Assembly (NCBI RefSeq): GCF_014356525.2
Contig: NC_052518.1
Coordinates: 26,919,319-26,983,318, forward strand
DNA from: Nilaparvata lugens
Taxonomy: Eukaryota > Arthropoda > Insecta > Hemiptera > Delphacidae
Reading direction: 5' to 3'
DNA length: 64,000 nt
The notes under the pieces are model-generated. The model had not been told where the DNA came from and searched no databases. It saw only the letters and a program-made list of their open reading frames with translations. Both the position numbers and the translations under genes were made by a program. This document shows, in pieces, positions 1 to 64,000 of this stretch (positions are counted from its first letter, which is position 1; the number at the start of each line of letters is the position of its first letter).

Positions 1-1060
1 AGCAGCGCCACAAGATCTCTGTCTCCGTTCAAATTAACTCCTTTACATCCACGATTTTCAAAAAAGGATACAATGTCGCCTATGAACAATGAAAAGAGTA
101 GAGGACTCATTGAATCACCCTGCAAGACGCCTTTGGTGACATTGATTCTCGATTCCGATCCAGTGTTCAATTGTACAACTGCAATATCATATAGAGACTT
201 GATAGTCTTGATCATTTTTGTGGATATGCCAAGACTACAGAGCCTAGGCCATAATATCGAATAATCCAAACTATCAAAAGCTCGTTTGTAATCCACGAAC
301 ATGGTGAAAACTGTCCTTTTTTGGAGCCGAGTAGCTATGTTTAAAGCTGAACTGAGCACAAATATGTTGTCCATGCATCCTCTGGCTTTCCTGAAACCAC
401 TCTGCTCCTCTGGGAGTTTGCCCTCTAATTCTGCACATTGCATTATCCTCTCAGCTAAAATACTTGAGTACAGCTTTGTTATGGCATTGATTAACGCGAT
501 TCCTCGGAAGTTTTCCGGTAAGCTAGGGTCTCCCTTCTTGAATAGATGGAACATAAGTATTTGTCCCCAGCTCTCAGGTGCTATTCCTGAGTTGAATACA
601 TTATTGAACAAGTTCAACAAGTAGTGTTCCCATGAGGCCGGCAAGATCTTGAACAATTCATAGCCCAATCCATCAATTCCAGGCGATTTTCTCATCTTGC
701 TCTTCTGGATAACTGTTTGTAGCTCTATTAAGCTTATCTCTCCATCCATGTATTCATCCGAGTATACACAGGTTAAAACCAATTCTGTTCGAGGTCCTGC
801 ATAGAAATTTCTATAGTACTGGATCCAAGCCTCAAGGCTTACTGAACAATTTGAATTCTTCTTCGGCTTTCTCTGAGTGTTTCTCTTAACAGCGTTCCAA
901 AATGATTTACTATCCTTTGCCTGATATATTTCATTCAACAAGTTTTCATGGAATAATCTTTTTGCTCTTCTTGTTATCTCCCGGTATGGTTTGGGTGCGT
1001 TAGCGAGGTTGCCAGTGGGGATAGAGGTCCTACTGTTCTAGTGTCTTGTAGCTCATAGTA
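1..1060 (-). mobile_element. LINE reverse transcriptase, partial (runs off left edge)
   Basis: The minus strand is open from about 1008 down to base 1 and reads as the amino-terminal half of a non-LTR reverse transcriptase. Visible blocks in order: 'KSFWNAVKR' before the RT; 'SPGIDGLGYELFK'; 'FKKGDPSLPENFRGIALIN' (the KGD..NFRGI block); 'EEQSGFRKARGCMDNIF'; catalytic motif A 'FVDYKRAFDSLD'; and 'GVLQGDSMSPLLFSLF'. The YADD/FADD box would lie beyond base 1. From about 1008 to 1060 similarity seems to continue in another frame, so there is probably a frameshift, and the element is 5'-truncated near 1060. It sits upstream of the Contactin exons in opposite orientation. Its clade cannot be fixed from this part. 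Confidence 0.9.
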
Positions 1061-1164
1061 AAAGTTGGTGGAATTGGATAAATCTTTCGGATATTGTTGT
1101 ATGATTATTTTGGAGCTTCTAGATGGCTGAATTGATCCGATATCCTCGACATTATTAGAATTAC

Positions 1165-2420
1165 AGACGATTTCTTGAAAATCGATATATTTTTGCCGCC
1201 ATCTTGCTTTTTCATGATGACAAACATTTTTGAGATTGCCATCATGGATATTCTCTTTTTACACATCATTACAAAGAGATTGATACCATTCCCAAGTCTG
1301 TACCTTCAAGGAGTCATGAGTTACACCGTTTTCCAATTGTTGGGATTGGCATTTGGTGGAAAAAGCGTGTTTTCCGCTGCAAACAGTACTTTTTACTCTT
1401 TTTCCGATGACGCTCCAGCCGTAAAATATGGACCTACTGCCTCCAACCAGATATCATTTTGAAGCTTTGGAGATATTCTACAACACTGTGCCAATAATAA
1501 TAATAGTGTTTGTCTACTGCGAATACATATACAGGGTGGAAAGTGAAATATTGTCCCCGAAAAATGTGTTTCAAGTTTTTGAAGTTGAATAAATAATGGA
1601 AAGTGTTGTCGAAATGAGATGATTCTCTCAAACATCATTGTTTCGTTGATTCTAAACACATTGGTGGTAAAACCAATCCGATACATCTCACAATAACTGA
1701 ATAACAAGCGATATAAAAATTTCTGTCAATAATGACCGCCATCTTGTATTTTTCAATGATGTCGAATATTTTCATTGTTTCCATCATCAATATTCTTATT
1801 CGCCTTGTTGTAACGAAGAGATTGAGACGATTTGCAAGTCTCTATCTTGAAGTAGTCATGAAAAAATCGATTTTATAGTTCTACCTTGTTACCTCATGCA
1901 TATGGAAAAACGCACCAGAAATCATGCAGGGTTCTCTTTGGAGGGCGCTGGAGAACTCATTTATAGACGTACAGCGCATGAAGATATATCGTTCCAAAGT
2001 TGAAAAACGCTCTAAATTTCATAGATTCAAAATTTCTCTGTATCCTTCGCACAAAAAAAGTTATTATGGAATGAAATTTGAACAAATTCAGAAAAAAAGT
2101 TTTTTGGGCTTTTGAAGGTTATAAATAAAAGAAATATGCGTTTTAGAGAAAAATTTTATGAAACAAAAATTGTAGAGGAAGATTCTTAAAATATTTTCGT
2201 CCAAAAAAACGGTTCAATATCTTGAACGGTTATTGAAATACAAGCGATATAGCAAAACCCTGAAAATTTTGGCGGCCATTTTGTCTCCGAGGTGTTTGCC
2301 TGTGATTTCGACTTATCATCATCACGATCCTTATTATGCTAGACCTAACGAAGAAATTGAGACATCTTCCACGGCTGTTACCCAAAAATGACCACGGAGT
2401 GCCTTATTCATGACATTTGC
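1165..2420. repeat. Three diverged copies of a dispersed repeat, about 540 bp apart
   Basis: The block 'gccatcttg' followed by a 'catgatg/caatgatg' stretch, a 'catcat..atattct' stretch and 'acgaagagattgaga' recurs near 1195, 1736 and 2274. The second and third copies are each preceded by 'acaagcgatata' and the first by 'aatcgatata'. Spacings are about 541 and 538 bp. The copies are clearly diverged. A related flank, 'tatcttgaactgctat..aatacaagcaatatag', occurs again near 60640, so the family is dispersed. I see no coding potential. The 1175-1462 reading frame inside it resembles nothing I know. Confidence 0.6.
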
Positions 2421-2692
2421 GCCCGGACTATTACACTTCACATTTTTAATGAACAAGATCTAGTCATTTTTCATATACAATCAATCAATTGGCATGATTT
2501 TCTATGAAACATTTTGCATAATTTAACTTGTAACATTATATTTTCGGTTGCAGAATGTGAAGAATGGTATCATGATCCATTTTTTGCTAGTTATTTAAAT
2601 GATTCATTTTATCCATTAATTTTGCTGATTCATCCAATGTTATGAATACATATCAATTTGTGAGATTGTAATTGTTCTACTTTGTATTCCAG

Positions 2693-2876
2693 ATACGAGT
2701 TTGGGAAGTCGATCAAGATATGAGCAGAGCCAACGATACTTATGTCCCAGTCGGATCTAAATTGGAAGCTTATGTTTCGAATCTTTCCGTTGGAAAAGCA
2801 TATCTGATGAGAGTTTTGGCTTATTCGAACGGAGGAGATGGAAGGATGTCTTCCCCTCCGCTCAGATTCCAAATGG
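2693..2876 (+). CDS. Cont: Contactin, exon coding part of the last fibronectin type III domain
   Basis: This exon encodes 61 codons plus one base. It starts after the acceptor 'ttgtattccag' and ends at donor 'ATGG|gtaaat'. The peptide begins IRVWEVDQDMSRANDTYVPV and continues through 'VGKAYLMRVLAYSNGGDGRMSSPP' to 'LRFQMG', which is characteristic of the membrane-proximal FN3 domain of insect Contactin. Contactin is an Ig/FN3 cell-adhesion protein; in flies it forms septate-junction complexes with Neurexin IV and Neuroglian. The phase 1 end matches the phase of the exon at 5280. I could not find the preceding exons between 1 and 2692; they are probably left of the window. The assignment rests on recognised family sequence, not on a search. 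Confidence 0.88.
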
Positions 2877-3013
2877 GTAAATTTGATTAATTCTTATTTT
2901 GGTTGAATAATCATGAACAATAGTCAAAGTTTTAAGCAAATAATGTAGAATATATCCATTAGAAATGACGTAACATATATCAATTTTTGAATTGTAAAAT
3001 TTAATATTATTTA

Positions 3014-3210
3014 GGCTCATATTGCATTAGGCCACCAGTAAGACACCAAGTGTCCGAGTGAGTCGCGGGGCATCAGTTGTTATTGCGCTCATTACACTGG
3101 TGTCGCCAGCCGAAACACCAGATTCTGGTGACTGGCCTGTATCTAACTCGATGGTTGCTCTCTGGTGTCCCACTGTTGACCCATCCTGTTCACCTAATGT
3201 AATACGCGCC
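3014..3210. mobile_element. PIF/Harbinger-like MITE in the last Contactin intron
   Basis: The ends are an 18 bp imperfect terminal inverted repeat: left 'ggctcatattgcattagg', right (reverse complement) 'ggcgcgtattacattagg'. TTA flanks both sides (3011-3013 and 3211-3213), the 3 bp target duplication typical of PIF/Harbinger elements. The 197 bp body is richer in GC than its surroundings and holds smaller CACCAG/CTGGTG inverted pairs. It is non-coding. Confidence 0.7.
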
Positions 3211-4095
3211 TTAATGGGGAGAATAGTTTAGTGGACGAAGCACAGTCAAGTTCAAGAGTGAAAACTTGTTGAATCGATAGCAATTTTAAAGTAGGTAAGT
3301 AGTATCAATTTAGGTTGTAGCAGCAATACTCAACCAGCAAAAACAGTTTGCATTATCACACGAATGCAGACTATCAAAAAGTACCTGACAGTATGCAAAT
3401 TAATTTGTTTTTTATCTACAATCAAACACCTACATGAAAACAATAGGCTTTGACGACCCAAAACGGAATTCCAATTTCACGGATTTCCAATTCAGAAATA
3501 TCAAGTCCATACAAGCAAAAAATAAATCTGTTTCATTCAGAATACAAGTATCTACAGAGATTAGAAATATATGAATATGTTGTATTAGAAAATATATAAT
3601 TTAGTACAGATTGCTAGGTTTATCGTGAACTGTGACTTGAGGTTAAGTACGTCGTATAGCTGGCGCGAGAGCGAGAATAGCGTTTGCCGAGAAGTGGACA
3701 GATATTGTAGAGGGAAGCTATATTTATATGTATAGTATAGTAATACTGTCAATACCAATACTATCATACGAGTACCAATTAGGCTGTTATAGACTTGCAC
3801 TGCACATACGTGAAGAATGACACAATATTGTTCGAATTGTAACGTACCATTGTCTAATGCTCTATTATGTAGGAGGATTAATATCATACCTATTAAGAAA
3901 GTATGCTAAACAGTTATTACAGATTCATGCTCCAAAAAACAACTTTTTTGTGCTCCAATGCTCCATGCTCCAAAATCTCAAGTTTTTTTGTGCTGCAGTC
4001 TCTATTTTGAGTGGAGATCAATCAATCAATTTATTCAGCCTGAAGATACAATCGTACATAAGGCTACGTCACAAAGTATTTTATAAGATTTCAAT

Positions 4096-4783
4096 CTCTC
4101 TCTCTCTCTCCAATGGCGCTACAGCCCAAATCGGGCTCTGGCCTCAACCAAAATACGCCTCCATCCATCTCTATCTAACGCCGCTCTCTTCCATCCCCTC
4201 AATTGTAACATTTCATTAGCATCCTTTTGCACTCTATCCTCCCATCGCTCCCTTGGTCTCCCCACAGGTCGTCTTCCTCCAGGCTGACCAACTAACACTT
4301 TGCTTGGCACTCGTGTTTCAGGCATTCTTTGCACATGCCCTGCCCATCGGAGACGCATCAATTTTATGTGGGCCGATAATTTGGGCTCTGCATAAAGCTC
4401 TTTCAATTCAGCATTCGTACGTATGCGCCATTGTCCATCCTCGCAAACCGGTCCATAGATTCTTCTCAGAATTTTTCTCTCAAACACATCCAAGATACCC
4501 GCTGTTCTGGCTGTGATGGTCCAAGCTTCACTACCGTAGCAAACCACCGTTCTTATTATACTCTTATAGAGCTTTATTTTACATATACGGTGTACATTTT
4601 TATTCTTGAGTATGCTCAGTAATGAGAAAAATGTGCGATTTGCGGCAAGGATACGTTTTTGAATTTCTTTTTGCTCCTCATTACAATTGGTCACACAAGT
4701 TCCTAAGTACGTGAAATTGTCAACTACTTGGTAATTCTTCCCACCACACTCCAGAAATGGCCCAAGCCGATTCCTGTTATGTC
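4096..4783 (-). mobile_element. 5'-truncated RTE-like LINE with 12 bp target duplication
   Basis: The 688 bp insertion is flanked by perfect direct repeats 'taagatttcaat' at 4084-4095 and 4784-4795. In element orientation it is 5'-truncated at 4783 and ends at 4096 in a (GA)n tail (CT run on the plus strand). It carries only the end of the reverse transcriptase ORF. Insertion in the Contactin intron, antisense to that gene, is by ordinary target-primed reverse transcription. The perfect duplication and open frame suggest it is fairly young. Confidence 0.85.
4119..4783 (-). pseudogene. C-terminal part of an RTE-like reverse transcriptase
   Basis: The minus strand is open for about 220 codons to the stop at 4119. 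It begins in the post-YADD part ('NFTYLGTCVTNCNEEQKEIQKRI', where the first half is the 'YLG' block), continues with 'KLYKSIIRTVVCYGSEAWT', 'FERKILRRIYGPV' and 'RLRWAGHVQRMPETRVPSKVL', and ends '..RDGWRRILVEARARFGL'. The 'WAGHVxRM' block and the basic 'GRRPVGRPRERWEDRV' segment are hallmarks of the thumb/C-terminal region of RTE/BovB-like and related insect elements. Endonuclease and catalytic RT motifs are missing because of the 5' truncation, so it is non-functional. Confidence 0.85.
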
Positions 4784-5279
4784 TAAGATTTCAATACATA
4801 ATTAAATCATATTACGTCACAATACATAATAACATCAATAATCACAAATTATTAAAATCAATATAGACAATAATAGTTCACTTCTAATTAGGCTACATTA
4901 TATAATTAACTATTTCATACAATAGTTTATATTAATAATTTATTCTACCTATTCCTGTCCTGAAAATTCTTCTAGAGAGTAGAACGGATTTGTAACTAGC
5001 CATTTGATGAAATGAGATGAAACGGACAGCAACAATGACTTGCAAAAACATGAGTGAACAAACTGAAATATTATATTAAAAAAAAAACATTGAGTAACTT
5101 GTTAAACTTGAGAGTTTTCTCCTTCCAAAAGTTGTTTGCACAGTCAGCTCTCTCTTTTCAAGTTAGATTGAAAACAATGTAATACATTAGAAAATAGTGA
5201 CATTCATTTCTCATTCATTGTTTCGTTATAATAAAATCATTTCATTCTAACATTTCCAATGTAATTTTATTTTCCACAG

Positions 5280-5368
5280 GATCGTTCAACAAAAACTCAG
5301 CTGAATCGACCATCTCAGAAATTTTCACCATTTTAGTATCATCATTCATGCTTATTTATATGTCCTAG
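5280..5368 (+). CDS. Cont: Contactin, terminal exon with GPI-anchor-like tail
   Basis: The acceptor 'attttccacag' precedes this exon and the reading frame joins in phase 1 (G|GA). It codes for about 29 residues and the TAG stop at 5366-5368. The peptide runs GSFNKNSAESTIS, then a short hydrophobic stretch, 'IFTILVSSFMLIYMS'. Small polar residues followed by a hydrophobic end form the usual GPI attachment signal, which fits Contactin, a GPI-anchored protein. I located the exon by phase, splice site and tail chemistry, because this tail is poorly conserved between species. A poly(A) signal AATAAA lies 55 bases downstream (5423-5428), which supports it as the last exon. Confidence 0.7.
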
Positions 5369-5422
5369 AAATCAAATACTAAGACGATCAAAGATAACTT
5401 TGTAAAGTTTGACTGTACTGTA

Positions 5423-5428
5423 AATAAA
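5423..5428 (+). promoter_or_regulatory. Candidate poly(A) signal of Contactin
   Basis: AATAAA lies 55 bases after the TAG stop of the terminal Contactin exon. It is the first such hexamer downstream of the stop on this strand. In AT-rich DNA the hexamer alone is weak evidence, but position and strand fit. Confidence 0.5.
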
Positions 5429-5663
5429 ATTGTTGTCAATTCAATATAGATTTAACATAATATGACCTTAATGAAACTTGCCTTTACTGATCATAAGGCC
5501 TTATATTGTGTGAATCGCTAATAGCCATGATAATACAACAATAATAATGTTGTAGTAAAATTACATCTATTAGTTTTTATCACGCATACTGAATACTCTT
5601 TCGATATCAACTTATTAGGATTTTTTAAATAAACTTTTAGAGTACACTTCAATAATAATAATA

Positions 5664-6577
5664 CAGTGGCGGCGGCTCGTGGTGCAAACTTGAGGGGGCT
5701 CAGGGAGTATTTTGGCAAAACCCCCCTTAATCCAAGAATATAATTTTGTAACTTGTTCGACTAAAATGCAGTTTACAAATGAGCTACCCTTTAAATAGTA
5801 TTAATTTTGGACTATTTTATTTTGAGTTTTGAATAAAATAATAACTTTATTCTTAAACAAGCAGGTGCCCTCTGCTCCGCAAGGGTCTAAATCAAAAACT
5901 TGACCTGCTATAATTTTAAAGAATTCAAAATAGGCCAATAACCATCCTCAGTAAATTAAGAATCAATATGCAAAATTTCAAGTTAATCAGTTGAGTAGTT
6001 CAGACGTGATGATGCGTCATTTGTGAATTTCCTATCCTGTAGAGGTACAAGCCAGTTCTTTCTTTATATTACTAGGAGGTAACCCGTGCTTCGCACCAGG
6101 AAACATTTGGTGCTATTAAAATTTGGTAAAATAATAAATCTCCTTGTGTCCAGGAAACATAAACAATAGAATAATAAATTATTTATTTTTAATTACGGGG
6201 TTAATTTTTATGAGAGTTGGAAATTTCCAGCAAAAAATATAGTTTTATAGGTCTCGATCCCGCAACCTTTGATTCATGAACTAAGCTATGGAGTCACATG
6301 GAGTATGCCCTGTTTGTTTGGGCTTTATAGTTGCGTAATCTTTGAATCACAGATTGAAAGAATTTTTTTTAATTATTAATTATTTGTTTTAATAAAACAA
6401 ATTAATCAATTATTGATTAATAACAATGGAAATAGGCATTTGACCATCAGAATCTATATGTAAAATAATTTTTACAGAATTGTAAAGAATTACTAATTTA
6501 ATTCTATCCTTTCAAATACTGAAAATAATTTTAAATATGGATTTAGTAATGGAGTCCAAATGGACGAGCCGCCACTG
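5664..6577. mobile_element. hAT-like non-autonomous element with perfect 8 bp target duplication
   Basis: The ends are CAGTGGCGGcggCTCGT on the left and ACGAGCCGCCACTG on the right, an inverted repeat that begins with the CAGTG of many hAT elements. The 8 bp 'taataata' lies directly outside both ends (5656-5663 and 6578-6585), matching the hAT target duplication length. The 914 bp body has no transposase. It includes a block near 6072 ('taacccgtgcttcgcacc') that looks like part of an older repeat. Confidence 0.82.
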
Positions 6578-7660
6578 TAATAATATCAAACAACAAAATA
6601 AATTACAACAGGTTTTAACTTTCTACGATTATTTTATTAATCAAAAAATTATACACAATCGTTTATTATAGTATGCATACTGATTTTAGTTAATGCTCGA
6701 AAATAACATATCCAATCATTATACAGAAATTAGATCTCAGATACTTTCATAATAATCATTCAACTTTGATAGCTAGTTTATTATGTCTATATTAGTTGAA
6801 GTTCGTCTATAAAAAATTATTTATGTATTCCATATACATAATATTCAATGTATTGAATGATTCAGCTACATAGTTCAAATATTTCTTTCACTATTTTGAA
6901 ACTATTGATGAAACGTTAGTTGTTTCAAAAGTATCCATATATTATTAAAACAATCTATGTATTATTTAAAATCACCGTATTTTTATCATGTTTTGTGCAC
7001 GTTTTCTATATTTTATGTACGTTTTAATTTACTATAAGTTATGTTGCCTCATTCATTACAAACAGTGCAATGAAAAAATCCTATTGAAATCACAATAATT
7101 CTTCGTGCTCTCTATAAAGGATGTTATACTTGTTCACATACGGTATCACTGACATTTTTGAATATGGTTGATATTCATAAATCCTGATAATAGAAATAAC
7201 TCTTATAAAGAATGAATTTCAGTTTTCTTACATTTAAACATCAGGTTTTAAGCTTGTTGTTCTATACGTTTGTCAATTTTAATGCTGGCTAGAAGTGACA
7301 ATGTAGTATTTCCCTTGCGCTTAAAATCAAATAAGATTTCTTTTTTTTTTCAAAGTTATTTATTTATTTCTACTTGGATACATAGATCTTATTTAAAAAA
7401 GACTATCCATTTCTGCACAGTAGCCTAAATAATTTTATTCTAGTATACACTAATTGCTGAATTGCTAACAAAAAGTGCTCTTCATAGAATTATTGATTTT
7501 CAACTGTTGAAATTTCTTGTAATGCGAAGTGCCTTCAAATATAAATTATTATCAAAGTAAAGAGGAAATTTAGAGAAATGTATATATTTATCTGTTACAT
7601 CATATACAATACTACTATAGAGTTTTGTCCATATTCGAAGCGCTTGAGAACGAAGGATCG
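6578..7660. other. AT-rich intergenic stretch, nothing recognised
   Basis: I see no splice-framed coding segment, no recognisable repeat ends and no long open frame on either strand here. Confidence 0.5.
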
Positions 7661-8062
7661 AGTTTTTGTTTTCGGTTTTATTGACCGTTGCAGATAGAGT
7701 GGCTGGTGGAGGGAGGTTTAGGTGGACAACAGCAAAAGTTTGGCTACCTGCTTGACAATGGCTGGTTGTTCCTTCGAAATTCTATTCCAATCCTTGGGCT
7801 GCTTTTTTGAATCGGAAAGTTATTCATCGAAGTAAGATAGTCAGACGCGTCTCAGACACCCTTTAAGAGAAGACCAATACCAATATTCAGTGGAGCAACC
7901 GATGAAGTTGAAACTTCCCGATTCAAGAAGCAGCCCAAGGAATCTCGAAAGGACATCTATCCATTGTCCAGTGGTTCGTAGCTAACACATTTCCTGGTCT
8001 CCACCTCCCCTCCATTCCACCACTTTCAGCTATCTGAAAACGATTAATAAGAAACGAAAACT
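7661..8062. repeat. Foldback (long inverted repeat) element
   Basis: The two halves are imperfect reverse complements about a centre near 7861. Pairs include 'agtttttgttttcgg' (7661) with 'gaaacgaaaact' (8051-8062), and 'ccttgggctgctt' (7791) with 'aagcagcccaagg' (about 7930-7942). The arms are about 170 bp with a short loop. No coding content. It could be a foldback-type MITE; I did not find a clear target duplication. Confidence 0.7.
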
Positions 8063-9793
8063 TCTATAATATAATAACTTATATGTTCAGTCTTTGCATT
8101 CAACCTCACGCACAAATAAATATGATTTTTGGTTAGTTCATGTTTCTATTGTATCTTTTTCACAATTAGCTAGGCTTGTAAGACTTGATTTCTGTGTTAG
8201 TATCCGTCCAATTCGTCATTTTAATTATTTCTATCTTTTAACTATTTTAACTATTAATTTGCGCAATGTTTTACTTGAAGGATGGCAAGACTTGACTTGT
8301 ATTCATACAAAATGTACTACATACTTATTTTTAGTTGTTAACATTCACGAATCTCTTGACAAATACTTGATTACGAGTATTATACTTTGTAACTGTGCCG
8401 TCCATTGGGTTTTTCTAGATATGTAGTGTTATTTTTGTACAATTGTTTATTGAGGCAAATTAAAGAATGTATTGTTCTGTATAATAATTCGCTTGCAGTA
8501 TCAATTAAATTCCTAACTATAACCCTCAACCCAATTGTAGAATGTTGTTTGATACATGAATTCAACTTGCTTCGCTTACCTCATTGTCTGTAAAAACTAG
8601 ACCCCCTTGGGGCGTGGGGCGTCAAATTTTCAGCTTCATTGTTTTTCGAAATGAGTAAACTTCTTGGTTCTCCATGGCTCTTGTAAATCGTCTATTTTGG
8701 GACAAACCTCCAAGAAATTTTTGAATATTGAATACGAAGACTTGATATTTATTGAAACTTGTAAATTGTCGATTTGGGAGGAACTTTGAAGAAACCTTGG
8801 AAAATTGGATTCAAAGTTGTAAAAAATTTGGTGTGATAACTCAGATAACTTTCCTTGTTCATTGAACAATGGACCTCACTCCACATTCAAGATTACATTA
8901 ATTAGTAAAGGAAAATATTCATAATCTATAGATATTTTTATCTATAGTAATGAATGAATGAATAAATATAATCTATTAGTGTTACTTGATAGAACCGCAT
9001 CAGGAGTTGGTAGCACTGGGCTGCCCTGTAATGTTGTTTTAGTTATTTGCTCCGTATTTTTCATCATTTTACAGTGGTTATTTGAAAGAAATAGAAGATT
9101 GGAAGAATTTGGATAGTTTATGAAAGTTCTAAGTACCTGTTTCAGTGAATTCCATGACTACATGACGGGTGAGTGATTAGTAACAGTGATTTAAATACGC
9201 GTACCACATACAATTTTTGAACGTTTTGACTCCATTTTTCTTAACCGGCATAGACCTACACACTACACGTGCTATTTCTTGTTCCTAATTCGACTTTGTG
9301 GTTCTACTAGGACTATCGTAACTGAGCAACTACCGGCTTCAGGAGTGATAACGGAAGTGAAAGTCCTACTCTGATAACGGCAACAATCTGAAAAGTTATC
9401 TATACTACCGCTGACTGTTTCAAAGCAGATAATCTTCAGCTGGTTTTTGTTTATATTGCTGGTTCTTATCTAGGCTACGTGTTACTATGACAACCTAGCG
9501 CGGCAGTTTTTGAACTTTTTTTCGTCAACAATGTTTCACTCTTTTACCTCAAATAAATGAGACTATGATAGTAAACGTAGAAAGTAGAGTGTATAAAGTA
9601 GACTCAAAGCTTTTAACCTTTTTCTCTTCCCAATCAGGAGCTTCCGTATTCTGCCTTGACAGCTCTCTTGGCATTTTTCTTCCTATCCTTTTCCTTTTCA
9701 CTTTTTAATTCCATATTTTTCGCATAATTTTTCATGAACAGTTCGCCATCACTCATTACCTTTTTGAATAATAACAACTGTGCATAATCGCTA
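8063..9793. other. Intergenic stretch; may include the LINE 5' UTR
   Basis: I find no gene or clear repeat. The last several hundred bases before 9794 are probably the 5' untranslated region of the following LINE, but I cannot place its 5' end because no target duplication is visible. Confidence 0.4.
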
Positions 9794-11167
9794 GTGATTT
9801 TTTCAAATATCATTATGTCTTCAATAATAAAGAAATTCACAACACAGAGGAATAATGTTGCTATTCAGATAGATGGCTTTAATTACCGAAAAGAACGTAC
9901 AATGTTGGATGGGAGAGTTTCGTTTAGGTGTCTATTCAATGGATGTCCCGCAACTTTGAAAACGAACGCCTTAATGCATAAAGTATTGGAGAAAAGTGGG
10001 TTGCATAATCATACTGCACCTGATCAGGATATTGATATTAACGATGACATTTCTATAGAGCAGACAACTCCAGTAGGCAATAAAAAGTTGATGAACATGA
10101 AACCATCTACTCCTGGCAGTGGCAAAATAACTCCCCCCTTGACATGTGATATGAGTGTAAACACACCGACTTCAAGAACAATCTCAACAAGTTCTTCTCC
10201 AAGCTTGCAAACAGTTGAGCTTCTCCAACAACGCGATGATTTAATAGCTCATTCTCAAGATTTACAAAAGCAAATTGAATCCCTCCAAGAACAAAAGAAG
10301 CACATCGAGTCAATGATGATTGAATTTGAAAAAGAGAATTTATCTGTCAAAGATCAGCTTAGATGTATGTCTACGACAATTGAAACTTTGAATGCAGATA
10401 ACAATGCTCTTAGGAGTGAAGTTATTTTGTCTAGGGATGATGCCAATAAGTGGAAAAATAAGTATGAAGACTTGTTGAGATCTAAATCTAGGCGATTTGA
10501 TGTTGGTGGTCAACTAGAATATTCTGGAAAAGCTCGGTCAAAGCGATCAAACATTCCAATTTTTAATGACGATGAATTTCCGGCGCTGGATACAACCAGT
10601 TATGAACACAACCGTCGCAAATGGGAATCTACAGGATATCAGGAGAAAAAACGTAGATTTCATGAAAATAAGAATATAGTTTTGGGCGACTCTATGATTA
10701 GAAACGTGACTCCTCAAAATTGTATTGTTGATGTTCGTCCTGGAATACGCATCGAGCAGCTAACTAAAGTGATTGAACATAAATATAAAAAATCGTCAGC
10801 ACAGAATTATAAAAGTGTATTAATTCATGTAGGAACAAATTCAATCCGCAGAGAATCTGAAGAATCCGTGGTGAATGAGATGAGGAACATGATAAGGACA
10901 GCCAAGCAATGTTTTAGTACATCAAGAATAATAATCAGCGGAATAATACTAAGGCGTTCAGTGAGTGACTCATACATTACGAGGATTAATGACTCCATCA
11001 GAAGTGAATGCGCCAAATTGGGTGTACTATTTGTTAACCCCAATAGTTTCATCAACACCAGAGAAGGCTTAGGCAAAGATGGTTTGCATTTGAATAGGTT
11101 GGGCTCAACTAGTCTAAGTAGAATGTGTGATAACGTTTTCAAATTATTAAATGATAAGGGAAACTAA
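9794..11167 (+). CDS. LINE ORF1: FLYWCH-like zinc finger, coiled coil, SGNH/GDSL esterase domain
   Basis: The 457-residue protein is intact. Residues 20-75 fit a FLYWCH-type zinc finger: 'IDGFNYRKERTMLDGR', then 'FRCLFNGCPA' with two cysteines, then 'GLHNHT' with the HxH pair; the usual Trp is Phe. Residues about 140-230 are a heptad-rich coiled coil ('LLQQRDDLIAHSQDLQKQIE' onward). Residues about 295-455 form an SGNH/GDSL esterase fold: block I 'VLGDSMIRNV' (Ser nucleophile), block III 'HVGTNSIRR' (GxN), block V 'DGLHLNRLG' (Asp and His). All four expected residue types are present. Esterase domains are known in ORF1 of CR1-type LINEs, where the partner is often a PHD finger. The likely role is nucleic-acid or lipid binding in the retrotransposition particle. 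MSSIIKKF, eight codons in, is an alternative start. Confidence 0.85.
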   Translation: MIFSNIIMSSIIKKFTTQRNNVAIQIDGFNYRKERTMLDGRVSFRCLFNGCPATLKTNALMHKVLEKSGLHNHTAPDQDIDINDDISIEQTTPVGNKKLMNMKPSTPGSGKITPPLTCDMSVNTPTSRTISTSSSPSLQTVELLQQRDDLIAHSQDLQKQIESLQEQKKHIESMMIEFEKENLSVKDQLRCMSTTIETLNADNNALRSEVILSRDDANKWKNKYEDLLRSKSRRFDVGGQLEYSGKARSKRSNIPIFNDDEFPALDTTSYEHNRRKWESTGYQEKKRRFHENKNIVLGDSMIRNVTPQNCIVDVRPGIRIEQLTKVIEHKYKKSSAQNYKSVLIHVGTNSIRRESEESVVNEMRNMIRTAKQCFSTSRIIISGIILRRSVSDSYITRINDSIRSECAKLGVLFVNPNSFINTREGLGKDGLHLNRLGSTSLSRMCDNVFKLLNDKGN

Positions 11168-11221
11168 TAAGCTGTGACAGGGGTGTGGAAGAAAATAATA
11201 ATAGAAGATACCTTGTCAAAG
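11158..11221 (+). promoter_or_regulatory. Candidate -1 ribosomal frameshift signal at the ORF1/ORF2 junction
   Basis: The heptamer GGGAAAC (11158-11164) is read in ORF1 phase as G GGA AAC and is followed directly by the ORF1 stop TAA. It fits the X XXY YYZ rule. Seven bases later an 11-position stem can form: CTGTGACAGGG (11172-11182) with CCTTGTCAAAG (11211-11221), with nine Watson-Crick pairs, one G-U and one mismatch. A further 6 bp pairing between the loop (11199-11204) and 11225-11230 could make a pseudoknot. ORF2 is in the -1 frame, its frame is closed by TAA at 11155-11157, and it has no ATG near its start. Function is inferred from layout only. Confidence 0.6.
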
Positions 11222-12144
11222 ACACTATTAATAATAGATATTTTAAAGAATCATATAGTTTGAAAATAATACATCAAAACATTGATGGAATAGTTAGTAA
11301 GGTAGCTCTTTTAGACATCTTGGTGGAGGATGAACAACCAGACATTTTAATATTGACCGAGCATGGCTTGAAAGATTATGAAATCAATTCCCTACCTATC
11401 AATAACATGTCTCTAGTGTGTAGTTACTGCAGAGTTGATATGAGAAAAGGAGGAGTGGTCGTGTATGCCAGTCTTGAATTTTTGAATGCTATTGATCATA
11501 AATTTACTGTTATTAATATTTCTGATTTGAGTCACATTAAGGATATTGAAATATGTGGCTTCAATTTTAAGATTGATGGAGATCCGTATGCTATAGTAGG
11601 TCTGTATCGATCACCTAGCGGTGATACTAATATATTTCTTGAAAACCTTGAAATTTTATTTAATCGTATTTGCAGTCATGTATCTAATAACGTCATTGTT
11701 GCAGGCGATTATAATATTAATGTTTTAGATAGTTCTTCTGAACATAGAAATCTTGTAAATATTCTGAATCTTTTTGATTTACACTACACGATTAAAGAAC
11801 CAACAAGAATTTCTAGAATAAGCAGAACAGCAATTGATAACATTGTCACTAACATTGAAAAAGGTATATATTCAGTACAGGTTGTTCATACACTGTTATC
11901 AGACCATACTGCACAGGTTTTTCGCACACATGGCACACGTGATTCCACCAGATTCAAGTCTAAACAAATTCAACTTGGTATTCCAATGTATACTTGTTCT
12001 AATGAAAACATAATAAAAATGAAAACCTCTTTGAGTGGTGAATCATGGGCTTCAGTTTATAATGCAATAGATGTAAACAGCCAATTTGCGAGGTTCCATG
12101 AAATTTTAGTCTCATCTTGGCATAAATTGCCCTTTGAGATGTAG
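11185..12144 (+). CDS. LINE ORF2, apurinic-type endonuclease region
   Basis: The frame is open from 11158 to the stop at 12144, with no ATG near the start. It reads as an exonuclease/endonuclease/phosphatase-fold domain that nicks target DNA for target-primed reverse transcription. Visible blocks: 'LKIIHQNIDGIVSK' (N block), 'QPDILILTEHGLKD' (catalytic Glu), 'GGVVVYAS', 'AIVGLYRSPSGDTNIF', 'VIVAGDYNINVL' (DxN), 'RTAIDNIVTN' and 'LLSDHTAQVF' (SDH). All main catalytic residues are present. The frame shifts around 12125-12145; the linker continues in another frame ('KRLKGEWITDEIKQIRHLL') before the RT part. Confidence 0.85.
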   Translation: MEENNNRRYLVKDTINNRYFKESYSLKIIHQNIDGIVSKVALLDILVEDEQPDILILTEHGLKDYEINSLPINNMSLVCSYCRVDMRKGGVVVYASLEFLNAIDHKFTVINISDLSHIKDIEICGFNFKIDGDPYAIVGLYRSPSGDTNIFLENLEILFNRICSHVSNNVIVAGDYNINVLDSSSEHRNLVNILNLFDLHYTIKEPTRISRISRTAIDNIVTNIEKGIYSVQVVHTLLSDHTAQVFRTHGTRDSTRFKSKQIQLGIPMYTCSNENIIKMKTSLSGESWASVYNAIDVNSQFARFHEILVSSWHKLPFEM

Positions 12145-12284
12145 AAGAAAAAAAACTCAGAGCAAAAAGAGATTAAAAGGTGAATGGATTACCGACGAAA
12201 TTAAGCAAATAAGACATCTTTTGGAAGTGGCTAAAATCAGAATTAATAATGGTTTGAGAATTGATATGGAGCAATTGAAAGCTA

Positions 12285-14148
12285 TTGAAAAAAATTTATG
12301 ATTATGAAGTTGTTCAGTCAAAAAAGCAATATATGAGTAATATAATTTTGAGAGCTTCAAATAAATCAAAAACAAGCTGGAAAATCATTAATGAATTTAG
12401 AGGTAAAACAAAACAAACACAGCCTAATATAGAACTAAAAGAAAATGAAAAAATTTTAACTGATTCCAAGCAGGTAGCTGATGCATTTAATAAATTCTTC
12501 ATATCAATGGCACCCAAATTAAAGGCTCAAAAATCAAATCTACAAATTAATGACTCCTCTTCTTCAAATTCAAATTTTAACAGAAATTTTTTCTTGTTTC
12601 CAACTAATAATGATGAGATTATAAAAATAATAAAAAGTATCAAAACGAAAAATAGTGTTGGATTTGATAATATCCCAGTGACAGTGATTAAGGAATGTTG
12701 TATTGAAATAGCTCCACCACTAGTATTCATAATGAATAACGCTTTCCAAACGTGTATTTTCCCAGATCTACTTAAAATTGCCAAGGTAAAACCATTGTTT
12801 AAACAAGGTGCTAGAACTGATATACAAAATTATAGACCTATTTCTATTCTTCCATCTCTGTCAAAGGTATTTGAGAAACTAATTTATTCCAGGATAATGA
12901 CTTACTTCGAAAAATTTGATTTAATTTCAGCTTGTCAAAATGGTTTTGTAAAAGGTAGGTCAACAATTACTGCAGCGGTCACTTTTGTTGAGAATGTTAT
13001 TGAACAGGTTGATAAGGGAAACTTTGTTATCGGTACATTCATGGATCTTTCAAAGGCCTTTGATAGCGTTGATAACGACATACTACTTGATAGGCTTTCA
13101 AATATTGGAATAAGAGGAATCTGTAGTTGTCTAACCAAGTCCTATTTGACAAATAGGTTTCAATTTGTTACAGTTGAATCTCAGTCTCATGTAGCTCAAT
13201 CGATGCGATTGAGTGTTACAAGAGGGGTGCCACAGGGTTCTATTTTAGGCCCATTGCTCTTTGTCCTTTACACTAACAATGTGCAAGCCTCAGTCCCAGT
13301 AGGTTTGAATATTACACTCTACGCTGACGATACATCATTGATGTTCAACAACAAAAACTTGAATGATCTTGAGGTAGAAGCTAATGTTAAAACAAATTTG
13401 GTTGCACAATATTATAATGAGTCAAAATTGGCAGTGAACCCGCAAAAGAGTAAGTGTATTCAATTTGGGTCTAAAAATCATCTCTTCCAGCCTATGATTA
13501 GTATTGGCGATTCAATGGTTGAAAATGTAACAGAGGCAAACCTACTGGGGTTAATGATAGACAAGGATCTCTCATGGAATGTGCATACTGATGAATTGGC
13601 CACTAGAATCAGTAGTAATCTGTTTGTATTAAGGAACATGGTTAGGTATGTGCCCAATGAAACAGCAAAAAAAATTATATTATGCACTGATTTACTCTCA
13701 TATTTCATATGGTATAGAGCTCTGGGGTAGCACAACATTACAGAATATTAACAAGATATTTGTACTACAAAAGCGTGCTATTAGGTACTTGGCGGGCCTG
13801 GGGTTTAATCATCCTTGTAGAGAATATTTTAAGAAAATGTCTATATTAACAGTACCGTGCATTTTTATTTTTAAAACAATATTGTATGTTGTAAAAAATA
13901 TTGATAGATTTGTGACTCATGCACAGGTACACTCTCACAATACAAGGAATAGAAATGATTTGACTGTGTAACCTCATAGGCTAGCTATGTTTCAAAAAAA
14001 GACCAGTTACATTGGGACAAAATTCCTGAATAAACTGCCTGGTAGTTTAGATCATAGAAACAAAACATTCAAAACAGATTTATACAGTTACCTTTCTAAC
14101 AAATGTTTTTATAGTGTTAATGACTTTTTATGTGACAATCATATTTAG
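12285..14148 (+). pseudogene. LINE ORF2, reverse transcriptase region (frame-broken)
   Basis: The RT core is in one frame to 13730 and then shifts to the next frame. Visible blocks: 'SVGFDNIPVTVIKECC', 'NYRPISILPSLSKVFEKLIY', 'QNGFVKGRSTITA', motif A 'GTFMDLSKAFDSVDNDIL', 'TRGVPQGSILGPLLFVLY' and catalytic 'LYADDTSLMF'. After the shift near 13665, 'YSHISYGIELWGST' and 'LQKRAIRYLAG' are the thumb-side blocks typical of CR1/jockey-type LINEs. A TAA at 13969-13971 interrupts the end, which otherwise reads on ('PHRLAMFQKKTSYIGTKFLN') to a stop at 14146-14148. The protein copies the element's RNA into DNA at the target site. This copy is disrupted. Confidence 0.88.
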
Positions 14149-14340
14149 GCTGTGAATATATTATAAAATAACGATGTTAAATATTACTATGTTGAAAATA
14201 TGACTGATACAAGACTGTAAACTGTGACTATAGCCTGTGATATTATGTATAACATGAAAATTAGTATTTTTTATTAGGTATAAGTTCATTTTAATGACGA
14301 TATTCAATTGTATTGTTTGATACTGCATTGAATAAATAAA

Positions 14341-14360
14341 ATATTATTATTATTATTATC
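14341..14360 (+). repeat. (ATT)n tail of the CR1-like LINE
   Basis: About six ATT units follow 'aataaataaaat' and mark the 3' end of the element. Short simple-repeat tails replace poly(A) in CR1-type LINEs. Confidence 0.65.
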
Positions 14361-14841
14361 TTGGTGTCTTCCTCAGAGCGATCAACACGCGTCTATACAA
14401 ATGCCATTATGAAACACTTTTTCAATCAATCTTGTTCTTCAAGTAGCCGGAGTACACAGTCCACAGTGACTGCACTATTCAAAGAGTAAAGAATGGTCTT
14501 TTTAGTGACTTCTCAAAAAGAATGACCAGTGATACAATAGATGAGGCTGTGGCCAAAAGGAAGAGCATAGAATACTACAAGTGAACAATTTCAAGATGTT
14601 CTTTTAAAATGAGATGAAGATGACGATTCAAAGGAAATTTGTTGCTAGTGAATGGAGAGGAGGACGTTGTTAGTGATAGAGAACCAACTTTTGCGCACTA
14701 CTCCAGACCCCTCAGTATCTCGTGAATAGAGATATACCTTAGATCACGTATGTACCGAGTGTTTCAAAATTAATGCCGGGGTTTCAACATATTTCAGTAT
14801 TATTTATTATATCAAACTTTATATATCAAAATAACTCAGTT

Positions 14842-15109
14842 TTACATAATAGCCTTCAAGTGTTCAATGTGACCACCATTCGGCAGTCGGCACTCATATG
14901 CGAGTTCTTCCCAAACATTTATGAGTGTCCCATTAGTTATTGCTGTTCCAATCCTATTTCTGGATTCGGGAAGGTCGGCTTGCAATAGAGGCACATACGT
15001 AAGGTCCTTAAAAACCCATGAAAGATGGAAATCACACGGCGTTAGGTCAGGTGACCGTAGAGGCCATGGGAAACAAGCCCTGTCATTAGGTTGTGTTTCG
15101 GCCGCATTG
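14842..15109 (-). pseudogene. Transposase C-terminal fragment in the left palindrome arm
   Basis: This is the mirror copy of the fragment at 18890-19157, with the same reading on the minus strand. It contains 'PWPLRSPDLTPCDFHLSW', then 'INVWEELAYECRLPNGGHIEHL' in two overlapping blocks, ending at a stop whose complement is 14842-14844. 'RSPDLTPCDF' holds the last catalytic Asp of the IS630/Tc1/mariner DDE fold, and 'VWxELxYxC' with 'GxHIEHL' is the usual end of one insect mariner-like family. One residue differs between the arms (KTHERW/KNHERW in the opposite-strand frame). Nothing upstream of the third Asp is left. Confidence 0.8.
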
Positions 15110-18100
15110 CAGGATGACTATTAAGGCCTCTTTCACACGATAGGAAACGTGCAACTTGAACACTGAACAGTGTTCACGTTTTTTTTGTCGAAGTACAGTC
15201 CAATCGTGTCTTTCACATGGTGATCCCGAGCCAGGAACCTCCTTTTGTCAAGTCTTTTCCCCTACAGGCAAGCAGAAACCTGATTTGATCGAGATACTAG
15301 CGGACATATCGCCGCTTTCACATGGTGATTCTACGTCTCTCCGGTCATCACTTTTTCTCAAAATCTATCTTTCTTGAAAATGAAGATAGAAAGATTCTGA
15401 TTTCGGATTTGGATTCAGCGACCCCAAATTCTGTAAAGTGTAAGTCCCGTTTTCGAAAATATCCGAAAACAAGGAAGTTATGGCTGAATAGAAGTTAAGC
15501 TTTCTATTATCATATAATTATACGGTAAAAACGAACAGGTACTGTACTATACAGTACGTATGTACTGTAGCTATTATAATACAACTTACACTGTATTTGT
15601 GTAGAAAATTTGGTAGGATATTTATCTTGATTTCTGAAAAATACCCCAAAATAAGGGAGTAAGATAACTTTGAAAAACCAAAGTTTTCCTGCCGATTGAC
15701 AAAACCGATTAAAAATTATTCTAAGACATATTATATGTCTTGAACTAAAAACGTGTAACAGATATCCAGATCACTATTCAAGCTATCAAGTTTTTCATAA
15801 ATTTATTTGTCTCCCCATGGCAGTAGGTTTGCGCTCAACGTTTTCACTTAAAACATTTCTGTGATAATTATCAAATTATGATAGAACAAATTATCGTATT
15901 GATCTTCTAAATCCAGTTACCTGCACATCGATTCCCGTAAAATTGGTTTTTACCGTTCCTATGAATTCTACCAGGTTCAGCGCAACTTGTTAAATATCAT
16001 TATATTTGATTCAACAGAATTCATAAGAACGGCAAAAAATCGAACAACAAAAAAGCCGAAGTTTGTGTCGACGGTATACGACATAGAAAGCAAAAGCTCG
16101 TGCTTGGTCCATAGTTCTACGACTGAGGATTCAGCTCAGTGACTAAAATCGACAAGCCATGATTATGTTAATCAATACACTCATATAATAATACAAAGTA
16201 TAGAACTGCTTTTTACTATGATACATGGTTTTCCTTCTTTAATAAAAATAAAACCAGATTCCGGTGTCAAAAGCATCAGAATCGCCAGGCTGGTCTGGAC
16301 TATCCATAACTTTCTCAGTATGCATTATCCACTCAGCAGTTCTAATACAAACACAGACATCAGTTTCGTTTTAGTTGGAATGGAATGATATTTTTTATTC
16401 TTTCAGTTCCTATTTCGCATAGATCGATTCAGATCACCACAATGTTTATTATAGATTTTTCTGATTGTTGCAAAGAAATATTTACTGGTATTTTGGAGTT
16501 ATATTCAACTATTTGAACCTGATAAACTAGATTGTTGAATGACAATTGAAATTCAGTGAAGTTTACTTGTCCTTTTCCTCGTATTTTATTGGGTGATGAG
16601 TGGATATGATTTATGAGTTCATATTTGGATTCATCTTTTCAAAGTTTAATTTTCTTTTGAACTTTTAAAAATTAAAAATGTTCATGTTTAAATAACTTCT
16701 ATCTATATTCAGAAATCTTCTATCTATATTTTTAAGATAGTTAGACTTTGAGAAAAAGTGATGAGTCATACTTTGAGCAAACGTCGGCGTAATTGTTAGA
16801 TCCGTTGGCTTATTTGTAAGATCCCCATGTGAAAGCACAGAAGAATGCCTTTAAAGGCCTCCTTCACACGGCAGAATCCTAGCTCCTGAAGATCATATTT
16901 CATATTTCGGAGCTCTCCTGTGCTTTCACATGGGGATCTTACAAATAAGCTGACGGATCTAACAATTACGCCGACGTTTGCTCAAAGTATGACTAATCAC
17001 TTCTTCTCAAAGTCTAACTTTCTTAAAAATATAGATAGAAGATTTCTGATTTCGGATTTGGATTCAGCGACCCCAAATTCTTTAAAGTGTGAGTCCCATT
17101 TCCAAAAATACCCGAAAACAAGGGAGTTATAGCTGTTTTTAATACAGCTTTCCATTATCATATGATTATATAGTAAACGTACTAAGATAATAATACTCCT
17201 GCCTCACAAAGGGACAGGCAAAGGTTTCAAGAAGTTTTTGAACACCTGAGAAGTTTAAACATAAACATTTTCAATTTTCAAAAGTTCTAGTTTTCCAAAA
17301 AAATATTGAACTATGAAAAGATGAATCCAAATATGAAATCATAAATCATCTCCTCTCATCACCCAATAAAATAGAAGGAAAAGGAATGTTGTACAGTAAA
17401 CTTCACTGAATTTCAATTGTCATTCAACAATCCAATTTATCAGGTTCAAATCAAAAAATCAAAAATCTATTATGAACATACAGTATAAACATTGTGCTGA
17501 TCTGAATCGATCTATGGTAATAATAGGAATTGAAAGAATAGAAAATGTCATGCCATTCCAAAAGTGATGTCTGTGTATTAGAGCTGCTGAGTGGATAATG
17601 CATACTGAAAAAGTCATGAATAGTTCAGACCAGCCTGGCGACTTTGATGCTTTTGAAACCGTAATCTTGTTTTATTTTTATTAAAAAATGATACGGAATG
17701 AAAACCATGTATCATAGTACAAAGCAGTTCGATACTTTGTATCATAAGTAAGATTAACAAAATCATGGCTTGTCGATTTTAGTCGCTGAGCTAAATCCTC
17801 AGTGTTGCCATAATGTGAAAAGCATATCCATTGTACGGTACCAACTATTCTAAATTATCGTACTGTATTCCTTGAAGCCATGCTTTGTTAAAGCCAGTTA
17901 CTCAGAAAGCGTTTTTTTGTTGTTCGATGTTTTGTCATCCTTATGAATTCTGTTGAATCAAACATATAATGTTATTTAAGAAGTTGTGCTGAACCTGGGC
18001 AAGTGAAAACGTTGGGCGCAAACCTTCTGCCATGAGGAGACAAATAAATTTATGAAGAGCCTGATAGCTTGAATAGTGATCTGAAATTTGTTACACGTTT

Positions 18101-18889
18101 TTAGTCTAAGACATAATATGTCTTAGACTAATTTTTAATGTTTCTTCAATCGGCAGGAAAACTTTGGACGCAAACCTACTGCCATGGGGAGACAAATAGA
18201 TTTATGAAAAACTTGATAGCTTGAATAGTGATCTGGATATCTGTTACACGTTTTTAGTTCAAGACATATAATATGTCTTAGAATAATTTTTAATCGGTTT
18301 TGTCAATCGGCAGGAAAACTTTGGTTTTTCAAAGTTATCTTACTCCCTTATTTTGGGGTATTTTTCAGAAATCAAGATAAATATCCTACCAAATTTTCTA
18401 CACAAATACAGTGTAAGTTGTATTATAATAGCTACAGTACATACGTACTGTATAGTACAGTACCTGTTCGTTTTTACCATATAATTATATGATAATAGAA
18501 AGCTTAACTTCTATTCAGCCATAACTTCCTTGTTTTCGGATATTTTCGAAAACGGGACTTACACTTTACAGAATTTGGGGTCGCTGAATCCAAATCCGAA
18601 ATCAGAATCTTTCTATCTTCATTTTCAAGAAAGATAGATTTTGAGAAAAAGTGATGACCGGAGAGACGTAGAATCACCATGTGAAAGCGGCGATATGTCC
18701 GCTAGTATCTCGATCAAATCAGGTTTCTGCTTGCCTGTAGGGGAAAAGACTTGACAAAAGGAGGTTCCTGGCTCGGGATCACCATGTGAAAGACACGATT
18801 GGACTGTACTTCGACAAAAAAAACGTGAACACTGTTCAGTGTTCAAGTTGCACGTTTCCTATCGTGTGAAAGAGGCCTTAGTCATCCTG

Positions 18890-19157
18890 CAATGCGGCCG
18901 AAACACAACCTAATGACAGGGCTTGTTTCCCATGGCCTCTACGGTCACCTGACCTAACGCCGTGTGATTTCCATCTTTCATGGTTTTTTAAGGACCTCAC
19001 GTATGTGCCTCTATTGCAAGCCGACCTTCCCGAATCCAGAAATAGGATTGGAACAGCAATAACTAATGGGACACTCATAAATGTTTGGGAAGAACTCGCA
19101 TATGAGTGCCGACTGCCGAATGGTGGTCACATTGAACACTTGAAGGCTATTATGTAA
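18890..19157 (+). pseudogene. Transposase C-terminal fragment in the right palindrome arm
   Basis: The plus strand reads 'CFPWPLRSPDLTPCDF', 'KDLTYVPLLQADLPESRNRI' and 'VWEELAYECRLPNGGHIEHL' and stops at TAA 19155-19157. This is the carboxy end of a mariner/IS630-like transposase of the same kind as the partial one at 50146-50829. A few dozen bases downstream, 'ttaattttgaaacactcggta' resembles the terminal inverted repeat of such elements, so the fragment looks like the 3' end of a truncated mariner-like copy caught within the duplicated segment. Confidence 0.8.
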
Positions 19158-19511
19158 AACTGAGTTATTTTGATATATAAAGTTTGATATAATAAATAAT
19201 ACTGAAATATGTTGAAACCCCGGCATTAATTTTGAAACACTCGGTACATACGTGATCTAAGGTATATCTCTATTCACGAGATACTGAGGGGTCTGGAGTA
19301 GTGCGCAAAAGTTGGTTCTCTATCACTAACAACGTCCTCCTCTCCATTCACTAGCAACAAATTTCCTTTGAATCGTCATCTTCATCTCATTTTAAAAGAA
19401 CATCTTGAAATTGTTCACTTGTAGTATTCTATGCTCTTCCTTTTGGCCACAGCCTCATCTATTGTATCACTGGTCATTCTTTTTGAGAAGCCACTAAAAA
19501 GACCATTCTTT

Positions 19512-20299
19512 ATTTAAATAAATAATACCATTCTCAATTTAAGGCTAGTATTAAAATGATAAACAAATGCATGTTCATCAAGCATGGCTTGATAGTACAC
19601 TCATGTTCGGATGATTAAAAATCGGATTATTTGTAGCTTATTCAGAGTTAGCCTATTACATTCAATACTCTCTGAGCTTACTGAATTTAATTCTATATTC
19701 TTTGATCTCTTATAATTATAAAGATTATAAGGATCTATTATAATTACTTTAGAATCATTTCCCACGCTCCTGGAATATAAGAGAGATTTTATTCCACCCA
19801 AAACTTAAGGTAGGCCAGTCTGTTTGATTTTAAAGATAAAACATATGTCGCTCTCCAAAAAAATACTTTTGAGTGAGTGCAGTTTATATGTACGAAATGA
19901 ATTATTCATGTTTAATGCTAGGTCTATAATGTGGGTACTATAAGGTAATCATAATATATATTTTTTACAATAATGGTGATATTTGAGAATAGCTTCTTTG
20001 TATCGTCTGTGAATCGAACTCCATTACTAGAACAAAACAAGATATTGTGTTTCATCAACATGTTTGAGCAACATGAATCGATAATTTTTTCCCCATTGAC
20101 AATTGTTATATTTGTTTACAACTGAAAATGTAGGAACAATGAGTTCATCATACTTGGAAAACTGAGTTCATAGAACCTTGTCGACAAAAAACGATAATAT
20201 ACGGTAATTATTGATATAATAATACTTCAAATTCCAATTCATTCCCAGCTTACAACTCCAATTTAATAGAACAGAACATTGAAAATTTAAGAAGGAATA
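19512..20299. other. AT-rich stretch, nothing recognised
   Basis: Unique-looking DNA between the palindrome and the next hAT-like element. No coding segment or repeat ends seen. Confidence 0.5.
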
Positions 20300-20307
20300 G
20301 TGGAGAC

Positions 20308-21106
20308 CAGTGGCGTAAATAACGCCAATGCAACCAATGCGGTGCATTGGGGCGCAGTCCTTCAGGAAAATATTCAAAAATGAAGCTTGATAAATTCTTC
20401 ACAATTTTTATTCAGTAGAGTTTTGTGATTTTCCCAACAGTTTTCTAGATATACGCTCTTGAAAGTGTAATATTGCTAAAATAACAGTTTTTCATCCAAT
20501 TTGCTCTTTCAGGGCATATAAATCTTCAACAATGCATCATAGAAATGAATGCTTATCGTAGATTTGTAGAAAATTTATTTCTCTTCAATTTGATGTATTA
20601 TTTTACTATATTTCATGTTTTTCTTTCATTGCTATAGCAAAATTCAATGTGTGGGGGTTAAATTTTCAACTCTGCAACAAGTGTCAACTTAGCAGTTCCA
20701 CAACCTTAACAGACGGGCTAGAGATGTGCATTTCTGCTATGTTTACCTCCCAACTAGTCTTCATCGACCTTCAAAGTAAGAAAAAATTCCAGACATTCCC
20801 CTCAAATTTCATTGTCGAATGTCACAGAGTTGTTACAGAATAGAAAATTTCACCCACTACATTGAATCTGCTATAACTGCAGAATATCTGTAAAATATGA
20901 AAATAGTGGAATAATAAATGAAATTGAAGAGAAATCAATGCTCTACAAATCTACAATAAGCATACATTTTCACTAAATATTGTTGGATAGTTATACGCCC
21001 TGAAAGAGCAAAAAATTGGATGAAAAGCGAATAAGTGGATGAGTCCTCGAATAGGGGCGCAAAGGAATACTAGAATTGGGGCGCAGTCAGACTGGTTACG
21101 CCACTG
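20308..21106. mobile_element. hAT-like MITE with perfect 8 bp target duplication
   Basis: The ends are CAGTGGCGTAaataacg on the left and GGTTACGCCACTG on the right. The 8 bp 'gtggagac' is repeated exactly at 20300-20307 and 21107-21114. The 799 bp body is itself a long imperfect inverted repeat: about 20460-20625 pairs with about 20880-21040 (for example 'gctctttcagggc' with 'gccctgaaagagc', and 'gtagatttgtag' with 'ctacaaatctac'). The reading frame at 20649 is chance. A mobilising hAT transposase is not present in the window. Confidence 0.85.
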
Positions 21107-21499
21107 GTGGAGACTAAGCTTAGTTTTCCTCTTTCGGATGATGATATAATCTATTATTATAGATCATTGTAATAATGTTATATTGATAAATAAAAGTTTG
21201 ATTGATTGTCTACCCATACTTGTTTTCTAGAGCTGAATCCTATCAACTTCTATTAACTAGAGTCTAGAAGTATGCGTGAGACAAGCAGATGATAATCCAA
21301 CTTTTGTATTGAAAACTCCGAAACGTTATGCTGTTCCAATATAGAGTATATTATTACTTTTTGGAGTACTAATTATAATAATTGAAATACATATTACATT
21401 GAAACTCGAGTAAATTTGATATACACCAAATAATATAGTAAATAATTATTAAAACTGGAATGAAACTAAATGAAACTGAAACTGATGAATACGAATGAA

Positions 21500-21900
21500 G
21501 CTAAACTGCCGCTCCGCTCGGCTCAGACATGTCTGAGGAATCGAATTATCCGACTGGTTTGATCTTGAATCTGTCCGCTAGGCGGAACTACGCCGACCAT
21601 TGCTGGGTGGAAGAGCTTACTGCGGCCGCTAGCATTCCCACCAACGCTGCTATTATTTGCTGTCTCAGCGCCTAGTCCGATTCAGACAAGCATCCAGCCT
21701 GCACTACGGAGCTAGGTTTATGGCCAATCCAACATTCGGGTACAGTTATATTAAACCAATCGCGTACCTTATCTTGCTAGTGCCTGCACTACGGAGCTAG
21801 GTTTATGGCCAATCCAACATTCGGGTACAGTTATATTAAACCAATCGCGAATCGCGTACCTTATCTTGCTAGTGGGGCGAAAGATGAAGTTTTCTGGTTC
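21500..21900. promoter_or_regulatory. GC-rich patch with CCAAT motifs (possible promoter)
   Basis: This stretch is much richer in GC and CpG than its surroundings ('cggctcagacatgtctgagg', 'gcggccgctagc'). It contains GGCCAATCC and AACCAATCGCG motifs, twice each because of the tandem duplication at 21697-21874. On the minus strand there is an open run of about 50 codons, which I do not recognise. It could be a promoter, a small first exon or a fragment of a mobile element. Confidence 0.3.
21697..21874. repeat. 85 bp tandem duplication, two copies
   Basis: The unit starting 'gcctgcactacggagctagg' is present at 21697-21781 and 21782-21874. The copies are identical except for an extra 7 bases ('aatcgcg') in the second, itself a micro-duplication. 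The near-identity points to a recent event. Confidence 0.9.
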
Positions 21901-24900
21901 ATTCTGTGATCTGTGTCAGTTGAGGTTTCAGAGGAGAACTTTAGCTTTTGTTTTTTTTTAAGTAAAAATGGACTAAATTTCATAAAATTGAAATCATAGC
22001 CTAACCCTATTGCGAACTAACGTAATCTAAATTTGAGAGAAAAATATAGTACAAGGAGTATCCTTAGTTTTTCTCTCCCGGCCAGTCCACTTTTGTAAAA
22101 ATAATAAATAAATGTAAAGCAGTTGTTTTCTGTCGGGATATGGCACAAAAAGAGCTTGAAAATAAGAACTGATTCCAACAAAAAAAATTGTTTGAGCTTT
22201 TTGATTCTTTAATTTATTATTTTTATTGCGGATGATGTCAACATTGTTGAGTATAATGATTGTAGCCTCTAAGAAATGTCATGAAATCAAGGTTTTGTTT
22301 TGTTGCGCTATTCCGTCTTTGTGTTCATTTGTACTTTTACTACACAGAAAGTGAAATCCAAAAATGGTCAAGGTAGAACAACAATAACAACTATCGGCGT
22401 TTTGTTCAATAACTATTCCATTTATTATTACAGTTACAACTTATTACATCTAGATTTCTATTTTATTACCATGATACTCGATGATAACAGTTATTACATA
22501 AAATATTTTCCATTACCACTTTGGGAAAGTAGCAAAACTAATAAAAAAGTTACACATACGATGCAAAGAAGTTCCTGGATTTATCCAAATTGAAAAGATA
22601 CGAATGAACAAAATCAACAATAATAGTTGCATAGAAAACTACAACACGTGGCGTTCTCGATGGAGTAGTATTTGGAGTAACTGCTTGCAGTGATTAATGT
22701 CAATCAGGGAACGCTGTTTTCAACGCTTTGCATATCAAGTTAATATTAAAAATATTATTACTGACTAATATTAAAAAAGTCAGTTGAGGAATAATCTGGG
22801 AAGTAAGTTTTGGAGAATATTCGAGATACAGTATGGGTGATAGATTATCAAGAGTAATTGACAAGTGATCAACTTATTTCAAACATAGAATTCAGTACGC
22901 AATACTGATAGTAGGAATAAATAATGCTACTTTCCCCAATATAGTTGAGAAGAATACTATAGTATAATCCAATTACATTAAATAACAACATTAATGTCCA
23001 TTTAGAGTCGAACATAGCAACAATTATGTTTTATATTTTACTTGCTAATGGAAGACATCATGATATTTGCTGTCGTTCTCATTTTTACCGTATATAGACA
23101 ATGTTCGATTCAATTATACACACAATCAATACTTCACATTTATTATCACATCTAATATACTCCATTAAATAGTTTTTCTTGCCAATTAAGTCAGCAAATG
23201 CTTTATTTTCTGTACAGAAAGTATTTATTGCTTGTTCCACAACAGTAGCCCTACTACTGGAATAGAATGGCAAAAAGCCATTTAAGAACTGACAATAAAT
23301 TACCATGAAATGAAACATTATTCTACCAAAAAATCATATCGATACAAGTTTATTCACACCAATAATGATAGCTTTTGATTATTGATTAATTGTGAATGAT
23401 TTGATGAAGAGATGATTTCCAATTCAAAGATATAGAGTACAGCACCGAACACCGAAGTTGCCTCTAACCAAATTCCACAATTCTCGAAATTTATGGATTA
23501 CATACTACTATACTGAATAGAAATTCTTTGAATAATCCACTAAACAGTAGCTCACCGTATCTTAAGAGTTAATTTAAAAAAACAAAATCAAAGTCAAAAT
23601 GAAAATCTCTTGAATAATGAAGTATATTTGAAACGCTTTAATCAAATGTTAAGCAGAACTACAATGTTTCCAATGAAAACGATGCTTGAGATCATAACAG
23701 ATTGTTGGAATGCAGTAGATAATATTACCTTCTTTCATAGATGTATTAAATTTGTTTTAATCATAATAAGGGAACCTGTAGTTTTAGAAGTATACTACTA
23801 ACAATTCCATCACCAGCTATTGATGGAATGAGTCAAAATGATTTTTATTTATTCTAACATTGTTTTTTCAATTTCAGCAATTTTTGGATAATTCAGAATC
23901 TGGCTAATTGCAAATTATAATGAATATTGTTAGATAGGTTATAAAATCATTCTTTGATTTGTATGAAGTTTTCAAATTATTCTCAAAGACAACTCTCGTC
24001 ATAAACTGATTTTAAATAGAAATCTTTCCTGCTCAATATAGTTTTTGCTGCATCCCCATATTATTTATTTCAACGTGGTAGAATCTTAACCTCAAACTCA
24101 AATTGTTTCAATCTCTCTTTAAAATTCTCATTTAACATTTTGAATCCAAGTTTAGAGAGACAAGAGTTTGCTTGTACATATTATCTGATTAAAAATATAG
24201 GCTGTGAGATCTATTCTTTTCATATAAATGAATATCTTTATGTATATTTTTACAAAATAGCTTTATTTACAAATATTCATGAACAGTCAAGATAACAATG
24301 TTATCTCCATCGATTGATATTCGATTTCAAAAGTTGTATCTATACCGCGGCAGTTGTCTAATCCTCACCTTTCAATGTGATGCAAAAACGATCATATTCT
24401 GTAGAATGCAAATAAATTATTTACAGCCTACGTTAAAACAAATCGGAAATATGTGAAATTTATCAAGTTATTTCAATAATAATAATACCGTATTTCATAT
24501 TTTGAATTCTAATAAACTGATAATGTGAAATGAACACATTGTGATAGACAGGAATAATAATTGTTTAATGAACTACCCGCTGTATTAAAAATTCCAAACA
24601 ATCCTGTCAAATTACCAGGAAGTCCATACAACAATGAATAGAGAATTGCAAACCTAGAAAACTATTTATATATTGAAACTAGCTCACAATGGGAACCTGT
24701 TCTTGGGTATCATACTTGTGGTACCGTATAACCATAAATTTAGACTAGTGTTTCATAAATTCCATAATTTTCAGGAATTTATAGAATATTTTATTGATTT
24801 GTAATGAGATTCAGGAAGTTTCCCTAACAAAGGATAATTAGGATTATTAGATAATGAAGGATTATTAGAAATTGAAGTATTGATAATAATTAATTATTGT

Positions 24901-27900
24901 TGAATATAGATTTGAAAAAGTCAATCAAAACTTTCAAAAAATGATACTTCAATCGGGTAAAGAAAAAATAGTATTTGAAAATAATTTACAAAGTGTCTCA
25001 CATCAAGGATAGTTGATTATTGATGGTTTCAAATGGATATTTTTGAGTATATAGTTTTCTGGATACCACTCCAAGTTGATAATAATATTCATAATCCGGT
25101 GATAAATTTCTTATTGATTTAAATAATTTCAATCCTAGTTGACAACGTCGGTATATTTTCTCATGTAGGCCTACTATGCCTCTGAACTCAACACTCAACA
25201 TAGTTCTTATACAGTCTATTCAACTAACTTATCATAATAAGTAAATGTCACAATAAAATTTGAAGAATTATTCCAACATCATGATAATCAAACATTGCCA
25301 TTATCAATTCCACTAATTTCACATCATCAAGAATTTAACTCTTTAGTCTAAAAACATCTTATCACACCATATAATGCGCAGTTCTGGTTCTTATTCATTA
25401 ATCCATATACCAACAGTTCTATATGAAATTGCGGTACTCTGTGTTTAAAGACGGAGAATATAGTTTCTACAATTAAGTAAGCACTTGATCGAAATTGAAT
25501 ATTTCGAACTCATACATTTTACATGGAGATAGATTTTGATAAGAATGTTGTTGTAGAAGAATCAACATTTTATATTTGAGATCTATGTTTGATCAAACAA
25601 ACAGTTCAAAAATATGTATTTTTTATATCTAACCCTGTTTCAATATAATTTAACAATATTCAGTTGGGATTAAGAACATAGAGATCCATAGACTTGATGT
25701 GGGATTTTCACATATTTTCTCTACCACAAAATGTTATGGAGAGAATTCGAGAATAAACTATTCGATTACCGTACGAGTTTCTTGTTAACTTTAAATGGGT
25801 GGTAATTTTAGTGAGAGCCATTGATAATCATAGTTCTCATAATTCTCATAATTGAACACAGGTTTATATGACAGACAATGCATCTCGGTTTTTTAAAGTC
25901 AAACCAATGTTCAATTTGGAAATGATCAAAAGTACACTGCACTATTTATCTTATATTAGAGTATTCTATGTGGAATAGTGGTTGAATTTTTAAAGTAAGC
26001 TGGGGGTTTTTATTATTCAATTTTTAAATTTTGCATTTTTTCACAACTCAGTTACGGTAAGGTACCTTACCGAGTGTGTTATAATATCATACTGAATTAT
26101 GTAGTTTTTTATTTCCTTGTAACATTTGATTGAGGAAAACAATCTCTTCAATTTGAATGGACTAGAGGATACATGAACATGTTAGTATATTATTCTCATC
26201 ACAGAGCGAAATTCAACGGCTTTATAATACTAAAATAGATATTTTATGAAAATAAATCATACTAAACAAATTTCAACAATACTCGCTTTATAAACTGATA
26301 GACTTTGTAAACTTTCAACATGTAACACATGATATTTGTTATTTATAATAATATATTCCAATTGCAAAGATCCTGTCCATTATAAAAAGGAATTTTATCC
26401 AGAGTTAATTTTTCTGTTAAAATAATTTTATTTTTGCTAAACGCGTTCTTGTTGTCGGCTAATTTTTCAATCTTTCAACTGAAATATTGCACTAACACGA
26501 TAAAAAATGTATTTTCTCGAAAATTTCAATAAATATTCTTTAGATATTAGAGTTTTACAAAAATATTCAATTTGTGTTGGTGATAATCTATGAATTTGAT
26601 AATTTATCAATAGATCTACTCGTATTCCACGTGTTCAAAGCTATAGCTTGGACAAAATCAAGGATTTAAAAAAATCTCATTTCATAAACCTATATAGAAT
26701 CCTAGACAAAGAAGCGTTTCTTCAACAGTCGTGTCTAAGTTGCTAAACAATATCAATACTATACTAATGTACTCTTAATTTAATCACCACAATGAAGATG
26801 ATCATGATAGTGATAATAATTATAATATAATATTATACATTTATCAATTTATACAATTATTGCAATTCTACACATTTGATTCAACTGTTACGTTTGGAAT
26901 CAAAAAGTAATAAATTAAAATTATAATACTTAACTTACATGAAGAGTGCTATTGAATCCTATATTACAATATTGTTAAGCTAATATTATAACTATGAGAA
27001 ATACTCAATATTGGTAACTCAATGTAACCCTTAAACAGCCAAAATTACACCGAATATCACTTATTTTACTATGGAATGAAAACAGCTCTTAATATTTGGA
27101 AGCAATTCAAGTCGATTGAATAAAATACTTTTAGAACACACCAAATATTCACTTGTTATTTTGATACACCAGTAGTTTCTATAATAATTTATTACCATCG
27201 AATACATTCAATAAATATGCTTATGTGATAAATGCTTTAAAGTACATTTGATCAGAGATAATTATGTGAATTCACACCAAGAACAATATGAACGACTACT
27301 TATTGATACTGTATTTCCAATTATCTATCTAAATTCATTGCACCAATTCAGAAGACTAGTTTCACGTAAAATGGAACAGGAATCGGTCTGTGGTTATGTA
27401 TGAATAAAATCTCAAGTAATCTATATTATTAGAATTGAAAGTAATTTATAGTCCATTATTATAATTGAAAATTAGTTAGAATAAGGTAATAAGGTTTTAA
27501 TGATATTTTTCTTGCTTGAGTCGTTTCTTCTGTTTTCAAATAATACAACTGATCTTTTATTGAAAATTGATAGTATATAAAGTATTAAATTATAATATTA
27601 GAAAGTGAATTTACCCAAATCAAGCGTTAAATCAGTTCTACTGATAAGAAATAAACCAAGTTTAAACTCCATCAGATTTCCCTGAATGAACATCAATATT
27701 TCAATAATAATTATAACGAGTTTATTTTTTAACAACAATACATCAATATATCAACTTTAATATTATTAACCATTACATCTATTAATTATTCATGGTTATT
27801 CATGGATTGAATATCTATTTCTAAACGAAGCTTCACATTGATATCTTTCCAAGCATTATATATTATTTTGAAACATTTTCTCCATTTTCCACTTCTAAAA

Positions 27901-28209
27901 TCATGTCATCTACAATCTACATATTTTCATTTCATAGGGAACCGACAGTTTGTCAGCTTAATCAATTCATATTCCATCAGAAATTTGTTATGAGACATCG
28001 TCTTCCACATCTTGATATTCTAAAGCACCGTGAAATTAAATAATAGAGAATAAGGCAAGTTGATAAGAGAATACTGAAGTCAAGTGAGTGATAGATTCTA
28101 TTGGATATTTAATGCTGGATGTTGAGTCTCTCAAAACGAGAAAGGTGCGTAAGAATTTTAGCTTTATATTCTTTTTACAAATGTTTATACTTATAATGGA
28201 CTGATAAAT
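21900..28209. other. 6.3 kb AT-rich intergenic DNA, nothing recognised
   Basis: This stretch lies between the GC-rich patch and the 3' end of black. All open frames here are short, lack splice context and resemble no family I know. I see no transposon ends or long repeats. Confidence 0.5.
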
Positions 28210-28215
28210 TTTATT
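28210..28215 (-). promoter_or_regulatory. Candidate poly(A) signal of black
   Basis: AATAAA on the minus strand, about 78 bases beyond the stop codon of black. Strand and distance fit a short 3' UTR. Confidence 0.45.
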
Positions 28216-28292
28216 ATCAACCGCCTTTATTCAGAGGTCGCTAATCCTAGATTCTCAATGAAATGATAGAATTGTTTTCTCTGTTAGTGAAT

Positions 28293-28466
28293 CTAGAGAT
28301 CGTGTCCCAGACGATCCATCTCAGCTAAGAGAAAGTCGATATCGCTTTCTCTCACTGCGGCACTGGAAATGATATTCCTGAAGAAATTGGGTCTGTCTTG
28401 ATCGGGTTGATATCCAACCATCAACGTGCCTGATTCCATCATTCTTCCCTTCAGTATTGGGCAGAT
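28293..28466 (-). CDS. black: black terminal exon: [10 protein letters not shown] to LGHDL stop
   Basis: Acceptor CCTTGCAG|ATCTGCCC; 57 residues and the TAG stop at 28293-28295. It codes for '[20 protein letters not shown]', 'ISSAAV' and '[16 protein letters not shown]', the conserved end of the enzyme. Confidence 0.93.
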   Translation of the reverse strand: MCPILKGRMMESGTLMVGYQPDQDRPNFFRNIISSAAVRESDIDFLLAEMDRLGHDL

Positions 28467-31400
28467 CTGCAAGGCAATGCAATAAATACATTAAAATTTT
28501 CACATTTTGAGTTGTCCATCATCAAGTTGTACCGAAATTATTGATATCTTACTCATATTTGTATAATAAAAAACAGGATATCCCCCTTTTATAATAATTT
28601 CTTGTCCAAAATGATTGTGGATGTTGAGTAAGTTGCCTCATCTCGTGTAAGATCTTTTTTGAGGCCTCTAATAATGTTTGCTTGTGCTTCTCCAAAAGAC
28701 TGCAACATTTTTCCCTCTACTCTTTGCAAACATTTATTTGTTTGTATATATATATTAGAATAGTATACGTATTGACTTAAATTAGGACAGTAGTGTAAAA
28801 TAAGTTATAAAAAAGTGTTGTGTTGCCTATGCTTGCTCTGAAGGCGCTAACAGTTAACAGTACTGTAGAGACAAATCTCAGCACGTTTAGCACATTCTAA
28901 GATTTTCTGTTTGTTTGAACGTTTATATGCATATAAGTTTGTACAAAATCAGAGAAAAATCACGAATTAGAAAGATCTGTTGATCATGAATTGAAATTTT
29001 ATGCCATTTAGAAACTCATTTGAATGATGATGTTGCATCATAATAAAGATGAACAAATCTGAACTTTTTACAGTGGGTAGCACCAAGCAAGATCATGTTA
29101 GTGTTCAAAGATCACATGATTAAATATAGAATGATAAAGTAGTATCAAAATACGCAGAATTTACAAATTTCATTTTTATTATTAAATGTTTGTTTCTCTG
29201 TTCACATTGAGAATTTAAAGCATATAAATTTTAAACAAACCTTTCCAAGTTCCTTCTCTTTCTGCGACGAGTGAGGCATGCTTCGCAGCCGCTGAGGAAC
29301 GTACCAGAAGGACACATTCACCATTTCTGGTTCGAAAATCAGATGGAACTTGTCGGACATCTCTTTGATTCTCTTCACCATGTACTCACTCAGCTCCATC
29401 AATCTGTCCATGTGCTGTTCAAATCCATCAGTTCCCTGTCGATCACATTGAAATACATAGGAGAAATCAAATATCAAGCATCGGTTTTTCAAAGTCATTA
29501 TTACAATATTTGTTGTTTAATTTTTGTACATTTGGACTAGAACTAACAAGTTAAAAGAGTCTTTGAATTCAATAGAACATCAGTCACTAGGAGACATTAA
29601 ATTGTTTTCGTGTTGAATTATTGTAAAATGAGCAAGAACAGCTACTTTAAGAGAAGGAAAAGCCACCTACTAAGACAGTATTAAAAGGTATAGAATGATA
29701 CTAAAGGACAGAATTTACCATGTGCTTCTTTTGGTTTGAAATATTTCTGTGTAAAATAAGTGGCGAATCATCTGCTATTTTCCACACATGTGGAACATGT
29801 GTTTAGCAGCTCGTATTATTTTGTTAATCAGTTCTTATCAATATTTTAGTTCATAATTTCATTAAAGTCAACTTAGTCATCTAGTCCAATGTATTCTGTA
29901 TTATAGGAAATATGCAACAAAATTCCTATAAATACGACACAGATAGTGTTTGTTGATCTTGGAACATTTATTTATTTAATGAATGGTACAAGTACAAATC
30001 ATCAGTTGATCGGAAGAATGCAACAGTGTCAGCCTGAAACAGTTTATTTCTGAATTTTTGTATAGATAACATGCTCCACATAAGGGTTTATATTTCCACT
30101 CGCATGAAATTTAGTTCAATTTTCAGCTAAACGATGTGCACTCGAATAATTATATCATCAATTAATCAAATTCATTACATTAATTGAACAGTAACAAACC
30201 TTGGCACGCCACTGCAACCACAACTTGAAAATGTCATTATGGCGTCCACATTGGATGACCTTGTCACCAGTGTCATACTGCACATCGTATAACTTGTCTT
30301 GCATGAAGAGGTAATCAGCACTCATCTGATTACAACTCAGCAGAAGTCCCTGAAATATTTCAAATACACATAAAGATTGAATGGGATTGAAAAAGTTTGA
30401 ATTTCTATTTTAATAGATATATGTTATGAATTGGATTAGAGAACTAATTTATCCTCCTGAACACAGACGTGTAGTATAAACTTAATTTTCATTCTCTACA
30501 TCATCCTGGTTGGGAATGCACCTAGACGCTACAATCAATATTTACCATAATTTATTTATTTGGAATATTTATTTATTTATTTATTCATTTACAATGGAGA
30601 CAACGGGTTTCCCCAAACATGTCTCCTTTACAAGAAAATGCAAAATCTTAAAATATAATATATAGAAAACTTATAAAAAATCATAAAAAGAAATAAGGTA
30701 CAAATGGTAATATTTATCCTATTACATATGGTAATAAGGTACAAAATGATAATATGGAAAAATACAATAATTAAAAAAAAAATAATAATAATATGAAAAG
30801 ATGAGATGAATACAAAGCATCGAAATACTACTCATAGAAGGTCCAAAAATGGAAAATATAAAATTCTAATAACACAAGTATTAAATGAATGAAATAACCA
30901 AAAATATAACTTATTAATGAGTTCCAAGTCCCAAAACATATGCACACCCACACATACATGAAAAAATGATCGGTGTAGACCAGATCACAATATCAATGCT
31001 CAGACCAGACCATTGTATAGAGCTTTTCGGAATCTAGCGCGAGAGAACCAGAAGAGATCTAGGTGCCCGGACAAACTATTGTAGCTTCTCTGAATTCTGT
31101 TGAGAGGAGAATTGTAATTTCTAAGTGTTCTGGAACGAGGAACCAGAAAAGAAAATTCAGATCGACGAGCCACAGGTGAGATATAAATATTCATTTCAGA
31201 TAGCAAGTATGATGAATCAATTTCATTATTTAAGAGATCAAAAAGAAAAATAAGTGCTCTAACATCACGCCTAACTTTTAATGATGTAATATGGAATAAA
31301 GTTCTCAGTGACTCTGTTGGGAAATCAAACGGACAAAAACGATTAAATTTCTTATAGAACATGATTCTTAAAAACTTATTTTGAAGCCGTTCTAGAACAG

Positions 31401-34400
31401 CTATTCTATTCTATCCATATGAATATGGATTTCATATCTCTGAGGCATATTCTAGCAAGCTTCTCACTAGTGACTTATAAATCAGAATCAAAGGCTCTAC
31501 ATCACTAAAGGGCGAACAGGTCCGCAGAATAAACCCCATTTGTTGGTTGTCATAATTCATGTCATCTACTGCACATATATCCGTATTTGGAGCTTCTGCG
31601 AGACATATAGCAGCATATTGACTAGTAGTCAATAAAATTCATAATGAACTCCAAAAGAATTACTGAGAATAAGTTCCATAAGTATATGTTCCAATTTCAT
31701 TTGATTTTTCCAGTAGTAGGATAATAAGAAAAAGAGAACTGAAAATAAGAAAATGAGAAATTTTATTTCTCCTTTTCCAGGAGTGGCAGTATTGTCGATT
31801 TCCGATGCTATACTTCTATCATAGTACTTCTGTAATCATTGAGGAATTTTCGATCAGGAGGATAATATCACTTATTGATCAATATACTGTAAACACAAAG
31901 CATCTATGTAATGTAAAGCTGTTTTCATTTTCAGAAGAGACATTTCCAATAATGATATGTCACTCATTGATTAAATATAGGCTACTAAACTGTAAAAGCA
32001 AAGCATCTATGTTACGTCAGGCAGTTCTCATTTTCAGAGGAGCAATTTTCAAATTCCGATTCAGTTGCGAGAGTCAGATGCCAGAGGAGGAGAAGATTCC
32101 TGTGAAATTCTCGATTTAATTAAAATGCTGTTGGAAAAATGTTGCGCAATCGATTTTGCTGACAGCGCAACCTTTGAGGGGTAGAGCCCTGAGCACAAAT
32201 ATTACATTGCAGGCATCTGTGGCATGCAGGCACCCTTCAATAGGGGTGATTCTACAGTGCACAACCAACTATTTGCAAGTGCCTTCATTCTCAAGCTGTC
32301 CAATGCATTTTTTGCATCCGGAATGTTGTAGGTGTAGTCATTCGGGATTCTTCAAATTCCGAAGTACGAAGGTAATACATCTTTCAGGCCTCGGTTCTTT
32401 TAACATGCAATCTCTTGATTATTTATTGATGAGAATTCATGTTTTAACTCTACAATATTGTAGTTATTTAAAGCGTTTGAAATTTTAAAGTGTGTTGGTA
32501 AATAAATATGTTCTTTCATATTCAGAATGTTCAGACATGGAATTTCTCAAGTATTAATGAGAGAAGATAAAATATGAGTTATAAAATTAAACTGAAGGTG
32601 ATTGAAGTATTTAACATGTTTTGAAAAGCCATTTTTCCTTGCTGAGAATGCTTATCCAATAAAAGCAACTTCAGAGAAGTTTATCCGATATTAAATATAA
32701 GGTGATAAAAGCATATATATGCAGATTCTGGAATACTATTTTTGGCTGAGGATTTGATTTATACGTCGTATTCAATGAAGTTCATTTGTCACGCATGACA
32801 TTGATCTATCTGCATTATTTTACGAATAGTGTATTATGTTTGTGGGTTGGAAGTTGAGTCGTGGAATAAATTATTTGTTCCACATAATTATTGTTAGTTA
32901 AGCAATTGAATTCCCAATGTGTAAGTTATGAACGTGTGATTTATTACGTTCATTAACTGAGTAAAAAGGGAAATGTTATAATTTTACTTCATGCTTCATA
33001 CAAACAATAGTGAATTGGCATGTTGCAGATTAAGGTCTTAAACGGAATCTCCCAAATACTTTTTGGATTTTTATTTCGAGACTCATATTCCATTAGTCGT
33101 TAACAGATGATTGTTTGAGGTAGGCCTATTACTCACCTAAAAGAGTCTTGTCTTGAGACATAATTATGGCTGTCCCAGTTCAAGCAGTTTAACCAAATTA
33201 ATTGTATTTTTAAGATTGGAATTTTTTAAAGAAATATAGTGTTTATGTGTTTTAAAATATTATCTTGTAACGTTTTTTTCTCCCTAACGTCGATTCAAAA
33301 CTTTGAAAACTTACCAAGTTACCAAAGATCTTTATAAGGTAGGCTTTCAGAAAATGAGATTTTATTTAGTTAACCCCAATTTCAGTTACAATATTTTGGG
33401 CGACTACAAATTCTAGCCAAATAATTAGAAATATTATATATTTATTTTGTAAATTCATGATTGAATTGAAGTTTGTAACATTTGTGTTTGTAAATCCGAA
33501 ACTTACCAATATTTTTTTATTTATCAGCAATCGTAACTCAAAATAAATTGTGTAGGCCTATTTTTCTCTTTTAACGTTGCTGTTCATTTTACTACATCTA
33601 ACATAATACACCTACAAATAAAAAAATTTCCAAATCCATTATTTCGCTTGTTTATATTACATTTTTGGTGGGCTATCCATTTTGGGTTGCATAAACCCAG
33701 CTTTATGCTAGGACTTTCCTGGTATCCCTATAGAAACTTTGTGGTGGCACTCATTATTCTTGAATGAAGTTTGTATTTCAGTAGTCTATTATGTTTTAAA
33801 TAGTTGATATGAAACATTACAGAGCTGTAGAAAGATTCATTAGGAGAAATTGCGGGGATTTAATGAACTGGAGTATTTTGAAACACTAATTGTATTACTA
33901 AGTGCGTATTACAAAATGGATTGCTATTGTTGGGTTTTAACGGATTCAGATTCATGATTATTGAAAGGATTTTAATAATTGAGATTCATAATTTTAAATG
34001 TTTATTGCTAATGTTATTCAATGCTTATTGAAGAGTGATTTTGAGATCTTTGATGGAAAATACATGATTATTGAAAAAGGATTGAATTGGAAATCTACGA
34101 TTATTGTGAAGGGATTGAATTGGAATCAGAAAAAAATCGGACCGTTTTTATTATCAAAATCTTTTTTAAGATTCATAATATGAGGATAATATAGAAGATT
34201 TCTTTTGACTATTGCAAAAAGTTCGCCTCAGCTAATGGTTGGGATGAAAAATATAATTTATTAAGTTATATTTGCCGTTTCATTTGGAAGAAGTATTTTG
34301 AAGTTATTGGAAACAATTTGTTTAATCAGAAAAACTATGAATTATGCCAGCAAAGGAAAAACTTGAAATCTCAAATTGGAGAAATTAGAAAGGGAATTCA

Positions 34401-37400
34401 ATAATAATTGTAGAATGGAATTTGAAGATGATAGAGATTTTGTAGCTAGGGTTTTATTTCTATGTAGAAGGGTAGATTCAAATATGGATGAATCAAGAAT
34501 AGTCAGATTTATTTTCAGAATAATCAGACACATTGAACATGTGTATTGAATTTATACAATAATTGAATATGACTGTTGTTGGGAATATTGTCTTAATAAA
34601 AGATAATATGCATATTTCCAATAGCTGATCTTCAGTCTATTTTATCGAATAGTAGAAAAGAATAAGGTTAGATTCTAGTGGAATTATCACTTACATCCTC
34701 CTTGAAGTGAATGGTGGAGCATTGGAGTAGCGTACCCATCAGCTTGTGGGGATTCCAGGTTACTGAATCGGCCCTGGAAGAAAAATAGTATTTCTAGAAT
34801 GGATTTCCACAAATTTCCACCTGCCATAAATTTTGTACAGAAGTATAAGCCTTTAGTTTACGTTATCAATCTTATATTTTGAACAGTGTTAGGAAGAAAG
34901 ATGTATCTAGTGAGTAATATTCTAATATTAAATTAGCTAGCCAGTTCTCAACATTTCTCAGGAATAGTTGAGAATTATATATACGCCTAGGTGATGCGAT
35001 TTTCATGAGAATGTGCAGAACTCTATTCAGTGGATAATCTCTCAAGCACTATCAAACTAAAGAGTAATGACAAACTGAGAGTAATGATAAACTAAGAGTA
35101 ATGACATTTATTTTTTTATTTATTTATTATTTTACAAAGGCGACTTTCTATATTTAAGCCTAGTATTATAAAGCCTAGAAGTATTTTAAGCCTAGGTAAT
35201 GATGATGTGATGAATGATAGTACAATGAAGGTAGAGTTATGAATGAATAAAAATGATAGGTTATGCTATCCACTTGAATTGATTTGAGTCCACTAAAACG
35301 AACTAAGAGTAATGACAAACTAAGAGTGATGACAGTTTGACAGTAGAACAATATCGACAGAGAATCTGGAAGAAGTCGAACAAACATAAAACATTTTATT
35401 CCTACCTTTTCACGAGGGCAGTCGCACTCGTATTTTTAGTAAGTTATATAAATTTTCTTGATCAATTAGCTTGGAATGTGTGGTCTTTTTGGTTGAAAAT
35501 TGTTAATGAATTAAAGTATTTGAACTTTTTTGAATTGTTTATTTTTGGTGTCGTTTATTCAAGATTTCCATACTAGCAACATTTAAATAGAAAATTAGTT
35601 TTACAGTAATTGTTTTTCGGACTCTGTTTTAACTAGTTCAAACTGGTTTCTCTGGACTCTGTAGATTTGACGCACAGATTGTACTCTCCAATTTGTTTGT
35701 TCTCGAAGTGTATGAATAGTTCATTAATAAATATGACAAAATTTTAATTGTCTGTATCAATTCAAAGAAAAACAGTTCTTGGTATGAGCCTTTCCAATAA
35801 AGTGTAATAATTGTATAAGATTGAGTAAATCAAATCAATGTCTCAGGTTTTATAACATGGTGATCTGATTCATTGAAATTAGTTGGTCATCGTTACGAAT
35901 CTCACGTTCTTGGAAACTTAATATACATGGAAACTGAAGACAATTATTGAGTTACTAGGTTAAGAAAGAAAGAAAGAGAGAGAGAGAGAGAATGAGAAGA
36001 GAAAAAGAGAGTGAGTAGAGAGAGAGAGAGAGAGAGAGAGAATAAGTGCTGAGTGGTCATAGAGTTTAGATACTATAATAATAGTCATAGAGTGGTCATA
36101 GAGTTTAGATACCATACTATACTAATTATAGCTTTTCCTCTGTCTGATGGTATCTTGTTTTTATCAAATATGCAACTAGAACGCCTGTATTTCACCGAAC
36201 TATGTGTGCACACACACACATACCCTTGGCGAACTCAAAATTTTGCGACTCTTAAATTCATCAAACATGTTCTTGAACATTCACTTTTCCTTAGGGCTAT
36301 TACACCAATTATAACTAGAATGAGATGAAATTAGCAATAAAGTAAGTGATAGAATAAATAATAAAGTTCTCTTTTTTATATTTTCTATTAATTCACCACA
36401 ACACCACTTGTAGCCATTTCCAAATAGGAATGATTTGAGCTACTGATCAAAAGATTGAGTAGATGTGAAATTACATCTCCGACATTCTTACTCCTTTAAA
36501 ATCTTAAAATTAGAGATTTCCTATGAAGTTTATTTTTCCCGAACGTTCAGAAGTCAACCTATTGTAATCGTACTGCAGCAGCCATCCAATGATAATAGAA
36601 CAATACTAAATTCTCAGCTTGATAGATTACCATGATTGTCAACAATATGCACCTCACTTGCCCAAGAATTCCGTCACATAAGCCTACCACCAAACATTTT
36701 CCACATGTCTTGTCTGAAACTGCTTTGTGCCAGGCTGGAGTAAAAGGGGTTGCATTGCAGTTAGTCAACAGCCACAAATTAATGGTTTAATAGACAATGA
36801 CTGGCAGTTGATACACGGCACACGGCTACAAACATAAATCGTCCACCCCTACCCCCACCCCCTGTCCACAATGCCCCTCAGCCGTCACCAACATGCTGCA
36901 CACGGTTGGAAGAGGGAGGGGGGGGGACTCACTACTTCTTTCTCTACGCAAACTTATTGGGGAGTGATGAATGGACAAATTTTAGAGCGACGGTCGGTTT
37001 AAAAGTCACCCACTTCACTGCTTCTAACCATAGGTCTCCTTCAAAAACTGAACTCTGCTCAACACAAATGGATATCAAATTGAATATTTTCTCTAAAATC
37101 TCTTCAAGTTCTATATTTTTGGACGGAAAATTCTCTTCATAAAAACTGAAAAGGATTTATAACATTATTAGGATTAAAACTGGCTTTATCAGCAATTAAT
37201 GTAAGAGTTGTTCAGTGCGATCTGACGTTTAGTAGGTGAATTTTAAACTACATAAATCCAACTCTTATAATACGAGAGTAAATATTGAAATCTAATGCTG
37301 AATATCGGTAATTCTAAACTCACAACTGTTGCTACTCTAACAGATGCATTTCATCCCACATTGCATTGCTGCATTGAGTGTATTTACTCGGATTTACACA

Positions 37401-40400
37401 TATGCACTCATGCATCAATTATTTAAGAGCATTAGCTCCTGAGGGTGTTACTCTGATGAAAACCCCAACGAAAATATGGCTAGTGGAATGGTTGGAAAAA
37501 TCATGAAATTTGCATCCGATTAGGCTGCACTAATGCATCTGACTCTTGCATTATTTAAGAGGATTAGTTGATGCATTCACGCTCTGTCGGTGTTTAAGGG
37601 ATAACATTTTGTAGAATAATGGAAATATCTCTTGAAATACTATTCAACAAAAATCCTCGAGGTAATAAATTAACCTCAATATGCATTGCATGTATTGAAC
37701 TTTCAAATAAGTATTGCATGTATTGAACTTTCAAATAAGTATTGCATATTCGGAGCGATTATTAGGCTACATTGTTATTATTTGTTATAGATTCGCAACT
37801 ACAAGCATACCTGTATTGATCACTTGGGTGATGAATATCGGGTGGATTTCGATAGTCCGTACTTTACAGGACCGAACACTGTCTAGATTAGTGAGTTTTC
37901 GGATATGACTAAAAAAATTTATTAAATCTATCAAATTGTATTCTACTGTTCGTGTTTTTAACTTGACTAAAGATCACCAATTGATTCATTTCATGAGGAA
38001 GATGATCTCATATTCCTTTACTCTTTAAAAACCAGTTCGGGTAAAATCAGTCTTTCCAAAATAGTTTATAAAACACTCAGTATGGTTTATATGAAATGTA
38101 ATAAATATCATTCGCTTTCCAATATTTATACAATAAATTTTATCGTTTACTGTGTACTGTTGAAAGACCAATTTCAAACGTTTTCTAACTTAACATTGAT
38201 TGATAGACAAGTTTAATTGACGGGTGTAATATAACGAAATAGTTTGCAGAGGAAACAGAAATACACTTGAAAACTGGCCCATATTTATACTCTGAAATCC
38301 AGTAATACTGCAACATTTTCACAGAAGCTCATCAAAATAATTTACATTACTTGAATGGACAGATGTAAGAGACAGTCTAATAGACAGACAATAAAAATCT
38401 TCATCAGCTACTGGAATTTGTCTGATTGGAAAGAAAATCATTTATTGAATAACAATATCAACGATGGTGAAGATTTCATTCGAAAATTGACTTATTGGTC
38501 GCGTTCCGGAGTGATTTGGTTCATTCATAACACAATCTAGCAATTTATCCAGCAAATAATTGAACACAGGAATTTTTAATAATTCGTTCGCGGTTTTAGC
38601 CTTGAGAGGATTGATTGCAAAGAGGAATTGCTGAGATCAAATTATTTTGAGAACAATACCAAAGTTTTCTTTCGCCAATATTAATGTCAAATGAAATTTT
38701 CAATATTTCGCTTGTGGTTACTGGTTAAAGCCCCGAGAGCGTTAATCCGTCTGATTGAGAGAAGAACATTCTGGAATTCAATCTACATTAGAACAATATT
38801 ATCTTTGTTGAAGATTTACCCAGAAAATTGACTTATTGGTCGCGTTTTACAACGGAGTAATTGAAGAGTGAAAAATGGATTGGTTGGATTAACCGAACGA
38901 ATTGTGGCTAGAGATGGGTGGGTAGATGGGTGGGTGGGGTTGCATTCGGCAGACAGAGGTCGAGCTAATATTGAATTTCAGCCATGGATGGGGTGAGTGG
39001 GTGAACCCGGGTGACTAAGGGTGAGAGGTGGAAGAGGTGATTTTGGGGCGCAGGCTCTGTCCGCCTTCGAATTAATCCTCCATTAACGCACAGCTTGGGC
39101 ACAGACGCCCATTTGCCCGGATTACGAGGGGTTTACAGGCCAGATTCCAGAGCATTGAGCTCTCCCCCACCCTACCTCATCACACCGCTAAAAACAAAAA
39201 CATCGCAACGCGATTATTATTGAGAGTGTGCAGCGGCCTTGATATTGAGTAATTCGCCTTCTCTCTTTTCTCTTACATTGAAAACTCGCCCTCTCTCTTC
39301 TCCCTGATTAGGAGTAACTTGTCCTCTCTCTCCTCCTGATAAGAAGTAATTCAACCTCTCCCTTTTCCCTGATAAAAAGAGTATCTTGTTTCCTCTCTCT
39401 CCCCGATAAGGAGTAATTCGCCATCTCTTTTTCCCTTATAAGGAGTTGATGTTTCAATCGTCAAGCGTTGATCACCGACATGAGGGTAATCCAAAGTGCA
39501 AAGTTGGTTGAAACTTCTACTTATCCAGGATAGTTCACAATATTCACTACAATGTTTACAATGTTCACAATAAGTCTGTCAATAGTCTTTTTCAGGGATT
39601 GCTTGCTACACTGAATTAGTGCAGATTAGAATAAACAAAATAATTGAACTAACTTATGGCAATGTAAGTGTGGTTCAATCCATAGTACATAGACGAAGAA
39701 AGTAGGTGTTTCGTGTATAAATACAATTTTCCATTAAAATATGACCACTTTTCTATAGATTCCATACTACACTGGATTATAACAGTTCATAAAAATTACA
39801 TAGAGTGAATGTACGAAAATTGAAGTTGAAGTATATGAATCTACGGTACACAGAAGTTTTTTTGATACATAGAAGAAGGGTAATGCGCATGTTTCAACTA
39901 ACATGTACGTGTTTGTGATGTCTTTCAAAATTCAATTAATAATTGTTTCACAGTTGAATTGGAGAAATGTCAATAGATTTGATAGAAGTAGGTTGAAACC
40001 TAGGTTGATGGAGACAACCTGATTGAGTTTCTTGGCTACTGTATACGTGATGTACCATGTCTCAAACGATGAGAAATTTTACTGGATAGATTGACAGGTT
40101 GGAACAGATTGGATGAACATGTGAACCTCAAGAGGAGTCGGCTATCAGCCGTGATAGAGAACGGACGCTTGTTATTGAGCTCTCTTATCGCTTTAAGCTA
40201 ACTGTTTTCGGAACGTAAATCAAGTTGAAATTTCTAACCTTACTTTGTGCAATTCTATTCGTACAATTAAGAATATTGTGTTAATTTTTACCGAATGCAA
40301 AATACTGTAGATAATTATTTTTCAAGTGCGAGTGGTAGAAGAGAGAAAAGATCTCTTAGTTCGCCGGACAGCAACCAACATAATAAAAAGCCAACTTCAG

Positions 40401-43400
40401 TTACAGTGTCAAACAATTGCGACTTGGAACTTTCATCAGTCATGACAGGTAATTCAGAGAATATTGAAAATATTCTTAGTAAACTACTAGATCAGAAGCT
40501 TGGCTCCCTGGCGTCGAAATCGACATTTCAGAACTGAAGAAATGTTTCAGCGAATTATCCGAAGAGAATAAACAAATTAAAAAAGAGCTGTCAATTCTAA
40601 AGTCAGTTAATAATAGGCTTATTAAAAAAGTTACTGATTTGGAAGATCGTTCTAGAAGGAACAATTTAATCTTTAAGGGTATAAAATATGGAAAGAACGA
40701 TGCCTGCTGTGATGTTATAAAAGATTTTTGTGTCAAAGTGTTGAAGTGTGGGAGGGACATACATGTAAATAGAGCACACACTTTAGGGCCGCAAAAAGAT
40801 AATGCACCACTTATAGCTCATATTCCTGCAGATAAAGACTTTGATTGCATTCTAAAAAATACATTCAAGCTTAAAGGAACTAGTTTTGTGGTGCACAAGG
40901 ACTTTAGTTACGTGACACGTAGGAAAAGGGGGGTACTGCTTGCGCTCAAAAAAGAAATAACGCGAACTGTAGGAGAAAAAAAGATTCACCTGAATGTTGA
41001 TCGTCTGTTCGTGGAAGGACAAGTGTTTACCTTTGATGATGAGGATGGACTAAAAGCTGGTAGCAGTGACGGATTAGTCAAATTGAAAGAAATGTTCAAA
41101 GTGGACTTCAAAGGCTATTTAAACAAGATACTGGAGAAAGGACAAACTGGTGTCGAGAACTGGACGTTGATAGGGTACAGGAATAGGGAAGTGTTGTCTG
41201 TCACGAGTATGAAGATAATGAGTGTATTAGTAAAACAGAAAATGAAAGTTCTATAATCAAATTAGTGGGATACAATGTTGCGGGTTTAAAGGGTAAGACA
41301 AATGATATTAATTTTATAAATTTCATTAAATCGTATGATGTTTTTTGTTTATGCGAAACTTTTCTTGAAGAGTCCGATAGTTCATGTATTGGCCATATAT
41401 TTTCAGATTACGATTTACGTTTTATTCCCGCAATAAGAACCTGTAATAGAGGACGAGCAAGTGGGGGGATTCTGTACGGTTACAATAAAAAGAAGTTACA
41501 GAATACAGCAAGTTTTGTTGTACTGGATGATACTGAAGTTATAGCGCTAAAAATTGGTAATGCAAAAGTCCACATAATACCTATTTATTTAAATAGTGTG
41601 CAAGAGAGATGGGATAGGGATTTATTAGAATTGTGGAGTTTACTGGAGAGTCATGGAAAGGATAAACATTTCATACTGCTAGGTGATATCAATAGTAGAA
41701 TAGGAGATTGTCAAATATTACCTGAAGAATTGTTGGCTACTGTAGTAAGAGTCAATAACTCGAGAAAATCTAAAGACAGTTTAGTGAATGGTAGAGGTAG
41801 GACAATTCTAGAGCTTTGCGAAAGACATGACATGGTAATATTGAATGGTAGAACAATGGGGGATAGGGATGGTGAATTCACATTTGTTAGTGGACAGGGG
41901 GCCTCGGTCATTGATTTTTGTTGCATATCCAGTGCACTGGTAGATTTAATAGATGATTTCAGAGTCAATTCAATGATATTTTCAGATCATTTTCCTATAG
42001 AAGTTGAAGTGGTCTCCAATAAGCTACGGGAAGATGAATCATACTTATTACCGCTGCCTAGGTATAGATGGGTGGAAAATGCGAAAGAGGCATATCAAGG
42101 GCGTATTAGAAGTAAATTGCAAGACTTATTCATAGATTTACATAGCGCTGAAGAGCAAGCAACTCAGGTGATTAGTGTAGTTAAGGAATGCATGGATAAT
42201 TATTCGTGTGAGAGAGGAAGAGTGTGTGCAAAATTTAAGCAAGCATGGTATGATTGGGAATGTGAGAGAGCGCGAGTGCGTAGTTTTAAGAATTTGAATT
42301 TATTTAGGAATAGTAACACCACTTATGCAAAGGAGGCTTATCTCGAGGCTAAAAACTATTATAAAAATATGTTGCCAAAAGAAAAAACGTTATTATCAGA
42401 GTATGAGTGATAGATTAGCGAATGTACGAGACTCCAAGGGTTTTTGGGAAGCGGCAAAGGTTTTCAAATTTAATAAGAAAATAATAAACAATTCTATACG
42501 GTCAGATGAGTGGACTCAGCATTTTAAGGAGATTTTCACCTCAAGTAGAGTAGCAGCATCAGCAGACTATGTAATTCCTTTCAAAAGAGATGACATACTA
42601 GACAGTGTGATAGAGATGTCAGAGTTGAAAGCTGCATTGAAAAAGGCTAAGGAGGGAAAAGCACCGGGCACGGATGGGGTACCTATAGAGTTTTTCAAAA
42701 ACGCGTCAGAAGAGCTTTTTGAAACGATTTTGGGACTCTTCAATCATGTATTAGAAAATGCAGACGTACCAACCAGTTTTAGGGATGCGGTCATATTCCC
42801 TATTCACAAAAAAGGAGATACGGCCAATGCAAAAAATTATAGAGGCATATCATTTGAGAATGCGCTAGCAAAGTGGTTTGCAGGTGTTTTGCTGGCTAGG
42901 CTTGAAAAGTGCATATAAACAATGCACTCTGTGAACACCAAGCGGGGTTTAGAAAGGGCTATTCCACGATTGATAATGTTTTCAATTTACATAATATTAT
43001 AAGTTTGAAATTAAGAGGAAGAGGGAAGAAATTATATTGTTTCTTTGTGGACCTGAAATCCGCGTTTGATCGAGTTGATAGGGCTGCACTTGTTCTCAAA
43101 TTATATGATATAGGTCTATCAAATAAATTCGTTAGAGTTATCAGTGAGCTATATAGAGATACAAGAGCTAGTATATGGTGCAACAAAGAGATGACAGATT
43201 TTTTTCAAACAGTCAGCGGTTTAAAACAGGGCTGCTTGTTATCTCCAATTTTGTTCTCCTTGTTTATTAATGATTTGCATGATAACATGGTGGAGGGTGT
43301 ATGGATTGATGTGCTGAATGTTAAGTTATTACTCTATGCCGACGACTTGGTTTTGTTTGCCTCTACTCCAAAGGCCTTACAGAGAATGATTAATAATGTA

Positions 43401-46400
43401 AATGAATACTGTGACAGATGGGGATTGGAGATTAATACAGATGAATCTAAGATTATGGTATTCAGGAAAGGAGGACGATTGGCTGCACATGAAAAATGGA
43501 CCCTAGGTGGTAACTCTATTGAGGTGGTAAACAAGTACAAATATTTAGGAGTAGTGCTTACCCCTCAGCTTTCATTCACACAGCATGTAAAGGAACGTGT
43601 ATCGGTAGCTAAATTTGCGATAAATGGAATGTGGAGAAATTTTATTGCGAAGAATGATGTAGGAATTGAAGCAAAGTGGAAAGTATATCATGCTGTTATG
43701 AAGTCTGTGGCAGTGTATGCAGCACAAGTCTGGGGGTTCAAGTACTGTGACGTATTAGAGTCTTTACCTAGATTTTTTGTAAAAAAGTTGTTGGCATTAC
43801 CTAGAGCCACACCCAATTATATATTACAGAATGATGGAGCTGGATTTAGAATCAATGTATTTATATGTTTTGAAAATGCACATCGAGTATATTGCTAAAA
43901 CCATGAGTCTCGGCAGGCACAGATTAACAAGAAAATTGGCTGAGAAAATAATTAGATATAAGATATCTTGGTTTAAGGAGTGGATGCGTTTGGATATAGA
44001 GTATGAATGTAACTTAGCAGAATGTTTGGTGAATGGAAGTGAATGGAAGAGTGAATTTGAGCGTATGCATGAGAGAATGAAAGAGAAAAATAGACTGAGT
44101 TGTTTGCAAAGCGCAACTAATTCACGATTTCACAGCGTTTATCATATTTTAGACATGAGTAGAGGAAAGAGCTATTTGAAATCTGGATTGAACAGGAAAA
44201 TGATGAGTTCTATTCTAAAAGCTAGAGGTGCATTATTAAATTTGAACTATGGACATGGAAGAGAGGAAGAGCAGTGGATTTGTTCAATGTGCAATATGGG
44301 GCAGAGGGAAAATATTAAACATTTCATTGGAGTAAGTCCAATCCTAAGTGGAGTTCGAAGAGCCATTTTGGGGAAAGTTGAATTGAGTGACTCAGAGGTC
44401 ATTGATTGGCTCAATGGAAGTGATTGGTGGAAGCTGGCACGGTACGTGCAACAAGCAAGCAAAATAAGAGAGTCACTAATCGAAGAATTCAATTATTGAA
44501 TTGAGTAGGTCCTAATAGTAGTAATTAGTAATTTGGCTATATAGTGGCGAAAGTATGACATTCAATTAAAATCATTCAAGTATTGTTTTTTTTCTGTTTT
44601 GTTTTGATGAAGGGAAAAGTTTATTATTTATTCACTATGTATTTTCAATTCATTATTTTAAGAATATTGCATATTATTTTTATTTCTAGGATAACAGTAT
44701 CATAATTATTATTATCAAATTGTTAACTTTATTTTTAGTTTTGTTGATCGAAGGATATTAATCAGTTAGGATAAAGCATTGTAATAATGATTCAGTAGAT
44801 ACCGACTCCTGACAGACAACCTTCCGGTTATGTCAAATTAGTCTTTTATACAGTTCACTAGGTTTATTAAGAAGTATTTTTTTTGTTTTGAAAATTTTTT
44901 GTTCAATATGTTGTATGCTTGATGATTCGTTTGGTTTTGTTTCTTAAATAAAGACGCTTATTATTATTATTATTATTATGTGAACCTCAAAATCAATAAG
45001 GTTAGTCAACCTCATCCATAAAGACTCAAATACTTCGATAGTCAAATACTTACACGTGATGTGTTAATTTTTACATACATTCTAGCAAACTCTACTACTA
45101 CATCCTACATCCGACTATAATATCTATACACTTTCTGTTTGTTGAATTTCATACATCAGGAAAATACCAAACATGCAAATTTATTGGGACCGGATCTCAT
45201 TCGGATTATTGAATTTTTAATCCATCATACAAACTCAATGACTTGACACTCCTTATAGAACATATTTTCTAGTTGTAGAGGTAACTTTTACAACTTTACT
45301 CCATTCCACGATCTTACTGTAATCTCCGATTTCACGTATTTACTATATCTTCAGATTAACAATAATCAGTTCTGGGTTCAGGTATGCTGGACTTCAAGTG
45401 AATTCAAAACCATCAGAATGGGATTAGAACAATAATTTTAAAGTTATTTATAGTCCACTCACTGATGTGGATTTGACTCTTTTATATATTTTGATTATAT
45501 ATCTATTTCAGGTAAATTCTCCCTGTCAATAATGTATATCACGTTATCATGCTTTTTTCAAACATATTTTAGTTCATGTGAAAAGTTTTGTTTCTTTGTC
45601 GAACAAAGGGAAAAATGACAATTAAATTTAGTTTAATTCAATTATCTTTTGCACTCGTAAGTTACGTTTTTTGTAGTAACACTTTTGACATTATTGAAAG
45701 TCAGTCTCTCAACACATGCGTTAAACAATAAGATTTTATGATGAAAAGATTTCTGAGAGAAGTGTTCTGTTAATTGTTTCGTTTGCACTCGTAAGTTACG
45801 TTTTTTGTAGTAACACTTTTGACATTATTGAAAGTCAGTCTCTCAACACATGCGTTAAACAATCAGATTTTATGATGAAAAGATTTCTGAGAGAAGTGTT
45901 CTGTTAATTGTTTCGTTAATGTTGACGAAGGTTCAAAATACAGATGTCTCTGATCGATCTTACCTTTCAATACCCGTCAATCTTGGATGGCGGTACTTTT
46001 TAGAAAAGAGAAGGCCGCCTCCCCAAGCCGCCTGCAGAGAGAAAGAGAGAAACAGCTCACATCAATCAATGTCAATGGTCTCAATAGCGTAATTATAACA
46101 CAGCCAAATTGACAAGTCATTATTGATAAGGGATTAGAGATCCTTAGTTTATTCAATAAAATTAATATTCCAGATTCAAATACGCCTACACCCAATCGTC
46201 ATAACTCTGATATTTTATATTGATTATTAACAGAAGAGCTTAGGTAGAGGTAGTCACTGAGTAGATAACGATTAATTGATTGAAGTTGGGGTAGCAAACT
46301 GATGCATCAATTATTAAGCAGTAAATTGTAGTAGAAAAGCAAAAAACTATATTTTAAAAAGTGCGGCTATTTGCAGCACGTTTATGCATCTTCAATTGTA

Positions 46401-49400
46401 TTTAATTTAGGTCATTTTGGTGCGGCAATCCGCTGCAAAAATCTTCATCAGTTTGCTGACTGTGGGACCCTACACTTATTAGCTCAGAGGCTTTCCATTT
46501 CTTAATAAAATACAGCTTCTGTTTCTCCGTTCCATCTCTTTCCGTATTTTGGAGTTCTTGCCCCTAAATAATAACTTGTCATACTGAGTAACTAAGGCAG
46601 TACTATAGTTTTAATTAACTTGGACAAATTTCATTCTGATCTTTATAAGGGTTCAAAAATGACATTGTCAAGTTATATACTTTGAAGGTATGAATTGGAC
46701 CACTTTAATATTCTGATCTTTATAAGGGCTCAAAATTGATAGTGTCAAGTTATATCCTCTAAAGGTATTTATTTTTCAGAATTTTTGTTCAAAATAGTAT
46801 ACATTTGAGTGAATATAGAGTTTCTCAATGTTTAAGGCAACAAAAAAAAATACTTGAAAAAATATTATTGCTAAAAATCGTTGCTCTTATAAGTTGTTAC
46901 GGAAAAAAATAAAAGTTAAAAAGTTAATAGCTGGGTCATCCTAAAGAATATTATTTTCGTCTTCAGAGTCCAAGGGCAAAAGTCCTATAATTTCTTCATC
47001 ATTGGCAGTTTCCAATACTGTGATGCACAGGAGAGATAAACTTTAATAGAGCCATCATATTATATGTTTTTTGATCAGGAATACTTGTCTAACATTAGGA
47101 TACAACATCTCATGGGGCATAGTTTTAAAACTGACGGGTGTTCATTTTCTTCCAGTTCTTTTATTTCTGAAACTCAAAATATATTCATCATCGCTGATTA
47201 TTGTCAGAGCAATAATTACCCTTTTCAATCCATTTCCTTTCAATGGCAAGTGGGTATTTGATAATATCAAGTACCGTAAGCAAAAAATTACATATTATGT
47301 AATGTTTTGCTCACGGTATTCAATAATCGAGCTGCCTCATGATACGATACAAGGCGTCTTTTCCACATATCTATTGCCATATATTATTGTTTCTCATGTG
47401 ATATACAAGGCGTTTCTTCCACATATCTATTGCCATATATTATTGTTTCTCATGTGATATAAAGACAGTTTCATTTTTCTTAAACCAAGAAGTTTCATTA
47501 CTATTTTACATGGTTTCATGTAATAGTTTCAATTGTTTCAAGAATCATAGTTCCATTGCATAGTTAAATTACTTCGATAGTAGTTTTATTCTAAACACAA
47601 AATATTTAATTATTTCTTTATTCATTTATTACAATATTAAATTGATTCTATGAATATCCATGATAAAGTTTATGAATATTTATTTGGATATGATATGATA
47701 TTGATTTTTATATGGAATATACACTATAATAAATATAGTATATATTAACAATACTCACATCGATATGAAGCCACATCTTGTACTTCTGACAGATGTTGGC
47801 AATATCCTCAATTGGATCGAATGCTCCAAGCACGGTTGTGCCTGATGTGCAGTTCACGAAGAATGGAATATCGCCTTTCGATTTGCGCTCAATCACAAGT
47901 CGCTCCAGCTCTGATGCAATCATTCGGCCTCTGTAAATCACACAACAACCGAAAACTTGTACAATCCAAATTCTCCTATTACGGTGGGTCAAAAAATCAT
48001 AACATTCTATCTGAAGTAATAGAAGCAACTAGTTTCAAGTAGTGTATGTAATGGAAATGGAAAAATCGAAATAGAATGTATCCAAAGCTCGTTTAGATTT
48101 TGTTAAATTTCACAGATTTTGATTGGCTCAATGAAATTTAAACATGTAGAATTACATCTTTAGACTAGTCAACATCAACATCATTTATCAAACATTAAAT
48201 GTGGAAGCTACGGATGATATAATATTCGATCTTGATAGATAAATGATGTATATTCGTAGTCATTCGATTTTGTATTATGATTAAAATCATTTCAGTTTTC
48301 TTCGATGTTGGTAGTTTTAATTCCATTGAGAAACTATATTTTTATGTGAAACTCATACTCACTTAAAATTGCCAGTAATGTTCGTATTAGGATTAATAAT
48401 GCTATCAATTATTTGTAGCTGAAAACCCTGTCTATTCATTAGGCTCATTCAAAAGGGTAAATGAGCCTAAATAGACCCTCAGTATTTTTTCAAACATTCA
48501 AAAATAGTAATTACTGAAAAATAAGGGATACCTTTTGTCACTTGGAACTTCAACGCAGTTGTCAGTTCCCAATCCTCCGACTGAGGCGCAGCTTTTCACT
48601 GAATAATGGCACTGAAAACAGAACAAACTGTCACATCCCTCGAACATCACATTTCGTTGAAGCAATAGACGAATACTTCAACCAATATGCACTAAGAGAA
48701 AACACAGTACTGAACTGTTATCTCGAATTCAGTTTTTAGTCAACTTCTCCAAATAAAGTAGAATTGACAAAATCGAATAGTGCTTTCTTTCTTTTAGTAA
48801 AGAGTTCCACCATGCAAATGCCAACAGATATTAGTCAATATGATACTGGTAGTTTGACCTGGGAGATTTCTTATACTTTATCTAAGTAGGCTCTAAGTAT
48901 TCTATTCTAAGATACTTATCCAAGTAGGCTCTAGGCTGTAATCATTGTTAGTTTAGAATAGTATATTTCGCACCTAGGGCCGAAAATGAGACTTTTCCGG
49001 CTCGAAAAGTCTATTTTATATATATATATATACAGGGTGTCCCAGATAAGGTGTAAACCCCGGCTACCATAGATTCTATATGCAATTTGCAACAAAAAAT
49101 GTTCAGTAAAATTTTCTCCTATCGACCTTCGTTTTCGAGATATATCGATTTTTCGATATTTTTCAAGTAGGCGTACTTCCAGTCATTAAATCGTCAATAT
49201 CTCAAGAACCATTGGTCTTAAGTGAATTTTAAGGACATCGTAGAAAAGAAGACAAAATTTCACATTGATTTGAGGTATAAAACATGCCAAAGTCGATTAA
49301 TGACTAGTATTTTTTAGCGGTCAAAGTTGAAAAAGAGTGATTTTTGAAGTTTTTTTTTGAAAACTTCAGACAAATTTTTCTCGATTTTTTTTTTCAGGGT

Positions 49401-52400
49401 ACGAAATAATTTTTATTGCTCAAAAACTTTCTTTTTTGATTATCTTTCGAATGAGACCAAATACAGGTGTCTAGCTCGAATCCTCGAATCAGAATTTCAG
49501 TTTAAATTCGATTTTTTAATTGAAAACGAGACTTATCTTGTTTGAGTGTGAATAATTGTCTACAATTTGATAGCTTTGTGTCGAGTGATTGAGGGCGTAA
49601 AAATACTTTTTCTATAGGAAATTTGGCTGAGAAATTCAATGAAACTGGTTAGAAGTTCGTATCTGCAATTGTTATTGAGATACAAGTTGAAAAAAGTTCA
49701 AAGTAGAGGAGGAGGAGTTCAAAGAAGGTTGTTGTCGATGAGGGAAGCGACTTCTGTAAAGTCTCTCCGCCTCTTTTGAGTTGTATGCACATTCTGCATA
49801 TACCAATAGCATGTCTGTATACTCAATTGTGAAGAATTTCATGTTGATAACGATAGGAGAAAATTTTACTGAACATTTTTTGTTGCAAATTGCATGTAGA
49901 ATCTATAGTAGCCGGGGTTTACACCTTATCTGGGACACTCTGTATATATATACAGAGTGATTCATAATTATGGTAAAATAATTTTATACGTGATAGTAGA
50001 GGTAAAAATAAGAGAAAAAGTTCGTATAAACATATATCCATAAACGCTTCATTAACGAGCTATACAGGGTAAAAGATTTCGACCAGAATTCAGTTCCTGT
50101 AACCATTCCACTTTGCTTTTGTGTTGAGTGTTAACTTTTTAAAAAATGGCAGGTAATCTTAGACATTATTCATACTCCGAATTAGCTGACATGCATTTAA
50201 TGTATGGAGTGGGACACTACTGTAATAGTACTGAAGCAAGACGTTTGTATCAAGAGAACTTTCCTAACCGAATATGTCCAAGTTCAAGGTTTTTTGCCAC
50301 TATTCATCAACGTCTGTCTGAAACAGATTCTTTGATATCCAAAGAGCACATTTTTGCAGGCAGACCCCGATCTACTATGACTGTTGAGTTAGAAGTACAA
50401 GTTCTTAATGAAATTTATCAACATCCAGAGAAGAGCACAAGAGAATTATTGTCAGTGCAGTTTAATGTCAATCAATCTATTATTTTGAGGATACTAAAAT
50501 AGCAAAAATTACATCCATACCTCCTCCAGAAAGTTCATACTCTATTGCCACGAGACTGTATTCCCCGTGCTGGTATATGCCGATGGTTTTTAGTAAAACT
50601 TGTTTACCCAAACTTTTTAACAACCGTTTTATTTACCGACGAGGCACACTTTACAAGAACAGCTATCGTTAACGTCCACAACCAATATATTTGGGCAGCT
50701 GAGAATCCTCATGCCATCAATCCTAATCTTCCACAACATCAGTTTTCAGTAAACATTTGGGCAGGAATCATAGGAGATCATGTACTTCTGTTTGAGCTTT
50801 CTCCCAGGCTTAATGGCATAATCTACTAGTCTTTTGGTATAAGTTTAATGTCATTTAGATATACTACTTTCATATAAAAAAAAACTTTTCATAAAAAACC
50901 GAATATTTTATTTGCAATCAGCTACAACCTATGAGTTATTAGTTCTCTCCTCATAAAACAGCAAATTTTTATGGTGTAATGTACTACATAAGAATACATT
51001 TTATTCAACTTTTATTTGAATTTAGTTTACACAGCTTACATAATTCTTTTCAGAATTAAATTCTCTACAATTTTTTTTTCGTAAAATTATTTGTTTACTG
51101 GTCATTAAAGAAAGTTATTGGGCATCAAACGTAGAAGTCTGTGTTTTTCTACTTAAATTTTTTGCATAATTCAACTTTTTTCTCAAAAACTACTCACACT
51201 ACAGCTTCCAGACTAGTTTTATTCAATTTTTCAGATATTTTTCCATATGAATCCAGCATAAGTTTTTCAAAAACTAGTCCTCAAACAATTCAGCATCGGT
51301 GTATTTCACCAGAGGAACTGAATTCCGGGCGAAATCTTTCACCCTGTATAGCTCGCTAATGAAGCGTTTATGGATATATGTTTATATGAACTTTTTTTCT
51401 TATTTTTACCTCTACTATGACCTATTAAAATATTTTACCATAATTATGAATCACCCTGTATATATATATACCACTCACTGCTCGGTTGAGGAAGGAAACT
51501 CAGTTACCGAAAATTTCCGTTTCTAATGTAAGTTTCTAAGTGTTTTCAATCTATTTATGTCTTGTGTCTCCTGTTTTAATTTATATATATATATATATAT
51601 AAATTAAATTTGCGAATAATTATTGTTTATTAAGCACTTCTGAAAGCAAAAGTGGAAGGTCATAGCTCTAGCAAATCTGATGTAATCTGAATATCAGGAA
51701 ATTGTCCAAGTATTTTTATTTTCTATTCTGATTTGTCTAAATAACCTAAAAGATTATGTTCAATTATGTGGGAGGTTGAGTTTATACTTTTTTATTCTTT
51801 CAAATGACAATAAGATAATATTATTATAAATGTTTCAATTATTGAATAATAAACACAAAAATAATGAAAAGTTTTTTGATCAGCTGTTTTAGCACACTTG
51901 AAATTTGGCCAATTTGAATGTCAACGTCAACAATGCTTGTTGTCGTCGACTTCGGAAGTTTAGGTTTGAAGTTCTATCCTACTATGAAAATCGAATTTGA
52001 ATAGTTAATAATATATATCTTATCTGTATTTCATTCATCCAAATAAAATCATAGTATATTATTGCAGAATACTTTATTCAATTCTAGAAGCATAAACTGT
52101 TTCCGTTTCATGAACTATTTTGTAAACACGTTCACATCAAATCAGAATCAGCTGACTTCAAGGTTACTTTACAGCCCTAGGGCCGTAAAAATTTTACCGG
52201 CCTGGTTGAAAACAATCACTTTCGGCCTCCATATGACGTTTGAAAACCAGCTCATTACATCCATAATATAATATTCTCCAATCATTATAAGTTTAAGTAG
52301 AAATTTGTATAATTTTAATGTATGAAATATATTTTCATGCAACTATTATTCAAAAAATTATAAACCAGAAATTTATTGTTTAATATAATATTCTCCAATC

Positions 52401-54683
52401 ATTACAAATTGTAGTGGAAATTCATATAATCTTTCCTCAATATATCAAACATTGATGAATAATATCCTCGTTTTTCAACTTTTCAACGCACTTTATGTGC
52501 TGATAGTTTTATTGGGACTTATTGTTATCCAATGCAAAATAAAAACTCTGTTCAAGAAAATAAATTTCGACACAATATATGTAAAATAGAAGTGATTTTA
52601 CAGTCACCTGATCAGAAGTGAACATGACCAGCTGGCCTTTGATTGAATGAAGACCCTTTTCCTTATATCCAGGGAACATGCGGTGACGAGCAGCCAAGAA
52701 AGCATACAGGTTTGAGATCGATCCACCTGAGAGATAACAAAGAAGGAATTCATCATCAGTAAACGCATTAACACGTTTTCTATTTTCAGCTATCAGCATA
52801 CTTATACGAAGAATTTATCAATCAACACTTTTTCTTAATGGATAATAACACTTTTTCTGATGGAGTCCATATAATGCAAATTTTTCCAAATCAAAGACTA
52901 ATGGCTATTTATGTGCAGGTTTTATTTTTATCTCGAGAATAAATCGAATAAAAACGGAATTTGAAAAACTAAAATACATGTGACGTGATTTTGCAGGCTT
53001 CCCAGAGCTGCATAAAAACCTACAGTGATCATGTTTGTCAGTCAGGTGAAGTGATTTTAACTAGAATAGCGAAAAATGGGTAAAAGTTTGCTGTGTCAAG
53101 ATTAGCCTTAAAATATATAGCCTAATGAAAAAGCATAATTGATCTTTTCCATCTCATTGAATTTGAAATCACAGTATACTATAGTTTTATGATTTTTGCT
53201 GTTATAAAGCTTGGGGATGAATCTACCTACTGGGGATGGGGAATACATTTGCAGTAAAGAAGATAAATGCGTTTTCTCAAGAAAAATTTTGCTCTTTGTA
53301 ATGAAATTCAGCAACGCTTCTTCTTCTACTGTTAAAAGACAAGTTATTTGGTAGTTTGAAAAATAGAAAGTAGTATGCTTCTTAGAAGAGAAGATATGAG
53401 TTGTTGGGACAGTGTTGTGAGAACAGTTTGAAAAATTATTTCCACTTTCTCCTAACAAAGAGACGATCTTAATGTAAGTTCTAGTTTCGACGTCATAGTT
53501 CTTCCTATCTTGCGAAGTTGTGCCAACTCGGCCCTACAATATTTCTTGTGTTAGAGAGCTTTCAACCAAGGACGGAGAAGTTATTGGCCAAGTTTGAAGT
53601 GGCAGGCTGAGCTCACCTCTTTGTTCGAAACTTGCGCTTGAAAAACCGTTAGGTTTTAATGGAAACTTGAGGCCTTCATCTAGACTCAGTTTTGACTTCT
53701 TTGTGCAGAATCTAAGATGCCTAGAACTTCAACTCCAGATGTTTCCGTCATTATTCTTCCCAGTTATCTTGTTTTAATTTATTTTTTGATAACAGCATCT
53801 CAAACCAACCCGATGAGGATGAATTTATTGCTCGATTGGTCAAAGCCCAAATTATCAATCCTTGCTACTGCTCCCTCAAAATTTAATTGGTTTTTTCGAA
53901 GATAGACTTTTCCTTCCAGATTTTTCAGAATTGTTAATTAAGGCTTCTTAATTAACATTAAAATCCCATTCATTAATATCATGACTATACTCCGAATAAA
54001 ACAATTCGAGACTAAAAATATTCCTGTTACCACATTGTGCGATGCTACGCTCTTTAAATGCAAGCCCATATGACAGAAAATACTGAATACACTCCTGCAT
54101 TGACTTTCCTGTCAAATTGAATATTCCATTTTATATGGTCTTGCATAAAAAGGTCGCATTTTTTCACAATCTGGCAACGCAGACAAGTCTTATCTTTTTC
54201 TTTCATTCCATTCAAAGTATAGTTTCAGATTGATCTAGGTAAGCCATAGATTTATTTCAAGAATAGGATAGCTTCCAAGTGAATACATAGTTTTTGCAGT
54301 TTAAAAATAAGGCAAGATTCATATTATTAACAGATTCAGATTGGTCATAGATTGCAGAGGAGAATTGATTGCTAGTGGATATATTGTTTGGGGAGTCTGA
54401 TCCCACTGGACGTCAAATGTGCACACAAGTCAAGAAAAAAACAAGTAGTTGAATAAATAGGATATTTTTGATAAGTTTGGCTTACCTGGAGCAAGAATAG
54501 AGTCACCGCAATTCCAGCCAATGATCTCTCTCATTTTATGGAGGACAACGGTCTCCATGAGGATGAATACTGGAGCAATTTCGTAGGTGAACATGTTAGT
54601 GTTGGCCGTGGCTGTGAGCCATTCGCCAGCCATGGACATCAGGTCAAGACCGCATGATAGTTGATTGAAGAAATGCGGATGAC
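28293..54683 (-). CDS. black: Aspartate 1-decarboxylase (black), partial: last nine coding exons
   Basis: Pyridoxal-phosphate enzyme of the group II decarboxylase family (GAD/CSAD/ADC). The insect enzyme turns L-aspartate into beta-alanine, used by Ebony to make N-beta-alanyldopamine for cuticle tanning. Exons (minus strand, 5' to 3'): 54486-54683, 52608-52726, 48532-48611, 47759-47930, 45964-46031, 34695-34773, 30200-30349, 29241-29435, 28293-28466. All junctions are GT-AG and all phases agree, giving about 411 codons including the stop. Key blocks: '[18 protein letters not shown]', 'GGSISN', '[17 protein letters not shown]', '[13 protein letters not shown]' and the cofactor lysine in '[18 protein letters not shown]'. 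'[20 protein letters not shown]' and the ending 'EMDRLGHDL' fit insect ADC better than GAD or CSAD. Roughly the first 100-150 residues are missing. The introns are swollen by transposons, but no exon is damaged. Confidence 0.92.
28467..30199. other. Two black introns (28467-29240 and 29436-30199)
   Basis: AT-rich intron DNA either side of the exon at 29241-29435. No repeats or extra exons recognised. Confidence 0.6.
29241..29435 (-). CDS. black: black exon: [15 protein letters not shown] to KELGK
   Basis: Acceptor ATCGACAG|GGAACTG, donor GGAAAG|GTTTGT; 65 codons, phase 0 at both ends. It codes for the start of the small C-terminal domain, including '[16 protein letters not shown]'. Confidence 0.93.
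30200..30349 (-). CDS. black: black exon: [15 protein letters not shown] to WRAK
   Basis: Acceptor ATTTCAG|GGACTTC, donor GCCAAG|GTTTGT; exactly 50 codons, phase 0 at both ends. '[20 protein letters not shown]' followed by '[20 protein letters not shown]' is the segment that separates insect ADC from GAD-type enzymes. Confidence 0.93.
30545..31635 (-). mobile_element. 5'-truncated LINE 3' end in a black intron
   Basis: Sense to black. The 3' end is a TAAA-type simple tail (plus strand 'atttatttatttattcatt', about 30548-30592). The body codes for the last part of a reverse transcriptase in broken frames. The 5' truncation is near 31635. No target duplication was identified. Confidence 0.75.
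31000..31632 (-). pseudogene. C-terminal reverse transcriptase remnant
   Basis: The minus strand reads '[15 protein letters not shown]' and '[16 protein letters not shown]', then after a stop and a short gap '[20 protein letters not shown]' and '[19 protein letters not shown]', ending '[13 protein letters not shown]' at the stop at 31000. 'GFILRxC', '[13 protein letters not shown]' and 'NKFLR' are the post-catalytic blocks of jockey/CR1-type LINEs. No catalytic motif remains. Confidence 0.75.
31641..34694. other. black intron, mostly unique AT-rich DNA
   Basis: Contains a diverged roughly 100 bp direct repeat (31858-31950 against 31955-32055, sharing 'aagcatctatgt' and 'cattttcaga'). Otherwise nothing recognised. 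Confidence 0.5.
34695..34773 (-). CDS. black: black exon with the PLP lysine: [13 protein letters not shown]
   Basis: Acceptor TTCTTCCAG|GGCCGA, donor GAGGAT|GTAAGT; phase 2 in, phase 0 out. It codes for '[20 protein letters not shown]' and 'IHFKED'. The Lys in NPHK forms the Schiff base with pyridoxal phosphate. The exon is separated from its upstream neighbour by an 11.2 kb intron that holds a full LINE. Confidence 0.93.
35107..35300 (-). mobile_element. Short LINE-tail insertion with 17 bp flanking repeat
   Basis: The 194 bp starts with a T/A-rich 'tttttttatttatttattat' tail on the plus strand and is flanked by 'aactaagagtaatgaca' at 35090-35106 and 35301-35317. It looks like a severely 5'-truncated LINE in minus orientation. 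The flanking unit is also tandemly repeated around it (35050-35333), so the target duplication reading is not certain. Confidence 0.5.
35962..36042 (+). repeat. Purine microsatellite (GAAA/GA)n
   Basis: About 80 bases of 'aagaaagaaagagagaga' type sequence, interrupted once or twice, in the largest black intron. Confidence 0.9.
37685..37748 (+). repeat. 28 bp tandem repeat, 2.3 copies
   Basis: 'attgcatgtattgaacttt' followed by 'caaataagt' at 37685-37712 and 37713-37740, with a partial third copy. Confidence 0.9.
39249..39450 (+). repeat. Degenerate minisatellite, about 45-55 bp unit
   Basis: About four imperfect units of 'gataaggagtaattcgcc' followed by a pyrimidine-rich 'tctctctttttccct' stretch. 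Confidence 0.7.
40295..41256 (+). pseudogene. LINE ORF1: coiled coil and RRM-like domain (one frameshift)
   Basis: The first 80 codons (40295-40537; '[20 protein letters not shown]') are followed by a shift to the next frame near 40510-40530. The rest reads '[20 protein letters not shown]' (coiled coil), then '[16 protein letters not shown]', the start of the RNA-binding domain found in L1-type and many insect LINE ORF1 proteins, and '[20 protein letters not shown]'. Its role is to bind element RNA. The stop is at 41254-41256. Confidence 0.8.
41265..42410 (+). CDS. LINE ORF2, endonuclease region
   Basis: Apurinic-type endonuclease: '[11 protein letters not shown]' (N block), '[13 protein letters not shown]' (Glu), 'GGILYGYN', '[14 protein letters not shown]' (DxN), '[10 protein letters not shown]' and '[13 protein letters not shown]' (SDH). 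The frame is open from about 41178 and overlaps ORF1 by about 75 bases in the -1 frame. No ATG occurs near the start, and I see no canonical slippery heptamer. The frame changes between 42325 and 42410, near 'aaaagaaaaaacg', into the RT part. Confidence 0.85.
   Translation: MGYNVAGLKGKTNDINFINFIKSYDVFCLCETFLEESDSSCIGHIFSDYDLRFIPAIRTCNRGRASGGILYGYNKKKLQNTASFVVLDDTEVIALKIGNAKVHIIPIYLNSVQERWDRDLLELWSLLESHGKDKHFILLGDINSRIGDCQILPEELLATVVRVNNSRKSKDSLVNGRGRTILELCERHDMVILNGRTMGDRDGEFTFVSGQGASVIDFCCISSALVDLIDDFRVNSMIFSDHFPIEVEVVSNKLREDESYLLPLPRYRWVENAKEAYQGRIRSKLQDLFIDLHSAEEQATQVISVVKECMDNYSCERGRVCAKFKQAWYDWECERARVRSFKNLNLFRNSNTTYAKEAYLEAKNYYKNMLPKEKTLLSEYE
42325..44499 (+). pseudogene. LINE ORF2, reverse transcriptase and C-terminal region (frame-broken)
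   Basis: First frame to 42918: '[17 protein letters not shown]' and '[20 protein letters not shown]'. Second frame to 43898: '[20 protein letters not shown]', motif A '[15 protein letters not shown]', '[20 protein letters not shown]', catalytic '[12 protein letters not shown]', '[14 protein letters not shown]' and '[10 protein letters not shown]'. Third frame to the stop at 44499 includes '[18 protein letters not shown]', a cysteine/histidine segment near the C-terminus. Motif order is that of endonuclease-type LINEs of the I/jockey/ingi kind; the exact clade is not decided. All catalytic residues are present despite the frame breaks near 42910 and 43835. Confidence 0.88.
44960..44980 (+). 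repeat. (ATT)n tail of the 4.8 kb LINE
   Basis: About six TTA/ATT units directly before the right-hand target duplication, after 'cttaaataaagacgc'. Confidence 0.8.
45651..45918. repeat. 134 bp tandem duplication next to a black splice donor
   Basis: The unit beginning 'gcactcgtaagttacg' is present at 45651-45784 and 45785-45918 and is almost identical. The right end is 45 bases from the 45964-46031 exon, just inside the intron that starts there on the minus strand. Confidence 0.92.
45964..46031 (-). CDS. black: black exon: [22 protein letters not shown]
   Basis: A short 68 bp exon. Acceptor CTCTGCAG|GCGGCTTGG, donor GAAAG|GTAAG; phase 0 in, phase 2 out. It joins directly to '..WLHID' to give the HIDAAWGGG PLP-site motif. 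The opposite strand's open frame here is a shadow. Confidence 0.92.
46633..46775. repeat. 77 bp imperfect tandem duplication
   Basis: 'attctgatctttataaggg' at 46633 and 46710, followed by similar 'tgtcaagttatat' stretches. It is in a black intron. Confidence 0.75.
47349..47460. repeat. 56 bp tandem duplication
   Basis: 'acaaggcgt' to 'tctcatgtgata' at 47349-47404 and 47405-47460, nearly identical. It is in a black intron. Confidence 0.9.
47759..47930 (-). CDS. black: black exon: GRMIASELE to MWLHID
   Basis: Acceptor TTTACAG|AGGCCG, donor ATCGAT|GTGAGT; phase 2 in, phase 0 out. It codes for '[20 protein letters not shown]' and 'MWLHID'. The final Asp is the residue that contacts the PLP pyridine nitrogen in this family. 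Confidence 0.93.
48532..48611 (-). CDS. black: black exon: [17 protein letters not shown]
   Basis: Acceptor TTTTCAG|TGCCATTA, donor GACAAAAG|GTATCC; phase 0 in, phase 2 out. The '[17 protein letters not shown]' block contains the conserved His that stacks on the PLP ring. The exon is only 80 bp. Confidence 0.92.
49033..49942. mobile_element. Mariner-like MITE with about 95 bp inverted ends
   Basis: The left end 'cagggtgtcccagataaggt' and the right end pair over about 95 bases (49033-49128 with 49850-49942). Both ends are flanked by TA within a TA-rich tract, as for Tc1/mariner insertions. The 910 bp interior has no transposase; the frame at 49357 is chance. Confidence 0.8.
49953..51458 (+). 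mobile_element. Mariner/IS630-like transposon with partial transposase
   Basis: Ends: 'cagagtgattcataattatg' (49953) and the reverse complement of 'cataattatgaatcaccctg' (ending 51458), flanked by TA. Inverted repeat similarity extends about 145 bases inwards (to about 50100 and from about 51300). The interior codes for the first half of a transposase. The element begins only 10 bases after the end of the preceding MITE. Confidence 0.85.
50146..50829 (+). pseudogene. IS630/mariner-like transposase, N-terminal half, broken
   Basis: The first frame (50146-50502) is a DUF4817-type helix-turn-helix region: '[20 protein letters not shown]', '[20 protein letters not shown]' and '[11 protein letters not shown]'. 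A stop and frame change near 50500 separate it from the second frame (to 50829) with '[20 protein letters not shown]' (first catalytic Asp), '[13 protein letters not shown]', '[12 protein letters not shown]' and 'SPRLNGIIY'. The second and third Asp segments are deleted, so it cannot be active. The missing end is the same kind of sequence as that preserved at 14842-15109 and 18890-19157. Confidence 0.85.
51459..52607. other. black intron
   Basis: Includes a (TA)n microsatellite at about 51577-51602. 'cctagggccg' at 52176 resembles 'cctagggccgaaaatgagac' at 48973, in the same orientation. No other structure seen. Confidence 0.5.
52608..52726 (-). CDS. black: black exon: [10 protein letters not shown] to FTSDQ
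   Basis: Acceptor CTCTCAG|GTGGATC, donor GATCAG|GTGACTG; phase 1 in, phase 0 out. It codes for '[20 protein letters not shown]' through 'QLVMFTSDQ'. The GGS.SN motif is part of the PLP phosphate-binding region of group II decarboxylases. Confidence 0.93.
52727..54485. other. black intron, nothing recognised
   Basis: Unique-looking AT-rich DNA between two black exons whose phases match directly. Confidence 0.6.
54486..54683 (-). CDS. black: black exon (first recognised): GHPHFFNQL to ILAPG
   Basis: Acceptor TTATAG|GTCATCC, donor GCTCCAG|GTAAG; enters in phase 1 and leaves in phase 1. It codes for '[15 protein letters not shown]', '[20 protein letters not shown]' and '[17 protein letters not shown]', the start of the large PLP domain. 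The exon before it must end in G and code for a 'YSVKTG'-like segment; I did not find one up to 64000. Confidence 0.93.
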
Positions 54684-55671
54684 CTATAAGAATTACATTA
54701 GTCAATGCACAGAATTGTGGATTACTCAATTCAATTGAAAACTCAATTGAGAGAGTTGGACTCTCAGGAAAATATTTCAATTAGAACTTGTAAAAAAACG
54801 AATTACAATATTGGAAAACACACAATACAATGATTGATCTTTGTTTCGATGATTGATATTTGGGTGACAGCCCATATTATTGCCCATTCCATATTATTGT
54901 ATTACAAGAGTGCATTTTTTCAAGGTTATTGGGCCTGGATCATCTTGGTTTTTCATAACTATTGTCATGAACTTGATTCTTGTCGTATTCACTGTCAGGA
55001 AAAATATATGCACCATACTAAAGATTGAGAACGTAATTGATCGGGCATAGTTATTTATTCTTAAGAATTTACGATGTTATGTCTGACAAACGACACAACT
55101 TGATAACTTTAGCTGAATCATTTACACTGTATTCTCTGCATTTCTTGACATTTTCGATAGCATACTTATGTCCTGGAGCTATTAAACCATTTCTATTCTT
55201 AAAAGCGCGGCCCATCAAATGACGTCATTGTATCTGAAACCAGCCCGGGGTAGTTCACCAAACAACCGCCACTCTAGCGCTAGCGCTAGCTGGCTACTCT
55301 GGGTTCACCAACCATCCACCACGCGCTAACTGGCGCTACAGTAGAGTCAACTCGAGGTCATTCAGCCAACGCCGTATCTAGAAATAGATCCTATGTTGCC
55401 ACATTGAAGCAGCAGTCGCGGTGTTGCCAAATTTCAGCCTCTGTCTCATCAAAACAGTTTCTAGTTCTACATTTCTTGCAGGCTGACCAGTATTTACAAC
55501 TCCAAGCATACCCAGCTCCATAGTAGATATTATGATGAAGGGGATTGGGGAAGATTATTGAGGGTTTGAGTTAGATTTTATTATATCCCAAACCATCTGA
55601 CATTATGAAAAAACGAAAAGCATCCTCTATTCTTTGTAAACCGCGAAATCTTGGGGTAGTGTTTTGGAAAA
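54684..55671. other. Sequence 5' of the first recognised black exon
   Basis: Presumably an intron. A GC-rich patch at 55200-55400 has a perfect CRE-like TGACGTCA (55220-55227), 'agcgctagcgctagc' and a diverged direct repeat ('gttcaccaaacaacc..' and 'gttcaccaaccatcc..'). No coding exon recognised. Confidence 0.4.
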
Positions 55672-56470
55672 TTTTTGTATATTTTTAATTATTAATTTTT
55701 GTAGTAGAAAGGATGCTGTAAACAGTGGAATGGACTATTCACGATTTTTCTCATTTTCAGGGTTGAAATTTAGGGGTGAAAAAATGAAATCCTTTGTTGT
55801 TTAGATTTCAGAAAAATTCTTTTTGTCATTCAATTCTACTCTTTGACAGGATTTTTCATTTTATGATTAATGGTTAGGGGGTGATTAACAAAATAAGGGT
55901 CGTTTTTTCGGAATTCTCTGTTTGATGCAATTTTTTTGGGAATGGTAGATGGTAGTTAATAGATGAGAATTTATTTTTTTTTCAATGGTTGCTGAGGGTT
56001 GAAATCGTTAGGGGTTGACCATTTTTAAAACTTTAAATATCTGAATCTTCGAAAAATTATTTTTTCCATCAAGTGTTTTGTATTTTTTTCATTATTAATT
56101 TTTGTAGTAGACAGGATGCTGGAAACAGAGGAATGGACTATTTGGGGTTGAAATTTAGGGGTGAAAAAAATGAAATCCTTTGTTGTTTAGATATCAGAAA
56201 AATTCTTTTTGTCATTCAATTCTACTCTTTGAGAGGATTTTTTCATTTTATGATTAATGGTTAGGGGGTGGTTAACAAAATAAGGGTCGTTTTTTCGGAA
56301 TTCTCTGTTTGAGGCAATTTTTTTTTTGAATGGTAGATAGTGGTTAATAGATAAAATTTATAATTTCTTTCAATGGTTGCTGAGGGTTGAAATCGTTAGG
56401 GGTTGACCATTTTTAAAACTTTAAATATCTGAATCTTTGAAAAATTATTTTTTCCATCAAGTGTTCAAAG
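55672..56470. repeat. 403 bp tandem duplication
   Basis: 'attaatttttgtagtag' starts corresponding points at 55691 and 56094. Both copies then run through 'ggttgaaatttaggggtg' and 'gatttttcattttatgatta' to 'ttttttccatcaagtgtt'. The second copy lacks about 20 bases ('cacgatttttctcattttca'). Identity is high but not perfect. Confidence 0.88.
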
Positions 56471-57589
56471 AGATGAAGAAACGTATTTGATGTTTTGTTC
56501 TAAAATCACCCCCTACTTAAAGTTAAGAACTTTATTAACATTAAAAACCACTCTTAAAATGGAGTGTTTTTTAAAAATAATTTTCTATTTTATAAGTTGA
56601 ACTTGGAAATTTTTGGTGTACTTGAACTTTTCAAGCATAACAAGATGATGAAGCATAGAAGATATATTCAAGTATTGCATGATTATAAATTCAAAATGTA
56701 ATGATATTTCTAGTATTTACTGTATATCTTGTGAATTCCACTTCCATAATAACTAGAAATTTTACAGTTTGCATAAGTATTTTATTTTAGTACATTGTAG
56801 GTTTATAGGAATATTAACATAAAAAAATATATTATAATACATATCATATTCATGCTTAAAGTGAGAAACACATGAAATTTTAAATGTTAAATACAATTAC
56901 CAAAAACTGAATATTATCGAAATGTGTTTGAAGGTTTATAGATTGCTTTTCGCTTTTAATTTACAAGGTTAATTTGTCCAACTATTTCAGTCAATAACGT
57001 TTTGATTGAATGAATGAACAATTAAGTTACGTAGAAATTGAATAGAATTATAATATAATAAAAACACTCCAATATGAAGTTAAAATTCAGTCTGTCAATT
57101 CTCAGATTAAACTATATAGGAATTGATAAAAAATAAACAAATTTCAAAACAAAAAAATCAACTAGGCTAATAACATAAAAAATACTGCAGTAAAATAGCA
57201 AGATGTCAATATATTTGGTGCTTTCACTGTCATTTTATAATTGCCCACGCTTTCTCCTCTTTTCACTGAGATTAAATCATATTTATCACAGATATATAAT
57301 GATATTTTTTCACATTATATCAACACTGGAATCAAGCAATTCAACTGTTCATATAACAAGTATTATATTATGCAAATAAGAACACGTTACAATAAGAGCT
57401 GATTAAATGGAATAAATAAATAATAATAATAATAATACTGTTTAGTTTTCGGGAACTGCATTATCTGTGTTCGAGGGAGAACAAAAAAATTTTACAGGTC
57501 ATTTAGATAAGAGTTCTGGAATGTCAACAGAACCAGCCTTGAGACAGCTCGTCGTCCCCCCCACCACCATTGCAGTCTGTTTGCACAGA
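56471..57589. other. AT-rich stretch, nothing recognised
   Basis: Only short simple repeats ('aataataataataat' at 57421). No coding or transposon ends seen. Confidence 0.5.
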
Positions 57590-59424
57590 ATAAAAAATCG
57601 AAAACGGCTCTGACGATTTCCTTCAAATATATACGATGGATAGCTATTTATAAGCCCTATCAACTGACATGTGTCTCATTTCTGGTAAAATTGCAGGAGT
57701 TCCGTAATATTCTTGAGAAAAATGGCAGCTAATAACTAAAGAAACATGTTTTTCACGATTTTCTCAAAAATGACTTGACCGATTTTTTTTAAATTCATAC
57801 CCTGTATTATCAGCTCTATCAACTGGCATGAGTCTTTTTTCTGGGAAAATAATGGGGGGTCCACCCCATCTTTGAGAAATTGACATTGTAACCTCATTCT
57901 CGTGCATGAGGTAGGTAGGTAGAGCAGTTTATAAAAATCTGGTGTGGTACACTCACACAACTTTCCTTGCTCATATTCGAAACTACGATCAGACTTTTGT
58001 ATATGTGTATATATAATTGTTTTCAGAGTACTTTTTCCTTCGTGTAAATTGTGAAATTCAATGATTTTTTTAGTCGTCATTTTTTTAAAGTCGTCAAAAC
58101 AGCTGTTCTACAGATGAAATATCTCGACTATGTGTTCTTTTTATGAATACTGCTCTACCTACCTACCTCATGCACGAGAAGGAGGTTACAAAGTCCATTT
58201 CTCAAGGATGGGGTGGACCCCCCATTAGTTTCCCAGAAAGGAGACTCATGCCAGTTAATAGAGCTGATAAATAACTATACAGAGTATGAATTTGAAAAAA
58301 ATCGGTCAAGTTATTTTGAAAAAATCGTGAAAAACATGGTTTTTTAGTAATTATCCGCCATTTTTCTCAAGAATATTACGGAGCTCCTGCAATTTTCCCA
58401 GAAATGAGACTCATTTCAGTTGATAGGGCTTATAAATAGCTATCCATGGTATAAATTTGAAGAAAATCGTTAGAGCCGTTTTTGAGAAAACCAAGAATAA
58501 CATGGCTTTTTAGTCATTATCCGCAATTTTTCTCAAGAATATTGCGGAGCTCATGGAATTTTCCCAGAAATGAGACTCATGCCAGTTGATAGTGCTTATG
58601 AATATCTATCCATGGTATGAATTTGAAGTAAATCGTTAGAGCAGTTTTCGAGAAAACGGTGAAAAACATGGATTTTTAGTCATTATCCGCCATTTTTCTC
58701 AAGAATATTACGGAGCTCCTGAAATTTTCCCAGAAATGAAACTTATGCAAGTTGATAGGGCTTAAAAATAGCTATCCATGGTATAAATTTGAAGAAAATC
58801 GTTGGAGCCGTTTTCGAGAAAACCGTGAAAAACATGGTTTTTTAGTCATTTTCCGCCATTTTTCTCAAGAATATTACGGAGCTCCTGAAATTTTCCCAGA
58901 AATGAGACTTATGCTAGTTGATAGGGCTTATAAATAGCTATCCATGATATAAATTTGAAGAAAATCGTTAGAGCCATTTTCGAGAAAAACGTGAAAAACA
59001 TGGTTTTTTAGTAATTATCCGCCATTTTTTCCGCCATCTTGAATTGAATTTTATTGAATTTCTTATTGTCGGGTCCTCATGGTATAGGGACCTTAAGTTT
59101 AAAATTTCAAGTCGATCGGTTAATTAGGAATGAAGTTATCGTGTTCACAGACATACACACACACACACATACACACATACACACACACAGACCAATACCC
59201 AAAAATCATGTTTTTGGACTCAGGGGACCTTGAAACGTATAGAAAACTTGAAATTGGGGTACCTTAATTTTTTTTGGAAAGCAATACTTTCCTTACCTAT
59301 GGGCAAGGAAAGTAAAAAGAACACAGTCGAGATATTTCATCTGTAGAACAGCTGTTTTGACGACTTTTAAAATCATCGAATTTCACAATTTACACAAAGG
59401 AAAAAGTACTCTAAAAACAATAAT
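57590..59424. repeat. Composite inverted-repeat element with an internal tandem array
   Basis: Two inverted repeats are visible. 57670-57950 pairs with 58150-58390 ('gtgcatgaggtaggtagg' with 'cctacctacctcatgcac'). 58019-58150 pairs with 59297-59418 ('gtcgtcaaaacagctgttct' with its complement at 59345-59364). Between them lies a 166 bp tandem array. The right side also has a CA microsatellite (59149-59190) and an 8 bp-stem hairpin 'ctttcctt..aaggaaag' (59289-59314). It looks like a non-autonomous transposon; I cannot name its class. The frame at 57736-58080 is chance. Confidence 0.75.
58190..59035 (+). repeat. 166 bp tandem array, about five units
   Basis: The anchor 'atccgccatttttctcaaga' (with small changes) has its CCGC at 58355, 58521, 58687, 58853 and 59019, four consecutive steps of exactly 166 bases. 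Each unit also has 'aaaacatggntttttag' and 'gagactcatgccagttgata'. Units differ by scattered substitutions. Confidence 0.93.
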
Positions 59425-60100
59425 AATTATATAGTAGTTCATCAATAGCTGGGATCAACAAAAAAATACAGAACGATTGAAAAATTCAGCAACTGCAAGC
59501 CACATGATTGTATAATAGTAAAAATGACAACCTCGCCTCGAATAATCCAAGCAGTGTTTCATTACAGCCTTATTTCTAGAGGCAATCAGCTGCTCACGTT
59601 TGAAATAATTCAGTCAAATATCTCGTAAATTGCCAGCTTTTAGCATACAATTTGGTACACAATGCATATCATGCAGCCGCTCTCCGAACTTTAAAAATCC
59701 TTGGAGACCAAAATACGATCTTCCGACTACTTTTGACAATTAAAAAAATAATTTCAATTATTTCTGAAAAACTTTCTCGCTTTCACCACCCATTTATCTT
59801 TTGAAACAAAAGAGGTTTCCAGCATGTCGAAAATTTCATGTTTTCTGCTTGAAATGTCTCGACATTGACGAACATAATTAGTAATTAAAAAACTAGTAGT
59901 TCTGCGAACAGTAGACCTCGCTCATAAATACAACTTTCAATCTATAATGAAAAGGGCCAGTACAATAAGTACAGAATATTTTGAAGATTTAGTCATGTCA
60001 TCTATTATTTTCTCCATTGAAAGTGCTAGAGCCACTGGACTTATCAAGGAGGTACCTTTATAATTATCAAATACATAGGTACAAATTTTACCTTTTAAAT

Positions 60101-60264
60101 GAAAAAAGACTAAGAAATTGTCAAAAAACCAGATTCATTGATACTTAGAAAGACCGGTTTCGTTCTTTATCAAAGTTTATCAGAGATTGACAATGGTGCA
60201 ATCACCGAAACCGGTTTTTCTAAGTATCAATAAATATGTGTTTTTTTGACAATTTCTTAGTCTT
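60101..60264. repeat. Small foldback repeat
   Basis: 'gactaagaaattgtcaaaaa' pairs with its complement near 60243-60262, and 'gatacttagaaagaccggtt' with 'aaccggtttttctaagtatc'. The loop contains 'gattgacaatggtgcaatca'. Confidence 0.8.
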
Positions 60265-60671
60265 CTCCATTCAATATGAATAATTACCACAATATCAACT
60301 TCTCAACTACACAAAAAGAAAAACAAAATTAACCTTTACACCTTTACATACTAATTTTTTTCTACAACTGCAGTATTGGACTCCAATACAATAAAGATTT
60401 TTAAAGAATGATTTATCAAATCAATTTGATAAATCAATTTTATAATTATGATAAGATGATTCAATTCAATTATTCTATCTAATCATAATAATTCATTTAT
60501 TAGTCGAAACTAAGACCTCAGCTTCGCTTAGGTCAATAAATGAAAAATCGAAGTTATAGTTTGTTAAATCATGCGTAAGGAAAAACTCACATGTAAGAAT
60601 GTTAGAGATTTCCAAACATTTTTGTGCAGACGGTAAAATATCTTGAACTGCTATCAAAATACAAGCAATAT

Positions 60672-60930
60672 AGATGTACAGATATAGTAGTATTATACAA
60701 AAATATTACAGATTATACAGATCGCGTTTGTTGACCAATGAAACTGACTCACTCATTTTCATCATTTTTGAGCATATAAGAGGATAAAATTGTAACAGGA
60801 TAAAATTTTTAAAAATATAGATATACAGATATAGTAGTATTATACAAAATTATTGCAGATTATACAGATCGCGTTTGTTGACCAATGAAACTGACTCACT
60901 CATTTTCATTATTTTTTTTCATCATTTAAT
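60672..60930. repeat. 147 bp tandem duplication
   Basis: 'acagatatagtagtattata' occurs at 60678 and 60825, each followed by 'cgcgtttgttgaccaatgaa' and 'ctgactcactcattttcat'. Near identical. It ends against the YqaJ remnant. The left flank is related to the 540 bp-spaced repeat near 1165-2420. Confidence 0.85.
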
Positions 60931-60933
60931 CCC

Positions 60934-61180
60934 TCATTTTTGTTTTTTCGCTTGAGCCAGCAAAATGTACTCCGGTTCACGAATTGGCAAACTTCTTCGC
61001 TGTCTTGGATCGATGAGTTCGGGAAGTAAACATTTCATATAAAATGTTTCTAGTTTTTCTTTCATGTTCTCTTTCCAAAACTCATCATCCCGTTCAATCT
61101 CAAAAGTTTTGAGCCCTTTTGGAGTCCAAATGACAAGAATACAGTACTTTCTTTTTGTTATATATGTAGCTGCCCTTGTA
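60934..61180 (-). pseudogene. YqaJ-type viral recombinase/exonuclease remnant
   Basis: The minus strand reads 'SHSYFYQIQGQLHI', then, after a two-base insertion (repeated TA near 61158-61165), in another frame 'KRKYCILVIWTPKGLKTFEI' and 'ERDDEFWKENMKEKLETFYM', 'LLPELIDPRQRRSLPIREPE' to a TGA at 60934-60936. 'YYQIQGQLxIT', 'CxxxVWT', 'ERDxxFW' and 'FLPELxDPR' blocks are typical of the carboxy part of YqaJ-like nucleases found in phages, in some large DNA viruses and in many insect mobile elements. No upstream catalytic part is recognisable. It is most probably a fragment of a transposon-borne copy. Confidence 0.75.
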
Positions 61181-61259
61181 TTTGATAAAAATAAGAGTGA
61201 CTTGATTTAATTTGAATTTAATTTAAATTCCTATAATTTTCTTCCAATTGAGCAACTAT

Positions 61260-61560
61260 TATTGTAAGGAACTGTAAATCACTTCACTCGTGGACGCAGC
61301 AGAAGACTAGAGTGAACAACCAAACATAACCCAGAAGAAATATTCAGATTTGACATTATGTGAAATTTGAGTTCCCTCCAAAATGAGAGTGAGCAAGCGA
61401 CCGCGCGTGCTACTATCTTACGGCAGTCTGCTGAACTACTACGACAAACCAACCGTCACACTCAGTGGTCCTTTCAGACAAGTCATGCATTACTTTTGGA
61501 ATCTCTCACGTCTACAGTTTACATCGGATCTTGTTGAAAAAAATTGCATTGGATGAAGAA
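61260..61560. other. GC-richer patch with a 57-codon open frame
   Basis: An ATG at 61383 opens a frame on the plus strand ('MRVSKRPRVLLSYGSLLNYY') to TGA at 61554-61556. I do not recognise it. CpG content is higher than the surroundings ('gcgaccgcgcgtgc') and a TCAGT initiator-like motif lies near 61464. It could be a promoter region, on either strand, or chance. Confidence 0.25.
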
Positions 61561-61919
61561 TTTAATTTAGCAAGGCATGTGTTTTTTCAAATTTCAAATA
61601 TTCCTTCCAAAACCCTAGAAAAAAATTTTAAACTCTGAAAAGTTTATTTTTGATTTAATTATAGGAAGTAGTTTTAAAATAAAAAAAGTAACAAATACAT
61701 GCTTTGAAGAATTTTATTCTGTTTCCAATGATGTATAATACGTAAATTTCCGTCCATAAATAACGACGCTAAACGTTCCAAAAGATAACATTGATCTTAT
61801 GGGACATTCAATCCAATATGGCGGTAGATGACCCGCACTCTTAACAGAGACTAACCAATGTAAGACCATTCATAACTCCTAGAAAATGTATTGATTAAAA
61901 TCTGACCTATTTGTTGTGA

Positions 61920-64000
61920 TTTCAATTTCAATTTTTCAATTTCAATTTATTTATTTCAATTTTCACAATATTACATTTCACCAAGTACATATAATTATAA
62001 TAACCTCTCTAGCTATTTAGCTATTTGAGAGGTATACAGTTAGAAAATTTACAGACAATAATTATTTTAAAACAATTTGACATTTCCAATGAACACAAAG
62101 TCAACAAAAGAAGTTCGAAAACAGTTCAGTACAGATTGTCGGTACACTTTTTTAGCATCCCACTTTGTCACAGTATTCTGATCACAGATATCCATACAGA
62201 AGGCATTTGCTGCCAACTTGATTTTCATCGTCTCAGCCACAAATTAATACACACAGGTTACAACCAAGATTTATCTAGTTACTCTTGCTAAAACTCATTT
62301 TGATCTTTTTCATAATAATAATTATTATAACCTTTCTTTCATCAGAGTATAAACATTACAAGAAATAAACTCAACAAAAAACATTTTTTTTCTACTATTT
62401 TCAATTTTGAACCCTTAATTGCTCAAATTATACATCGTATTTTTATGTGTTTCCATTTAATCTTGTTGAATATGACTTTATTATCTAACAAACAAATCTA
62501 CTTATACCAGGCTCAATTCAGTGTTTATAAATAATATGGAAGTTATTCATATAGTTGGTAGCATGAAAATTATTTATAATAATCTGGAAGTAAACTTCTA
62601 GCTTTAAATGCGTTTTGAACCATAGCCAACTTATTATAACATTGAATCAAGTATTCTAACCTCATTAACATTTACAACGGGTAAGTCATTTAATAATTTC
62701 AATCAGAATAATCTAAAGTTATGCTAGCTATTTTTCCTATTCGTTATTAATTCTCATAAAATATGCCTTTAATTTCCTTTTAGCTTCACCTTTCCTTTCC
62801 AAATTTCTTAATTCTATGGGGAGAGAGTTCAATAAATCGGGTATTCTATTATTAGGTAAGTTTTTCCCATAAACATTATTATATCTCTGCGTTCTGTAAT
62901 TTCTTTGTCGCAGCCGATAAACAATTTCATTCAATACTCTATATTCCTCTTTAAAATAGTTCCTTGACAAGTCATGGTACTTGGCTAATAAATCAAATGA
63001 TAAAATTTCCAGCAGATTTCTTTCAATTCTATTAAACAACGTTTGAACAATTCTTCTCATAGTCCTCTCCAATGGCAATTTTACGTATTGAGGGGCTAGG
63101 GAGTACACTGTTATTCCATAATTAATAATACTCTGTATCATTGAGAAGTATATAATTCTTTTGGTATTCACTGGAAAGTAATGACTAATTCTAGAACACT
63201 TGTAAAGCGCCACCTTCATTATTCTTGTCATTATATCAATATGTGTTTTGAATCTCATATGTAAATCAAAGTTTATACCCAGATGTTTAATACTATCATT
63301 AACTGGAAGGCGTTGACAGTTGCATACTACTCTATTCTCTCTTAAGCATTCTGTTTTATGACATACCACGTTGAACAAGTTAAAAGCATTTACAGTTATT
63401 CTATGGTTCTTAAATATAATCATTTGAGTTTTCTGATTATAAAAATATTTCACTACCATATTTAGATCCTGCTGCATGTTTCTCAAGCCCATTTGTAAAT
63501 CACTATCCATGACATAGAGTAAATTATCATCTGCATATTGTAGTATACTACCCTTGAATGCTAGACTAGCCAAATCGTTGACATAAATATTGAAGAGTGT
63601 CGGCGAGATTATACTACCTTGAATTAATCCGCATGTCTGATTATAACCACTACTAATTGATCTACCTATAATGACGTGCAATCTCCTATCACTAAAATAG
63701 TCCTCAAATATCCTAAGAAATTTTCCACTAATGCCTATCAATTTTAGTTTGGATAGCATGATCTTATAATTCACCAAGTCGAATGCCTTACTCAAATCTG
63801 TTGCCACCGCTATTACAAACTTATTATCATTCAGTGCACCATTGATGTCATTTGTCATTTTTTCTAATAAGTCAATAGTAGATTTCTTATTAACAAATCC
63901 GTATTGTGAATTATTCAAAATATTATGTTTGTCTAAGTATTGTTGCAACTGCATACATAAGTAGTGCTCTAAAATTTTCATTATAACAGATACTGAGCCT
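61920..64000 (-). mobile_element. LINE, 3' part (runs off right edge)
   Basis: Minus orientation, sense to black. The 3' side has a plus-strand T-rich tail 'caatttatttatttcaattt' (about 61920-61960), about 780 bases of 3' UTR, then the reverse transcriptase ORF, which is open past base 64000. The 3' boundary is inferred from the tail only. Confidence 0.75.
62737..64000 (-). CDS. LINE reverse transcriptase, C-terminal 420 codons (partial)
   Basis: The frame is open from the right edge to the stop at 62737. Blocks: 'SVSVIMKILEHYLCMQLQQY', 'SQYGFVNKKSTIDLLEKM', motif A 'AVATDLSKAFDLVNYKIM', 'GLIQGSIISPTLFNIYVNDL', catalytic 'LQYADDNLLYVM', 'DSIKHLGINFDLHMRFKTHI' (YLG-like block) and 'SIINYGITVYSLA'. 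The end 'NNRIPDLLNSLPIELRNLER' is typical of CR1/Rex-like insect LINEs. All catalytic residues and the frame are intact in this part, so this is the best-preserved RT in the window. Confidence 0.92.
   Translation of the reverse strand, partial: GSVSVIMKILEHYLCMQLQQYLDKHNILNNSQYGFVNKKSTIDLLEKMTNDINGALNDNKFVIAVATDLSKAFDLVNYKIMLSKLKLIGISGKFLRIFEDYFSDRRLHVIIGRSISSGYNQTCGLIQGSIISPTLFNIYVNDLASLAFKGSILQYADDNLLYVMDSDLQMGLRNMQQDLNMVVKYFYNQKTQMIIFKNHRITVNAFNLFNVVCHKTECLRENRVVCNCQRLPVNDSIKHLGINFDLHMRFKTHIDIMTRIMKVALYKCSRISHYFPVNTKRIIYFSMIQSIINYGITVYSLAPQYVKLPLERTMRRIVQTLFNRIERNLLEILSFDLLAKYHDLSRNYFKEEYRVLNEIVYRLRQRNYRTQRYNNVYGKNLPNNRIPDLLNSLPIELRNLERKGEAKRKLKAYFMRINNE

What the first reader, a model, noticed from the sequence alone, without database searches (positions are those of the whole stretch)
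11158..11221. Textbook -1 frameshift cassette joining ORF1 and ORF2 of a non-LTR retrotransposon
GGGAAAC sits in the right phase (G GGA AAC) immediately before the ORF1 TAA. The spacer is 7 nt. An 11-position stem (10 pairs including one G-U) follows, and a 6 bp loop-to-downstream pairing could form a pseudoknot. ORF2 is in the -1 frame, is closed by a stop at 11155-11157 so that it opens exactly at the heptamer, and has no ATG near its start. GGGAAAC is an established slippery heptamer in retroviruses. Non-LTR elements are generally thought to use reinitiation or internal entry for ORF2, so an ORF1-ORF2 frameshift fusion in a CR1-like LINE would be unusual.
Basis: partly seen in the sequence, partly recalled or inferred. 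Interest (0 to 1): 0.85.

Follow-up and report, generated by a model that had tools for sequence, protein, structure and literature searches.

The report
Likely frameshift site in LINE element
A decayed jumping gene carries, exactly where its two protein genes meet, the kind of slippery sequence that retroviruses use to make a joined protein, and a few related elements end their first protein with the same two amino acids, which hints at a retrovirus-like trick for making the copying enzyme.

Summary
GGGAAAC lies at 11158-11164 in phase G GGA AAC, next to the ORF1 stops TAA TAA. ORF2 is in the -1 frame, opens after the stop at 11155-11157, and has no ATG until codon 84, past the endonuclease HQN (Asn codon 41) and TEH (Glu codon 68) motifs. 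ORF1 is a FLYWCH finger plus SGNH esterase (best PDB match 4c1b); ORF2 is endonuclease plus reverse transcriptase. This copy is dead (at least two stops and two frame changes in ORF2). New support: 3 of 24 ORF1 relatives with a 15-45 residue tail end in Gly-Asn-stop at the same place although the residues before it vary; they are the three rows nearest the window by tree path. Only their protein, no DNA, was seen. The hairpin beats its own shuffles, but 10-13% of stretches of this window fold as well, and the pseudoknot pairing is at chance level. I judge -1 frameshifting likelier than not (0.6): a new variant of a known kind. The decisive test, other copies in the source genome, could not be run: that search did not complete 19 times.

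The parts
9815..11167 (+). ORF1, 450 codons from ATG 9815 to TAA: FLYWCH zinc finger (about 9839-10012) and SGNH/GDSL esterase (about 10679-11149)
   Evidence: Pfam FLYWCH 25.9 bits over cut-off 23.6; Lipase_GDSL_2 31.4 under cut-off 32.9; PDB 4c1b, E 8.3e-9
11158..11164 (+). slippery heptamer GGGAAAC, read G GGA AAC in ORF1
11165..11171 (+). 7-nt spacer holding the ORF1 stops TAA TAA
11172..11221 (+). hairpin downstream of the heptamer (arms 11172-11186 and 11208-11221, 21-nt loop)
   Evidence: modest against window controls
11158..12144 (+). first open part of ORF2 in the -1 frame, APE-type endonuclease (Pfam match about 11311-11907); ends at TAG 12142-12144, a lesion of this copy
12279..13730 (+). 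second open part of ORF2, reverse transcriptase (Pfam RVT_1 match about 12822-13526), in another frame than the first part
13678..14130 (+). C-terminal part of ORF2, again in another frame and with a stop at 13969-13971
   Evidence: tblastn of P0034; stop position read

Best explanation
An esterase-type non-LTR retrotransposon whose living ancestor expressed ORF2 by programmed -1 ribosomal frameshifting at G_GGA_AAC. Most ribosomes finishing ORF1 stop at TAA TAA; a minority slip back one base with the Gly and Asn tRNAs in place, perhaps helped by the hairpin 7 nt downstream, and go on in ORF2, making an ORF1-endonuclease-reverse transcriptase fusion. Shown: heptamer, phase, frames, lack of an early ATG, domain content, Gly-Asn-stop in three relatives at protein level. 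Inferred: that slippage happens, its rate, the role of the hairpin, and that the fusion works in retrotransposition.
For: The heptamer stands at one of only 3 workable placements. G_GGA_AAC is named among the most shifty -1 heptamers for mammalian cytoplasmic ribosomes (PMC5009743, passages). No ORF2 ATG before codon 84, past the endonuclease motifs at codons 41 and 68. ORF1 relatives P0001, P0003 and P0021 end KGN, QGN and SGN, and the alignments of P0001 and P0003 with the window run to the last ORF1 residue. That is 3 of 24 tails of 15-45 residues, or 3 of all 30 (binomial 1.4e-4 and 2.7e-4). They are the three rows nearest the window by tree path (0.7, 1.53, 1.6). Two of six ORF2 relatives, P0034 and P0035, were predicted from starts at window codons 94 and 106, so they may also lack an early ATG.
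Against: One dead copy. No nucleotides seen for any relative, so Gly-Asn-stop is not shown to be GGGAAAC. 21 of the 24 tails end otherwise, among them rows hardly farther away (P0019 at 1.72 by path). The rows are related and the count was made after I had seen P0001's ending, so the binomial overstates. Four of six ORF2 relatives have a predicted start at or before the endonuclease (P0031 -13, P0030 19, P0032 38, P0037 38). Hairpin ordinary for this window, pseudoknot pairing at chance, and the hairpin's central pair drops to 0.376 in a 160-nt context. A second LINE in the window has a -1 overlap without early ATG and without a heptamer.
Confidence: 0.6

Rival explanations
1. Termination-reinitiation: the ribosome stops at TAA TAA and restarts nearby in the ORF2 frame at a near-cognate codon, or at an AUG that this copy has lost, so ORF2 is made as a separate protein.
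For: Coupled reinitiation is the described model for SART1, where a downstream structure is needed, and is proposed for L1 (PMC5972666, passages; PMC2881922, passages). GTG at codon 10, TTG at 35, ATA at 4 and ATT at 24 are in frame. Four of six ORF2 relatives have a predicted start at or before the endonuclease.
Against: No ORF2-frame ATG before codon 84; it does not explain the in-phase heptamer or the shared Gly-Asn-stop.
Confidence: 0.2
2. Coincidence in a decayed copy: the -1 offset or the heptamer arose by mutation after death, and Gly-Asn at the end of ORF1 is kept for protein reasons or by common descent.
For: The copy has at least four other lesions in ORF2. Any classical heptamer at a workable place has about a 2% chance. 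Hairpin and pseudoknot are not exceptional.
Against: ORF1 is intact over 450 codons and ends where P0001 and P0003 end; GGGAAAC itself has about a 0.02% chance.
Confidence: 0.15
3. Independent ORF2 expression by internal ribosome entry, a spliced RNA or an internal promoter, with the junction irrelevant.
For: Internal initiation of an unknown kind is considered for mammalian LINE ORF2 (PMC5009743, passages). Nothing here tests it.
Against: An ORF2 begun at codon 84 or later would lack the first endonuclease motifs.
Confidence: 0.05

Closest known systems
Retroviral and LTR-retrotransposon gag-pol -1 frameshift sites of the G_GGA_AAC kind
   Same: heptamer, phase, short spacer, downstream hairpin, enzymes in the -1 frame
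   Different: sits in a non-LTR element and would join an esterase ORF1 to an endonuclease-reverse transcriptase; no convincing pseudoknot
LINEs of the CR1 and L2 groups with an esterase (type IV) ORF1, such as zebrafish ZfL2-1
   Same: SGNH esterase in ORF1 (4c1b match), APE-type endonuclease and RT in ORF2
   Different: FLYWCH front domain; ORF2 without early ATG in the -1 frame. PMC4120745 (abstract and passages) found the esterase ORF1 type only in two exclusively vertebrate groups; the host of this window is not identified
Paramecium LINE groups 1 and 2
   Same: ORF2 in another frame than ORF1; recoding suggested from sequence (PMC5405496, passages)
   Different: +1 offset, a ciliate clade, re-initiation left open
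SART1 and L1 ORF1-ORF2 coupling
   Same: ORF2 translation depends on ORF1; SART1 needs a structure downstream of the junction (PMC5972666, passages)
   Different: uses an ORF2 AUG, which is missing here

Membership tests
programmed -1 ribosomal frameshift site | X XXY YYZ heptamer in the 0-frame phase inside the usable overlap | tested here: met
programmed -1 ribosomal frameshift site | stimulatory RNA structure a few nt downstream | tested here: inconclusive
   hairpin at 7 nt, z -2.55, but 89 of 933 and 502 of 4,000 window stretches as stable; 6-bp pseudoknot pairing in 704 of 2,000 shuffles
programmed -1 ribosomal frameshift site | heptamer conserved in related elements | tested here: inconclusive
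   Gly-Asn-stop in 3 of 24 relatives with a 15-45 residue tail, protein level only
programmed -1 ribosomal frameshift site | measured frameshifting above background | not testable with these tools
   needs a reporter assay
CR1/L2-group LINE with esterase ORF1 | SGNH esterase in ORF1 | tested here: met
   4c1b, E 8.3e-9; Pfam Lipase_GDSL_2 31.4 bits, just under its 32.9 cut-off
CR1/L2-group LINE with esterase ORF1 | APE-type endonuclease and RT in ORF2 | tested here: met
   Exo_endo_phos 34.2 and RVT_1 104.7 bits, over cut-offs
CR1/L2-group LINE with esterase ORF1 | RT placed in the CR1 or L2 lineage by phylogeny | not tested
   no named reference RTs were fetched
termination-reinitiation of the SART1 kind | ORF2 AUG overlapping or close to the ORF1 stop | tested here: not met
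   first ORF2-frame ATG at codon 84; that an AUG was lost in this copy is not excluded
2A / StopGo peptide | NPGP at the C-terminus of the motif | tested here: not met
   GVEENNN at 11182-11202 (ORF2 reading)

The most novel reading that the evidence does not exclude
A subgroup of esterase-type LINEs has taken up retrovirus-like gag-pol logic: a conserved -1 frameshift at the last two ORF1 codons makes a set minority of ORF1-endonuclease-RT fusion, which would carry the enzyme into the ORF1 particle together with its own RNA.
Probability: 0.45. Interest if true: 0.68.

Novelty: new variant of a known kind. Interest (0 to 1): 0.5.

Why it matters
How LINEs make a little ORF2 protein and tie it to the right RNA is an old question; the models in the passages that I read are reinitiation or some unusual initiation. 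A frameshift fusion would give a set ratio and a physical link between the two proteins, and the site is small enough to test directly in a reporter.

Tried and rejected
Stop-codon readthrough: rejected, ORF2 is in the -1 frame and two stops stand in frame 0. 2A peptide after the shift site: GVEEN is there, NPGP is not. Pseudoknot: pairing at chance level. Rfam: 0 matches at gathering thresholds in 9000-14500. Second copy in the window: blastn of 9001-14400 against the window found only itself. A search for a target-site duplication next to the 3' tail gave only a piece of the TTA repeat, so the 5' end of the element is not settled.

DNA of relatives: five viral-contig scans, four by protein and one by a DNA pattern, gave no relative. 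One genome-contig scan gave one 27%-identical stretch in a rumen MAG (L001), not followed up.

Control: the second LINE of the window (40483-44499) also has ORF2 in the -1 frame and no early ATG, yet 0 of its 23 workable placements is a classical heptamer. So a -1 overlap does not by itself bring a heptamer, and a heptamer is not needed for such an overlap to exist.

Literature: ten counted searches of the open PMC library. In the listings and the passages that I opened I saw no -1 heptamer frameshift between ORF1 and ORF2 of a non-LTR element. Odon 2013, Luke 2014 and Kapitonov and Jurka 2003 are not held, and I recall, from no call, early frameshift proposals for overlapping LINE ORFs, so prior art is not excluded. 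Passages of PMC1925062, PMC4981915, PMC4700185, PMC5408684, PMC7175516 and PMC9587200 did not bear on the junction.

Full report
Observation. The sequence is as described: GGGAAAC at 11158-11164, read G GGA AAC in ORF1, then TAA TAA. ORF2 opens in the -1 frame directly after TAA 11155-11157 and stays open to TAG 12142-12144. Only three heptamer placements could carry a ribosome from ORF1 into ORF2 (last base at 11158, 11161 or 11164); the third is GGGAAAC. From the window's own rates (934 classical heptamers, 149 of five efficient kinds that I chose, 7 GGGAAAC, in 127,988 positions) three places give about 2%, 0.35% and 0.02%; the multiplication is mine. Four of the five kinds are named as most shifty in PMC5009743 (passages); TTTTTTA I added from recall.

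The RNA. A hairpin 11172-11186/11208-11221 follows after 7 nt: 13 pairs, two G-U, one 1x1 mismatch, one bulge. The stretch 11165-11225 folds at -11.3 kcal/mol, z -2.55, 3 of 200 shuffles as good. Against real sequence it is less special: 89 of 933 stretches after classical heptamers (this one included) and 502 of 4,000 random stretches of the window fold as well or better. A 6-bp pairing of the loop with downstream sequence appears in 704 of 2,000 shuffles. So the pseudoknot is unsupported and the hairpin is a plausible, unproven stimulator. Its pair 11176-11217 has probability 0.999 in contexts of 50, 80 and 120 nt, 0.376 at 160 nt and 0.925 at 200 nt.

The element. ORF1 (450 codons from ATG 9815) has a FLYWCH zinc finger above the Pfam cut-off and an SGNH/GDSL esterase slightly under it; the esterase is supported by a match to PDB 4c1b, 'ORF1-encoded protein' (E 8.3e-9), which I take to be the ZfL2-1 esterase of PMC3905857 (passages; the link of code and paper is recalled). 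ORF2 has an APE-type endonuclease and RVT_1. The copy is dead: TAG 12142-12144, a frame change before 12279, another near 13680, a stop at 13969-13971 (asterisk, position read). The RT was not placed in a tree; CR1 or L2 membership is an inference from the esterase. The host was not identified.

No early AUG. The first ORF2-frame ATG is codon 84, whereas similarity to the relatives P0031 and P0032 starts at codon 38, with HQN ending at codon 41 and TEH with its Glu at codon 68 (that these residues are catalytic is recalled). Near-cognate codons exist: ATA at 4, GTG at 10, ATT at 24, TTG at 35. Non-AUG initiation is therefore not excluded.

Relatives of ORF1. Three protein searches (the second was held to E 1e-10 and scored only the 7,990 candidates sharing most words) gave 37 proteins, 30 of them with a DG[LV]HL motif. 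Of these, 24 have 15-45 residues after the motif and 3 (P0001, P0003, P0021) end in Gly-Asn, as ORF1 does: binomial 1.4e-4 for 3 of 24 and 2.7e-4 for 3 of 30. This ignores relatedness, and I had seen P0001's ending before I counted; on the other hand Gly-Asn is what the heptamer predicts. In a tree of 28 esterase domains (P0025, P0028 and P0029 dropped for lack of the first motif) P0001 joins the window (98/97) and P0003 joins P0021 (89/88, below the tool's mark for firm support; the bootstrap had not settled). By path P0001 (0.7), P0021 (1.53) and P0003 (1.6) are the nearest rows, closely followed by P0019 (1.72) and P0007 (1.74), which do not end in Gly-Asn (P0007 is cut). The stretch before Gly-Asn differs: FKLLNDK, INIINEK, FRCLQQ, VEMYLS. 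A kept Gly-Asn-stop after a varied tail is what a G GGA AAC site would leave at protein level. The other 21 of 24 tails end otherwise, for example P0008, P0009 and P0010 in -NE, P0006 in SKNL, P0004 in AGNTKRPDA. Other families may use other means; -NE-stop could fit an AUGA overlap, but that is a guess without DNA.

Relatives of ORF2. Of six examined, P0034 and P0035 were predicted from starts matching window codons 94 and 106, P0032 and P0037 from 38, P0030 from 19 and P0031 from -13. Two of six thus resemble the window; four have a start at or before the endonuclease. Starts chosen by a gene caller are weak evidence either way.

Mechanism. Shown here: site, phase, frames, domain order, missing early AUG, Gly-Asn-stop in three relatives. 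Inferred: slippage of the Gly and Asn tRNAs, help from the hairpin, a fusion made in a minority of passages. I hold this at 0.6, reinitiation at 0.2, coincidence at 0.15 and independent entry at 0.05.

Known work. PMC5009743 (passages) names G_GGA_AAC among the most shifty sites, says that the gag gene of the non-LTR element HeT-A requires frameshifting, and considers an unknown kind of initiation likelier than bypassing for mammalian LINE ORF2. PMC5972666 (passages) and PMC2881922 (passages) describe coupling or reinitiation for SART1 and L1. PMC5405496 (passages) suggests +1 frameshifting or re-initiation for two Paramecium LINE groups. In my ten counted searches I saw no described -1 heptamer between ORF1 and ORF2 of a non-LTR element; three key papers are not held.

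Limits. The search of the source genome did not complete (19 calls). No DNA of any relative was seen. Nothing was measured.

Noticed in passing
window 9839-10012: ORF1 starts with a FLYWCH zinc finger; relatives carry SAP (P0004), MBD (P0006) or a sub-threshold PHD match (P0001) before the same esterase, as if DNA- or chromatin-binding front domains were swapped. One paper search for FLYWCH with LINE ORF1 terms listed two papers, neither on this by its title.
   Followed up: partly
window 40483-44499: A second LINE, also with ORF2 in the -1 frame and first ATG at codon 216, but no classical heptamer at any of 23 workable placements.
   Followed up: partly
window 11182-11202: GVEENNN just after the proposed shift site looks like a 2A motif without NPGP; relatives P0007 and P0033 have GGVEENPGR and GGVEENAGP near their N-termini.
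   Followed up: partly
window 4119-4790 (-) and 31000-31410 (-): Open frames that look by eye like C-terminal parts of other LINE reverse transcriptases.
   Followed up: no
proteins P0008, P0009, P0010: Related ORF1 proteins end in Asn-Glu-stop, which could hide an AUGA stop-start overlap; no DNA seen.
   Followed up: no
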